Source: an uncultured Eubacteriales bacterium
GTDB taxonomy: Bacteria; Bacillota; Clostridia; Oscillospirales; Acutalibacteraceae
NCBI GenBank assembly: GCA_900315785.1
Contig: ONAL01000008.1
Coordinates: forward strand, 1-47,651
Direction: 5' to 3'
DNA: 47,651 nucleotides
Under the pieces are notes generated by a model. The model was not told where the DNA came from. It searched no databases and saw only the letters and a program-made list of their open reading frames with translations. Each line of letters starts with the position of its first letter. Position 1 is the first letter of the stretch. The position numbers were made by a program, and so were the translations under genes. Below, one piece after another: positions 1 through 47,651 of the stretch.

Positions 1-68
1 TTTCCTTGTCAAGAGACGCTATGCTTTTACTCTTACAACTCAAATAATCTATGCTGTAAAGTTGATAC

Positions 69-83
69 GAGGGCAAAGCCCTC
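69..83. terminator. Short GC hairpin, possible terminator of an upstream gene
   Basis: GAGGGC and GCCCTC pair around an AAA loop. A U run follows only weakly. It lies in the leader region before the DegV gene and could end a gene beyond the window edge; nothing else is seen in positions 1-166. Confidence 0.3.
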
Positions 84-166
84 TTGTATAAAAGAAATTT
101 TCAGAAAAATTGTTATTAAAACAGCAAGTTAGTTAATTACTACTTGACTTTTTATAGGAGTATAAA

Positions 167-1051
167 ATGGCAAATTACATCATTGCGACATCGTCCACCT
201 CGGATCTGACACGAGACTGGCTCGACGAACACGGCGTTCCCTTTATTCCCTACACATACACAATCGGCGATGATTTGTATGAGGATGACTGCCGCGAAGA
301 AACGCGCGCAGCGGTTTATGCGGGTATGCGGAAGGGCGACCTGCTCAAAACCTCTATGATTAACGAATATGTGTACGCCGACTTTTTCAGAAAGCTTCTT
401 CAAACAGGCAAGGACGTGATTTTTCTCGATATGTCGCAGAAGATGTCCGTTTCATACAAAAACGCGCTGGGCGCTGCCGAACAGGTTCGGTCTGAGTTCC
501 CCGACCAAACGCTTTACATTATGGACACGCTGTGTATCTCAGGCGGACTGGGAATGCTTGTGCAAAATATGGTGACCCGAATGGAAGCGGGTATGAGCTT
601 TGCCGATGTTATCGAATGGGGAGAAAAAAACAAGCTCAGAATCGCTCACCGCTTCACCGTTGACGACCTGAATTACCTCAAGGCGGGCGGACGTGTGTCG
701 AACGCCTCTGCGCTTGTCGGCTCAATCCTGAACATCAAGCCTGTGCTGTATGTTCCCGACCGCGGCACTCTTGATGTTGCCAAGAAGATTCGCGGCAGAA
801 GAAACGCACTCAAATTCATCACAGACTGCGTGCTCCGCGACCTGCGAGCGGTTGACTGTGAGGGAGCCAAGATTCACATTCTGCACGCCGACTGTCTCGG
901 CGACGCGGAGCTTCTCAGCTCGTCAATCCGTTCGGAATTCCCGATGATAGGAAAAATCGAAATCACATCTCTCGGAGTGGTTATCGGAGCGCACTGCGGT
1001 CCGGGCTTGCTGACTGTCTTTTATTTTTGTAACGGAAGAACACCCGAATAA
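167..1051 (+). CDS. DegV family fatty-acid-binding protein
   Basis: This is a full-length (294 aa) DegV/DUF194 protein. The family binds a single fatty acid in the cytoplasm; its best known members are the FakB subunits, which present the acyl chain to the kinase FakA for phospholipid synthesis. Seen here are the N-terminal IIATSSTSDLT strand, the central DDLNYLKAGGRVS and ILNIKPVL motifs, and the C-terminal GAHCGPG motif, all typical of the family. The ATG is preceded by AGGAG at a normal distance. The gene stands alone, facing away from the window edge, and ends at a strong hairpin. No FakA kinase is in the window, so a FakB role is inference; the family assignment is firm. Confidence 0.93.
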   Translation: MANYIIATSSTSDLTRDWLDEHGVPFIPYTYTIGDDLYEDDCREETRAAVYAGMRKGDLLKTSMINEYVYADFFRKLLQTGKDVIFLDMSQKMSVSYKNALGAAEQVRSEFPDQTLYIMDTLCISGGLGMLVQNMVTRMEAGMSFADVIEWGEKNKLRIAHRFTVDDLNYLKAGGRVSNASALVGSILNIKPVLYVPDRGTLDVAKKIRGRRNALKFITDCVLRDLRAVDCEGAKIHILHADCLGDAELLSSSIRSEFPMIGKIEITSLGVVIGAHCGPGLLTVFYFCNGRTPE

Positions 1052-1084
1052 AAAGAGCGGCTTGCTCATTTCAATAATATTAAA

Positions 1085-1126
1085 AACGCGGTTCAAGGCT
1101 TTGGTTGCCTGAACCGCGTTATTTTT
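1085..1126. terminator. Bidirectional intrinsic terminator between convergent genes
   Basis: AACGCGGTTCA-A-GGC pairs with GCCTGAACCGCGTT (one bulge) and is followed by ATTTTTGT on the plus strand and by A/T-rich sequence on the minus strand. It sits between the ends of the DegV gene and the convergent minus-strand gene at 1128. Confidence 0.85.
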
Positions 1127-1127
1127 G

Positions 1128-1505
1128 TCAGTTTGCTCCGAAAACTCCCCGAAAGGCTTTGCCCGAGGAGACGACTTCTGAGCTTTGGTCGAGCACTTCA
1201 ATCACAGCCTCGAACTTGGTTTCGTCGGTTTGGAAACGGACGGTATAGCCGTCGTCAAGTGTGATGTCACTTGCGGAATAATAGGCTTTGTCCGTATCGA
1301 TTATTCTGACGATATACTTTTCGCTGACGCCGACGCTCACCGCGCTGCTGCCGCCGACGATTAGCTTTCGGATTGTCGCCGTACCCCACAGAGAAGTTTT
1401 CAGATTCCTCTCGTTCTGCGGAAGAATCCAGATATCGGCTTCTTTAACGTCGTTAACAACCGTGACGGAGATTGTATTTTTCGGCTCAGTATCGTGCTTT
1501 TTCAT
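1128..1505 (-). CDS. Hypothetical cytoplasmic protein, 125 aa
   Basis: I do not recognise this protein. It has no signal peptide, membrane segment, cysteine or metal motif. It reads as a small beta-rich domain (alternating hydrophobic strands such as TISVTVVND, YIVRIIDT, YTVRFQT, FEAVIEVLD) with a conserved-looking ADIWILPQNERNLKTSLWG region. The ATG follows GGAGGTGCTCC, so translation should be efficient. It starts 23 nt after the stop of the upstream secreted protein (1529-2239) and is probably cotranscribed with it. Real coding is supported by the ribosome binding site, the spacing and the terminator just downstream; function is unknown. Confidence 0.75.
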   Translation of the reverse strand: MKKHDTEPKNTISVTVVNDVKEADIWILPQNERNLKTSLWGTATIRKLIVGGSSAVSVGVSEKYIVRIIDTDKAYYSASDITLDDGYTVRFQTDETKFEAVIEVLDQSSEVVSSGKAFRGVFGAN

Positions 1506-1528
1506 AGGAGCACCTCCGATACGGGGCT

Positions 1529-2239
1529 TTACTTTTTGCTGAATGTGAAGATGAACTCATAGACTCCCGCGGCGACATATGTGTTCAGCTTTGCAACGAC
1601 GCACAGTCTGCCCTTCTTGTCAAGATATCCCTGCAAGCCCTTTCTGGATTCGCTGCTTCTGGCATACGCAATCATTTCCTTGGCATAGGGCTCAAGACCC
1701 GGGCTCTTTTTGAGCATAGCCTTGATTCTCTTGACCTGCTTTCTCTCGAGGGTCTTGTAGAAGCTGCTCTTGGAGTAGCCGAACATCTTGTAAAGCCTGG
1801 TGAGAGAAACCGATTTTCCTGTCTTTTTGCTGACGTTATATGCCTTATACGCCCAGAAGGAGTTACCCGTAACCTTCTGTCTGATAGAAAGAATGTTGCC
1901 GTTTTTGTAGGTGTTTCCGTAGATTCCGTGCATAAGGCTGTGACCCTCAGAATACGCCTTGTAGTCCTCGTTATAGTATGATTTGAGGTATTTGTAGAGC
2001 CTGCTGTTGCAGGTTTTTGCGGACTTTGAGTTGACGTTGAAGGCAAAAATCTTGTACGTGTGAGTACTGCCGGGTGTAGAGGCAGAATCATAAAGCTGCA
2101 TATCCATCTGATAGAAGAAGTCGCCCTTGTTCTTAATAATCTTGGAAACCGCGCCAGCGCCGAAGGAGCTGAGCGCTATGGTTGTGACGACGAGAACCGC
2201 CGCTAAAAATATGGAAACAGCCCTTTTTGTTTTCTTCAT
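1529..2239 (-). CDS. Secreted protein with DUF3298/RsiV-PdaC-like domain
   Basis: A 236-aa exported protein. Residues 1-30 form a clear signal peptide (KKTKR, then a long hydrophobic run ending SFGAGA). The mature part has the pattern of DUF3298-type domains seen in RsiV and PdaC: a segment resembling 'YNVSKKTGKSVSLTRLY', a helix with basic residues (KQVKRIKAMLKK), and a C-terminal strand pair (KKGRLCVVAKLNTYVAAG, then YEFIFTF) like the usual 'aG..eftipy' ending. The start has GGAGGAAT 6 nt upstream. It leads a likely two-gene operon with 1128-1505. Related domains bind lysozyme or accompany peptidoglycan deacetylases; I see no catalytic domain here, so the role is unresolved. Confidence 0.7.
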   Translation of the reverse strand: MKKTKRAVSIFLAAVLVVTTIALSSFGAGAVSKIIKNKGDFFYQMDMQLYDSASTPGSTHTYKIFAFNVNSKSAKTCNSRLYKYLKSYYNEDYKAYSEGHSLMHGIYGNTYKNGNILSIRQKVTGNSFWAYKAYNVSKKTGKSVSLTRLYKMFGYSKSSFYKTLERKQVKRIKAMLKKSPGLEPYAKEMIAYARSSESRKGLQGYLDKKGRLCVVAKLNTYVAAGVYEFIFTFSKK

Positions 2240-2323
2240 TTTAATTCCTCCTCATTTACGAAACAGTTTGGTCTTTCGACACCTTTATTCTACCATACTT
2301 TAAGGTAAAATAATCACCAAAAA

Positions 2324-2360
2324 TACACCGCCGCATTTATGCATATTACACATAGGCGGT
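2324..2360 (-). terminator. Terminator of the glpK-hydrolase transcript
   Basis: On the minus strand ACCGCC and GGCGGT flank a loop that can extend the stem with CACATA/TATGTG-like bases, followed by GTATTTTTGG. It lies just after the stop of the hydrolase gene (2370). Confidence 0.55.
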
Positions 2361-2369
2361 TTGGGGTCA

Positions 2370-3278
2370 TTAGATAAAGCCGAGGATATCAGCGATTACC
2401 TCGTTTCTCGCGGTGTCGTTGAGGAGCTCGTGGCGGTTGTTGTCATAGAGCTTTATGCCGATATCGGCGACGTGCTTAGCGAGGTTTTCATAAACCTTGC
2501 GCACACCCTTGCCGTAGTCTCCGACAGGGTCGTCAGAGCCCGACACAAGGAATATCGGCAGACTCTGACGCGTACCGCCGTAAACCTTTTTGCTGTTGAC
2601 AACGGCGTTGAGCTTGACGAGGTCGTGCAGAGCGCTGACCGTGAAATGGAAGTTGCAGAACTCGTCCGCGTCAAACGCTTCCCTGACCTTTGGATTCTTT
2701 GAGAGCCAGTCGCCCGAAACTCCCTCGCCGAAGCGCTTGTTGTAGGCTCCGAACGCGATACCCTCAAGGAACGGAGAGACGTGCATTTCCCCGTAAATCC
2801 CCTTGAGAAGATTTGTGAGTAAGAGCGCGGGCTTAAAGGCGGGGTTGGGACCGCCCGTACCCATAATAATCAGCTTATCCGCAAGCTCAGGGTGCAGATA
2901 CACCGCAAGCCTGACGATAAACGAGCCCATACTGTGACCCATAAGATAATACGGAAGCGACGGAAACTCCTTTTTCATAAGCTCTGAGGTCGAGAAAACG
3001 TCCTCGGCAAGGATTTTCCAGCCGTCCTTGTGAGCTATGAAGCCGAGCTCGCTTTTGTCGCGCGCGGTTCTGCCGTGTCCGAGATTGTCGTAGGCGATGC
3101 AGAGAAAGCCGTTCTCTGCCATTTCGGTAAGAAAGCCGTGATAACGCGCTATGTGGTCGGTCATTCCGTGGACGAGGTGAAAAATCGCCCTCGGTTCTCC
3201 CTCGGGAATGTAGAGCTTACCGACGAGGGTATGAACACCGTCGGTCGAGGGAAAGCTCTTGTCCTGAATCTTAATCAT
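2370..3278 (-). CDS. Alpha/beta hydrolase, monoacylglycerol lipase-like
   Basis: A 302-aa serine hydrolase of the Hydrolase_4 (S33-like) family that includes monoacylglycerol lipases and lysophospholipases. Seen are the oxyanion segment VHGMTDHIARY, the nucleophile elbow GHSMG (Ser116), the acid region SGSDDPV (Asp250) and the histidine in NNRHELLND (His283), giving a complete triad. No signal peptide, so probably cytoplasmic. A longer reading from 3323 is possible, but the ATG at 3278 has AGAGGTAA upstream and lies one base past the glpK stop, so I use it. The tight linkage to glycerol kinase suggests that glycerol freed from acylglycerols is passed to GlpK; that pairing is inference. Confidence 0.85.
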   Translation of the reverse strand: MIKIQDKSFPSTDGVHTLVGKLYIPEGEPRAIFHLVHGMTDHIARYHGFLTEMAENGFLCIAYDNLGHGRTARDKSELGFIAHKDGWKILAEDVFSTSELMKKEFPSLPYYLMGHSMGSFIVRLAVYLHPELADKLIIMGTGGPNPAFKPALLLTNLLKGIYGEMHVSPFLEGIAFGAYNKRFGEGVSGDWLSKNPKVREAFDADEFCNFHFTVSALHDLVKLNAVVNSKKVYGGTRQSLPIFLVSGSDDPVGDYGKGVRKVYENLAKHVADIGIKLYDNNRHELLNDTARNEVIADILGFI

Positions 3279-3279
3279 A

Positions 3280-4755
3280 TCATTTACCTCTGCAGGCTCT
3301 GACGGCGCTTCTCCAGCCGTCAAGAAGCGCTTGCCTTGTACTTTCGTTTATGTATGGAGTGAAAACGCTCTGAACCTCAGCTCCTGAGGGCGCGCCGCCG
3401 TCAAAAAGTCCGACCGCTCTGCCCGCAAGATACGCGGCTCCGACGGCTGTGGCTTCCTTCTGCTTCGGTCTGACGACCTCGAGGTCTGAAATATTCGCCT
3501 GAAACTGCATAAGCAGATTGTTTGACGAAGCTCCGCCGTCGACCCTGAGCGTGCCGATTTCGAGAGCGGCGTCCTCTCGCATTGCGCCTATTACGTCGTT
3601 TGACTGGAAGGCTATCGACTCAAGCGCCGCGCGGATAATGTGCTCGCGTCCCGTGCCGCGGGTTAGACCCGTTATCACGCCGCGGGCGCGCATATCCCAG
3701 TAAGGAGCGCCGAGACCCGCAAAAGCGGGAACGACATACACTCCGCCGTTGTCCATAACCTTGCCCGCGAAGTATTCGCTGTCGGCGGCGTCATCAATAA
3801 GTCTGAGCTCGTCGCGGAGCCATTGGATAACCGCTCCGCCCGTGAAAACGCTGCCCTCGAGCGCGTAGGATACGGGCTCGTCCTTTGCGGTTGCGGCGAT
3901 TGTGGTGAGAAGTCCGTTCTTGCTGAGGACGGGCTTTTCGCCCGTATTCGCGAGCAGAAAACAGCCTGTTCCGTAGGTGATTTTGAGGTCGCCTGCCTTG
4001 GTGCAGCTCTGACCGTAGAGCGCCGCCTGCTGGTCGCCCGCGATTCCGCAAATCGGAACCTCGGCGCCCATAAGGTTCATAGAGCCGTAATACTCGCTGC
4101 TCGACCTGACCTCGGGAAGCATTGAGAGCGGCACGCCGAAGATTTCACAGAGCTTTTCGTCCCACTCAAGTGTGTTGATATTATACAGCATTGTCCTCGA
4201 CGCGTTGGTGCGGTCGGTGACGTGAACCGCTCCCTCGGTGAGCTTCCAGACGAGCCAGCTGTCGACCGTTCCGAAGAGCAGCTCTCCCCTCTCGGCACGC
4301 TCACGCGCGCTCTCGACGATGTCGAGAATCCATTTTATTTTCGTTGCGCTGAAATACGCGTCAAGCCTCAGACCTGCCGCGGAGCGGATATATTCTCCGT
4401 GACCCTCGAGCTCGAGCCTGTCGCAGATATCCGCCGTGCGGCGGCACTGCCAGACAATCGCGTTATAGACAGGCGCGCCTGTCGCCTTGTCCCAGACAAT
4501 GACGGTCTCGCGCTGGTTTGTGATTCCGATACCGGCGACCTCCTCGGGGCTGACGCCGCTCTTCGCGATACACTCCGTGAGCGACGCGTACTGCGTGGCG
4601 TAGATTTCCATCGGGTCCTGCTCGACCCAGCCCGCCTGAGGATAATACTGCGGAAACTCCTGCTGAGCCATACTGACAACGTTCATCTTGCTGTCAAAGA
4701 GTATGCTCCGTGCGCTTGTGGTGCCCTCGTCCAGGGCAAGGATGTATTTTTTCAT
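3280..4755 (-). CDS. glpK: Glycerol kinase
   Basis: Phosphorylates glycerol with ATP to sn-glycerol-3-phosphate in the cytoplasm, for catabolism and lipid synthesis. The 491-aa length and FGGY-kinase layout are standard: N-terminal phosphate loop [25 protein letters not shown], the glycerol-contact region around NQRET and [18 protein letters not shown] and YGTGCFLL, and the C-terminal RVDGGASSN motif. An in-frame GTG nine bases upstream lies inside the Shine-Dalgarno sequence (GAGGTGG), so the ATG at 4755 is the real start. No glpF or glpD is adjacent; instead the lipase-like hydrolase follows after one base. Confidence 0.97.
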
Positions 4756-4785
4756 AATATCCACCTCAACAAAGTTGATAACTAA

Positions 4786-4814
4786 ATTCTAACACAAAAA
4801 CACTGCTCGGGCAA
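4786..4814 (-). promoter_or_regulatory. Promoter of glpK-hydrolase operon
   Basis: On the minus strand TTGCCC (4814-4809) and TAGAAT (4791-4786) are 17 nt apart. The -35 box lies inside the terminator hairpin of the upstream gene. Confidence 0.6.
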
Positions 4815-4831
4815 CGAAAACCGCGCAGCAG
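4793..4831 (-). terminator. Terminator of the MBL-fold hydrolase gene
   Basis: On the minus strand CTGCTGCGCGG pairs imperfectly with GCCCGAGCAG and is followed by TGTTTTTGTG, directly after the stop of the gene ending at 4839. Confidence 0.6.
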
Positions 4832-4838
4832 GGATGAT

Positions 4839-5669
4839 TTACAGCTCCAGGGTTTTAAGCGGAATCAGAATTCGGAATTGAGCTTTGCAGCGAGCTTCGA
4901 GAAGTCTGAGTGAATCGAGAGTATATTCAAAGGGCTTTGGGAGAGCTTTTACGCCGTCATAGAGCGGCGTGAAGAAGTTGTCCCAATGAATCGGAATGAC
5001 GGTGTCGGTCTTGACCTTATCGACGGTTTCGGAAAAAAATTTGCTTTGCCAAACAACCGATTCCTTCGAAAGTCCCGTAATTCCGAGAAAGAGCGCGTCG
5101 GCGCGTATGCCGTCGAGCTGACCTTCGATAAAGTTGCAGCTCGGGCGGATAAGACAGCTTTTGCCGCCGCTTCTGACGAGAAAGTCAAACGAACCGCCTT
5201 CTCTGAATCTGCTCTTTCGGGCTGGAAGAGCAAGTGGCTTGTCTATCGTTTTGCCGAGGTCGTTGTTGAAAAAGAACGGTCGGGAATGACGCGACGGAAT
5301 AACGGTTATCTCAAATCCGCCGACCGAATAGCTCAGGCTGTCGGCAAAGGAAAACAGCCTTTCGCCGCTGATGTCTGCGCCTCTCGCGATATTGATTGCG
5401 GACGGCGAGCCGTAAACCTCGGCTCCGCAGACGCTTGCAAAATACGGCATATCGAGCACGTGGTCGTGGTGAGTATGCGAGACGAAAACCGCCCTCAGCC
5501 TGTCGATTTTGAAATCGCGGATAACCCTGTCGGCGACCTCTTTGTCGGTGCCGAGCTTGCCGAAAAGGCACCTTTTCACAGACGGACGCGACACGTGACA
5601 GTCAAACAGAATCTGACTTTCGCCGTTGTCGAACAAAAGCGTCGTCGTTCCGAGATATGTGACCTTCAT
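4839..5669 (-). CDS. MBL-fold metal-dependent hydrolase (UlaG-like)
   Basis: A 276-aa cytoplasmic metallo-beta-lactamase-fold hydrolase of the Lactamase_B_2/UlaG type. Seen are the core strand TYLGTTTLLFDNG, the metal-binding SHTHHDHVLDM motif, a later HSRPFF histidine and the C-terminal PIHWDNF histidine that completes the site. Members act on phosphorylated lactones, nucleotides or other small esters; the substrate cannot be read from sequence. The ATG at 5669 has AGGGAGTGAG upstream; a longer reading from 5702 lacks such a site. It is transcribed alone and ends in a hairpin that overlaps the glpK promoter. Confidence 0.85.
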   Translation of the reverse strand: MKVTYLGTTTLLFDNGESQILFDCHVSRPSVKRCLFGKLGTDKEVADRVIRDFKIDRLRAVFVSHTHHDHVLDMPYFASVCGAEVYGSPSAINIARGADISGERLFSFADSLSYSVGGFEITVIPSRHSRPFFFNNDLGKTIDKPLALPARKSRFREGGSFDFLVRSGGKSCLIRPSCNFIEGQLDGIRADALFLGITGLSKESVVWQSKFFSETVDKVKTDTVIPIHWDNFFTPLYDGVKALPKPFEYTLDSLRLLEARCKAQFRILIPLKTLEL

Positions 5670-5723
5670 TTTCTCACTCCCTTTGAGTAAATCATACCTC
5701 AAAAATCGGCGGTTGTAAACAGA

Positions 5724-5757
5724 AAAGGCTCAAAACCCGAAAGGGAATTGAGCCTTT
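5724..5757 (-). terminator. Intrinsic terminator
   Basis: AAAGGCTCAA and TTGAGCCTTT form a 10-bp stem; on the minus strand it is followed by TCTGTTT. It ends the small gene at 5759-6004. Confidence 0.75.
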
Positions 5758-5758
5758 A

Positions 5759-6004
5759 TCAATACTCTGTTTTGAGGGAATTAACGCCGTAGGTTCGCTT
5801 GAACTCCTCGATGTCCTTTTGGGAACGGATGAGCATAACCTCGGTGAAGTGACCGTCCTTTTTGTTCCTGAAGCCCGCGACCTTTTCGCCTGTGCAAATC
5901 GAGCTGCGGATTACCGCGTAGTGGGTTTCGGAATCGAACTGAGCGGTTTCAAAGCGACCGCCGCGCTTGTCGGATTTTAAAAAGCTGAGCTTCATATCAT
6001 TCAT
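5759..6004 (-). CDS. Hypothetical small protein, 81 aa
   Basis: Unrecognised, soluble, charged small protein with no signal peptide or membrane segment. It has a beta-strand-rich start (MKLSFLKSDKRGGRF), a TGEKVAGFRNKKDGHFTEV centre and a short C-terminal helix (SQKDIEEFKRTYG). AAGGAAAG lies 4 nt before the ATG at 6004; an internal ATG three codons later is possible but too far from it. The gene is bounded by its own terminator, which supports it being real. It lies between the MBL-fold gene and the flavin redox operon with no obvious link to either. Confidence 0.7.
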   Translation of the reverse strand: MNDMKLSFLKSDKRGGRFETAQFDSETHYAVIRSSICTGEKVAGFRNKKDGHFTEVMLIRSQKDIEEFKRTYGVNSLKTEY

Positions 6005-6090
6005 TCTTTCCTTGTGATATACCTAAATGATACATCAAAAAGCTTGTTTTGTAAACAAAAACGCGGCACAAAAGTACCGCGGAATTTGTA

Positions 6091-7413
6091 TCAGAAGCCG
6101 TGCATCGAATGATGACCACCGCTCTCTGAGCTGTTGGGGTTTGAGTATTCAATTCCGAGCGCGTTTGCGACCGCCTCGATGATTCCTCGGCTGCTGAATG
6201 TCGCTCCGCTGACCGCGTCAACGTCAGTGCTCTGAGTTGAGATTATGTCGGAAATGACGCTTTGCTCGGCTCTTGAGAAGAACTGGTAGTCGTCCTGATA
6301 TGAGGTGATTGTGATGTCGGTGATTTTTCCGCCGCTCACAGTCACGCTGACCTGAGTATCGCCTCTGAAGCCTGTGCCCGTGCCCGTGTAGGTGCCGTCG
6401 GTGAAGCCGCCGTTTGACTGAGCTTCGGTAGTTTCCTCGGTGGTCTCGGTCGTCTCGGTCGTGTTCTCGGTGTTCTCATTTTCCTCGAAGGAGTTGTAAA
6501 AGTCGCCCATCGAGATTGTTTGCTTCTCTGTGGTCTCGACCTCTTCGGTCGCCGAAACGCTCTGAGAATTGCTTGCGACAGAAGTCATCGGGATAACGCC
6601 GACGGTGTAGAGACCCGCAACGGTCGTGACCGCTACGGTGCCCGAAACAGCCGCGAGAGCGTCAGCCTTTACGTTGCCTCTCGGACAGGCGTTAAGGCAC
6701 TTGAGACAGTCTATGCACTCGCCCGACTCTACCTTGTCGTGCTTGTAGAGCGGAATCGACATAGCGCAGTTCTTGGTACAGGCACGGCAGCTGCCGCAGC
6801 CTTCCGAAGGCTTCTTGATTTTGAAGAGCCTGAACCTCGACGCGATAGCGAATAAGGCGCCGAGCGGACAGAAATACTTGCAGAAAAAGCGCTCAACAAA
6901 TACCGAGCCGATTATGATAAGGAGCATAAGGAGAGCTCCGATTGAGAGCAGATACGTCGCGGGCGCGAAGCCCTTGAAGGGGCTCGAGTACATTCCGAAG
7001 ATTGTCCACGGGCTCCACACCGTGTCGCCGAGCCACGCGAAGGTCCAGATACAGATTACCACAAAGGCGAGCACAAGGTATTTGAGATACTTCAGCACCC
7101 TGTCTGCCTTTTCGGGAACCGTGAGCCGCTTCGGGATATGCTTTCCGAACGCCCACAGCAAGTCCTGCATTGCTCCGAACGAGCAGATAAAGCCGCAGAA
7201 AAATCTGCCCCAGATAAAGGTTATCAGGAAAACCGCTGCGACGAGGATTATCCTGCCGAGGTATTCCTCAATTGTGAACGTCGAGCCGATTACGGCTCGG
7301 AAGATTTCGCCGATTGACGAAAACACTGTTATAAACAAGGCGGGAGCGGCGATAAACGCCGCGAGCTGTATGACCGCCCTTAATATCTGTATACCCGAGA
7401 TTTTCTTTTTCAT
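6091..7413 (-). CDS. NapH-like membrane ferredoxin fused to FMN-binding domain
   Basis: A 440-aa membrane protein for electron transfer across the cytoplasmic membrane. The N-terminal half is NapH/RnfH-like: several membrane segments, two FCxxxC loops (FCGFICSFG, FCKYFCPLG) and two 4Fe-4S clusters (CGSCRACTKNC and CIDCLKCLNACP). A further membrane segment near residues 255-280 is followed by a Thr/Glu-rich linker and a C-terminal FMN-binding domain ending in DAVSGAT (Asp399-Thr405), the motif where ApbE attaches FMN to threonine. The C-terminal tail is His-rich. It overlaps the apbE stop in TGATG, so translation is coupled. Inferred role: passing cytosolic electrons to a covalent flavin outside the membrane; the acceptor is unknown. 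Confidence 0.88.
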   Translation of the reverse strand: MKKKISGIQILRAVIQLAAFIAAPALFITVFSSIGEIFRAVIGSTFTIEEYLGRIILVAAVFLITFIWGRFFCGFICSFGAMQDLLWAFGKHIPKRLTVPEKADRVLKYLKYLVLAFVVICIWTFAWLGDTVWSPWTIFGMYSSPFKGFAPATYLLSIGALLMLLIIIGSVFVERFFCKYFCPLGALFAIASRFRLFKIKKPSEGCGSCRACTKNCAMSIPLYKHDKVESGECIDCLKCLNACPRGNVKADALAAVSGTVAVTTVAGLYTVGVIPMTSVASNSQSVSATEEVETTEKQTISMGDFYNSFEENENTENTTETTETTEETTEAQSNGGFTDGTYTGTGTGFRGDTQVSVTVSGGKITDITITSYQDDYQFFSRAEQSVISDIISTQSTDVDAVSGATFSSRGIIEAVANALGIEYSNPNSSESGGHHSMHGF

Positions 7414-8345
7414 CAGTCAGCACCCTTCATTTCAAGATTGTTTCTCAAGCCCTCCGTGCAGATGATTCTGCCGTCTCTTGTGACGAGAACCGCCTCGACC
7501 TTGCACAGCTTGAGAAGCAGAGCCGAATCCTCGCTGTTCATCATTATAACCGTGGTGGCGAGCGCGTCGAGCTGCTCGGCGGATTTGCCGACAAGCGTCA
7601 CGCTGACAACGTCCGTCTCGGACGGAAAGCCTGTTTTCGGGTTGATAATATGATGATAAACCTTGCCGTTTTGCTCGAAGCCCTGTTCGTAAATGCCCGA
7701 GGACACGACCGCCCTCTCGCCTACCGCGAGATAGGCAAACGGTGTTCCCGTCTCCTCAAAGGGCTTCTGCAAGCCGATTTTTCTCATTTCGCCGAGGTTG
7801 ATTACCGTGCCGCCGAGGTTGATTATCGCCTCGCTGACGCCGTGCTCGGTGAGAATCCGCTTTGCCTCGTCAGCCGCGTAGCCCTTTGCGATTGCTCCCA
7901 AATCGAGCTCCTGACCGCGCCTTCTGAGCATAACGCTCATATCGTCGCGGTTGAGGATAATGTCGCGGTAGCTGCTAAGAAGCGCCGCTCTCATTACCTC
8001 GATATAATCGGGAAGGCTCTTGTTCTTGATTGCGTTCTTCCAGATAAGCGACAGCGGACGGGTGGTGATGTCAAAAAGTCCCTTTGACAGTACGGAAAAC
8101 CGCACCGAGTCCTCAATCAGGGCGAAGGTTTCGGGGCTCACCCTGACAGACTTCACTCCCGCGTTTCGGTTAATCGCGGAAACCTCGCTTCTCTCGTCGT
8201 ACGCGTTGAGCATATCGTTGAGCTGCAACACCCTCGACTTTACCTCGCAGAAAGCCTGCTCGTGGGCTTCGTCGTAGAGCGTGACGGAGTTTACCGTGCC
8301 GAGCGCGAAAAACATCTTCTGAATCTTTGTAATTGTCGCTGTCAT
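7413..8345 (-). CDS. apbE: FAD:protein FMN transferase, ApbE
   Basis: Transfers FMN from FAD to a threonine of a partner protein, needing Mg2+. The 310-aa protein has the ApbE signature blocks: FALGTVNSVTLYD, GLFDITTRPLSLIWK, LDLGAIAKGYAADEAKR, IINLGGTVINLG and YHHIINPKTGFPS followed by DALATTVIMM. The ATG at 8345 sits after AAGGATGTG; a GTG at 8354 is part of that site. The immediate substrate is clear from context: the next gene, overlapping by one base, encodes an FMN-binding domain with the acceptor DAVSGAT. No signal peptide or lipobox is visible, which is odd if the acceptor domain is outside the membrane. Confidence 0.93.
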   Translation of the reverse strand: MTATITKIQKMFFALGTVNSVTLYDEAHEQAFCEVKSRVLQLNDMLNAYDERSEVSAINRNAGVKSVRVSPETFALIEDSVRFSVLSKGLFDITTRPLSLIWKNAIKNKSLPDYIEVMRAALLSSYRDIILNRDDMSVMLRRRGQELDLGAIAKGYAADEAKRILTEHGVSEAIINLGGTVINLGEMRKIGLQKPFEETGTPFAYLAVGERAVVSSGIYEQGFEQNGKVYHHIINPKTGFPSETDVVSVTLVGKSAEQLDALATTVIMMNSEDSALLLKLCKVEAVLVTRDGRIICTEGLRNNLEMKGAD

Positions 8346-8483
8346 TACAATCACATCCTTTTTGGATTATGACAGGATTATACACCCCGACTATGGAAAT
8401 GCCGTGAGACTAATTTGTTGGTTTTATGAACAATTGATGATGATTGCGTATCAACAATTCTTTTAATTTGATTACGATATTCC

Positions 8484-8501
8484 GCGGTTGGCGACAACCG
8501 C
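8484..8501. other. GNRA-capped perfect hairpin in intergenic region
   Basis: GCGGTTG and CAACCGC pair perfectly around a GCGA tetraloop. No U run follows on either strand, so it is not a standard terminator. It opens the repeat-bearing stretch before ychF. Confidence 0.5.
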
Positions 8502-8514
8502 CCTTTCCTATAAA

Positions 8515-8550
8515 TATCCTATACTAAACTATCCTAATCTATACTATCCT
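8515..8550. repeat. Three TATCCT boxes with exact 15-nt period
   Basis: TATCCT occurs at 8515, 8530 and 8545, with related A/T-rich spacers (ATACTAAAC, AATCTATAC). The 8346-8675 gap holds no gene that I can support: it contains the hairpin at 8484, these boxes, the 11-nt repeats at 8560 and the ychF promoter. Confidence 0.7.
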
Positions 8551-8559
8551 GTGGCGTGG

Positions 8560-8592
8560 GTTGGTTGACAGTTGGTTGACAAGTGGTTGCCG
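8560..8592. repeat. Tandem 11-nt repeats GTTGGTTGACA
   Basis: Two exact head-to-tail copies (8560-8570, 8571-8581) and a degenerate third (AGTGGTTGCCG). The period is close to one helical turn, as in iteron or protein-binding arrays. It lies about 20 nt before the ychF -35 box. Confidence 0.7.
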
Positions 8593-8611
8593 CGTTTCAA
8601 AATTCGTGATA

Positions 8612-8640
8612 TTGCTAAATCTTCGGGAATGTGGTATACT
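8612..8640 (+). promoter_or_regulatory. Promoter of ychF
   Basis: TTGCTA (8612-8617) and TATACT (8635-8640) with a 17-nt spacer, 35 nt before the start codon. Confidence 0.7.
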
Positions 8641-8675
8641 TGACGGGATAAAGCTTTTGAAACAGGTGATTATAT

Positions 8676-9770
8676 ATGAAATTAGGAATTGTAGGACTTC
8701 CGAACGTCGGAAAAAGCACGCTTTTTAACGCAATTACGAACGCGGGCGCGCAGTCCGCTAACTATCCGTTCTGCACAATTGAACCCAATGTGGGCGTTGT
8801 TGCGGTTCCCGACAAGAGGCTCGACAAGCTCGCGGAAATGTACGACCCCGAGAAGTACACTCCCGCTATGATTGAGTTCGTAGACATTGCGGGTCTTGTA
8901 AAGGGCGCGTCAAAGGGCGAGGGTCTCGGAAACAAGTTCCTTGCAAATATCCGCGAGTGCGACGCGATTGTACACGTCGTCCGCTGTTTTGAGAACAACG
9001 ACATTGTTCACGTCGAGGGAAGCATTGACCCGAGAAGGGACATCGAGACAATCAACCTTGAGCTTATCCTCTCCGACGTGGAAATGCTCGAGAGACGAAT
9101 CGAAAAAACAAAGAAGCTCATCAAGGGCGACAAGAAGTATCAGGCTGACCTTGAGCTCTTTGAGCGTGTGCTCGAGGCGCTCAACGCGGGCAAATCCGCT
9201 CGTTCGGTCGAGATGGACGACGACGAAAAGAAGGTTATGTCCGAGGTTGCGCTGCTCACCACCAAGCCGATTATCTACGCGGCGAATATGAGCGACGAGG
9301 ACTTCTCAAACGGTATCGAGAACAACAGATTCCTCGCAGTTGTCAAAGAGGTTGCCGCGGAGGAGAACGCGGGCGTTCTGCCGATTTGCGCTCAGATTGA
9401 GGAAGAAATCGTCGATATGGACGACGAGGAAAAGGAAATGTTCCTCTCCGATTTGGGACTTGAGGAGAGCGGTCTTGACCGACTCATCAAGGAGTGCTAC
9501 TCGCTGCTCGGTCTCATCAGCTATCTGACTGCTGGCAAGCCCGAGGTCAGAGCGTGGACTATCAAAAAGGGCACCAAGGCTCCTCAGGCGGCAGGCAAAA
9601 TCCACACCGACTTTGAGCGAGGCTTCATCAGAGCCGAGGTTGTATCGTTTGACGACCTTATGGCTTGCGGCTCGATTGCGGCGGCAAAGGAAAAGGGACT
9701 TTACCGCAGCGAGGGCAAGGAGTACGTTATGAACGACGGCGACGTTGTGCTCTTCAGATTTAACGTTTAA
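8676..9770 (+). CDS. ychF: Redox-regulated ribosome-associated ATPase YchF (OLA1)
   Basis: A 364-aa Obg-family P-loop protein, universal in bacteria, that hydrolyses ATP rather than GTP and associates with ribosomes. Seen are the P loop GLPNVGKST, the switch region [10 protein letters not shown], the DIAGLV motif, an altered G4 region (YAANMS) in place of NKxD, and the C-terminal TGS-like domain with [20 protein letters not shown] and [15 protein letters not shown]. The ATG follows AGGTGA at good spacing. It has its own promoter and terminator, so it is monocistronic. Assignment is secure. Confidence 0.97.
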
Positions 9771-9784
9771 ACCTTTACATACAA

Positions 9785-9818
9785 AAGCAAAAGCTCCCTT
9801 AACGGGAGCTTTCTGCTT
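9785..9818 (+). terminator. Intrinsic terminator of ychF
   Basis: AAAGCTCCC pairs with GGGAGCTTT around TTAAC, with an outer AAGCA/TGCTT extension. Confidence 0.8.
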
Positions 9819-9997
9819 AAAGAAGGAAATTTATGAAAATCACAAAGAAATGTGGGAAAAGCGTTTTGTTTTTGTTTTGTCCTTGACTGTGATTATATAA
9901 TACAGACCCTTTGTGACGGAATTTTGACGGTTAAAGGGAAATTTCCTGTTATTTTGTCGGCGATTGTGAACGTTATCTGAATTTTACGCACAATATA

Positions 9998-10026
9998 TTG
10001 ACCGATTCAAAAATGGTGGCTATAAT
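9998..10026 (+). promoter_or_regulatory. Promoter of the TetR-family gene
   Basis: TTGACC (9998-10003) and TATAAT (10021-10026) with a 17-nt spacer. The rest of the 9819-10072 gap is A/T-rich and holds nothing else I can support except a second TATAAT near 9894 without a good -35 box. Confidence 0.85.
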
Positions 10027-10072
10027 ATAATTCCAATCAAACCACCCATTCTTTAAGTAAGGAGGAATTGCC

Positions 10073-10672
10073 ATGATTAAGAGAACATTCTACAACCTTC
10101 CTACAGAGAAAAGAGAAAAGATTATCGATGTAACGCGCCGTGAGTTCCGCAAAGGCAACAAGCAGAAAATCACGATTAACAGCGTTATCAAGAACGCAGG
10201 CATTTCACGCGGAAGCTTCTACCAGTACTTTGACGACAAGCTTGACCTGGTTGAACTCATCACAGACGATATGATTTCGCGTATGGTCGACTTTATCCGC
10301 GAGGAGCTTATGCTCAACGGCGGAGATATGTTCGAGATTCCGCTGAGAATTTTTGACGTGATGATTTCCGACAAGCGCGAATACGGCGACCTTATGGTAA
10401 TGACCGACAACAGGAACCAGAACAGCGCACTCGTAGCGGACTATATGCGTTACCGCGCTCACGAGCCCGATTTCTTCGAGAAATTCGGCACCTACATCGA
10501 CAAGTCGCGCCTCAGTCTGACAGACGACGAGGACATCAAATGCGTCATCTTTATGATGTTTGACGCAATCAAGGCAGCTGTCGGAAACACAATGCACGGC
10601 TCACCCGCCGAAAAGGAACGCGCAAGCCTCTACCGCAAAATCCAGATTATCAGGAGCGGCGCTTCGGCTTGA
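10073..10672 (+). CDS. TetR/AcrR family transcriptional regulator
   Basis: A 199-aa one-component regulator. The N-terminal helix-turn-helix is standard (KREKIIDVTRREF, then INSVIKNAGISRGSFYQYFDDKLDLVELI); the C-terminal ligand domain is not distinctive. The ATG follows a perfect GGAGGAA. The gene has a strong promoter of its own and no adjacent exporter or enzyme that would be its obvious target, so autoregulation or distant targets are both possible. The ligand cannot be inferred. Confidence 0.92.
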   Translation: MIKRTFYNLPTEKREKIIDVTRREFRKGNKQKITINSVIKNAGISRGSFYQYFDDKLDLVELITDDMISRMVDFIREELMLNGGDMFEIPLRIFDVMISDKREYGDLMVMTDNRNQNSALVADYMRYRAHEPDFFEKFGTYIDKSRLSLTDDEDIKCVIFMMFDAIKAAVGNTMHGSPAEKERASLYRKIQIIRSGASA

Positions 10673-10688
10673 CGCATAAAACAAAACT

Positions 10689-10724
10689 AACCGGTAATCA
10701 TAGAGATATGATTATCGGTTTTTT
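10689..10724 (+). terminator. Intrinsic terminator of the TetR gene
   Basis: AACCGGTAATCAT pairs with ATGATTATCGGTT around AGAGAT, followed by six T. The right arm contains the ATG of a possible small ORF. Confidence 0.9.
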
Positions 10725-10785
10725 ATTTGGATTTATATTCGGGACAATTTTCGGATTTATGACAATCTGTCTTTTGTCGGTATGA
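10708..10785 (+). CDS. Possible 25-aa hydrophobic membrane peptide
   Basis: An ATG inside the right arm of the TetR terminator opens a 25-codon frame that is almost one membrane helix (MIIGFLFGFIFG, then FMTICLLSV) with a Gly/Phe repeat every four residues, similar in style to small DUF3789-like peptides of Clostridia. The ribosome binding site is poor (AGAGAT) and the ATG would be buried in the hairpin. It stops before the next gene's terminator. It may be chance. Confidence 0.25.
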   Translation: MIIGFLFGFIFGTIFGFMTICLLSV

Positions 10786-10787
10786 AA

Positions 10788-10818
10788 AAGGAACCTTCGG
10801 AAAATCCAAAGGTTCCTT
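10788..10818 (-). terminator. Terminator of the nagB-glmM operon
   Basis: AAGGAACCTT and AAGGTTCCTT form a 10-bp stem; on the minus strand it is followed by TTTTCAT. It lies 10 nt past the glmM stop. Confidence 0.8.
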
Positions 10819-10828
10819 AACATTTTTA

Positions 10829-12178
10829 TCAGTCAATAATGTGACCCTTTTCACGGATAACGTCGATAACGCTGTCTACGTACTTCTCGCAGACCTCGTC
10901 CGAGCCCGCCTCGACCATTACTCGGATAACAGGCTCTGTGCCTGACTCTCTGAGCAGGATACGTCCGTTCTCGCCGAGCTCCTCAGCTACGGCGGCAACA
11001 GCCTTCTGTACGTCGGGGTCGTTCTTAGCGTCGGGCTTCGACTTAACACGCACGTTCTTGAGAACCTGCGGATAGCGAACCATCGGAGCCGCGAGCTCGC
11101 TCATGGGCTTCTCCTTGGCAAGCATAACTTCCATCAGCTTGAGCGAGGTGAGGATACCGTCGCCTGTGGTAGCGTACTTCTGGAAGATAATATGACCTGA
11201 CTCCTCGCCGCCGATACGGTTGCCTGTCTGCATCATATTCTCATAAACATACTTGTCGCCTACACTTGTCTTGTCGTACTCAATGCCGACCTTGTCGAGA
11301 GCCTTGAAGAGACCGAAGTTACTCATAATTGTCGCAACAACCTTGTTGTTGACAAGCTTGCCTCTCTCCTTCATATAGCAGCCGTAGATGTAGATGATGT
11401 GGTCGCCTGTGATGAGGTTGCCCTTCTCGTCAACCGCGAGACAGCGGTCAGCGTCGCCGTCGTAAGCAAAGCCGATGTCGAGACCTTTTTCAACAACGAA
11501 CTTCTGTAAATGCTCGATGTGAGTTGAACCGCAGTCGGTGTTGATGTTGTAGCCGTCGGGAGCGTCGTTGATTACGAATGTCTTTGCGCCGAGAGCGTCA
11601 AAAACGCCCTTCGCAATCTGCCATGAAGCGCCGTTCGCAACGTCGAGACCTACCTTCTTGCCCTTGAAGCTGAACTTGCTCATAGAGATGAGGTAGCCGA
11701 TATAGCGGTTGCGGCCTGCTACATAGTCAACTGTGCGTCCGATTTCCTCTCTGCCTGCAACGGGGATTTCGAGCTTGCCGTCGATGTATTCCTCGACCTT
11801 GAGCAGAGTCTCCTCTTCCATCTTCTCGCCGTTTGAGTTGAGAAGCTTGATACCGTTGTCATAGTAGGGGTTATGTGAAGCGGAAATCATAATTCCGCAG
11901 TCAAAATCGTCAACGTGTGTGATATACGCAACCGAGGGAGTTGTGGTTACGTGCATAATATACGCGTCGGCTCCGCTCGCCATAAGACCTGTGCAGAGCG
12001 CGTACTCGAACATATATGAGGAACGGCGTGTATCCTTACCGATGACAACCTTCGCCTTCTTACCCATATTCGCGCCGAAGTACCAGCCGAGGAAGCGTCC
12101 GATTTTTATAGCGTGCTCAAAGGTGAGGTTTTTGTTAGCCTCGCCTCTGAAGCCGTCTGTGCCGAAATATTTGCCCAT
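10829..12178 (-). CDS. glmM: Phosphoglucosamine mutase
   Basis: Converts glucosamine-6-phosphate to glucosamine-1-phosphate, on the route to UDP-GlcNAc for peptidoglycan. The 449-aa protein has all four domains of the alpha-D-phosphohexomutase family: FGTDGFRGEAN at the start, the phosphoserine loop ISASHNP (Ser101), the metal site DGDADRC, the sugar loop GGEESGH and the phosphate loop RESGTEPVIRVM. AAAGGAAGGC precedes the ATG, which begins two bases after the stop of the acetyltransferase gene. It is the last gene of the ribozyme-led operon. Confidence 0.97.
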   Translation of the reverse strand: MGKYFGTDGFRGEANKNLTFEHAIKIGRFLGWYFGANMGKKAKVVIGKDTRRSSYMFEYALCTGLMASGADAYIMHVTTTPSVAYITHVDDFDCGIMISASHNPYYDNGIKLLNSNGEKMEEETLLKVEEYIDGKLEIPVAGREEIGRTVDYVAGRNRYIGYLISMSKFSFKGKKVGLDVANGASWQIAKGVFDALGAKTFVINDAPDGYNINTDCGSTHIEHLQKFVVEKGLDIGFAYDGDADRCLAVDEKGNLITGDHIIYIYGCYMKERGKLVNNKVVATIMSNFGLFKALDKVGIEYDKTSVGDKYVYENMMQTGNRIGGEESGHIIFQKYATTGDGILTSLKLMEVMLAKEKPMSELAAPMVRYPQVLKNVRVKSKPDAKNDPDVQKAVAAVAEELGENGRILLRESGTEPVIRVMVEAGSDEVCEKYVDSVIDVIREKGHIID

Positions 12179-12180
12179 CG

Positions 12181-12840
12181 TTAAGCCTTCCTTTCAATAA
12201 CAGTGCCGTTGTTCTTGTGGATGCAGTTCTCGGGGATAACGCCGCGCACGCAGGATGTGGGATAAACGCTCGCGTGTCTGCCGATAACCGTACCCGGGTT
12301 GCAAACAGCGTTGCAGCCGACCTCAACGTAGTCGCCGAGCATTGCGCCGAACTTCTTGATGCCTGTTTCGATGCTCTCGGTGCCGTTGTGAACTACGACA
12401 AGCTTCTTGTCGGATTTAACATTCGATGTGATTGAACCCGCGCCCATATGTGAGAAGTAGCCGAGGATAGAATCGCCGACGTAGTTGTAGTGCGGTGTCT
12501 GAACGTGGTCAAAAAGGATTACGTTCTTGAGCTCAACCGAGTTGCCGACTACGCAGTCAGCGCCGACAAGCGCCGAGCCTCTGATAAACGCGCCGTGTCT
12601 TACCTCGGTGTTGGGACCGATGATACAGGGAGCGCCGAGATATGCGGACGGGAAAACGGTAGCTGTCTTGTGAACCCAGACGTTCTTCTCTCTCTCCTCG
12701 TACTCGTCGCCGAGTGTGGGACCGAGCTCAAGGATAAAGTCCTTGATACCCTTCAGAGCTTCCCAGGGATAGGTGAACTGTGAAAGATAATCCTTCGCGA
12801 GAGTATGGTCAAGGTCATACAGATCCTTAATAGTATACAT
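12181..12840 (-). CDS. Stand-alone left-handed beta-helix acetyltransferase, GlmU C-terminal-like
   Basis: A 219-aa hexapeptide-repeat protein resembling only the acetyltransferase half of GlmU. Residues 1-50 are a helical cap (IKDLYDLDHTLAKDYL); from about 55 the beta-helix repeats run (LGAPCIIGPNTEVRHGAFIRG). His117 in TPHYNYVGDS lines up with the catalytic histidine of GlmU (GHLTYLGD in E. coli), and GAGSITSN matches GlmU's GAGTITCN. There is no N-terminal uridylyltransferase Rossmann domain. Predicted reaction: glucosamine-1-phosphate plus acetyl-CoA to GlcNAc-1-phosphate; substrate by homology and context. Its start overlaps the nagB stop in TAATG, and glmM follows, so the three are coupled. 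Confidence 0.85.
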   Translation of the reverse strand: MYTIKDLYDLDHTLAKDYLSQFTYPWEALKGIKDFILELGPTLGDEYEEREKNVWVHKTATVFPSAYLGAPCIIGPNTEVRHGAFIRGSALVGADCVVGNSVELKNVILFDHVQTPHYNYVGDSILGYFSHMGAGSITSNVKSDKKLVVVHNGTESIETGIKKFGAMLGDYVEVGCNAVCNPGTVIGRHASVYPTSCVRGVIPENCIHKNNGTVIERKA

Positions 12841-13631
12841 TAAAGTCTCTCCTTCTTTTCAATGTCAAGGAAGTATTTGTAAGCGTCAACTGTGAGCTCG
12901 CCGCACGCAGCCTCATCGCAGGCGATGATTGCGCCGTTGTGCATCTGGAGAGCGGAGCAGGTCCACTTGTGGCTTACTGAGCCCTCTACTGTCTCGGCAA
13001 GAGCCTTAGCCTTGTTGTGACCGTTGATAAGGATAAGAACCTCTTTGGAATCGGTAACTGTGCCGACGCCTACGGAAAGAGCCTGAGCGGGAACCGCCTC
13101 GGGGTCGTTGCCGAAGAAACGTGAGTTAACGATTCTTGTGTCTGTTGTGAGGTTTCTTACGCCTGTACGTGAGGTAAGGCTTGTGAACGGCTCGTTGAAC
13201 GCGATGTGTCCGTCAACGCCGATGCCGCCCATAAAAAGGTCGATGCCGCCGTAGGACGCGATTTTCTCCTCATATCTTGCGCACTCGCCCTCGGGGTCAT
13301 CGGTCATACCGTTGAGGATGTTGATGTTCTCGGGCTTCATATCTACAAGATGATTGAAGAAGTTATCGTGCATAAAGTACCAGTAGCTCTGGTCGTGCTC
13401 GTGGGGCAGACCGAGGTACTCGTCCATATTGAAGGTAACGACGTTAGCGAATGAAAGCTCGCCGTTCTGATTCATTGTGTAGAGCTCCTTGTAAACGCCG
13501 ATGGGCGAAGAGCCTGTCGGAAGTCCCAGAACGAAGGGACGGTCTTCCTTGTGATTTCTGATTTTGTCGGCAATGTAATTTGCCGCCCATTTACACATTT
13601 TATCGTAATTATCCTGAATAACAACTCTCAT
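12840..13631 (-). CDS. nagB: Glucosamine-6-phosphate deaminase/isomerase
   Basis: Reversibly interconverts glucosamine-6-phosphate with fructose-6-phosphate plus ammonia. The 263-aa protein has the NagB landmarks: GLPTGSSP, FNMDEYLGLPHEHDQSY with the catalytic Asp, and GGIGVDGHIAFNEP with Asp141 and His143, plus SLTSRTGVRNLT. AAGGAG lies 9 nt before the ATG. Usually NagB is catabolic and sits with nagA or a PTS; here it leads an operon of biosynthetic genes, and its leader carries a glmS-type ribozyme. That context points to use in the reverse, GlcN6P-forming direction, in place of GlmS. Enzyme identity is firm; direction is inference. Confidence 0.96.
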   Translation of the reverse strand: MRVVIQDNYDKMCKWAANYIADKIRNHKEDRPFVLGLPTGSSPIGVYKELYTMNQNGELSFANVVTFNMDEYLGLPHEHDQSYWYFMHDNFFNHLVDMKPENINILNGMTDDPEGECARYEEKIASYGGIDLFMGGIGVDGHIAFNEPFTSLTSRTGVRNLTTDTRIVNSRFFGNDPEAVPAQALSVGVGTVTDSKEVLILINGHNKAKALAETVEGSVSHKWTCSALQMHNGAIIACDEAACGELTVDAYKYFLDIEKKERL

Positions 13632-13656
13632 AATACAAATCTCCTTAATTATTTGG

Positions 13657-13801
13657 AAAATCGCGGTGACAAGAGAACCTCTGTTACAGTTTTAATTCTG
13701 CTTTTTGCTTTCTCTCTGACGGCTCACCAAAAGCCGTGGCAGCATCCGCCGAGTCTTTCGATAACTGCCAACCCTCGTCAACCTTGTCGGTCCTGGCGCT
13801 A
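13657..13801 (-). ncRNA. glmS-type self-cleaving ribozyme/riboswitch upstream of nagB
   Basis: Read on the minus strand, the leader contains the conserved glmS ribozyme core in order: AGCGCCAG at the cleavage site (predicted cut between the bases at 13800 and 13799), UUGACGAGG, UUAUCGA, UCGGCGGAUGC, a P3.1-like hairpin ACGGCU-loop-AGCCGU, an AAGC/A-rich joint, and a P4-like hairpin from ACAGAG to CUCUUGU. GGCAG before UUAUCGA pairs with CUGCC after GGAUG, as the fold requires. In this class GlcN6P acts as cofactor: it triggers cleavage and decay of the downstream mRNA. About 26 nt separate it from the nagB start codon. The unusual point is the gene controlled. I match it from memory of the consensus; a covariance-model search would confirm. 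Confidence 0.92.
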
Positions 13802-13844
13802 ATAGTCCCTGATACTCCTTTCGAAAGAGGCTATTTTATGTATA

Positions 13845-14016
13845 TATCCGAACACGCAAAAAATGCGCGTTTCAGCCGTAAAACAGAAAAAACATCCACC
13901 GTCATACAAACCAAGAGGGGTCGAAACAACAATGAATGCTCCTACAGGTGAAGAGAATCTACTCTTGACCTCCTGCTTAAATACCGTTTTAAAAGGGCAA
14001 AATTTGCCTTAAAATC
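13845..14016 (-). other. Structured leader segment between promoter and ribozyme, unidentified
   Basis: Transcribed from the nagB promoter before the ribozyme. On the minus strand it holds a hairpin AAGGCAAA/TTTGCCCTT, a 10-bp hairpin AGGTCAAGAG/CTCTTCACCT with one mismatch and loop TAGATT, and a possible stem CATTCA/TGGATG followed by TTTTTT, which could act as an attenuator. The plus strand of the same stretch has a 26-codon frame (13931-14011) with weak support. I cannot match it to a known RNA family. Confidence 0.4.
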
Positions 14017-14022
14017 TAAAAA

Positions 14023-14051
14023 ATTTTACCATATACAGTAGGAAAAGTCAA
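14023..14051 (-). promoter_or_regulatory. Promoter of the nagB-glmM operon
   Basis: On the minus strand TTGACT (14051-14046) and TAAAAT (14028-14023) have a 17-nt spacer. This places the transcript start near 14016 and gives a leader of about 385 nt. The -35 box lies about 30 nt from that of the divergent deacetylase gene. Confidence 0.8.
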
Positions 14052-14079
14052 GTTAATTTTCTGTCATAAAACCGCATTG

Positions 14080-14108
14080 TTGACAAGTGAAACGCTGTTT
14101 GATAAAAT
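14080..14108 (+). promoter_or_regulatory. Promoter of the ChbG/YdjC gene
   Basis: Consensus TTGACA (14080-14085) and TAAAAT (14103-14108) with a 17-nt spacer, back to back with the nagB promoter. Confidence 0.85.
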
Positions 14109-14139
14109 TCAGTTATAATCGGGAAAAGGGGTTGCGGAT

Positions 14140-14868
14140 ATGGTAATCGTGAACGCTGACGATTTCGGTATGAACGAGAGCTGCTCGAGGGCGATTTGCG
14201 AAGCGTTTCGGCTAGGGCTTGTGACAGACACAACGATGATGGCGAACGGCAGATATTTTGACGAAGCCGTAAGGCTCGCAAAGGAAAACGGCTTTTTTGA
14301 CAAAATCGGTATACATCTGAATCTGACCGAGGGCGAGCCTCTGACCGAGGAAATCAAGGCTTTTCCCGAATATGTGAGGGACGGCAGATTTCACAAGCAG
14401 CGCGATATGACAAAACCGCCGACAAGGGAGCTGGAAAGCGCCGTTTACGCCGAGCTCAGAGCTCAGATTGAAAAGCTCAGAGACGCGGGAATTGCAATCA
14501 CACACGCGGATTCGCACCACTATGTTCACACTACCGAGTCGGTAATTGACGTTGCCGTCAAGGTTCTGAAGGAGTACTCAATCCGCAAGGTCCGTCTCAG
14601 GCTCAACCTAGGCGATGTTCCCGATACGGAGAAGTCGGAAGTGATTAACCAAAGGCTCAGAGACGAGGGCTTTGTCACCGTAAAGCATTTTGTGAAACTT
14701 GCTCACACAAAGCAGTCGGGCATTCCCGACAACACGGAAATCCTGGTCCACCCTGATTATGACAGGTACGGCAGACTGATTGACCGCCGCGGGGTCGAAA
14801 ACGGCTGCCCCTTCGGGGAGCCGATACCAAAGCTGAATACCGCTCTCGGAAGCTATGCAGAGCTATAG
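14140..14868 (+). CDS. ChbG/YdjC family carbohydrate deacetylase
   Basis: A 242-aa metal-dependent deacetylase of the YdjC/ChbG family, which removes an acetyl group from N-acetylated sugars such as chitooligosaccharides. Seen are the metal and catalytic motif IVNADDFGMNES at the very N-terminus, the histidine in GIHLNLTEGEP, and the ADSHHYVHT histidines; a C-terminal VHPDYD completes the fold. No signal peptide, so cytoplasmic. The start has AAAGGGG upstream. It is divergent from nagB with back-to-back promoters, fitting an amino-sugar role: its product would be deacetylated GlcN-type sugars. The exact substrate is unknown. Confidence 0.88.
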   Translation: MVIVNADDFGMNESCSRAICEAFRLGLVTDTTMMANGRYFDEAVRLAKENGFFDKIGIHLNLTEGEPLTEEIKAFPEYVRDGRFHKQRDMTKPPTRELESAVYAELRAQIEKLRDAGIAITHADSHHYVHTTESVIDVAVKVLKEYSIRKVRLRLNLGDVPDTEKSEVINQRLRDEGFVTVKHFVKLAHTKQSGIPDNTEILVHPDYDRYGRLIDRRGVENGCPFGEPIPKLNTALGSYAEL

Positions 14869-14871
14869 AAA

Positions 14872-14895
14872 AAAGCCGTCGGAAACGACGGCTTT
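14872..14895. terminator. Bidirectional terminator between convergent genes
   Basis: AAAGCCGTC pairs with GACGGCTTT around GGAAAC, with A and T runs on both sides. It serves both the deacetylase gene and the convergent dehydratase gene. Confidence 0.8.
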
Positions 14896-14897
14896 AC

Positions 14898-16766
14898 TTA
14901 GTTGGTCAAGTGATTGAAGGTCGGAACCATATTTTCAAGGAGCGAGAGCACCTTGTCGCTCTCGTTTGACTCGGCAGCGTTTCTGAGCTCGTCGAGCTCG
15001 GGAAGGAAGCTGTCGGCGTTGATGTCAATCTGGTTGCCGATAAAAATCTTCTTGTTTACTGTCTTTTTCAGACCCTCTTCGTCCATAAGCAGCTCCTCAT
15101 AGAGCTTCTCGCCCGGGCGAAGTCCCGTGAACTTAATCTCCACGTCCTTATACGGTTCCTTGCCGTACATACGGATAAGGTTCTCCGCAAGGGTTACAAT
15201 CTTGACGGGCTCACCCATATCGAGGACGAAAATCTCGCCGCCCTTGGCTATCGCTCCTGCTTCGAGCACGAGCGAAACCGCCTCGGGAATCGTCATAAAG
15301 TAGCGGATAATATCGGGGTGAGTGACCGTTACGGGGTTGCCCGACTCAATCTGACGGCGGAAAAGCGGAATAACCGAGCCGTTGGAGCCGAGGACGTTTC
15401 CGAAACGCGTTGTGACAAAGTCGGTGTGCTCGCTTCGCTGAGCCTTGTACTGGATAATCATCTCGCAGACGCGCTTGGTACAGCCCATAACGTTTGTGGG
15501 GTTGACCGCCTTGTCGGTTGAGATGAGCACGAACTTGTCCGCCTTGTACTTTTCGGCGAGCGTCGCGACGTTGAAGGTGCCGAAGATATTGTTCTTGACG
15601 GCTTCCTCGGGGACTGTCTCCATAAGCGGAACGTGCTTGTGAGCTGCAGCGTGGAAAACGAGCTGAGGACGGTATTTAGCGAAAATATAATCCATCTTGT
15701 CGTAGTCGCGAACCGAGGAAATCAACGTGACGAGGTCAATGCTGTCGCCGTATTCCATAATGATTTCCTGCTGAACGTCGTAGGCGTTGTTCTCGTAGAT
15801 ATCGACAATGATAATACTCTTGGGGCTGTACTTCGCAATCTGACGGACGAGCTCGGAGCCGATTGAACCGCCGCCGCCCGTAATCATACAAACCTTGCCC
15901 TTGATAAAGGCTTTTATCTCGTTTTTATCAAAGGAAACGGGCTCTCTGCCGAGCAAGTCCTCAATCTTGATGTCGACCGCCTGGCTGATGAGCTGAGTGT
16001 GCTGGTCATCAAAAAGAAGGTCGCCGAGGTACGGGATAACCTTAATCTTACACTTTGTGAGCGCGCAGATATCGAGGATACGCTTTCTGTCGTCCTTGGA
16101 ACAGGACGGAATCGCGAAGATAATCTGCTCGACGTTGAAGCTCTCAGAGATGCTCACGATATCTGAGGTCGTGCCCAGAACGCGTTCGCCGCGGACGCGG
16201 CTGTGGATTTTTGCGGGGCTGTCGTCAACGAGACCGACCACGTCGATGTTGGCGGTGGGGTTGTTGGGGTCGAAGCGCGAGCCCTCAATCTCCGCGAGAA
16301 TCATCTCGGCGGCGTGACCTGCGCCGACAATCAGCGTGCGGACGGCGTTGCTGTCTTTTCCCGCGTCGGAGATTGTCAGGAAGGTCTTTCTGAAGCAGAA
16401 CCTGAACAGCAGAACGCCTGCTGTTGTGACAACAAAGTTAATCAAAAAGAACAGCTTCGAAACGTCGCGATGAACCATAAAGAAAATGAGAATCGCGAGG
16501 AGCTGTCCCGCGAACATTCCCGCTCCGCAGATAACGTAGTCCGTTAGCTTGAAGTAACGCCACGATTTGGCGTAGGAGCCGAGGGAGAACTGAATCAGAC
16601 CGCACAGGATGACGTCCGCTATCATAATATAATAAAGCCCGAAAAAGCCGTGCGAATACGATGGAGCTATGAAATGGAAAATAGAGTTTGTGATAAGAGT
16701 GCCGACAATGATAATGAAAATATCGGCAAACGCAAGGATAAGCTTGCGCACGTTAAAATTCTTCAC
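14898..16766 (-). CDS. Membrane UDP-GlcNAc 4,6-dehydratase-like protein (CapD/PglF type)
   Basis: A 622-aa polysaccharide biosynthesis protein of the long CapD/WbpM/PglF class. Residues 1-125 hold about four membrane helices; a first Rossmann-like domain follows (VGAGHAAEMIL, VGLVDDSP), then the catalytic SDR domain from about residue 290 with TGGGGSIGSELV and STDKAVNPTNVMGCTKR. In this class Met replaces the usual SDR Tyr, as seen here (NVMGCTKR). Expected reaction: UDP-GlcNAc to its 4-keto-6-deoxy derivative for surface glycans. Translation starts at GTG with a strong AGGAGAGG. Its substrate would come from the neighbouring amino-sugar operon. Confidence 0.88.
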   Translation of the reverse strand: MKNFNVRKLILAFADIFIIIVGTLITNSIFHFIAPSYSHGFFGLYYIMIADVILCGLIQFSLGSYAKSWRYFKLTDYVICGAGMFAGQLLAILIFFMVHRDVSKLFFLINFVVTTAGVLLFRFCFRKTFLTISDAGKDSNAVRTLIVGAGHAAEMILAEIEGSRFDPNNPTANIDVVGLVDDSPAKIHSRVRGERVLGTTSDIVSISESFNVEQIIFAIPSCSKDDRKRILDICALTKCKIKVIPYLGDLLFDDQHTQLISQAVDIKIEDLLGREPVSFDKNEIKAFIKGKVCMITGGGGSIGSELVRQIAKYSPKSIIIVDIYENNAYDVQQEIIMEYGDSIDLVTLISSVRDYDKMDYIFAKYRPQLVFHAAAHKHVPLMETVPEEAVKNNIFGTFNVATLAEKYKADKFVLISTDKAVNPTNVMGCTKRVCEMIIQYKAQRSEHTDFVTTRFGNVLGSNGSVIPLFRRQIESGNPVTVTHPDIIRYFMTIPEAVSLVLEAGAIAKGGEIFVLDMGEPVKIVTLAENLIRMYGKEPYKDVEIKFTGLRPGEKLYEELLMDEEGLKKTVNKKIFIGNQIDINADSFLPELDELRNAAESNESDKVLSLLENMVPTFNHLTN

Positions 16767-16814
16767 AATACCTCTCCTTCCCCGTAGATTTGCATACTAC
16801 TGCATTATTAATTA

Positions 16815-16843
16815 ATTATAAGTTCTCGGGAGAACAATGTCAA
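16815..16843 (-). promoter_or_regulatory. Consensus promoter with palindrome in the spacer
   Basis: On the minus strand TTGACA (16843-16838) and TATAAT (16820-16815) are 17 nt apart, a perfect sigma-A promoter for the dehydratase gene. The spacer is largely the palindrome GTTCTC-NN-GAGAAC (16822-16835), placed to act as an operator. Confidence 0.85.
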
Positions 16844-16912
16844 TGTTTTTTCATTTTTCGACTTTTTTGACAAAACGTGACGCAAAATTATGTGCACATT
16901 TAATACTCAGGC

Positions 16913-16942
16913 TTGACAATGCCCCGAATGCTTTGATATAAA
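16913..16942 (+). promoter_or_regulatory. Promoter of the metallophosphoesterase gene
   Basis: TTGACA (16913-16918) and TATAAA (16937-16942) with an 18-nt spacer. Confidence 0.7.
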
Positions 16943-16969
16943 TAGGTATACAGCTTTTCGGGGGACGAT

Positions 16970-17827
16970 ATGAAGCGAAAATCTTTCACGAAGCTCGGGG
17001 TTGTTCTGATACTTATTTTCTGCGTTTTTTCGGAAATTATCTACTCAAACAACTGTCTGACCGTGACAAATTACAATATAAAAACAGACAAGACCGACGC
17101 GAGCTTCCGTGCCGTATTGCTGTCGGACCTACATAATAAGGAATTCGGCAGAAACAACCACCTGCTGCTCGAAGCAGTCGAAAGTCTCAAGCCCGACATT
17201 ATCTTTGTCGCTGGCGATATGGTGACGATGGGTGACCCGAACACGGAAACCGCCCTCAACGTGTACCGAGGTCTGGCGGAGCTTGCGCCGACGTACTGCT
17301 GCGTCGGAAACCACGAGCGCAACTTCGAGAGCCGCGACACGCTTTACCGCAAAATCAGCGAAACAGGCGCTCATCTGCTGCAAAACTCCATGGAGACCGT
17401 AAGCGTAGGCGGCGGCAAAATCACCGTCGGCGGGCTCTACGGCTTTCCGTACTATGAGTTTTCCTCAATCTACGACCCAAGCCGACTATTTCTGGAGAGC
17501 TTTATTGAACAGGAAAAGGATAATTACTCAATCCTTCTGGCTCACGAGCCCGAGTTCTTTATGTGGAAGCTCAGCGAAAAAGAGCTCGACCTTATGCTGA
17601 GCGGTCACACCCACGGCGGAATCATCAGGCTGCCGTTTATCGGCGCGCTTGTTGCGCCGAATCAGGGCGTTCTCGCAAAGAACGGCGATATTCTGCCGAA
17701 ATACACAAAGGGAATGTATCATTCCGACACGGCGAATATGATAGTCACGGCGGGGCTTTCGAACGAAAAAATCGTCCCGAGGCTCAACAATCCGCCCGAA
17801 ATCTGTGTTATCAATATTAACAAATAA
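16970..17827 (+). CDS. Membrane-anchored metallophosphoesterase (YkuE/YaeI-like)
   Basis: A 285-aa calcineurin-like phosphoesterase with one N-terminal membrane helix (residues 8-25), so the catalytic domain is probably outside. Five metal-binding blocks are visible: LLSDLHNKEFG, VAGDMVTMG, CVGNHE, LAHEPEFF and LSGHTHGG. This is the YkuE/YaeI layout, whose members hydrolyse phosphodiester or pyrophosphate bonds in the envelope. GGGGGA precedes the ATG. It has its own promoter, divergent from the dehydratase gene; the substrate is not indicated. Confidence 0.9.
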   Translation: MKRKSFTKLGVVLILIFCVFSEIIYSNNCLTVTNYNIKTDKTDASFRAVLLSDLHNKEFGRNNHLLLEAVESLKPDIIFVAGDMVTMGDPNTETALNVYRGLAELAPTYCCVGNHERNFESRDTLYRKISETGAHLLQNSMETVSVGGGKITVGGLYGFPYYEFSSIYDPSRLFLESFIEQEKDNYSILLAHEPEFFMWKLSEKELDLMLSGHTHGGIIRLPFIGALVAPNQGVLAKNGDILPKYTKGMYHSDTANMIVTAGLSNEKIVPRLNNPPEICVININK

Positions 17828-17939
17828 ATTTATCTTCAATCTAAATTAAATTTTCATAATCCCTGAGGGTATCTTTAACACATTTGTCTATAGATTATCG
17901 GGGCGAAAAGGTGTACAATAATTTTCGGAGGTGGTAAGT

Positions 17940-18866
17940 ATGATGAATATATACAGAACCGAGAACGGCGTGCTTAACGAGGTTAAGGAGCTGCAGCCCG
18001 GGGTTTGGGTAAAGCTTACCGCTCCCGACGCTGAGGAAAACCAGCAGATTGTCGAGCATTACGGAATCGACTTTACCGACCTTGTAGCGGCGCTGGACGA
18101 CGAGGAAAGCTCGCGTATCGAGTTCGAGGACGACTACACCCTCATTCTTGTCGATATCCCGATTCCCGAAATTCGCAACGACGAGGAACACTACACCACC
18201 ATTCCTCTGGGTATTATTCTCACGGAGGATTCGATTATAACCGTATGCCGTCAGGAGGTCGAGATTTTCGAGAAAAATCTTCGCTTCAAGATGCGCAACT
18301 TCAGCACCAGAAAAAAGACCAGATTTGTCTATCATATTCTGTACAGTATCTCAAAGCTCTACCTCTACGACCTTCGCAACATCGACAAGAGCCGTACCGA
18401 AATCGAGGAAAGAGCGGGCAAGGACACCGTCGACACGGATATCATCTCGCTGCATGAGCTTGAATCCTCGCTTGTATACTTTGCGACCTCGCTGAGAGCG
18501 AACAACATGGTAATCACAAGGCTTATGCGTATCAACCAGTTCCCCGAGGACGAGGAGCTGATTGAGGACACGATTATCGAGAACAATCAGGCGATTGAGA
18601 TGACCACGATTTACCGTGATATCATCGACTCAACCCGAGAGCTCATCTCGGCGGTTATGGACAACAGGCTAAACAACGTGATGAAGGCGCTCACCTCGAT
18701 TACGCTTGTAATGGCGATTCCGACGGTCATTTCGGGTATCTACGGAATGAACCTCAAGTGGCTGCCGTTCGCTAACACAATCCACGGCTTCGGCATTGTC
18801 TGCGCGGGCACAGCTGTAATCTGCGCGGTGATTATGCTGATTCTGAAACGAAAAAAGATGTTATAA
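17940..18866 (+). CDS. CorA-like magnesium/divalent cation channel
   Basis: A 308-aa CorA family protein: a large cytoplasmic N-terminal domain rich in acidic residues, a long coiled helix (ENNQAIEMTTIYRDIIDSTRELISAVMDNRLNN), then two C-terminal membrane helices with the signature YGMN at the end of the first. The basic C-terminus KRKKML is typical. A strong GGAGGTGG precedes two adjacent ATG codons (17940, 17943); the longer frame from 17931 begins inside that site. No Mg2+ riboswitch is apparent in the short leader. It is monocistronic and ends in a long hairpin. Confidence 0.93.
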   Translation: MMNIYRTENGVLNEVKELQPGVWVKLTAPDAEENQQIVEHYGIDFTDLVAALDDEESSRIEFEDDYTLILVDIPIPEIRNDEEHYTTIPLGIILTEDSIITVCRQEVEIFEKNLRFKMRNFSTRKKTRFVYHILYSISKLYLYDLRNIDKSRTEIEERAGKDTVDTDIISLHELESSLVYFATSLRANNMVITRLMRINQFPEDEELIEDTIIENNQAIEMTTIYRDIIDSTRELISAVMDNRLNNVMKALTSITLVMAIPTVISGIYGMNLKWLPFANTIHGFGIVCAGTAVICAVIMLILKRKKML

Positions 18867-18871
18867 AAATT

Positions 18872-18905
18872 CCGACTCAGGCGAAAAAGCCTGAGTCGGT
18901 TTTGT
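18872..18905. terminator. Strong intrinsic terminator between convergent genes
   Basis: CCGACTCAGGC pairs perfectly with GCCTGAGTCGG around GAAAAA and is followed by TTTTG. It separates corA from the convergent ABC exporter. Confidence 0.9.
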
Positions 18906-18906
18906 T

Positions 18907-21546
18907 TTATTCTGTCCTGAGTGCGATTACGGGGTCCTTCTTAGCCGCGATTCGCGCGGGCACAAGTCCCGCAATAAACGTGAGTATCATACTGATAACC
19001 ACGAGCGAAATGCCGCCCTCAAGCGGAAGCTGAGAAACGGACTTGATATCCGCGGCTGACTCGATAATCAGATTGATAGGGATATTGAGCAATAGCGTTA
19101 TGCCTATGCCGATGAGACCCGCCGCAAAGCCGATTATCAGCGTTTCGGCGTTGAACACGCGGCTTACGTCGCGCTTTCTGGCTCCGATTGCGCGCAGGAT
19201 TCCGATTTCCTTGGTGCGCTCGAGAACCGAGATATAGGTGATGATACCAATCATAATCGACGAAACGATGAGCGAAATCGAAACAAATCCGATGAGTACA
19301 TAGCTGATTGCGTTGATAATCGTGGTGACGGAGTCCATCATCAGACCGATATAATCGGTGTAGCTGATTTTATCGGCTTCCTTGACGCCCTTGTTGTAGC
19401 TCTTGATGATATCCTCAATGCCGTCCTTGCTCTCGAAATCCTTGGGATAGATATCGATTTCGGACGGAGAATCAAGGTCCGCGACGCCGAGCTTTTTGAG
19501 GTTGGATTCATAGGTGTTGTCGGACGAGAGCTTGTCGAGCGCCTTCTTGAAGCTGTTGGCGATTTGCTCGTCGGTCATTCCGCTCTGGCGCATACTCTCG
19601 ATATACGCCTTATTCTGAGCCTGGCTTTCCTCGTCGAGCGTCTCGATATACGCGTAGACGTCCTCGATTGTGAACTTCTTTTTGCTGTCGTTCTTTCTGA
19701 ACTTGAGCCCCGTGAAAACGTCGGTACCCTTGTGCTTCTTCTGCAGTTTGACGATTTCGGACTTGTTGACCTCGTTGATTACGCGTTCCATAAGGTCGCT
19801 TCTGTAGCCGATTCCGCCGTAACGGCTGATTTCGTTTGTGGATTTCTCCGACTTGACGATACCGACAATCCTGATTTCCTCGGCGTCCTTGAGAGCGCTG
19901 ATGACATAGGGCTCGTCGTCGGAACGGTCCTCCCAGATTCCCGCTTCGTTCTTCTCATAATAGTCGGTGTTGAGCATAAGCTTATACTTCTGCTTGAGAA
20001 GCGTGTCGTAGCTGATTTCGACAGAGGGGATTTTCTTGACCTTCTTGCCCGCTGAGGACTTTTTCAGATTCTTAACGAGCTTATCCTGGTCCATTAGTCC
20101 GAGACAGTAGAGCGTGTAGTCGCTGATTTGACCGTTCTCGTCGAGAATAACGACCGCCTCGTTGTACTTTTCGGGGAGCCTTCCGCGCTTTACCTTGTAG
20201 GTTGCTTCCAGAATTTCCTTGTGGTCGGAAAGGCGCATCCAGATGTCCTCTGTTCTGCCTGGCGTGAACGCGTCGAAGCTCAGCACGCTCTGCTCGGTTG
20301 TGGGTGAGGTGTTGAAGCCCAAATCCGACATAAACGTCGCGGGGTTAACCTTTTTGAGCCCGTCCGAGGTGTCGGCGCGGTAGATATTCAGCGGAGTGCT
20401 GTATTTATATACAATTTCCGAAACGTACTTGTCGATATCGCTTTTGCCCGATTCGAGATACTTTTTGAACGCTTCGAGGTTGTTCTTGGTGGTGCCGCCG
20501 ACCATTGCGTCGAGCACGTCACCCATAATATTGTTGGAGCGGACGGTGTTCTTCTTCGCCTTGCCCTCGCTCTTTGTCATACCGATAAAGGCTTCCATAA
20601 GCGAGGTCATATCGCTTGATTCGTCCATAATCATCATCGGGTACGAGGTGAGCGTGTCGCGCTGAACCTTGTCTATATACAGCTGTATACCGCTCGAAAG
20701 CGAGAGGATAAGCGCAATTCCGATAATTCCGATTGAGCCCGCGAACGACACGAGGAAGGTTCTGCCCTTCTTGGTTCTGAGGTTGTTAAAGCTCAGACTG
20801 AGCGCCGTGAAAAAGGACATCGAGGTCTTTTTCTTCTTCTTTTCGGGCTTCTTCTCCCCGACCTCTTCCTCGTAGGGCATTGAATCGCCGACGACCTTGC
20901 CGTCGAGCAGGTTTATGATTCGGGTGGAATACTTCTCGGCAAGCTCGGGGTTATGGGTTACCATAATTACAAGTCTGTCCGCGGAAATCTCCTTGAGGAT
21001 TTCCATAATCTGGACGCTGGTTTCGCTGTCGAGAGCTCCCGTCGGTTCGTCCGCAAGCAGAATTTCGGGGTCGTTGACAAGCGCTCTGGCAATCGCCACA
21101 CGCTGCATCTGACCGCCCGAAAGCTGGTTGGGCTTCTTTGAGAGCTGGTCGCCGAGACCTACCTTCTCGAGCGCTTCCTTCGCGCGTTTTCTGCGCTGTG
21201 ACTTTGACACACCCGAAAGCGTGAGCGCGAGCTCGACGTTCGAGAGCACGCTCTGATGTGAAATCAGGTTATAGCTCTGGAACACAAAGCCGATACTGTG
21301 ATTGCGGTAGGTGTCCCAGTCGCGCGCCTTGAAATCCTCGGTGGATTTGCCGTCGATAATAAGGTCGCCCTCGGTGTACTTGTCGAGGCCGCCGATGATG
21401 TTGAGCAGAGTTGTCTTGCCGCAGCCCGACTGACCGAGCACGGAAACAAACTCGTTCTTTCTGAAATCAAGGCTGACGCCGCGGAGCGCGTGAACGACGC
21501 CCGAGCCGACCTTGTAGTCCTTTGTGATATTTTTTAAGCTAAGCAT
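18907..21546 (-). CDS. ABC exporter, ATPase fused to FtsX-type permease (MacB-like)
   Basis: An 879-aa fusion. Residues 1-225 are the ATPase: Walker A GQSGCGKTT, Q loop FVFQSYN, signature LSGGQMQ, Walker B ILLADEPTGALDS and a histidine switch VTHNPE. A Lys-rich linker (KKPEKKKKKTS) leads to a first membrane helix near residue 265, a large extracytoplasmic domain to about 755, then three helices with the FtsX motif LERTKEIGILRAIGARKRDV. This is the type VII, MacB-like mechanotransducer class, which moves lipoproteins, peptides or antibiotics or signals across the membrane. Substrate is unknown; no two-component system adjoins it. The ATG follows AAGGGTGAGG. Confidence 0.92.
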   Translation of the reverse strand: MLSLKNITKDYKVGSGVVHALRGVSLDFRKNEFVSVLGQSGCGKTTLLNIIGGLDKYTEGDLIIDGKSTEDFKARDWDTYRNHSIGFVFQSYNLISHQSVLSNVELALTLSGVSKSQRRKRAKEALEKVGLGDQLSKKPNQLSGGQMQRVAIARALVNDPEILLADEPTGALDSETSVQIMEILKEISADRLVIMVTHNPELAEKYSTRIINLLDGKVVGDSMPYEEEVGEKKPEKKKKKTSMSFFTALSLSFNNLRTKKGRTFLVSFAGSIGIIGIALILSLSSGIQLYIDKVQRDTLTSYPMMIMDESSDMTSLMEAFIGMTKSEGKAKKNTVRSNNIMGDVLDAMVGGTTKNNLEAFKKYLESGKSDIDKYVSEIVYKYSTPLNIYRADTSDGLKKVNPATFMSDLGFNTSPTTEQSVLSFDAFTPGRTEDIWMRLSDHKEILEATYKVKRGRLPEKYNEAVVILDENGQISDYTLYCLGLMDQDKLVKNLKKSSAGKKVKKIPSVEISYDTLLKQKYKLMLNTDYYEKNEAGIWEDRSDDEPYVISALKDAEEIRIVGIVKSEKSTNEISRYGGIGYRSDLMERVINEVNKSEIVKLQKKHKGTDVFTGLKFRKNDSKKKFTIEDVYAYIETLDEESQAQNKAYIESMRQSGMTDEQIANSFKKALDKLSSDNTYESNLKKLGVADLDSPSEIDIYPKDFESKDGIEDIIKSYNKGVKEADKISYTDYIGLMMDSVTTIINAISYVLIGFVSISLIVSSIMIGIITYISVLERTKEIGILRAIGARKRDVSRVFNAETLIIGFAAGLIGIGITLLLNIPINLIIESAADIKSVSQLPLEGGISLVVISMILTFIAGLVPARIAAKKDPVIALRTE

Positions 21547-21575
21547 AGCCTCACCCTTTTGGAAAAGTTTTCATC

Positions 21576-21584
21576 ATTATACCA
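21576..21584 (-). promoter_or_regulatory. Extended -10 promoter of the ABC exporter gene
   Basis: On the minus strand TGGTATAAT (TGnTATAAT) lies about 30 nt before the start codon; the -35 region is only a T run. Confidence 0.5.
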
Positions 21585-21624
21585 CAATAAGCCCGCGGAA
21601 AAAAGTGAAAAAATCAAGTTTTTA

Positions 21625-21653
21625 TTGAAAATTTATACAGCTCAATATATAAT
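21625..21653 (+). promoter_or_regulatory. Promoter of the CotH-dockerin gene
   Basis: TTGAAA (21625-21630) and TATAAT (21648-21653), 17-nt spacer. Confidence 0.8.
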
Positions 21654-21676
21654 GTATAGAAAGGCAAGGTGATTTT

Positions 21677-23920
21677 ATGAAAACAAAGCTCACAGCGATA
21701 ATCTTCGCAGCAATACTTATAGTTACATCGGTTTTTCCGATTATTACCGCGTCGGCAGTGGACGTTCCCGCAGCGGACAAGCCGTCCTTCGCAATTGAGA
21801 CAGGCGGAATCTACGCTCACGCAAAGGCTCAGAGCACGAGCTCTCAGGCGTGGACAATCTGGGGCTCATACACGGGAATCAACGCGGACCAGAGCGCAAG
21901 ATATATTTTCCTGCCCAAGACGGCAGACGACGACAAGGTCGAGCTCTACAACAACTTTGACGAGGAAGTGACCGTAAACGGCACGGCTATTCCCGCAAAA
22001 AGCTCGGCGATTATCGGCTATACAGTCGGTGAAGGGCTCGCGGTTGAGCGCGGCTCAAAGTCATACACGCTCATTATCCGCAAGAGCGACGCCGAGGCGA
22101 GCGTTTATGTCAACGACACGAACACCTCGTTTACAGATTATCAGGGCAACACGGTCAACGCCGATTTATACTCCTTCCTCATTCAGAACAAGGAAAACTC
22201 GGTCAAGGGCTCGGACGTTTCGGTTGTCAGCGACAGCGGAATTGTGGACACAACCCTCAAAAAGATTAAGGGCAGAGGCAACACAAACTGGCGCGAAACC
22301 GACAAGAAGCCCTTTAACCTGACCTTCAATAACGCAATCCAAATCGGTCACACAAGCGGCAAGAAATTCTCGTTTGTATCAAACGCCAAGGATTCGACGT
22401 TGCTCAGAAACTCCGTTATGTACGACCTCGCTCACGATGTGGGTTCGCCCTATTCGCCGAACTCCAGCTTTGTGGACTTCTATGTGAACGGCGTTTACCG
22501 CGGCTGTTACATCGCCTGTGACAAGGTCGATTTGGGCAAAAGCTCTCTCGTTTCGCTCAAGGACACGTCCGACACCGCAGACAGCGACTTTAACTTCCTC
22601 GTTGAGGTTGACGTCTGGAACTATCAGAACGACGTTTACTTTGTGACCGACACGGGCTACCACATTGTGCTCAAGGCTCCCGACCTCGACGGCTACGACG
22701 AGAACGACCCGAGCCAGAAGGCAAAGTATGACTTCATCAAAAACACCTATCAGAACTTCGAAAACGTGCTCTACTCGGGAACGCTCAGCGAGCTTGAGGA
22801 AATCTGCGACCTCGACAGTCTCGCCACGATGTATCTGCTTCAGGACTTCGGCAAGAACTGCGACGGCGGCTACACGAGCACCTACTTCACCTATAACGCG
22901 GCGGAAAAGAAATTCTATGCCGCTCCGCTCTGGGACTGCGACTCAGACCTCGGAGCCGTAAACTGCACGCGCGACGGCTGCTCAACCTCGACCTCGAGTG
23001 TTTCGGGCTGGACAACGAGACTTGCGACCTACAACAAAACCGTTAACCCCTACGGCAAAGCCTTCACAAACAAAGGAAAAACCGCCGACGGCAAGACCTT
23101 TGAGGAGATTGTCAGAACGGTATGGAGCGAGCGTTTTGTTCCCGCAATCGACGTTCTCTTCGGCAGAAGCCAGTCGAACGGCAGGCTCAAGAGCATTGAC
23201 GAGTACGCTTCTTCAATCGCGAACGCGCGCTACAACAACTATGTAATGTGGGACTTTATGTGGTACTGCTCAAAATACACCAACACAGGTCTCAAAAAGA
23301 CATATGACAAAAACTACGACGGCGAGCTTCTGTACCTCAAGGACTGGACACAGGCGAGAGCAGAATGGATTACTGCGCAGTTTTCGATTGAACCCGAGGA
23401 CCCCGAAGCACCCGTAACCGTGTATTTCAAGGACGTTCACGGCTGGAACGACGTTCACTACTACGTCTGGGGCGACGGCAGCGAAGCAAGCTGGCCGGGC
23501 AACGCCGCCGAGTATATTGGCAAGGACGCTGACGGCTGCAAGCTCTTCAAGGCTGAGTTTGACAGAAAGTACACAAAGGTTATTTTCAACAACAACGACC
23601 AGAAGGAGCAGACCGAAAATCTGAATTCGACAAGCGGCGTGCTCTACGCTCCGACAAACGACTACACAACCAAGTCGGGCAAGAAGTATTATACGACGGA
23701 CGCTATGACCTATGGCGACAATCCGCTGCTCGGTGACCTCAACTTTGACAAAAAGGTCAACATAAACGACGCGACGCTGATTCAGCTTGCGCTTGTCGAA
23801 TTGAAGAACCTCAGCGAAAAAGAGCAGAAAGTCGCCGACACGGACAGAAACGGCATAATGACAATCCGCGACGCTACAATGATTCAGCTGCTCGCGGCAA
23901 ACAAAATCACCGAGCTTTAA
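21677..23920 (+). CDS. Secreted CotH domain protein with CBM26-like module and dockerin
   Basis: A 747-aa exported protein in three parts. A signal peptide (residues 1-27, cut near ASA) is followed by a CotH domain (about 130-530) with KGRGNTNWRETDKKPF, the LLRNSVMYDLAHDVG helix, NGVYRGCYIACDKVD and the metal-binding LWDCDSDLG. Residues 580-683 form a starch-binding-like module (VYFKDVHGWNDVHYYVWGDG, SWPG, VIFNNND). The end (684-747) is a type I dockerin with two calcium-loop repeats (GDLNFDKKVNINDATLIQLA and ADTDRNGIMTIRDATMIQLL). CotH relatives are protein or surface kinases. The dockerin implies docking to a cohesin scaffold; the CBM implies starch contact. CAAGGTGA precedes the ATG. Confidence 0.9.
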   Translation: MKTKLTAIIFAAILIVTSVFPIITASAVDVPAADKPSFAIETGGIYAHAKAQSTSSQAWTIWGSYTGINADQSARYIFLPKTADDDKVELYNNFDEEVTVNGTAIPAKSSAIIGYTVGEGLAVERGSKSYTLIIRKSDAEASVYVNDTNTSFTDYQGNTVNADLYSFLIQNKENSVKGSDVSVVSDSGIVDTTLKKIKGRGNTNWRETDKKPFNLTFNNAIQIGHTSGKKFSFVSNAKDSTLLRNSVMYDLAHDVGSPYSPNSSFVDFYVNGVYRGCYIACDKVDLGKSSLVSLKDTSDTADSDFNFLVEVDVWNYQNDVYFVTDTGYHIVLKAPDLDGYDENDPSQKAKYDFIKNTYQNFENVLYSGTLSELEEICDLDSLATMYLLQDFGKNCDGGYTSTYFTYNAAEKKFYAAPLWDCDSDLGAVNCTRDGCSTSTSSVSGWTTRLATYNKTVNPYGKAFTNKGKTADGKTFEEIVRTVWSERFVPAIDVLFGRSQSNGRLKSIDEYASSIANARYNNYVMWDFMWYCSKYTNTGLKKTYDKNYDGELLYLKDWTQARAEWITAQFSIEPEDPEAPVTVYFKDVHGWNDVHYYVWGDGSEASWPGNAAEYIGKDADGCKLFKAEFDRKYTKVIFNNNDQKEQTENLNSTSGVLYAPTNDYTTKSGKKYYTTDAMTYGDNPLLGDLNFDKKVNINDATLIQLALVELKNLSEKEQKVADTDRNGIMTIRDATMIQLLAANKITEL

Positions 23921-23987
23921 GATGTTTTGCACAATAAACGGTTCGGATTTTTGTGAAATGTGCTTGAGGCAAAAAAACTGAATAAGA

Positions 23988-24016
23988 TTGACTGACATCC
24001 TGATTTATTCTATAAT
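23988..24016 (+). promoter_or_regulatory. Promoter of the second dockerin gene
   Basis: TTGACT (23988-23993) and TATAAT (24011-24016), 17-nt spacer. Confidence 0.85.
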
Positions 24017-24051
24017 TTAATTGTCGAAAAATGTCAAATGAGGTGGTAGTT

Positions 24052-25338
24052 ATGAGGAAGGCTCTTATTGCTTTGCTTCTCATAATTACCGCCTTTTCTG
24101 CGTTTACCGCGAACGCGGCGGAGAATCTCTCAGGCTACAGCTCGCGCTGCTGCGGCGGATATTATGCGGGATATAAGGATAACAAGGCATTCTGCCTTAA
24201 CATAAAGTCGGGCAATAATATCCTCTACACCTTTGACGGCGAGGTCTCGACTGTCGCTATGCACCATTCAAAGCTCTATGCCGTCACCAAATCGGGTCAG
24301 AACGGCAGGTATAATGTGATAATTATGTCGGGCAAAAGTCAGACGAAGAGCTTTTCGGTTGAAGCCGAACTCGGGAACAACTGCAAGGCGGCTGTGGACA
24401 AAAACGGCAATCTCTGCGCGCTTGACTGCTCGGGAAAGCTCTGCCGATTTGACACGAGCGGCAGAAGGCTCACAAATACCGACGGTTACTATACCCACGT
24501 TTTTACTCTCTCCGACAGAGTTTACCTCGCCGACGGCTCGGGGATTTATCTGCTCTCAAATCCGCCCGTAAAGCTGATGAACAGGGCTATGTTCGGAAAC
24601 CTGTTCGAGGTTTCCGAGAGCTGTCTCGGCGACGATTTGGGCAACATATATAATGTAAAAAGCAAGACAAGGAGCGTTTTTCCGAGCGGACAGACAGGCT
24701 TTGCCGAGAGCAAAAGCTTCTTTGTCTGCGACAAAGGCGGCAAGCTATGCGCCTACGGAAAGACCGACGGCGAGCTCAAGGGCTCGGCGGAAATCGGCTC
24801 CAAGGCAAGCGCGGTCTATGCCGAGGGAAAGAACATCTACGCGGTTGTTCCGAACAACGGCGGATTTCTCGTGAGAAGCTTTACCGAGGACGACCTTGTG
24901 CCGAAGCAGAAAAGCGAAGAGCTCTCAGCAGCCGAGAGCTTTGATGTGCCCGACAAGGTAGACCTTTCAATGTATAAGCTCAGGGACGGATATCTCATTC
25001 TGCCCGACGGCATCACGAAAGCCGAGCTTTCAAAATCGGTCAAGCCGAGCGGCTCAGTCACCTACGTAACAACAGGCAACCTCAAGACAGGCGGCAAGCT
25101 AAAAATCACCTCGGGCAAGGAAAGCTGCGAGCTGACCGCCGTAATTATGGGAGACATCGCTCCCAACGGAATAATCAACAGCTACGACAAACGACTTCTG
25201 TTTGACAGGCTTTTGGGATTTGATAATCTCTCAAAGGCGCAGTTCTATGCCGCGGACCTCAACAGCGACGGCAAAACGACAAACGCGGATTTGGTTCTGC
25301 TCGACAGACTGCTGACAGGCTACGGAAAGGAAAATTGA
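24052..25338 (+). CDS. Secreted repeat (propeller-like) protein with C-terminal dockerin
   Basis: A 428-aa exported protein. The signal peptide is residues 1-22 (MRKALIALLLIITAF to ANA). The body has repeated short beta segments with the pattern 'KxYAVxxxG' or 'KNIYAVVPNNGG' (e.g. SKLYAVTKSGQNG), suggesting a beta-propeller. The last 65 residues form a dockerin: the second repeat is canonical (ADLNSDGKTTNADLVLLDRLL), the first is degenerate (GDIAPNGIINSYDKRLLFDR). I start at the ATG at 24052, which follows GAGGTGG; the longer frame from 24031 would put charged residues before the signal. The HAD gene starts one base after its stop. No catalytic motif is visible. Confidence 0.8.
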   Translation: MRKALIALLLIITAFSAFTANAAENLSGYSSRCCGGYYAGYKDNKAFCLNIKSGNNILYTFDGEVSTVAMHHSKLYAVTKSGQNGRYNVIIMSGKSQTKSFSVEAELGNNCKAAVDKNGNLCALDCSGKLCRFDTSGRRLTNTDGYYTHVFTLSDRVYLADGSGIYLLSNPPVKLMNRAMFGNLFEVSESCLGDDLGNIYNVKSKTRSVFPSGQTGFAESKSFFVCDKGGKLCAYGKTDGELKGSAEIGSKASAVYAEGKNIYAVVPNNGGFLVRSFTEDDLVPKQKSEELSAAESFDVPDKVDLSMYKLRDGYLILPDGITKAELSKSVKPSGSVTYVTTGNLKTGGKLKITSGKESCELTAVIMGDIAPNGIINSYDKRLLFDRLLGFDNLSKAQFYAADLNSDGKTTNADLVLLDRLLTGYGKEN

Positions 25339-25339
25339 T

Positions 25340-26014
25340 ATGAAGATAAAAGGCGTTATTTTTGATATGGACGGAGTTTTGCTCGACAGCGAAAAGCTCT
25401 ACGTCCGATTCTGGAGCGAAGCGGGGAAGGCGTGCGGATATCCGTTCGAGAGAAAACACGCGCTCGCTATCCGAAGCCTCGCGAGACCGTTCGCAATTGA
25501 GCGGCTTGAGGGCTTTTTCGGAAAAGGCTTCGACTACGACAAGGTCAGGAACAAGCGCATTGAGCTTATGGACAGCTACATAAAAGAACACGGAATAGAC
25601 GCAAAGCCTTTCGCCGCCGAAACCCTCGGATTTCTCAAAGAAAACGGCATAAAAATTGCCCTGGCGACTGCGACGGCTCCCGACAGAGCCGAGCGTTACC
25701 TCACGCGCGTGGGGCTTTTTTCATATCTGGACGCGGTTGTGTGCGCCTCTATGGTCAAAAAAGGCAAGCCCGAACCCGATATCTACCTCAAAGCGGCGTC
25801 AGAGCTCGGGCTGAAACCCGAGGAATGTATCGCGGTTGAGGACAGCCCCAACGGTATAATTTCAGCTTACAGAGCAGGCTGCAGGGCGGTTATGATTCCC
25901 GATATGGACGAGCCCGACGAGGACACGCTCCGCCTGCTTTTCCGTAAGGGCGAAACCCTCAGGGACGTTCGGAAGCTGGTCTGCGAGGAACTCAAAAATT
26001 GCGCCGAAAGCTGA
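25340..26014 (+). CDS. HAD hydrolase, beta-phosphoglucomutase-like
   Basis: A 224-aa cytoplasmic haloacid dehalogenase-type phosphatase or mutase. All four motifs are seen: GVIFDMDGVLLDS (nucleophile Asp and acid-base Asp), ALATATAP, the Lys in KKGKPEPDIYLKAA, and VEDSPNGI. It starts one base after the dockerin protein's stop with GGAAAGG upstream and is cotranscribed, so it may act on sugar phosphates. A paralogue sits at 41074-41718 with the same 'MIPD' ending. Confidence 0.9.
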   Translation: MKIKGVIFDMDGVLLDSEKLYVRFWSEAGKACGYPFERKHALAIRSLARPFAIERLEGFFGKGFDYDKVRNKRIELMDSYIKEHGIDAKPFAAETLGFLKENGIKIALATATAPDRAERYLTRVGLFSYLDAVVCASMVKKGKPEPDIYLKAASELGLKPEECIAVEDSPNGIISAYRAGCRAVMIPDMDEPDEDTLRLLFRKGETLRDVRKLVCEELKNCAES

Positions 26015-26043
26015 CAAACAGCCATTTTTCATCAAATTTATCA

Positions 26044-26072
26044 TTGACTTATCAGCCCAAAACGATTATAAT
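26044..26072 (+). promoter_or_regulatory. Promoter of the MBOAT-DHHW operon
   Basis: TTGACT (26044-26049) and TATAAT (26067-26072), 17-nt spacer. Confidence 0.85.
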
Positions 26073-26106
26073 ATCTGCTGAGTAATTTTTAGAAAGGAGA
26101 GAAAAA

Positions 26107-27501
26107 ATGGTTTTTTCAAGTCTGATTTTCCTTTTTGCGTACCTGCCCGTAACGCTTGTTATCTACTACGCGGTACCCAGAAAGGCGCGCAACCTTTTCC
26201 TCTTCTTCATTAACCTTTTGTTCTACGGCTGGGGCGAGCCCGTTATGGTTACGCTCATGCTCGTGAGCATAGTTATCAACTACGCGGGCGGATATTTTGT
26301 CGAAAAATGCAAGCCCGACAAGAAAAAAGCCAAAATCCCTCTGATACTCACGGTTATCCTTGATATAGGAATTCTGGCGTTCTTCAAGTACAGCGGACTG
26401 ATTGCCGACACGCTTAACTTCCTGCCGTTCCTCAACATTCACTGGTTCAAGGTTTCGCTTCCCATCGGTATCAGCTTCTACACCTTCCAGACAATGAGCT
26501 ACGTAATCGACGTTTACCGCGACGACGCGCCTGTTTCGAAGAGCTTCATCGACTTCGGAACCTATGTAGCGCTCTTCCCTCAGCTTATTGCGGGTCCGAT
26601 TGTAAGATACAAGGACGTAGCGTACCAGCTCCGTCACCGCAGAGAAACGCTCGAGCAGTTTAATAAGGGCGTCAAGCTGTTTATGGTCGGCGTAGGCAAG
26701 AAGGTTCTCATTGCCAATCAGATGGGCTCGATGTGGGACGCAATCCAGGCTACGGGACAACAAAACGGCATTCTCGGAAGCTGGCTCGGAATTGCGGGCT
26801 ACACGCTCCAGATTTACTTTGACTTCTCGGGCTACAGCGATATGGCGTGCGGTCTGGGAAATATGCTCGGCTTCGAGTTCCTCAAGAACTTCAACTACCC
26901 CTACATTTCAAAATCCGTAACCGAATTCTGGAGAAGATGGCACATTTCGCTCTCCACCTGGTTCAGAGAATATGTATATATTCCGCTCGGCGGCAACCGA
27001 CGCGGCATTCCGCGCCAGATTCTCAACCTTATGGTTGTATGGTTCTTGACAGGACTCTGGCACGGCGCTTCGTACAACTTCATTTTGTGGGGTGTTTACT
27101 ACGGAGTTATCCTGATTATCGAGAAGTTTATCATCGGCAAGTTCCTTAAAAAGCTTCCGTCAGCGCTAAAGCATATCTACACAATCATCATCTTTATGCT
27201 TGGCTGGGTAATCTTCTACTTTGACGATATGGGCAAGATGGGCGAGTTCTTCGTCAGCCTGTTCAACTTCGGCGGCGGCATAATCGGTCACGACGCGTTC
27301 GTTATCTTCTGCCGTTACGCTGTGATTCTCGCTGTCGCGATTATCGCGGCAACCCCGCTCGGAGCTACGGTTTACGGCAAAATCAAGGACAGGAAGTATA
27401 CCTTCCTGCTCGAGACGCTGTTCGTCGTATTCGTTCTGATTATCTCGACCGCGGCTATCGTAAACCAGAGCTACAACCCGTTCTTGTACTTTAGATTTTA
27501 A
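26107..27501 (+). CDS. MBOAT family O-acyltransferase (AlgI/DltB-like)
   Basis: A 464-aa polytopic membrane acyltransferase, moving acetyl groups from the cytoplasm toward a surface glycan or wall polymer. Typical MBOAT segments are present: the N-terminal VFSSLIFLFAYLPV and YYAVPRKARNL, PIGISFYTFQTMSYVIDVY, FPQLIAGPIVRY, FWRRWHISLSTWFREYVYIPLGG, and TGLWHGASYNFILWG with the catalytic His. AAGGAGAG precedes the ATG. The DHHW-type partner follows after 20 nt, the usual arrangement for polysaccharide O-acetylation; there are no dlt genes, so D-alanylation is unlikely. Confidence 0.93.
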   Translation: MVFSSLIFLFAYLPVTLVIYYAVPRKARNLFLFFINLLFYGWGEPVMVTLMLVSIVINYAGGYFVEKCKPDKKKAKIPLILTVILDIGILAFFKYSGLIADTLNFLPFLNIHWFKVSLPIGISFYTFQTMSYVIDVYRDDAPVSKSFIDFGTYVALFPQLIAGPIVRYKDVAYQLRHRRETLEQFNKGVKLFMVGVGKKVLIANQMGSMWDAIQATGQQNGILGSWLGIAGYTLQIYFDFSGYSDMACGLGNMLGFEFLKNFNYPYISKSVTEFWRRWHISLSTWFREYVYIPLGGNRRGIPRQILNLMVVWFLTGLWHGASYNFILWGVYYGVILIIEKFIIGKFLKKLPSALKHIYTIIIFMLGWVIFYFDDMGKMGEFFVSLFNFGGGIIGHDAFVIFCRYAVILAVAIIAATPLGATVYGKIKDRKYTFLLETLFVVFVLIISTAAIVNQSYNPFLYFRF

Positions 27502-27521
27502 TCGGAAAGGAGCTGTAATTT

Positions 27522-28661
27522 ATGCGAAAAAAACTGCTTTTAGCGCCTATGGCTGTCTTTCTGTGCTTTGTTTTTCTGATGACGGCGCTGTTTATCGTCA
27601 CGCCAAAGACCAATTACAGCTCGCTTGAGAAGCGTTACCTCGAGGATTTTCCCGAGGCGAAGCTCAAGGCTATCGCCGACGGCACCTTTGAAAAGGGCTT
27701 CGAGGATTATCTCGCCGACCATTTTCCGCTGAGGAATATGTGGGTCGGAATCAACGCCTACTCAAACCTGCTTGTTGGCAACAACGGCAACGACGGCGTT
27801 TACAAGTGCTCGGACAACTACCTTATCAATCAGCCTGTGGGCGATGATAACCGCGTTGAGACGAACACAAGCGCGCTCATCAGCTTCAAGGAGAACATAG
27901 ACGTTCCCATGACCGTTATGACGGCTCCCAGCACGGGATACATTATGGCGGACAAGCTCCCTTCCGTTCACCGTGAATACAAGGATGACGAGATTTTCAA
28001 CACTATGAAAACTCAGCTTTCCAAGAGCGGAATCGACTTTGTCGACCTCAGGGCAAGGTTCAAGACCGCGGCGGCTGCCACGGACGGCAACAGCCTCTAC
28101 TATATGACCGACCACCACTGGACAACCTACGGTGCGTATACCGCGTATGTTCAGCTTATGAAGTCGCTGGCTATGTCGCCCGCGAAGAAGTCGGATTTCA
28201 ACATCACTTCATACAAGGATTTCTACGGCACAACCTATTCGACCTCGGGCTTCTGGTTCAACAAGCCCGACACAATCGAGCTTTGGGAGAGCAAGAAGAG
28301 CGATAAGGTCTCGGTCGAAATCACCGAGGGTGACGAGAGCAAGACATACGACAGTATGTACTTCAAGAAGCACCTCGAGGAGGACGACAAGTATCCTGTA
28401 TTCCTCGACGGCAACCACGCTCTCGAGACTATCACGAACGACCGCGTCAAGAAGGGCAGCGTGCTTGTAATCAAGGACAGCTTCTCACATTGTCTGGCTC
28501 CGTTCCTTGCGGAGAACTTCCACACCGTGACGCTAGTTGACTTGCGCTATTACAAGAACAGCGTGTCTGAGCTTGTCAAGACAGGCAAGTACGACAGGGT
28601 TCTCGCGGTTTACGGAATCGATAATTTCGCGACCGATACCGACCTTGTCTGGTTGAGTTAA
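27522..28661 (+). CDS. DHHW/AlgX-like acetyltransferase partner of MBOAT
   Basis: A 379-aa protein anchored by one N-terminal membrane helix (residues 5-28), with an extracytoplasmic SGNH-like domain of the DHHW family. Seen are SSLEKRYLEDFPE, the F(ED)YLADHFPLRNMWV segment, YYMTDHHWTTYGAY (the DHHW motif, an Asp-His pair) and LVIKDSFSHCLAPFL with a candidate nucleophile Ser. In AlgX and relatives this domain finishes transfer of acetyl to the polysaccharide. It is cotranscribed with the MBOAT gene; target glycan unknown. AAAGGAG lies upstream of the ATG. Confidence 0.9.
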   Translation: MRKKLLLAPMAVFLCFVFLMTALFIVTPKTNYSSLEKRYLEDFPEAKLKAIADGTFEKGFEDYLADHFPLRNMWVGINAYSNLLVGNNGNDGVYKCSDNYLINQPVGDDNRVETNTSALISFKENIDVPMTVMTAPSTGYIMADKLPSVHREYKDDEIFNTMKTQLSKSGIDFVDLRARFKTAAAATDGNSLYYMTDHHWTTYGAYTAYVQLMKSLAMSPAKKSDFNITSYKDFYGTTYSTSGFWFNKPDTIELWESKKSDKVSVEITEGDESKTYDSMYFKKHLEEDDKYPVFLDGNHALETITNDRVKKGSVLVIKDSFSHCLAPFLAENFHTVTLVDLRYYKNSVSELVKTGKYDRVLAVYGIDNFATDTDLVWLS

Positions 28662-28672
28662 TCAAATATTTT

Positions 28673-28705
28673 ACCCCGAGGTTAACACCTCGGGGTTTGT
28701 TTTTG
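28673..28705 (+). terminator. Terminator of the MBOAT-DHHW operon
   Basis: ACCCCGAGGT and ACCTCGGGGT form a 10-bp stem around TAAC, followed by TTGTTTTTG. Confidence 0.9.
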
Positions 28706-28755
28706 CCTTTCTGTCTGTGCATTTTGCCGATATTTTGCAATTTGACGAAACTCTG

Positions 28756-28784
28756 TTGATTATCACAACTCAATATTATTTAAT
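28756..28784 (+). promoter_or_regulatory. Promoter of the 532-aa adhesin-like gene
   Basis: TTGATT (28756-28761) and TTTAAT (28779-28784), 17-nt spacer. The same -35 sequence and spacing occur before the paralogue at 30719. Confidence 0.55.
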
Positions 28785-28853
28785 AAAAATGCTTTAAAAG
28801 GGACTTTTTCCCAAATACTATCCCGTTTCAGGGAGTGAAAAGGAGTTTTGACG

Positions 28854-30452
28854 ATGAAAAAAGCAAAGAAATTTTCAGCCTTGCTGATTGCTTTGATGCT
28901 TGTAATTTCGTGTTTCAGCGGACTCGGAATTACGGCTTCGGCAAGCACAAAGGCTGACTACTACCTCTGCGGCTACATCAACGGCGCAAACTACGGCGTT
29001 GAAGAGGACTACAAAAACCTCGGCGAATATCACTTCGTTGACGGCACCCTCACAACCTCGTTCACAGGCGTTACCTGGGTTGGTGTAAAAACCGCGGATA
29101 ACAGCAACTGGTACTTCTATGACGGAAAAACAGGCTGCACCGAGACAACCGCGACACTCGAAAGGGATAAGTCCGAAAAAATGTTTATCCCCGCAGGCGT
29201 TGAGGTTACACTCACACTCGTTGTAAATGCCGACGGCACAGTTACTCTCTCTTACGAAACAGGCGAGCCGATTACCGAGCCCGTTACCGAGGAGCCCACA
29301 ACTCAGGCTCCCACAACTGCCGAGCCGACAACTCAGGCTCCCACTACTCCCGTAACAGTCGTTCCCGGCTTCTATCTCGTAGGTTCCGCTGAGGTTTGCG
29401 GAGCGGAGTGGAACTTTATGACTCCGTGGGATAACCTCACTCAGATGAGCTATATCGGCAACAACGTATATACTCAGACATTCACAAACATCCCCTCATC
29501 CGCAAACGCTATCGACAGCACAGGCGCGCACCGCTATGAGTTCAAGGTTATTTATGTTGACGCTAAGGGCGGCGTTACATGGCATCCGGGCGGCTCGAAC
29601 AACAGCACCTTCGTAACAGTTAAGGACGACGGCTCTACGCTTAAGTTTACGTTCAAGCTTCTTGCCGCTTCTCCCACAACCGAGGGTCAGTATCCCGAGG
29701 CTGTAACCTGCGAGGTAACCAACCCCTACGCTCCGACAACCGCAGAGCCGACAACGGACGCTCCGACAACTGCTCAGCCGACTACACAGGCTCCAACAAC
29801 TGCAGAGCCGACAACTCAGGCTCCCACAACCGCAGAGCCCACAACTCAGGCTCCCACAACTGCCGAGCCGACAACCCAGGCTCCCACAACCGCAGAGCCC
29901 ACTACTCAGGCTCCGACTGAGGCTCCCAAGAAGGACATCAGCGGCTGGAAGGTCGAAGGTCTCAAGAACAAGACCTACACAGGCAAGGTTATCAAGCAGA
30001 ACATCGATGTAGTAAGCGCCGACGGCGAGTACGCAGACATCACAGTCGAGTACAGAAACAACAAGAACCCGGGCACAGCCACCGTCACAATCAAGGGCAC
30101 AGGCAACTACACGGGCACAATCAGCAAGACATTCAAGATTTCGAAGGCAGCTCAGACAATGACAGTCAAGGCGGAAACCAAGTCTGTCAAGGCGGCGAGC
30201 GTCAAAAAGAAGAAGGTCACCGTCACGAAGGCGATAACCGTCAAGAAAAACAAGGGAACAGTCACCTACGCGAGAGTCAAGAGCGGCTCATCAAAGTATC
30301 TGACAATCTCCAAGAAGGGCGTTATCACCGTCAAGAAGGGCACGTACAAGAAGAACACTGTACTCAAAATCAAAGTAAAGGTAACAGCAAAGGGCACAAC
30401 CTACTATAACAAGGGCTCCCAGACCGTTACCGTAAAGATTAAAGTTAAATAA
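28854..30452 (+). CDS. Secreted adhesin-like protein with PTT linkers and Ig-like end
   Basis: A 532-aa exported protein. The signal peptide (1-30) is nearly the same as that of the paralogue at 30719. Two N-terminal beta modules follow, about 33-140 (YYLCGYINGANYG, TWVGVKTADNSNWYFYDG) and 165-280 (GFYLVGSAEVCGAEWNFM, YEFKVIYVDA), resembling starch-binding modules of ruminococcal amylosome proteins. They are separated by PTTQAPTTAE linkers; a longer linker spans about residues 292-357. The C-terminal half is Lys-rich Ig-like (YTGKVIKQNI, KNPGTATVTIKGTGNYTGTI, then KKGVITVKKGTYKKN). No sortase motif or dockerin, so how it is held on the cell is unclear. Start: ATG at 28854 after AGGAG; a TTG six bases earlier is too close to that site. 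Confidence 0.8.
   Translation: MKKAKKFSALLIALMLVISCFSGLGITASASTKADYYLCGYINGANYGVEEDYKNLGEYHFVDGTLTTSFTGVTWVGVKTADNSNWYFYDGKTGCTETTATLERDKSEKMFIPAGVEVTLTLVVNADGTVTLSYETGEPITEPVTEEPTTQAPTTAEPTTQAPTTPVTVVPGFYLVGSAEVCGAEWNFMTPWDNLTQMSYIGNNVYTQTFTNIPSSANAIDSTGAHRYEFKVIYVDAKGGVTWHPGGSNNSTFVTVKDDGSTLKFTFKLLAASPTTEGQYPEAVTCEVTNPYAPTTAEPTTDAPTTAQPTTQAPTTAEPTTQAPTTAEPTTQAPTTAEPTTQAPTTAEPTTQAPTEAPKKDISGWKVEGLKNKTYTGKVIKQNIDVVSADGEYADITVEYRNNKNPGTATVTIKGTGNYTGTISKTFKISKAAQTMTVKAETKSVKAASVKKKKVTVTKAITVKKNKGTVTYARVKSGSSKYLTISKKGVITVKKGTYKKNTVLKIKVKVTAKGTTYYNKGSQTVTVKIKVK
29728..29926 (+). repeat. Tandem linker repeat, about 30-nt unit coding APTTAEPTTQ
   Basis: About six to seven copies of a 10-codon unit with synonymous variation between copies. 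It lies inside the adhesin-like gene; a shorter block is at 29280-29346. In-frame copy changes would leave the reading frame intact. Confidence 0.85.
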
Positions 30453-30463
30453 GCTTTTATCCC

Positions 30464-30493
30464 GAGCCGTCGCGATGCGACGGCTCTTTTTTT
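30464..30493 (+). terminator. Intrinsic terminator
   Basis: GAGCCGTCGC pairs with GCGACGGCTC around GAT, followed by seven T. Confidence 0.92.
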
Positions 30494-30587
30494 CATCATA
30501 AAAAATATTCAAATTGACCCTTTCGACCCCTCTGTTTCAGCCTTTCCCTATACAATTCGCTGATTTTAATTTTTACCCAAAATATTG

Positions 30588-30616
30588 TTGATTAAATCTT
30601 TGTAATATTATATAAT
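30588..30616 (+). promoter_or_regulatory. Promoter of the scaffoldin-like gene
   Basis: TTGATT (30588-30593) and TATAAT (30611-30616), 17-nt spacer. The leader of about 95 nt contains a GGGGG-TATGT-CCCCC hairpin (30627-30641) and overlapping GCCC/GGGC pairings. Confidence 0.8.
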
Positions 30617-30718
30617 GTTAATAAGTGGGGGTATGTCCCCCAAAACAGCCCAAGGGCAGGTCCCTGCGCTTTTCAAGGGTTTTGCACCTTTTGGGACAAA
30701 GAAAAAGGAGTTTTGAAA

Positions 30719-33328
30719 ATGAAACAAGCAAAGAAATTCTCCGCGCTGCTGATTGTTTTTATGCTCATTGTGTCATGCTTTTCAGCACTGAGCATTCCTG
30801 TTTTGGCAGCCTCGGGAGACACAATCTACTTTGACAACTCAGTCACCAATTTCAGCACTGTTTACTGCTATATGTGGAACGACAGCGGCAAGAACGGCGA
30901 ATGGCCTGGCGTCCAGATGACTCAGGGCTCTGACTGCATCTGGTCATGTTCTGTCGCAGGTGACTACAACAAGGTTATCTTCAACGCAGGTCAGGGACAG
31001 AGACAGTCAAGCGACCTCGACTATCCCGGCAACAACAAGGTAGCCAAGGCTCAGGGCAACTATGACAAGTTTGATGTTTCGTGGTCCAATTATTCAGGCG
31101 GCAACAACCCCACCAACCCGACCTCGGGCGGCTCAGGCACAGTTTACCTCAAGGATGACGCAGGTTGGGGCACAGTTTACTGCTATATGTGGACCTCAGG
31201 CCCAAGCGATCAGAATCACGCTTGGCCCGGCGAGCCTATGACAAGCGCAGGCAACGGTACTTACAAGTACGATTACTCCGGCAGCTTCGCCAACGTTATC
31301 TTCAATCCCGGCGGCGACGACGGCAAGACATCTGACCTTACCTTCCCCGGCTCAGGTCAGATGTACAACAACTCAACAGGTCAGTGGAGCGCTTACAGCG
31401 ACAACCCCACAACTCCGACCAATCCTACAAACCCCACCAATCCCACAACTCCCACTGAACAGACAAACCCGACAACTCCTACTAACCCCACAGATCCCAC
31501 AACAGCTCCCACTAATCCCACTAACCCCACTAATCCTACAGATCCCGTTTCGGACAAACTCACAGCTTCCGTAAAGCTCAACGGCACTGCTGTTAAGTCT
31601 CAGGAAGTTTCGGCTAATACATTTACGGTTACATATCCGCTTCAGGCTGATAAGCTCATCACCGCAGGCGACGTTTCCCTCGGTTATGACAGCTCGAAGC
31701 TCACACTCTCGAGCATTTCGTTCCCGAACGTTACTCAGGGTAATATCACTCAGTCCGACTCGACTTCCGAGAACCCCTATCTCTTTAACTTCACGGGCGT
31801 AAATAGCAAGACAAAGTCAGGTATCTACGACTTCAAGACAGCCAAGACCTTTGTCACAGCTACTTTCGCGGTAAAATCGGGCGCAAAGGGCACAGCTGAC
31901 ATCGACCTCACAATTCAGGACCTCAAGGCTCTTGAAAGCGACGCCGGCACAGAGTACTATTCCGACGGCGCGGTTACTTCGGCAGGCTCAGCAGTTGCTG
32001 CTTCGCTCAAGAACGTAACAGTATCGGGCGGCTCAACTCCCTCAAATCCGACTACACCTACTAACCCCACTAATCCCACAAATCCGACAACTGCTCAGAA
32101 GCTCACAGCTTCCGTTAAGCTCAACGGCACGGCCGTCAAGTCGCTTGACGTAACAGGCACAACCCTCACGGTTACCTACAAGCTCCAGGCTTCCAAGCTT
32201 CTCACCGACGGTGATATGGAACTCGCTTATGACGGCACAAAGCTCAAGCTCACAAGCTTCTCGCTTCCGAATGTTCAGGGCGGAAACCTCACTCCTTCAC
32301 CTTCGATTAACGACAACCCCTACTACTACAACTTCACGGGCGTTAACCCCAAGACAAAGTCAGGTATCTACGACTTCAAGACAGAAAAAGACTTCGTAGT
32401 TGCTACATTCTCCGTAGTTTCGGGTGCAACAGGAACAGCGGATGTCAACCTCAAGATTAAGGATCTGGACGCTCTTGAAAGCGATGTAAAGACCTCTTAC
32501 TTCTCTAACTACACAGCTTCAAGCGACGGAAACGCGCTTCTCACATCTCTCAAGAACCCCACAGTTACAGATAACGGAAGCTCTTCCACACCGACTAACC
32601 CGACAAATCCGACCAATCCTACAAACCCGACCAACCCCACAAATCCGCAGCCCACAACACAGGCTCCGACAACTCAGACTCCTACAAATCCGACTAACCC
32701 CACAAATCCGACCAATCCTACTAACCCGACCAACCCCACAAACCCGCAGCCCACAACACAGGCTCCGACAACTGTAGCTCCGACTACAGCACAGCCAGCA
32801 ACCGAAGCTCCTGCGACTCAGCCCGCAACAAAGGCTCCGTCACTGACCTTCACAAAGAAGTCGGCTATGGCAGGCTCTAAGCTCTCACTCGGCGTTAAGA
32901 ACAAGGGCTCGAACAAGGTCACATTCACAACCTCGAACAAGAAGATTGCGACAGTCACCTCTAAGGGCGTTATCACAACTCTCCAGAGAGGCTCGGCTAC
33001 AATCACAGTTAAGGTTGGCTCAAAGAAGCTCACCTGCAAGATTACGGTAACCAACAACCCCGTACTCAAGAAGGGCAAGGCTTATCTCAACAGCAAGAAG
33101 ACATACACAATCAAGAAGGGCAAGACGCTCGCGTTCAAGCTTTACAGAAGAGTAGGCACAATCAAGAACGTCTACAAGTCCTCTAGCAGTAAGGTTGCTA
33201 AGATTACCTCAAAGGCTAAGGCTGACAAGATTGTCATCAAGGGCTACAAGGTTGGCAAGGCAACTCTCACAATAAAGATTAACGGCGTCAAGACCTACAA
33301 GATTAAGGTCAAAGTTGTTAAAAAGTAA
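30719..33328 (+). CDS. Secreted protein with CBM26-like, cohesin-like and Ig-like modules
   Basis: An 869-aa exported modular protein. After the signal peptide (1-31) come two CBM26-like starch-binding modules, about 33-125 (STVYCYMWNDSG, WPGVQM, KVIFNAG) and 138-225 (GTVYCYMWTSG, WPGEPM, NVIFNPGG). After a PTNPTN linker, two homologous modules of about 158 residues (281-438, 462-620) show a cohesin-like pattern: LTASVKLNGTAVKS, DVSLGYDSSKLTL, YDFKTAKTFVTATF and KGTADIDLTI. A long linker (623-705) leads to a Big_2 domain (KVTFTTSNKKIATVTSKGVI) and a second Ig-like domain ending IVIKGYKVGKATLTIKING. No sortase signal. Likely role: starch adhesion and docking of dockerin proteins; the cohesin call is tentative. 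Start ATG at 30719 after AAGGAG. Confidence 0.8.
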   Translation: MKQAKKFSALLIVFMLIVSCFSALSIPVLAASGDTIYFDNSVTNFSTVYCYMWNDSGKNGEWPGVQMTQGSDCIWSCSVAGDYNKVIFNAGQGQRQSSDLDYPGNNKVAKAQGNYDKFDVSWSNYSGGNNPTNPTSGGSGTVYLKDDAGWGTVYCYMWTSGPSDQNHAWPGEPMTSAGNGTYKYDYSGSFANVIFNPGGDDGKTSDLTFPGSGQMYNNSTGQWSAYSDNPTTPTNPTNPTNPTTPTEQTNPTTPTNPTDPTTAPTNPTNPTNPTDPVSDKLTASVKLNGTAVKSQEVSANTFTVTYPLQADKLITAGDVSLGYDSSKLTLSSISFPNVTQGNITQSDSTSENPYLFNFTGVNSKTKSGIYDFKTAKTFVTATFAVKSGAKGTADIDLTIQDLKALESDAGTEYYSDGAVTSAGSAVAASLKNVTVSGGSTPSNPTTPTNPTNPTNPTTAQKLTASVKLNGTAVKSLDVTGTTLTVTYKLQASKLLTDGDMELAYDGTKLKLTSFSLPNVQGGNLTPSPSINDNPYYYNFTGVNPKTKSGIYDFKTEKDFVVATFSVVSGATGTADVNLKIKDLDALESDVKTSYFSNYTASSDGNALLTSLKNPTVTDNGSSSTPTNPTNPTNPTNPTNPTNPQPTTQAPTTQTPTNPTNPTNPTNPTNPTNPTNPQPTTQAPTTVAPTTAQPATEAPATQPATKAPSLTFTKKSAMAGSKLSLGVKNKGSNKVTFTTSNKKIATVTSKGVITTLQRGSATITVKVGSKKLTCKITVTNNPVLKKGKAYLNSKKTYTIKKGKTLAFKLYRRVGTIKNVYKSSSSKVAKITSKAKADKIVIKGYKVGKATLTIKINGVKTYKIKVKVVKK
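31403..31548 (+). repeat. PTNPTN linker repeat 1
   Basis: A run of about 16 three-codon PTN/PTT/PTD units between the CBM26-like pair and the first cohesin-like module. Confidence 0.85.
32033..32096 (+). repeat. PTNPTN linker repeat 2
   Basis: A short Pro-Thr-Asn linker separating the two duplicated cohesin-like modules. Confidence 0.8.
32585..32835 (+). repeat. PTNPTN/PTTQAP linker repeat 3 with near-identical 100-bp duplication
   Basis: The block ending in the codons for NPQPTTQAPTT occurs twice about 100 bp apart with very few base differences, indicating recent slippage or unequal exchange. It separates the cohesin-like pair from the Ig-like end. Confidence 0.85.
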
Positions 33329-33348
33329 CAAAAACTCATAGCAAAAAG

Positions 33349-33379
33349 TCCCCCGAACGCACACCGTTCGGGGGATTTT
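33349..33379 (+). terminator. Intrinsic terminator
   Basis: TCCCCCGAACG pairs with CGTTCGGGGGA around CACAC, followed by TTTTG. Confidence 0.9.
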
Positions 33380-33447
33380 GATGTTATCGATTTCAATATG
33401 ACCAAATTTTCCCATTTTCTCCCGTAATCTTTCTAAGTTCCCATTCC

Positions 33448-33476
33448 TTGTTATTTTAATTCCTTTATGTTATAAT
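33448..33476 (+). promoter_or_regulatory. Promoter of the Ig-like/C39-like gene
   Basis: TTGTTA (33448-33453) and TATAAT (33471-33476), 17-nt spacer. Confidence 0.75.
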
Positions 33477-33521
33477 ATTAACAATGTGTGATTTAGATTT
33501 AGAAGTTTTACAGGAGTTTTT

Positions 33522-35132
33522 ATGAAACAGTTTATTTCCGTGCTGCTCGCGGTTATGCTGGTGATGTTCAGCTTCAGCGTGGTTTACGCCGAAGAGCTTC
33601 CCGCAGAAAATGGCAATCAGACAGAATTAACTACGACAGAACCCGCAGCCGAGAGCACAGACAACACAAACACAGAACAAAACGAAGAGCCCACAACGGA
33701 GCCCGCGTCTACCGCAGCTCCCGAGGAACCGAACCTCTCGACAACTCCCTCAAAGCTCCCCGCCGTAAGGCTGAGCAGTGACGGCAAGTTCAAGATTAAG
33801 GTTTACTCAAAGGGCAAAATTGAGTTTGCCGATATCCTCAAGTATGTCGGCAAGGACAACATCAAGACCTTTAACCTCAGCACAATTGACGGCTACAAAA
33901 TCCGTCAGATAAGAGCCAAGAGCTTCCTCGGTCTCAAGAAGCTCAAGAACGTCAAGATTGAAGGCTGGAACTTCTCCTCAAAGGGAATGACCACCGTTAT
34001 GACCAAGGCTTTTTACAACTGCCCGAACCTCAAGAATTTCAAGATTAATTCTTTTGTAGAGCTCGAGAGAGCAGGCGTAGGTTATGAAAACGGCAAGGCT
34101 TCAAAGTCGGCAAAAAACCTTTTCTTTGATGACAGCGTCAAGACAAGATACGACATCAGCTCAAAGTTCGCTTATGCGCTAAAGACAAACTTCGCTCCCG
34201 TTTACAACGTTTCGAGCAAGATTAACAACATCAAGGCGCAGATTATCTCCGACTTCGTTAACGGCAAGAGCTTCACGCTCAAGCTCAACGGCAAGGATTC
34301 GTCAAAATGGCAGTCCTCAGACCCGAGCGTCATCAGCGTAGATAAAAACGGCGTAGCTACAGTCCTCAAAAAGGGCAAGACAACAATCACAATCAAATCG
34401 GACAAGAATACTCTCACCCGTTCGTTCAGAGTTGACAACGACCCTTACCTCACACTCAACGGCAAGGAAGTCGAGACCGTAAAGATTAAAAACGGCGCTT
34501 CGGTTACCCTCAACATCAAGGGCAAGGCTGATTCGGTCGAGAACGAATACAGCGAGTCGGACAAGGCAGAGGTTACCTCACAGACCGACAGCGACACAAT
34601 CGTCATCAAGGGCACAATGAGAGGTGTCACAACCCTCACCCTCACAATAAACGGTCAGCCGATTACCATCAGGGTACAGGTTCTCAAGAACGCGATTCCC
34701 GATTCAAAGATGGAGCGTATCGCCGACTCAATCGGTCGCCAGACCAACTACTATTACGGCGATTCAAGGGTAATGTGCAGCGCGTATTCATACGCTTACT
34801 GCTACCGTCAGATTCTCGGAATCACACGCACAGCGGGCAGCTTCTGGTGCCCCGGCGGATGCACCTGGGAGGGCGGCACCTACACTCACTACAGCACCTC
34901 GAAAACAATGCTCAAGGCTATCAAGAAGTCGATTGACAAGAACGAGTCCTGCGTAGGTCTCGTAAGTATCCTCGGCGGTTCAAGCCAGCATTACGTAACC
35001 TTCTACGATTACGAGGACAAGGGCGACCAGCTCAGCGATTTCAAAATCCTCGACCCGTGGGACGGCAACCTCACAACAGGCGCAGGCTACGGCTACAGCT
35101 ACGGCTATCACGTAGTCACGGTAAATTCATAA
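33522..35132 (+). CDS. Secreted protein with Ig-like pair and C39-type papain-like peptidase
   Basis: A 536-aa exported protein. Signal peptide 1-24; a Thr/Glu-rich low-complexity linker (about 25-85); a region with leucine-rich/BspA-like features (IRQIRAKSFLGLKKLKNVKIEG, AFYNCPNLKNF); a Big_2 domain (about 230-305; SSDPSVISVDKNGVATVLKK); a second Ig-like domain ending IVIKGTMRGVTTLTLTING, close in pattern to the end of the 30719 protein; and a C-terminal papain-like domain (397-536) with Cys419 in VMCSAYSYAYCY, His490 in QHYVTFYDY and Asp511 in KILDPWDG. That triad and spacing fit the Peptidase_C39_2 family. Target unknown; activity may be on host, rival or own surface proteins. Confidence 0.82.
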   Translation: MKQFISVLLAVMLVMFSFSVVYAEELPAENGNQTELTTTEPAAESTDNTNTEQNEEPTTEPASTAAPEEPNLSTTPSKLPAVRLSSDGKFKIKVYSKGKIEFADILKYVGKDNIKTFNLSTIDGYKIRQIRAKSFLGLKKLKNVKIEGWNFSSKGMTTVMTKAFYNCPNLKNFKINSFVELERAGVGYENGKASKSAKNLFFDDSVKTRYDISSKFAYALKTNFAPVYNVSSKINNIKAQIISDFVNGKSFTLKLNGKDSSKWQSSDPSVISVDKNGVATVLKKGKTTITIKSDKNTLTRSFRVDNDPYLTLNGKEVETVKIKNGASVTLNIKGKADSVENEYSESDKAEVTSQTDSDTIVIKGTMRGVTTLTLTINGQPITIRVQVLKNAIPDSKMERIADSIGRQTNYYYGDSRVMCSAYSYAYCYRQILGITRTAGSFWCPGGCTWEGGTYTHYSTSKTMLKAIKKSIDKNESCVGLVSILGGSSQHYVTFYDYEDKGDQLSDFKILDPWDGNLTTGAGYGYSYGYHVVTVNS

Positions 35133-35144
35133 ATACATAAAACT

Positions 35145-35182
35145 TCCCTCACGGCATACGCCGTGAGGGATTATCTTTTTAC
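35145..35182. terminator. Bidirectional terminator
   Basis: TCCCTCACGGC pairs with GCCGTGAGGGA around ATAC, followed by TTATCTTTTT on the plus strand. It lies between convergent genes. Confidence 0.85.
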
Positions 35183-35187
35183 AGGCT

Positions 35188-36723
35188 TTATTTCTTAAAG
35201 CTTTCCGTTCTTGTGACCTCGAGCTCAAACCAGAACGTCGAGCCGTTGCCGGGCTTGCTCTTTACACCGTAGCGGGCGCCGTGTAAATCAAGGATATTCT
35301 TGACTATCGAAAGTCCCAAACCTGTGCCGATTACTCCGCGCTTGTGGGATTTGTCGACCTTGTAGTATCTGTCCCAGATATACTTGAGCTTCTCAGCGTC
35401 GATACCCTCGCCGTGGTCTGTGACCTCGACGCGCACGCGCTTCTCGCTCGTTTTCTGTGTTACGATAACGGTCTTGTCCTCGCCGCAGTGGTTAATCGCG
35501 TTGTTCACAAAGTTGTACACAACCTGACCAATTTTTATCTGGTCGGCATAGACATAAGCATTCTTGTCGGATATAAACTTGATATCATAGCCCTCCTGCT
35601 CTCTGAGCTTTGCGTAGCGGGTAAAGATATCGCTGATTGAATCAGTAAGGCTGAATTCCTCTCGCTGAATCTCGATAGCTCCCGCCTGGAGCTTTGAGAG
35701 GTCGAGCATATCGTTAACAAGGCTTGTCAGGCGGTTCGCCTCGTCGATGATGACCTGGACGTTCTCGGGCGTGTTCTCACCGGGTAAATCGCGCATAACC
35801 TCGGCATATCCAGTAATCATCGTGAGCGGTGTGCGCAGGTCGTGTGAAATATTCGCGATGAGCTCCTGACGGAGGTTGTCCGCCTTTATGAGCTCCTGAC
35901 GCGTCAGATTGAGCGTGTCGCTGAGCTCCTTCGCCTCGAGATATCCGCTTGAATTGAACTCGACGCCGTAGTTCTGGCGCGCGAGAAGCTTGACGTTCTC
36001 GTTAATTTCGCCGAGCGGACGTGAAATTCTGCGCGATACGATAAACGAAAGCACAAGCGAGAACACAATGAATATCAGGCTGACAATCACGAGCTGCATA
36101 TGGAGCGTGCTGATAACCGTGCTCACGGGCGTTACCATAGCGGTAATAAGAACAAAGCACTCGGTGTTATCGTTGAGCTTGATAATCCGTGCGAAAACCA
36201 TATTTTCAACCCGGCTCTTGCGGTTTCTGAAGCCCTCTGGAACCGTCTCCGTCTCGTCGTCGGTCGAGGTTCTTTCGTGGTGCTTGAAGCTGAGCTCTAT
36301 GCTCTGCTCCTCGCTGACCGAGGTCGAGGTGTAGCTGCCGCCGTTCTCCTTGGTGAGCTTGTAATAGTTATACACGCTGCGTGTGTTGATGTCACGAAGT
36401 CCCGACGGATTGTTGAACTCGGTGGCATAGCGCCTGACCATAAGCTCGTCCGACGAATCGTAGACATACACGCTCATTTCGTTTTCCTTGGAAATCGTGT
36501 TGATTGTTTCAGATGTGTTATTTCCGCTCTCGATACTTTCTATAATCTCCGACGCGCACTGGCTGACCTGGTGCTGCTTGATGATTGTATAGCAGGATTC
36601 AAGGAACACCGTCTGGAAAATCCAAAGGAAAACCAGCATAACCGCCGAAAAGAAGATAAAGTATATCGCGAGCTTATACCTCAGCGGCAGGAGCCGCCAT
36701 CTGCTAAGCTTAGTTCGTTTCAA
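35188..36723 (-). CDS. Membrane sensor histidine kinase
   Basis: A 511-aa sensor kinase. Membrane helices at about 16-38 and 205-230 enclose an extracytoplasmic sensor domain of about 165 residues; a HAMP-like segment (SRRISRPLGEINENV) follows, then the H box NISHDLRTPLTMITGYAEVM, an N box (VNNAINHCGED), G1 (DHGEGID) and G2 (GTGLGLSIV). The start codon is TTG at 36723, inside the end of the response regulator gene (14-nt overlap), with AGGGGTAGG upstream; no better start lies before the first helix. The pair is a PhoP/PhoR or WalRK-style system; the signal is unknown. Confidence 0.93.
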   Translation of the reverse strand: MKRTKLSRWRLLPLRYKLAIYFIFFSAVMLVFLWIFQTVFLESCYTIIKQHQVSQCASEIIESIESGNNTSETINTISKENEMSVYVYDSSDELMVRRYATEFNNPSGLRDINTRSVYNYYKLTKENGGSYTSTSVSEEQSIELSFKHHERTSTDDETETVPEGFRNRKSRVENMVFARIIKLNDNTECFVLITAMVTPVSTVISTLHMQLVIVSLIFIVFSLVLSFIVSRRISRPLGEINENVKLLARQNYGVEFNSSGYLEAKELSDTLNLTRQELIKADNLRQELIANISHDLRTPLTMITGYAEVMRDLPGENTPENVQVIIDEANRLTSLVNDMLDLSKLQAGAIEIQREEFSLTDSISDIFTRYAKLREQEGYDIKFISDKNAYVYADQIKIGQVVYNFVNNAINHCGEDKTVIVTQKTSEKRVRVEVTDHGEGIDAEKLKYIWDRYYKVDKSHKRGVIGTGLGLSIVKNILDLHGARYGVKSKPGNGSTFWFELEVTRTESFKK

Positions 36724-37387
36724 AGCGATAACCTACCCCTCGGAGCGTTACAATACATTTGCTGTAGTCGCCGAGCGACTTTCTCAAAAGCTTGATATGT
36801 GTGTCGAGGGTACGCTCGTCGCCGTAGAAGTCGTAGCCCCAAACCTCGGAGATGAGCTTCTCGCGGGTGAGAGCGAGTCCCTTGTTGCGTACCATATAGA
36901 AGAAAAGCTCGTACTCCTTGGGCGTCATATCCACGCGCTTGCCGTCGATTGTGACAATGCGCGCCGAAAAGTCAACCTCGAGACCCTCAAAGGAGAAAAC
37001 GTCCTTTTTCTTTTCCTCGGAACTTCCGCCCGCGCGCTTGATAACCGCGTTTACGCGCATCATCAGCTCCTTGGGTGAAAACGGCTTCACGACGTAATCG
37101 TCGCTTCCAAGCTCAAAGCCGTGGATTTTGTCGTATTCCTCGCCTCTTGCCGAGAGCATAATAACAGGTGTGTTCGAGAACTTTCTGATTTCTCTGCACG
37201 CCGAAAATCCGTCGAGCTCAGGCATCATAACGTCCATAATGATAAGGTCGTATTTATTGTTCTTGCAGACCTCAATCGCCTGCATACCGTCTACGGCTTC
37301 CTCAACCGAATGACCCTCAAATTCCGCGTATTTGCGTATAATCTGTCTTATTCTGAATTCGTCGTCTACTACTAAAATCTTGCTCAT
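36710..37387 (-). CDS. OmpR/PhoB-family response regulator
   Basis: A 225-aa regulator: receiver domain with VVDDEFRIR (acidic pocket), IMDVMMPELDG (phosphorylated Asp53), and KPFSPKELM with the conserved Lys; C-terminal winged helix with MTPKEYELFFYMVRN and GYDFYGDERTLDTHIKLLRKSLG. GGAGGG precedes the ATG. It is translationally coupled to the sensor kinase by overlap. Targets are unknown, though the adjacent upstream divergent gene is fumarase. Confidence 0.95.
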   Translation of the reverse strand: MSKILVVDDEFRIRQIIRKYAEFEGHSVEEAVDGMQAIEVCKNNKYDLIIMDVMMPELDGFSACREIRKFSNTPVIMLSARGEEYDKIHGFELGSDDYVVKPFSPKELMMRVNAVIKRAGGSSEEKKKDVFSFEGLEVDFSARIVTIDGKRVDMTPKEYELFFYMVRNKGLALTREKLISEVWGYDFYGDERTLDTHIKLLRKSLGDYSKCIVTLRGVGYRFETN

Positions 37388-37490
37388 TTGGGTACCCTCC
37401 TGCTATTTTAGTTCATTGTAAAAATTCTTTGTGAAAACTGTATGTTGTTTTTCCGAAATTACTCTGATTATAATATAGCACAATAAGCTG

Positions 37491-37519
37491 TTGATTTACA
37501 AGCAAAAATATTTTATAAT
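37491..37519 (+). promoter_or_regulatory. Promoter of the fumarase operon
   Basis: TTGATT (37491-37496) and TATAAT (37514-37519), 17-nt spacer. Confidence 0.8.
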
Positions 37520-37539
37520 TATATGGATGAGGTGACTTT

Positions 37540-38388
37540 ATGAAGATAAGAGAAATCAAAGCCGAGCTTGTGACCGAGACGGTCAAAAAGCTCTTTATGG
37601 ACTGCAACTACTTTATCGGCGACGATATTATGTGCGCGCTAAAAAAGGCTCGTGACGAGGAAGAAAGCGACACCGCAAAGAACGTGCTCTCGCAGATTAT
37701 CGAGAACGACGAAATCGCCGCGGCGGAGGAAATTCCGCTCTGTCAGGATACGGGTATGGCGGTGCTCTTTGTCGAGTACGGCGACAAGGTTGTCATTGAC
37801 GGCGATTTTGAAGAGGCTGTACAGGAGGGCGTAAGGCGCGCTTACATCGACGGATATCTGAGAAAAAGCGTCGTTGACGACCCGATTTTTGACCGCGTAA
37901 ACACCAAGGACAACACGCCCGCGATTATCCACACCAAGATTGTTTCGGGCGACAAAATCAAAATTACCGCAGGCGGAAAGGGCTTCGGTAGCGAGAATAT
38001 GTCCGCAATCAAAATGCTCACACCGTCCTACGGAGTTGAGGGTGCAAAGGAGTTTATCCTTGACACAGTCAGAAAGGCGGGCCCCAATCCCTGTCCCCCG
38101 ATTGTTGTCGGCGTCGGAATGGGCGGAACCTTTGAGCGCTGCGCTCAGCTCGCGAAGAAGGCGACCTTCCGTCCCATAAACACATCAAACCCCGACGAGC
38201 GCTACGCAAAGCTCGAGAGCGAACTGCTCGATTCTATCAACGAGATGGGCTTCGGTCCCGCGGGACTCGGCGGCAAGACCTCCGCAATCGGTGTTAACAT
38301 CGAGGTATCGCCCACTCATATCGCGGGTATGCCCGTAGCCGTGAACATCTGCTGTCACGCGGCAAGGCACAAGACTGCCGAGATTTAA
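37540..38388 (+). CDS. Class I fumarase (or tartrate dehydratase) alpha subunit
   Basis: The 282-aa N-terminal-type subunit of the oxygen-sensitive 4Fe-4S fumarate hydratase, converting fumarate and L-malate; the two-subunit form is usual in anaerobic Clostridia. Seen are [16 protein letters not shown] with a cluster Cys, [16 protein letters not shown], a Cys in [20 protein letters not shown] and the C-terminal [17 protein letters not shown] and CCHAARH. GAGGTGA precedes the ATG. The beta subunit starts 12 nt downstream. L-tartrate dehydratase is the main alternative and cannot be fully excluded by sequence. Confidence 0.9.
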
Positions 38389-38400
38389 GGGGGATTTGAT

Positions 38401-38925
38401 ATGAAGAAAATAAAGCTTCCGCTCACGGACGAACAGATAAGCACGCTCAAGGCAGGCGACAGCGTTCTGCTGACGGGCGAAATGATAACAGGCAGAGACG
38501 CGGCTCACAAAAGGCTCTATGAGCTCACTCAGAAGGGCGAAGAGCTGCCCGTAGATATCAAAGGCGAGACGATTTACTATGTCGGTCCCGCTCCGGCAAA
38601 GCCGGGCTACGCGGTTGGTCCCGCTGGTCCGACCTCGAGCTACAGAATGGACAAATACGCTCCCACTTTGCTCGATATGGGGCTCAAGGGAATGGTCGGC
38701 AAAGGCGCGCGCAATCAAGAGGTAATCGACGCAATTGTTAGAAATCACGCGGTCTACTTCGCGGCAATCGGCGGCGCGGCGGCGCTCATCGCCAAGAGCA
38801 TAAAAAAGACCGAGCCCATCTGCTACGAGGATTTGGGCACGGAATCGGTCAGAAGATATTATGTTGAGGACTTCCCCTGCGTCGTGGCTATCGACGCCGA
38901 AGGAAACAACGTGTACAATTACTAA
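38401..38925 (+). CDS. Class I fumarase (or tartrate dehydratase) beta subunit
   Basis: The 174-aa C-terminal-type subunit that completes the active site. It has the family blocks LKAGDSVLLTGEMITGRDAAHKR, YYVGPAPAKPGYAVGPAGPTSSYRMD, GLKGMVGKGA and YFAAIGGAAALIAKSIK, ending with VEDFPCVVAIDAEGNN. AGGGGG precedes the ATG. It is cotranscribed with the alpha subunit and ends at a hairpin. Together they would serve a branched, reductive TCA route to succinate, as common in gut Clostridia. Confidence 0.9.
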   Translation: MKKIKLPLTDEQISTLKAGDSVLLTGEMITGRDAAHKRLYELTQKGEELPVDIKGETIYYVGPAPAKPGYAVGPAGPTSSYRMDKYAPTLLDMGLKGMVGKGARNQEVIDAIVRNHAVYFAAIGGAAALIAKSIKKTEPICYEDLGTESVRRYYVEDFPCVVAIDAEGNNVYNY

Positions 38926-38931
38926 AGAAAG

Positions 38932-38964
38932 GTCGGGAACGAAAGCTGTTCCCGACTGTTTTTT
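38932..38964 (+). terminator. Terminator of the fumarase operon
   Basis: GTCGGGAAC pairs with GTTCCCGAC around GAAAGCT, followed by TGTTTTTT. Confidence 0.9.
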
Positions 38965-39036
38965 ACTTTATATGAAACTTCTCTATCCCGCCATAAACAT
39001 TTTGGGAAGCGGGTGAGCGTGCTCACCGACACTTTC

Positions 39037-40053
39037 TTATCTTACGGAATGCGCTAAGGATTCAAGCGCTCTCATAACCACGATAGGCGACGAGATAATC
39101 ATCGCGAAAATCAGTGAAGCGACGAACGCGCAGGTTATCATCAGCACGAAGCTCCAGAACGGTCTCTTGCCGCCCAGTCCCTTGCTCACACCGAGGTAGA
39201 GCAAAATGCCGAACGCGACGATACCGAATGATGTTATCATCGAGTACTCGCTCATAAATGTACCGACCGTCAGAATATTGACTAGGCTGATTACCGAAAC
39301 GGCGATGTACGAGCTCGTAACGAGGTTAGCCGCCTGTCTGAACTTCGCGGTGCTCTTGAGGGATTTGAAGTAGACCATAAGTGAATAGCTGAACGCGAGC
39401 TGAATCGAGATTCCGACCGCAAGCGAAACAAGGAACACCTCGAAATAGCTCATTGTCATTCCGTTGAACAGGCTGCCGACGCCGATTGAAAGTCCGCGCG
39501 AGGAATCAAAGCTCAAAGTCGAGCTGACCGCAACGACAAGCGCGTTGAGCGGCATAAGCAGCAGCCAGACGGGAAGCGGCTCGTTGAACTGCGCCGCAAT
39601 CGCGTCCGCGGTATGACGTGAGAAAAACAGCTTGACGATGTTGCCGAACTGCTTGAGCGTAAAGTAGAACTTTGACGGCTGAACCTGCTGAACCACAGGC
39701 TGAGGCTGAGGCTGTTCGGGAACGCTGTAGACAGGCTCCGAGTCGGGCTCATAGACGACCTCGGCTTCCGAGCCGTCTTCGTCCGAGGGCTTGTTGAACT
39801 CCGCAAACTGTCTTTCGAGCAGCTCCTCGGGGTTGAGCTGTTCAACCGTTTCGGTGACAGGCTCTTCCGCAGCTTGCTCGGCAACGGCAGTCTCGACGGT
39901 CTCAACAGTCTCGACGGACTCTGCGACTTCCTCGGTTATATTTTCGGTTGTATTTTCTATCGGTTCCCGAGCTTCTGCCTTTTCAGCGGAGCAATTGGGA
40001 CATAGTCCGTTTTCGCCCAGCTCGGTTCCGCACATATTACAAAACTTATCCAT
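39037..40053 (-). CDS. Zinc-ribbon protein with Yip1-like membrane domain
   Basis: A 338-aa protein of unknown function. The N-terminus is a zinc ribbon (CNMCG at residue 5, CPNC at 18), then an acidic, Glu/Val-rich linker (about 25-125), a Pro/Gln stretch (PEQPQPQPVVQQVQP), and a C-terminal domain with about five membrane helices similar to Yip1-family proteins (LPVWLLLMPLNALVVAV, YFEVFLVSLAVGISIQLAFS, GIVAFGILLYLGV). GGAGG precedes the ATG. Such zinc-ribbon/Yip1 proteins are widespread in Firmicutes without a known role. Confidence 0.75.
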   Translation of the reverse strand: MDKFCNMCGTELGENGLCPNCSAEKAEAREPIENTTENITEEVAESVETVETVETAVAEQAAEEPVTETVEQLNPEELLERQFAEFNKPSDEDGSEAEVVYEPDSEPVYSVPEQPQPQPVVQQVQPSKFYFTLKQFGNIVKLFFSRHTADAIAAQFNEPLPVWLLLMPLNALVVAVSSTLSFDSSRGLSIGVGSLFNGMTMSYFEVFLVSLAVGISIQLAFSYSLMVYFKSLKSTAKFRQAANLVTSSYIAVSVISLVNILTVGTFMSEYSMITSFGIVAFGILLYLGVSKGLGGKRPFWSFVLMITCAFVASLIFAMIISSPIVVMRALESLAHSVR

Positions 40054-40073
40054 ATATATACCTCCGTAAAATC

Positions 40074-40102
40074 ATTGTAACACCCCGTTTCGGGTATTAC
40101 AA
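40074..40102 (-). promoter_or_regulatory. Promoter with inverted repeat in the spacer
   Basis: On the minus strand TTGTAA (40102-40097) and TACAAT (40079-40074), 17-nt spacer. The spacer holds CCCG-AAA-CGGG (40084-40094), a possible operator. Confidence 0.65.
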
Positions 40103-40149
40103 TAAAGTTTACGAACTTTTCAGCTAATTTTCAGAAAACTGTCAAAAAT

Positions 40150-40737
40150 TCAGTAGTTTCTGACGAGGGAGATTACCTTTCCGAGCAAAATTACCTCGTC
40201 AACGATAATCGGCTCGTAGTCGTCGTTCTCGGGCTGGAGCCTGAAATGACCGTTTTCCTTGTAAAATCTCTTGACGGTCGCGCTGTCATCAACCAACGCA
40301 ACGACGATTTCGCCGTTCTCGGCAACAGGTGACCTGTTAACGATGAGAATATCGTCGGGAAGAATACCCGCGTTAATCATACTTTCACCCTGAACTTTGA
40401 GCGCAAAGAGCGACTTGCCTCGGCTGAGGTTTTTGTCGACGGTAACGTAACCCTCGATATCCTCAATCGCGACAATCGGGTTACCCGCGGCGACATTACC
40501 GTAAATCGGAACACTCTTGGCGTTTGTTTCGCCGACAACGCGGATACAGCGGTTGAGACCCGCGTCACGCTCGATTAGACCGTGGTCCTCCAGAGCCTTG
40601 AGGTAAAGATGAGCGGTAGAGGTTGACTTGAGCCCTACGTCGCGGCATATTTCCCTGACCGAGGGAATCCTGCCGTCATCAGCGCACTCAACGAGATAGT
40701 CATATACAGCCTGCTGTTTCTTTGTCAACGGTTTCAT
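40150..40737 (-). CDS. lexA: LexA repressor
   Basis: The 195-aa SOS repressor. The N-terminal winged helix (KKQQAVYDYLVEC, SVREICRDVGLKSTSTAHLYLKAL) binds operators; the C-terminal S24 domain cleaves itself when RecA filaments form. The cleavage site Ala84-Gly85 (NVAAGNP), catalytic Ser119 (QGESMINAGI) and Lys156 (SATVKRFY) are all present. The frame can extend upstream to 40797, but the ATG at 40737 with AAGGGGG is the family start. An SOS-box-like palindrome lies in its promoter region, fitting autoregulation. Confidence 0.97.
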   Translation of the reverse strand: MKPLTKKQQAVYDYLVECADDGRIPSVREICRDVGLKSTSTAHLYLKALEDHGLIERDAGLNRCIRVVGETNAKSVPIYGNVAAGNPIVAIEDIEGYVTVDKNLSRGKSLFALKVQGESMINAGILPDDILIVNRSPVAENGEIVVALVDDSATVKRFYKENGHFRLQPENDDYEPIIVDEVILLGKVISLVRNY

Positions 40738-40791
40738 AATATGTCCCCCTTTTAAACTTATAATTATAATAACATAAGGTTTATAAAAAGT

Positions 40792-40803
40792 AAACATTTG
40801 TTT
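40792..40803. promoter_or_regulatory. Candidate LexA operator
   Basis: AAACATTTGTTT matches the core of the Gram-positive SOS box (GAAC-N4-GTTC type, inner AACATTTGTT) and lies about 55 nt before the lexA start, by a TTTACT -35-like box on the minus strand. The outer bases differ from consensus. Confidence 0.5.
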
Positions 40804-40927
40804 TAGATTTTTGAATTAAAATTTTTAATTATGAACAAAGTCGCTCACAAATCCATAAATTTTTGAAAAGTTCAGCGTAAATTCAACGAAATTTCACACA
40901 ATTATCATATTTGGGTGTTTTAATATA

Positions 40928-41004
40928 CGTGTACTTAACAGAACCGCAACTGCTAAGTACGTTCTACCCTCCTCTGTAAGTCGACTTAGAGACTTACATT
41001 TTTG
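40928..41004 (+). ncRNA. Candidate small RNA with exposed CCUCC motif
   Basis: Two stem-loops in tandem: GTACTTA/TAAGTAC (40931-40960) and GTAAGTC/GACTTAC (40976-40997), the second followed by ATTTTTG as in an intrinsic terminator. Between them lies single-stranded CTACCCTCCTCT, complementary to a Shine-Dalgarno sequence. A TTTAAT/TAATAT -10-like element ends just before the first stem; the -35 box is poor. No open frame fits. Nothing else is seen in the 40804-41030 gap. Confidence 0.4.
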
Positions 41005-41030
41005 TACCCCTCATTTTCTTTTAGAACAAG

Positions 41031-41064
41031 GAAGCGCTGAGTCAACCGCAAGACTCAGCGCTTC
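41031..41064 (-). terminator. Hairpin ending the ddl-murF-HAD operon
   Basis: GAAGCGCTGAGTC pairs perfectly with GACTCAGCGCTTC, a 13-bp stem; the minus-strand tail CTTGTTCT is a weak T run. Confidence 0.65.
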
Positions 41065-41073
41065 TGTCTGTAT

Positions 41074-41718
41074 TCAGATAATTTCAATTACATCCTTCAG
41101 TCCGCCGCAGATTCTGAAGCAGAGGGGACGTATCTCCTCCGTCGGCGGTATGATGTCCGGAATCATAACGGGAATTGTGCCCGCCGCGTGCGCGGATTTG
41201 ATTCCGTTAAGGCTGTCCTCGAGCGAAAGACAGCTTTCGGGACTGAGCCCGAGCTTTTCCGCCGCTTTCAGAAACGGGTCGGGAAAGGGCTTGCCGCGGC
41301 TGACGTCGTCGGCGCCGACGAGCTCGTCAAAATAATCGATTACCCCTGCTATCCTCAGCGTCCTTTCAGCGCTTCTGCGCGTGGTCGAGGTGGCAAGGGC
41401 ATTTTTTATGCCCTTTTCTCTGAGGAAGTCGAGCAGCTCAAACAGTCCGTCCTTAATCGGAACGCCGTATTTGTCGGTGTAGCTCTCATACGCCGAGCGG
41501 CACTCGACGCGGAAGCTCTCGTAATCGAGGCGCTCGCCGAAGAAATCACGGAACATACCGACGATGTCCTCCGAACGCTTGCCTACGGTTGTCTTATACC
41601 ATTCAAAGGGATATTCCAAGCCCTTTTCGGCTAAGAGCTCATACTGGAGCCTGTAGGTCAGATTTTCGGTGTCGAACATCAGCCCGTCCATATCGAAAAT
41701 TACGCCCTGTATATTCAT
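41074..41718 (-). CDS. HAD hydrolase, beta-phosphoglucomutase-like
   Basis: A 214-aa HAD phosphatase or mutase with motifs GVIFDMDGLMFDTE, ALATSTTRRSAERT, Lys in SRGKPFPDPFLKAA and LEDSLNGI. It overlaps the murF stop by four bases (ATGA), so it is translationally coupled as the last gene of a five-gene operon. A link to cell-wall precursors is possible from position only. It resembles the HAD protein at 25340-26014 throughout, including the 'MIPD' ending. Confidence 0.9.
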   Translation of the reverse strand: MNIQGVIFDMDGLMFDTENLTYRLQYELLAEKGLEYPFEWYKTTVGKRSEDIVGMFRDFFGERLDYESFRVECRSAYESYTDKYGVPIKDGLFELLDFLREKGIKNALATSTTRRSAERTLRIAGVIDYFDELVGADDVSRGKPFPDPFLKAAEKLGLSPESCLSLEDSLNGIKSAHAAGTIPVMIPDIIPPTEEIRPLCFRICGGLKDVIEII

Positions 41719-43058
41719 TTCATTTCCTTAAGATAGTCAACGAGCTTTTCAAACTGCATACTGTGGCTCGCCTTGACGAGCACAATATCGCCCGATTTGA
41801 TGAGCTCAGGGAAGCGCTCGACGGCGCTCTCCTTATCGGCAAAGTATACACCGTCTGCACCCTCTGCCAGGGACTTTGCGAGGGGTCCCACAGCAATAAC
41901 GAGGTCGCATTTTTTTGCGTATTCGCCGACTGAGCGGTGAAGCTCCAGCTCGTCAGTGCCGAGCTCCTTCATATCGCCGAGCACGGCGACTTTTCTGCCG
42001 TCAAAGTTCATAAGCGTGTCGATTGACGCTCTGACGGACGTGGGGTTAGCGTTGTAGCAGTCGTCGATAATCCTGATAAAGCCCGTATCGATGAGGTTTG
42101 CGCGGCTTCCGACAGTTCGGTAGCTCTCAACTCCGCGCTTGATTTCATCTGCGCTGAGACCGAGCAGCTCGCCGACCGCCGCTCCCGCGAGCGCGTTCGA
42201 AACCATATAGGTTCCGATTGCGGGGATTGTGACGGAAATCCTCTTATCCTTTAATATCAAATCGGCGTCAACTCCGAGAATGCCGTTGTTCTTTATGTTC
42301 TCGGCTGTGTATTCGCCGCCGTTAAGTCCGTAGAAAACGGGAGCCTTGCCCTTGACCTCCGTGACCTGAGACAGCTTGTCGTCGTCGCCGTTGAGGACAA
42401 CTCTGCCGCCGTCGCGCAGATTCGCGAACATCTCGGTCTTTGCCTTAAATACTCCGTCGCGGTCGCCGAGGTTCTCGAGGTGACATTCGCCGATAATCGT
42501 GATTACCTCGACCGTCGGCTGAACCATAGTCGAAATCCTTGTCATTTCGTCAAAGCCCGAAATACCCATCTCGATAACCGCCGCCTCGGTGTCGTCGTCC
42601 ATTCCGAAGAGTGTGAGCGGCACGCCGAGCTCGTTGTTGAGGTTGCCCGCGGTCTTGTGAACCTTGAACTTTGCCGAGAGAACCGCGGCAATCATCTCCT
42701 TGGTGGAGGTTTTGCCGACGCTTCCGCTGATACCGACAATCGGGATATCGAACTTTTCGCGGTAAGCCTTAGCGACCTTCTTGACCGCGTCGAGCGTGCT
42801 GTCAACGACGATACAGGGCTTTGAGGAATTCTCGGGAGCCTTTTCGCACAGAGCGCAGCAAGCTCCGCTCTCGAAGCACTTTCCAATAAAGTCGTGACCG
42901 TCAACACGCTCGCCCTTGATGGCGAGGAAAAGCGAGTTTTCCTTAATATTTCGGCTGTCGCGCTCAACCGAGCTGATAGCCGTATCGCGTAAGCTCTCGT
43001 CGCCGACGTATGTACCGCCGCAGGCGAGGGCTATTTCTGCAAGTGTAAAATGTTTCAT
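41715..43058 (-). CDS. murF: UDP-MurNAc-tripeptide--D-Ala-D-Ala ligase
   Basis: Adds the D-Ala-D-Ala dipeptide to the UDP-MurNAc-tripeptide, using ATP, in the last cytoplasmic step of stem-peptide assembly. The 447-aa protein has the three Mur ligase domains: N-terminal SLFLAIKGERVDGHDFI, central ATP loop GISGSVGKTSTKEM with ITIIGECHLENLG, and C-terminal IDDCYNANPTSVRASID and VAVLGDMKELG. AAGGGA precedes the ATG, three bases after the ddl stop. Its dipeptide substrate is made by the upstream ddl product. Confidence 0.97.
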   Translation of the reverse strand: MKHFTLAEIALACGGTYVGDESLRDTAISSVERDSRNIKENSLFLAIKGERVDGHDFIGKCFESGACCALCEKAPENSSKPCIVVDSTLDAVKKVAKAYREKFDIPIVGISGSVGKTSTKEMIAAVLSAKFKVHKTAGNLNNELGVPLTLFGMDDDTEAAVIEMGISGFDEMTRISTMVQPTVEVITIIGECHLENLGDRDGVFKAKTEMFANLRDGGRVVLNGDDDKLSQVTEVKGKAPVFYGLNGGEYTAENIKNNGILGVDADLILKDKRISVTIPAIGTYMVSNALAGAAVGELLGLSADEIKRGVESYRTVGSRANLIDTGFIRIIDDCYNANPTSVRASIDTLMNFDGRKVAVLGDMKELGTDELELHRSVGEYAKKCDLVIAVGPLAKSLAEGADGVYFADKESAVERFPELIKSGDIVLVKASHSMQFEKLVDYLKEMK

Positions 43059-43061
43059 AGC

Positions 43062-44099
43062 TTATCCCTTATACTTTTTGAGCGAGATTTCCACAATCCT
43101 GTCGCAAAGTGTTGCGTAGTCAAGACCGATAACAGCCGCCTCCTGAGGAAGCAGGCTTGTGGGAGTCATACCCGGCAGAGCGTTAGCCTCGAGACAATAC
43201 GCGTCGCCGTTTTTGTCAAGGATAAAGTCCATTCGCGCATAGGCTTCGAGACCGAGCGTCCTGTAAGCCGCATAGGCGCTGTCGCGCAGAGTTTTGTCCT
43301 CTGCCTCGGTGATTTTTGCGGGACATTCCTCAATTGTGAGACCTGCCTGATACTTGGACTTGTAGTCATAGAAGCCCGTTGTGGGGATAATCTCAATCGG
43401 GGGCAGAACCTCGCCGCCGAGAACGCCTACGGAGAACTCGCGTCCCTCGACAAATTGCTCGATGACGATTTCGTCCTCATAGGAGAACGCGTCCCTGACC
43501 GCCTCGTCAAACTGCTCGCGGTTCTCGGCCTTTGCGATTCCTACGCTGCTGCCGCCCGAGCAGGGCTTGATGACGCAGGGGAAAACGTCCCAGCTGTCGG
43601 TGCTTTCGCCTCTGGCGAATACCTCGCCCTTGGCGACCTTGACCTTGTGCTGCTCAAAGAGCGCTCTGGTGATACCCTTATCCATTGCGAGCGCCGCCGA
43701 GAGATAGCCTGTGCCCGTGTACTTTATTCCGAGGATATCGAACGCCGCCTGAAGCTGACCGTTCTCACCCTCGCCGCCGTGAAGCGCAAAGAAAGTTATA
43801 TCCGCATGGCGGCAAATCTCAACCACGTTTCTGCCGAGGAAGCTCGGGCTGTTGCCCGCGCGCAGAGCCTTGACCGCCGCAAGGTCGGGGATATTCTCCG
43901 CGACGCTCTTGCTCTCGACAAGGTCACCGTTCTCTCTGAAAAGCTCCTCGGGAGTTTTGTCGCCCTCGTAGCCAAAGAAAACGTCTACAAAAACGACATT
44001 ATGACCTTTGGAACGAAGCGCCTTCGCAATCTTGCCGCCTGAGCTGATTGCTACGTCGCGTTCGGTGCTGAGACCGCCTGTGATTACTGCAATATTCAT
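43062..44099 (-). CDS. ddl: D-alanine--D-alanine ligase
   Basis: Joins two D-alanines with ATP for the peptidoglycan stem. The 345-aa ATP-grasp enzyme starts MNIAVITGGLSTERDVAISSG; further blocks are FFALHGGEGENGQLQ, YTGTGYLSAALAMDKG, PCVIKPCSGGSSVGI, EFSVGVLGG and LEANALPGMTPTSLLPQ. The frame extends upstream to 44177, but the ATG at 44099 with AGGAGAAT is the family start, two bases past the upstream stop. The loop residue before MD reads Y in GTGYLSAALAMDKG, the usual Ddl type (D-Ala, not D-Lac); this is a rough reading. Confidence 0.96.
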   Translation of the reverse strand: MNIAVITGGLSTERDVAISSGGKIAKALRSKGHNVVFVDVFFGYEGDKTPEELFRENGDLVESKSVAENIPDLAAVKALRAGNSPSFLGRNVVEICRHADITFFALHGGEGENGQLQAAFDILGIKYTGTGYLSAALAMDKGITRALFEQHKVKVAKGEVFARGESTDSWDVFPCVIKPCSGGSSVGIAKAENREQFDEAVRDAFSYEDEIVIEQFVEGREFSVGVLGGEVLPPIEIIPTTGFYDYKSKYQAGLTIEECPAKITEAEDKTLRDSAYAAYRTLGLEAYARMDFILDKNGDAYCLEANALPGMTPTSLLPQEAAVIGLDYATLCDRIVEISLKKYKG

Positions 44100-44101
44100 A
44101 C

Positions 44102-44518
44102 CTATTCTCCTATTATCTTGATAAGCGCGTGCTTGTTGCGCTTGCCGTCGAGCTCGTAGTAAAAAATCTGTTCCCATGTGCCGAAATCGAGCCTGCCGTT
44201 TGTGATTGCGCAGACAACCTCTCGACCCATAATTGTGCGCTTGAGGTGAGCGTCGGCGTTATCCTCAAAGCCGTTGTGCGCGTACTGGCTGTAGGGCTTT
44301 TCGGGAGCGAGCTTTTCGAGCCACTTTTCATAATCCGAATGAAGTCCGCTTTCGTCGTCGTTGATAAATACGGACGCCGTGATATTCATCGCGTTGACGA
44401 GAACCAAGCCTTCCTTGATACCGCTTTCGTCAATTGCCGCCTGAACGTCCTCGGTTATGCGGACAATCTGTCTGCGTCGGGGAACGTTGAACCAGAGTTC
44501 TTTTCTGAAACTTTTCAT
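44102..44518 (-). CDS. YjbQ/UPF0047 family protein
   Basis: A 138-aa member of the YjbQ (UPF0047) family, small cytoplasmic proteins annotated as secondary thiamine-phosphate synthases. Seen are [38 protein letters not shown] and [20 protein letters not shown]. The frame reaches back to 44581, but the ATG at 44518 follows TGAGGACGG and the family start matches. It lies between a MIF-like gene (10 nt) and ddl (2 nt) in one operon. Physiological role is uncertain. Confidence 0.88.
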
Positions 44519-44528
44519 AATACCGTCC

Positions 44529-44870
44529 TCAGAACAAAAATCCGTTGTAGCCCCAGTTTGTGATTTCCTCAAACTTGACATAGCAATACTCGGGGCTGAC
44601 GCCGATTTCCTCTTTCATAATATCGCAAATTCTCGCGGTGAGGTTTTCGTAAGCCTCGCGCGTGGATTTTCCGAGAATCTTAACCTCGACAAAGGCTGTG
44701 GGCGCCTTGTCGCCGTGGAACATCATGCTCACATTGTCCTCAACCGCGCACATAAGGTGGCTCTCGGACTTGCCGGGAAGAATGGTGATTGACTTTGTGA
44801 TTAATTCCTCGATAACTGTTTTCTTTGCCTCGTCAACCTTGACGGACGTTTTAACATTTACAAAAGGCAT
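44529..44870 (-). CDS. MIF/tautomerase superfamily protein
   Basis: A 113-aa member of the tautomerase superfamily close in length and pattern to macrophage migration inhibitory factor. After the initiator Met comes Pro2 ([10 protein letters not shown]), the catalytic base of the family; later blocks are [27 protein letters not shown] and the C-terminal [15 protein letters not shown] like the usual 'd.....wGwng.tf'. Bacterial members act as phenylpyruvate or related keto-enol tautomerases. The start at 44870 with GGAGGG fixes Pro at position 2. It leads the operon with yjbQ, ddl, murF and a HAD gene. Confidence 0.9.
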
Positions 44871-44897
44871 AGTATCCCTCCAAAAATTTCTCGTTTC

Positions 44898-44926
44898 ATT
44901 ATACTCCATTACCACGCGTTTTTCAA
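44898..44926 (-). promoter_or_regulatory. Promoter of the MIF-yjbQ-ddl-murF-HAD operon
   Basis: On the minus strand TTGAAA (44926-44921) and TATAAT (44903-44898), 17-nt spacer, about 28 nt before the first start codon. Confidence 0.85.
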
Positions 44927-44935
44927 CCAAATAAG

Positions 44936-44962
44936 GAAAATCGGCGGAAATTAATCCGCCGA
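44936..44962 (-). terminator. Terminator of leuCD
   Basis: TCGGCGGA pairs with TCCGCCGA around an AATTAA loop; the minus-strand tail is TTTTCC. It lies just after the leuD stop. Confidence 0.8.
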
Positions 44963-44966
44963 AGTT

Positions 44967-45449
44967 TTATTTTATTGAATTGATAAGTCCGCCCTTTGCG
45001 ATGATGTTCTGAATGAACTCGGGGAAGGGCTCGCCCTTGAAGCTTTCGCCCGTGGTTTCGTCGGTGATTACGCCTGTGTTGTAATCGACGCTGACGGTGT
45101 CGCCCTCGTTAATCGCCTCGGCAGCCTCGGGACATTCGAGAATCGGGAGACCGATATTGATAGCGTTGCGATAGAAGATTCTCGCGAAGCTCGAAGCGAT
45201 TACGCAGCTGATTCCGCTTGCCTTAATCGCAATCGGAGCGTGCTCTCTCGATGAGCCGCAGCCGAAGTTCTTGGTAGCTACCATGATATCGCCTTCGCTG
45301 ACCTTGTTTACAAATTCCTTGTCAATATCCTCCATACAATGGGAGGCGAGCTCCTTATGAGAAGCTGTGTTGAGGTAACGAGCGGGGATGATTACGTCCG
45401 TGTCCACGTTATCTCCGAATTTATGTACCTTACCTTTTGCGTTAATCAT
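44967..45449 (-). CDS. leuD: 3-isopropylmalate dehydratase small subunit
   Basis: The 160-aa swivel-domain subunit of the aconitase-family enzyme that isomerises 2- to 3-isopropylmalate in leucine synthesis. It has [15 protein letters not shown] at the start and the substrate-binding [19 protein letters not shown], with [17 protein letters not shown] following. AAGGAGG precedes the ATG, 12 nt after leuC. The subunit length and type match the clostridial/archaeal LeuCD; homoaconitase or a related dehydratase is possible because no leuA or leuB is adjacent. Confidence 0.9.
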
Positions 45450-45461
45450 TGCAATACCTCC

Positions 45462-46727
45462 TTAAAGCTTCTCGGGGTTGGTGATGTAGCCCGTAACTGC
45501 GCTCGCGGCGGCAACCGCGGGGCTTGCGAGATAAACCTCGCTGTCGACGTGACCCATACGTCCGACAAAGTTGCGGTTTGTGGTGGAGACAGCTCTCTCG
45601 CCAGCCGCAAGAATACCCATATGACCGCCGAGACAGGGACCGCATGTCGGGGTTGAAACAACCGCGCCCGCGTCAATAAAGATGTCAAAAAGTCCTTCGT
45701 GCATAGCCTGTTTCCAGATGTTCTGGGTTCCGGGGATTACGATACAGCGAACGCCGTCCGCAAGAGTTCTGCCCTTGAGAACCTCTGCGGCAGCTCTGAG
45801 GTCAGAGATACGTCCGTTTGTGCACGAGCCGATTACTACCTGGTCAATCTTGACCTCGGTGTCGCCGATTTCGTCAACCGTTCTGGTGTTCTCGGGAAGA
45901 TGCGGGAAAGATACGGTCGGTCTGAGAGTTGAGAGGTCGATTGTGTACTCCTCATCGTAAACAGCGTCGTCGTCCGCGGTGTACTCGACGGGAGTTCCCT
46001 GATATCGACCGTTGCAGTACTCGCGTGTGATATCGTCCACAGGGAAGATACCGTTCTTCGCGCCCGCTTCAATCGCCATATTCGCGATACAGAGTCTGTC
46101 ATCTATATTGAGATACTGAACGCCCTCGCCGACAAATTCCATAGACTTGTAAAGCGCGCCGTCTACGCCGATTTTGCCGATAATGTGGAGAATTACGTCC
46201 TTGCCCGAAACAAAGCCCTGAGGCTTGCCTACGAGGTTGAACTTGATAGCGGCGGGAACCTTGAACCAAGCCTTGCCGCTTATCATACCCGCGCACATAT
46301 CCGTTGAGCCTACGCCTGTCGAGAAAGCGCCGAGCGCGCCGTAGGTGCAGGTGTGAGAGTCCGCGCCGATACAGAGACATCCCGGACCGACAAGTCCCAT
46401 CTCGGGCAGAAGCGCGTGCTCAATTCCCATTCTTCCGACGTCGCGGAAGTTCTTGATATCATATTTAGTAGCGAATTCGCGTGTCTGCTTCACGAGCGTC
46501 GCCGCCTTGATGTCCTTGTTAGGCGTGAAGTGGTCCATAATCATCGCGATTTTTGTGTTGTCAAACACAGAAGTTGCGCCGTTAGCCTCAAAAACATTGA
46601 TAGCTACGGGCGTGGTAACGTCGTTGCCCAGAACCAGGTCGAGCTTTGCTTCGATAAGCTGACCTGCCTTTACCTCGGGCAGACCTGCGTGAGCCGCGAG
46701 GATTTTCTGAGACATTGTCATTCCCAT
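45462..46727 (-). CDS. leuC: 3-isopropylmalate dehydratase large subunit
   Basis: The 421-aa catalytic subunit carrying the 4Fe-4S cluster. Cluster ligands are seen in GSCTNGRI and in [10 protein letters not shown]; the substrate region reads [31 protein letters not shown] precedes the ATG. It is cotranscribed with leuD. Its promoter region overlaps that of the divergent Crp/Fnr gene, whose product might regulate it. I saw no T-box or leucine leader peptide in the short upstream space. Confidence 0.92.
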
Positions 46728-46776
46728 AAAAACACATCCCTTTTAAAATACTTTAGAAATATTATTACATATATAC

Positions 46777-46806
46777 TTGTCAAAAGATTGTAAACTATGA
46801 TACAAT
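46777..46806 (+). promoter_or_regulatory. Promoter of the Crp/Fnr gene
   Basis: TTGTCA (46777-46782) and TACAAT (46801-46806), 18-nt spacer. A TTGACA on the minus strand (46783-46778) overlaps it and may be the leuC -35 box. Confidence 0.6.
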
Positions 46807-46836
46807 TAGCTCAATAAAAATGGAAAGCGTGATAAA

Positions 46837-47451
46837 ATGAACGCAAAACAGGATATCGGAGTAATTTTCGGAGCTCTTCCCTACACCAGACGGTTCACCA
46901 AGGGCGATATAATCTATCATCAGGGCGACCTTGCGGAGAGCTTTTACTTCCTCAAGAAAGGCAAGGTCAGGGTGTATATGACCTCGCCCGACGGAATTGA
47001 GCGAACCTTGTCGGAAGCGGGCGAAGGTGACATAATCGGCGAGGCGGCGTTCTTTGACAAAATGCCGAGAATCAGCTCTGCCTCAGCTCAGACGGACATA
47101 GAGCTCGCCGTAATCGACGAGGACAGGCTGCTGAGCCTTATCGGAAAGAACCCTCGGCTCGCCGCGGAGCTGCTCGAAATGCAGGCGGCACGCGTCAGAG
47201 AGCTGTCGGCGCAGATTGACGCGATGACATTTCTGAATGCCGACGGACGAATCGCGCGGCTGCTTCTGAGCTCGCTAAACGAAAACGGCGAGGTCAACCT
47301 GACGCACGAGGAAATCGCGGGAATAGCCGCCGTTACGAGAGTTACGGTCAGCAAAATTCTGAGAAAATTCAGAACCGACGGCTTAATCAGGACGGCATAC
47401 CGAAGGATAATTGTTCTCGACAGTGAAAGGCTGAGAGAATTAACCCTGTAA
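46837..47451 (+). CDS. Crp/Fnr family transcriptional regulator
   Basis: A 204-aa regulator. The N-terminal cyclic-nucleotide-type barrel (DIIYHQGDLAESFYFLKKGKVRVY, GEGDIIGEAAFF) is followed by a dimer helix and a C-terminal helix-turn-helix (LTHEEIAGIAAVTRVTVSKILRKFRTDGLI). It lacks the N-terminal Cys cluster of FNR, so oxygen sensing through iron-sulphur is not indicated; the effector is unknown. GGAAAG precedes the ATG. It is divergent from leuCD and ends at a hairpin. Confidence 0.93.
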   Translation: MNAKQDIGVIFGALPYTRRFTKGDIIYHQGDLAESFYFLKKGKVRVYMTSPDGIERTLSEAGEGDIIGEAAFFDKMPRISSASAQTDIELAVIDEDRLLSLIGKNPRLAAELLEMQAARVRELSAQIDAMTFLNADGRIARLLLSSLNENGEVNLTHEEIAGIAAVTRVTVSKILRKFRTDGLIRTAYRRIIVLDSERLRELTL

Positions 47452-47499
47452 TCGCACATCAAAAAACGCTCCCCGAGGGACAATATCATTTAGTTAAGG

Positions 47500-47538
47500 A
47501 ACAAGACACTCATTAAAAAGTGGGTGCCTTGTTTTTTT
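47500..47538 (+). terminator. Terminator of the Crp/Fnr gene
   Basis: AACAAG-A-CACTC pairs with GGGTG-C-CTTGTT around ATTAAAAAGT, followed by a T run to 47538. The last 110 bases of the window are A/T-rich with no gene seen. Confidence 0.85.
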
Positions 47539-47651
47539 GAAGATTTTTTGTAACTATTCAGAACAACAAAAAAATTGTATACCTACACAAAAGAAATTTT
47601 GATATATCGAATAGCAGGCATGCAGATGATAGAAATACAAATTGGTCGTAT

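What the first reader, a model, noticed from the sequence alone, without database searches (positions are those of the whole stretch)
12840..13801. glmS-type ribozyme controlling nagB instead of glmS
The minus-strand leader of nagB carries the ordered conserved blocks of the glmS ribozyme (AGCGCCAG, UUGACGAGG, UUAUCGA, UCGGCGGAUGC, P3.1-like hairpin), ending about 26 nt before the nagB start. This class normally sits before glmS and destroys its mRNA when GlcN6P is high. Here the first gene is NagB. Feedback by GlcN6P on a catabolic NagB would make no sense, because the ribozyme would shut off the enzyme that removes GlcN6P. It does make sense if NagB makes GlcN6P from fructose-6-phosphate and ammonia. 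I know of no well-described case, though I cannot check the literature here.
Basis: partly seen in the sequence, partly recalled or inferred. Interest (0 to 1): 0.92.

Follow-up and report, generated by a model that had tools for sequence, protein, structure and literature searches.

The report
glmS ribozyme guarding a nagB operon
A self-cutting RNA that normally shuts down the cell's glucosamine-6-phosphate maker (glmS) here sits in front of nagB, an enzyme known for breaking that sugar down, in an operon shared between gut bacteria, which suggests that NagB there runs backwards and makes the sugar from ammonia.

Summary
A full-length glmS ribozyme (RF00234, 68 bits, cut-off 37; 13811-13661, minus strand) lies 29 nt before nagB in a tight nagB-acetyltransferase-glmM operon. 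The same genome has an ordinary glmS without a ribozyme. In the genus, all 57 genomes in which this nagB type was found carry the ribozyme in front of it. Of 80 named nagB loci, 38 carry it, in several gene orders. All four catalytic blocks match the window's in 82 of 89 copies, and helices covary. The operon appears horizontally transferred: in 24 other genomes NagB is 84-92% identical but GlmS only 47-53%, and the operon's glmM differs from the genus's usual one. glmS looks broken in two carriers.

Best reading: NagB works as an ammonia-using GlcN6P synthase under product feedback. Its direction, and cleavage, are inferred, not shown. 29 of 38 named carriers keep glmS, and Akkermansia NagB is a published counter-example. 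Two older papers on glmS ribozyme distribution were not available, so priority is unchecked. New variant of a known kind.

The parts
13661..13811 (-). glmS ribozyme (RF00234), full length
   Evidence: 68.0 bits, gathering 37, E 1.3e-13; model R1, built partly from it, scores it 133 bits as L027
13799..13800 (-). predicted cleavage site between A-1 (13800) and G1 (13799)
   Evidence: position computed; that A-1 and G1 flank the cleavage site is stated in a passage of PMC11602151
14023..14051 (-). promoter-like site, TTGACT, 17 nt, TAAAAT, with TG before the second hexamer
   Evidence: 10 of 12 consensus matches; consensus match only, 11 such sites in the scanned region against 3.6 expected
12840..13631 (-). 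nagB, glucosamine-6-phosphate deaminase family, 263 aa
   Evidence: TIGR00502 376 bits, cut-off 237; PDB relatives are glucosamine-6-phosphate deaminases
12181..12840 (-). left-handed beta-helix acetyltransferase, like the C-terminal half of archaeal GlmU, 219 aa
   Evidence: Arch_glmU 140 bits over profile positions 212-393, below that family's cut-off of 292; PDB 2ggo and 5z09, residues 243-390
10829..12178 (-). glmM, phosphoglucosamine mutase, 449 aa
   Evidence: TIGR01455 540 bits, cut-off 448

Best explanation
A GlcN6P-sensing glmS ribozyme controls an amino-sugar biosynthesis operon whose first enzyme is NagB, not GlmS. NagB aminates fructose-6-phosphate with free ammonia to make GlcN6P; GlmM turns it into GlcN1P and the GlmU-like acetyltransferase into GlcNAc1P. 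When GlcN6P builds up it serves as the ribozyme's cofactor, the leader is cut between A-1 and G1, and the operon mRNA is destroyed, as in B. subtilis glmS. Shown here: the ribozyme, its intact core and covariation, the operon, its conservation, its spread, a glmM different from the usual one of the genus, and broken glmS in two carriers. Inferred: cleavage, mRNA loss, and the direction in which NagB runs.
For: Full-length ribozyme. 57 of 57 genus genomes with this nagB carry it. 38 of 80 named nagB loci carry it, always ahead of nagB or of an operon containing nagB, in several gene orders; in 8 of the 38 no acetyltransferase or glmM follows within the stretch held, so nagB itself is a sufficient target. 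Core blocks identical in 82 of 89 copies; covariation 0.333 against 0.165 for shuffles, 0 of 500. Biosynthetic neighbours. Ribozymes at both nagB and glmS in one genome. glmS in three frames with two in-frame stops in G033 (100% complete) and in two frames in G222, both carriers. G170 (93% complete) has ribozyme-nagB and no glmS hit above 40 bits. nagA not found in 120 genus genomes. Precedent: Giardia NagB efficiently makes GlcN6P. Reaction reversible, Keq 0.2 M.
Against: No experiment. The own genome and 29 of 38 named carriers keep a glmS over the cut-off. Lack of such a glmS is as common in nagB genomes without a ribozyme (3 of 12) as in carriers (9 of 38), so incomplete bins explain much of it. 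Akkermansia lacks GlmS, and its NagB does not make GlcN6P at physiological conditions. E. coli NagB has Km 31.4 mM for NH4. The nagA screens had weak controls: 8 of 14 and 3 of 14. P4 is weakly paired. A frameshift in a draft genome can be a sequencing error.
Confidence: 0.75

Rival explanations
1. NagB is an ordinary catabolic deaminase and a passenger; the ribozyme is there to regulate glmM and the acetyltransferase.
For: NagB family enzymes are mostly catabolic (passage of PMC4281351). In G582 the ribozyme leads acetyltransferase-glmM with no nagB next to them in the stretch held.
Against: In 8 of 38 named carriers nagB alone follows the ribozyme within the stretch held. GlcN6P would then switch off its own remover. 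No nagA was found (weak control).
Confidence: 0.12
2. NagB works both ways as an equilibrating valve beside GlmS: it makes GlcN6P when ammonia is high and removes it otherwise, and the ribozyme only trims the operon when amino sugars are plentiful.
For: glmS is kept over the cut-off in 29 of 38 named carriers. The reaction is easily reversible.
Against: The ribozyme would shut the valve just when removal is wanted. glmS looks broken in two carriers.
Confidence: 0.1
3. The RNA is a decayed relic that no longer cuts.
For: P4 weakly paired, 66% of cells. One of 89 copies (L267) has lost part of the cleavage-site block.
Against: Core identical in 82 of 89 and strong covariation; P2.2 pairs in 88 of 89. 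The degenerate copy lies before a nagB match of residues 1-111 only. In B. subtilis 46 of 52 P4 sites tolerate substitution (passage of PMC11602151).
Confidence: 0.03

Closest known systems
glmS ribozyme in front of glmS (RF00234), as in Bacillus subtilis
   Same: Same RNA class: full-length model match, same catalytic blocks, same inferred ligand and mechanism.
   Different: The gene controlled is nagB, usually with an acetyltransferase gene and glmM; the glmS of this genome has no ribozyme.
Ribozyme-glmS with acetyltransferase/glmM genes alongside in other families of the order
   Same: In several loci acetyltransferase and/or glmM genes lie next to a ribozyme-glmS unit, e.g. L021, L022, L050.
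   Different: There the ribozyme leads glmS (17 of 19 outer-family hits); here it leads nagB.
Catabolic NagB of nag operons (E. coli, B. subtilis)
   Same: Same enzyme family.
   Different: No nagA found (weak control), biosynthetic neighbours, ribozyme control. The positions of E. coli Arg158 and Lys160 (allosteric site, recalled) are Gly and Arg in 38 of 38 ribozyme-linked NagBs, but also in 40 of 42 others.
Anabolic NagB of Giardia (PMC4281351, abstract and passages)
   Same: Proposed same function: GlcN6P from Fru6P and ammonia.
   Different: Eukaryotic and induced at encystment; no ribozyme is mentioned in the passages seen.
Akkermansia muciniphila: NagB without GlmS (PMC5902328, summary and passages)
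   Same: A gut bacterium with NagB; like some genomes here, without GlmS.
   Different: Its NagB does not make GlcN6P at physiological conditions and the organism needs GlcNAc; no ribozyme is mentioned in the passages seen.

Membership tests
glmS ribozyme (RF00234) | Score over the family's gathering threshold, whole model | tested here: met
   68.0 bits against 37, positions 1-167
glmS ribozyme (RF00234) | Conserved catalytic blocks and cleavage-site A-1/G1 | tested here: met
   All four blocks shared with the canonical copies in alignment A1; identical in 82 of 89 nagB-operon copies
glmS ribozyme (RF00234) | Helices supported by covariation; P2.2 pseudoknot | tested here: met
   17 of 30 pairs with changes on both sides, score 0.333 against 0.165 shuffled; P2.2 pairs in 88 of 89. 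P4 weak, 66% of cells paired
glmS ribozyme (RF00234) | GlcN6P-dependent self-cleavage | not testable with these tools
   needs in vitro cleavage
Ribozyme-glmS regulon | Ribozyme in front of glmS | tested here: not met
   First gene is nagB; glmS elsewhere without ribozyme
NagB (TIGR00502) | Score over the curated cut-off | tested here: met
   376 bits against 237
NagB (TIGR00502) | Active-site motifs DEYxGL and DGHIAFNEP (catalytic role recalled) | tested here: met
   present and aligned with solved deaminases
Catabolic nagAB operon | nagA in the operon or genome | tested here: inconclusive
   0 of 120 genus genomes (control 8 of 14); NagA_N 0 of 30 (control 3 of 14)
Anabolic NagB (Giardia-like) | Synthesis of GlcN6P from Fru6P and ammonia at physiological levels | not testable with these tools
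   needs kinetics and complementation

The most novel reading that the evidence does not exclude
A horizontally moving, self-regulated amino-sugar operon of gut and rumen bacteria uses NagB as a dedicated ammonia-dependent GlcN6P synthase. It carries its own GlcN6P-cut ribozyme, displaces the host's glmM and lets glmS decay, so that peptidoglycan precursor synthesis no longer needs glutamine as amino donor.
Probability: 0.6. Interest if true: 0.88.

Novelty: new variant of a known kind. Interest (0 to 1): 0.8.

Why it matters
The glmS ribozyme is a standard example of product feedback on one enzyme. Finding the same switch on an enzyme filed as that enzyme's opposite is genetic evidence about which way a reversible enzyme runs in living bacteria, and it makes a biosynthetic role of bacterial NagB directly testable. 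It also suggests that a metabolite-sensing ribozyme travels with its operon between distant gut bacteria, and that nagB annotated as catabolic may be misread in ammonia-rich gut microbes.

Tried and rejected
Chance match: rejected (68 bits, E 1.3e-13; 57 of 57 in the genus).

Mis-binned contig: rejected, since 57 genus genomes carry the same arrangement.

Low Rfam scores in part of the genus (31-46 bits) as decay: rejected for most. Model R1 scores these copies at 99-123 bits, except L057 at 79 and L063, cut at a contig end, at 89; L065, for one, spans 255 nt. R1 was built partly from strong copies of the same genus, which favours it.

A tandem ribozyme in L057 (two hits): rejected on reading the sequence, which shows one ribozyme with a long insertion.

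Absence of glmS as a clean marker of NagB function: only partly usable. 9 of 38 ribozyme carriers and 3 of 12 others lack a glmS over the cut-off. The seven state C genomes (divergent nagB, no GlmS) might be GlcNAc-dependent like Akkermansia.

The Gly/Arg allosteric-site change as a mark of ribozyme-linked NagB: rejected; 38 of 38 carriers but also 40 of 42 others.

Class-wide survey: RF00234 in 148 of 391 genomes, nagB in 230 of 391. Compared by eye with the nagB places that one search printed (its list was cut off), only G000 and G482 have them side by side. Of five further RF00234 genomes whose ribozyme region I fetched, G600, G382 and G608 have it at glmS, G582 at acetyltransferase-glmM, and G361 before a truncated nagB match.

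The Fisher value (42/0/0/48) is overtaken: G004, counted there as lacking nagB, proved to hold the tail of this nagB at a contig end, and related genomes are not independent. I do not rest on it.

Full report
OBSERVATION. The only Rfam match at gathering score in the 47.6-kb window is RF00234, the glmS ribozyme, at 13811-13661 minus, 68.0 bits against a gathering score of 37, E 1.3e-13, over the whole model. Twenty-nine nt after the model's end begins nagB (13631-12840; TIGR00502 376 bits). The last base of nagB is the first of a 219-aa hexapeptide-repeat gene whose best relatives are acetyltransferase halves of archaeal and alternative GlmU (140 bits to Arch_glmU positions 212-393, below that family's cut-off; 2ggo and 5z09 residues 243-390). 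Two nt after it comes glmM (12178-10829, 540 bits). A promoter-like site lies at 14051-14023. A-1 and G1 are at 13800 and 13799.

THE OWN GENOME. G000 (1.67 Mb, 57 contigs, 91.5% complete) has a full glmS on another contig (763 bits). Its 4.8-kb neighbourhood has no Rfam match and none with my model. G000 has one RF00234 hit in all, the one at nagB. The nearest named records are rumen bins titled Ruminococcus or Clostridiales, and Ruminococcaceae bacterium P7.

THE GENUS. One search covered 148 relatives; 90 of them (G000-G089) are told to be of the same genus together. In these 90, 42 have RF00234 (44 hits). I placed the reference proteins on the loci of all 44 hits: 43 have nagB beside the ribozyme, and one (L063, a second hit in G046) ends at a contig edge. 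Of the 19 hits outside the genus, 17 have glmS beside them and 2 (L018, L019) neither gene within the 1.5 kb held. Searches examined 120 genus genomes: glmS in 103 (E <= 1e-60), nagB in 64 (E <= 1e-30). Seven of the 64 have a divergent nagB (277-281 bits, 'state C'); 57 have the window's type. All 57 carry the ribozyme: 42, 12 more by my model, the last three. The seven state C loci have none. Of the 48 genomes among the 90 without RF00234, four are state C, 43 have no nagB hit, and one, G004, has the tail of this nagB at a contig end with its front not assembled. None of 31 glmS neighbourhoods of the genus that I scanned, of 103, has the ribozyme.

BEYOND THE GENUS. Many titles are rumen or other ruminant-gut bins labelled Ruminococcus, Lachnospiraceae, Clostridia, Erysipelotrichaceae, Butyrivibrio, Solobacterium and others; such titles can be wrong. 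Model R1 (26 sequences) hits 38 of the 80 at 98-130 bits; one further 14-bit hit in L160 was set aside. At least six of the 38 (L151, L152, L155-L158) repeat genus genomes. Gene orders behind the ribozyme: nagB-acetyltransferase-glmM 17, the same with less than 400 bases of sequence left after it 3, nagB-acetyltransferase near an end 1, nagB without these neighbours 7 and near an end 1, acetyltransferase-nagB-glmM 4, nagB-glmM 2, acetyltransferase-glmM-nagB 2, glmM-nagB-glmS 1. The other 42 have no hit in the stretch held. One search covered 50 of the 80 genomes with RF00234; 38 match, the same 38. Of these 37 have exactly one hit, and G217 (Solobacterium-titled) has two: one at nagB (L191) and one ending 31 nt before the glmS match. 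Class-wide the pairing is rare: RF00234 in 148 of 391 genomes; against the cut-off list of nagB places, only G000 and G482 pair by eye.

IS THE RNA LIKELY ACTIVE? I aligned 89 nagB-operon copies to the model, leaving out the six named repeats, L063, L278-L280 and loci fetched a second time. All four catalytic blocks equal the window's in 82 and P2.2 pairs in 88. Of the seven exceptions five differ only in the AUCGA block, L053 has one base changed in GACGAGG, and L267 lacks part of the cleavage-site block besides a change in AUCGA. Seventeen of 30 pairs show changes on both sides; the covariation score is 0.333 against 0.165 for shuffles (0 of 500) and at most 0.101 for slid versions. The alignment was fitted to the structure, which favours it. 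P4 is weak (66% of cells paired). L267 lies before a nagB match of residues 1-111 only, so RNA and gene look degenerate together.

A TRANSFERRED OPERON. One search compared the window's proteins with those of the 30 genomes for which a glmS locus was held. In 24 of them (16 with the ribozyme) NagB is 84-92% identical, the acetyltransferase 81-89% and GlmM 80-89% where present in the nagB locus, while GlmS is 47-53%. In the other six GlmS is 88-92%. Kinship of these genomes is not told; I infer from GlmS that the 24 are distant. The window's GlmM is only 42-46% identical to the usual GlmM of 11 genus genomes without this operon, but 87% to that of G004. Carriers have a single glmM match in 53 of 57, and none in 4. 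So operon and ribozyme most likely came from outside and their glmM took the place of the resident one. No tree was built.

DOES NAGB MAKE GLCN6P? For: the biosynthetic neighbours; the ribozyme's sensing direction; ribozymes at both nagB and glmS in G217; glmS in three frames with two in-frame stops in G033 (100% complete, 40 contigs) and in two frames, with its first 102 residues not matched, in G222, both carriers; G170 (93% complete) with ribozyme-nagB and no glmS hit above 40 bits; no nagA in 120 genus genomes. Against: glmS is over the cut-off in 29 of 38 named carriers, so NagB would mostly work beside GlmS; a missing glmS is as common in nagB genomes without ribozyme (3 of 12) as in carriers (9 of 38); the glmS of G205, a nagB genome without ribozyme, is in pieces too; the nagA screens had poor controls, 8 of 14 and 3 of 14; frameshifts in drafts can be errors. 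Literature: the reaction is reversible, Keq 0.2 M, and E. coli Km for NH4 is 31.4 mM (passages of PMC11593775). Giardia NagB efficiently makes GlcN6P from Fru6P and ammonia (abstract and passages of PMC4281351). Akkermansia lacks GlmS, has NagB and still needs GlcNAc, because its NagB does not aminate at physiological conditions (summary and passages of PMC5902328). With Keq 0.2 M, 10 mM ammonium and 2 mM Fru6P, equilibrium GlcN6P is 0.1 mM (my arithmetic; the metabolite levels are assumptions).

KNOWN OR NEW? Ten searches of the held library listed no paper whose title or opening abstract describes a glmS ribozyme at nagB. Of the 11 papers holding both 'glmS ribozyme' and 'nagB' I read passages of two; the others I saw as listings. 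I also read passages on glmS ribozymes in PMC9481103, PMC7125110, PMC11602151 and PMC11477304, and passages on the hexosamine pathway in PMC10138107. McCown 2011 and McCown 2012, on glmS ribozyme distribution, are not held. From memory, the 2012 abstract says that the RNA lies 'almost exclusively' in front of glmS, so exceptions may be on record. I call it a new variant of a known kind, priority unchecked.

VERDICT.

Noticed in passing
L135 2040-4460, L131 1497-3933 (also L132-L134, L136, L137): Seven genus genomes without GlmS (best glmS-model hit 41 bits or less) have a divergent nagB next to a second glmM; in L135 that glmM is fused to an N-terminal helix-turn-helix domain. Either NagB replaces GlmS there, or they need amino sugars as Akkermansia does.
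   Followed up: partly
L272 1565-1716 and L191 3325-3478 (both genome G217): One Solobacterium-titled genome has two glmS ribozymes, one before nagB and one before glmS.
   Followed up: partly
L267 3321-4032 (genome G361): A ribozyme missing part of its cleavage-site block lies before a nagB match of residues 1-111 only.
   Followed up: partly
L262 3051-5284 (genome G582): A ribozyme leads acetyltransferase-glmM, with the nagB match of that genome on another contig.
   Followed up: no
genome G380, contig C39, 2273-2521 and 3851-4098: Two RF00234 hits about 1.3 kb apart on the same strand, 94 and 91 bits.
   Followed up: no
L057 3213-3475: A ribozyme with a long insertion, which the model first split into two hits.
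   Followed up: yes
window 14898-16766, minus strand: A protein resembling UDP-GlcNAc 4,6-dehydratases (PseB/FnlA-like, below their cut-offs) lies upstream of the operon; a possible user of UDP-GlcNAc.
   Followed up: no
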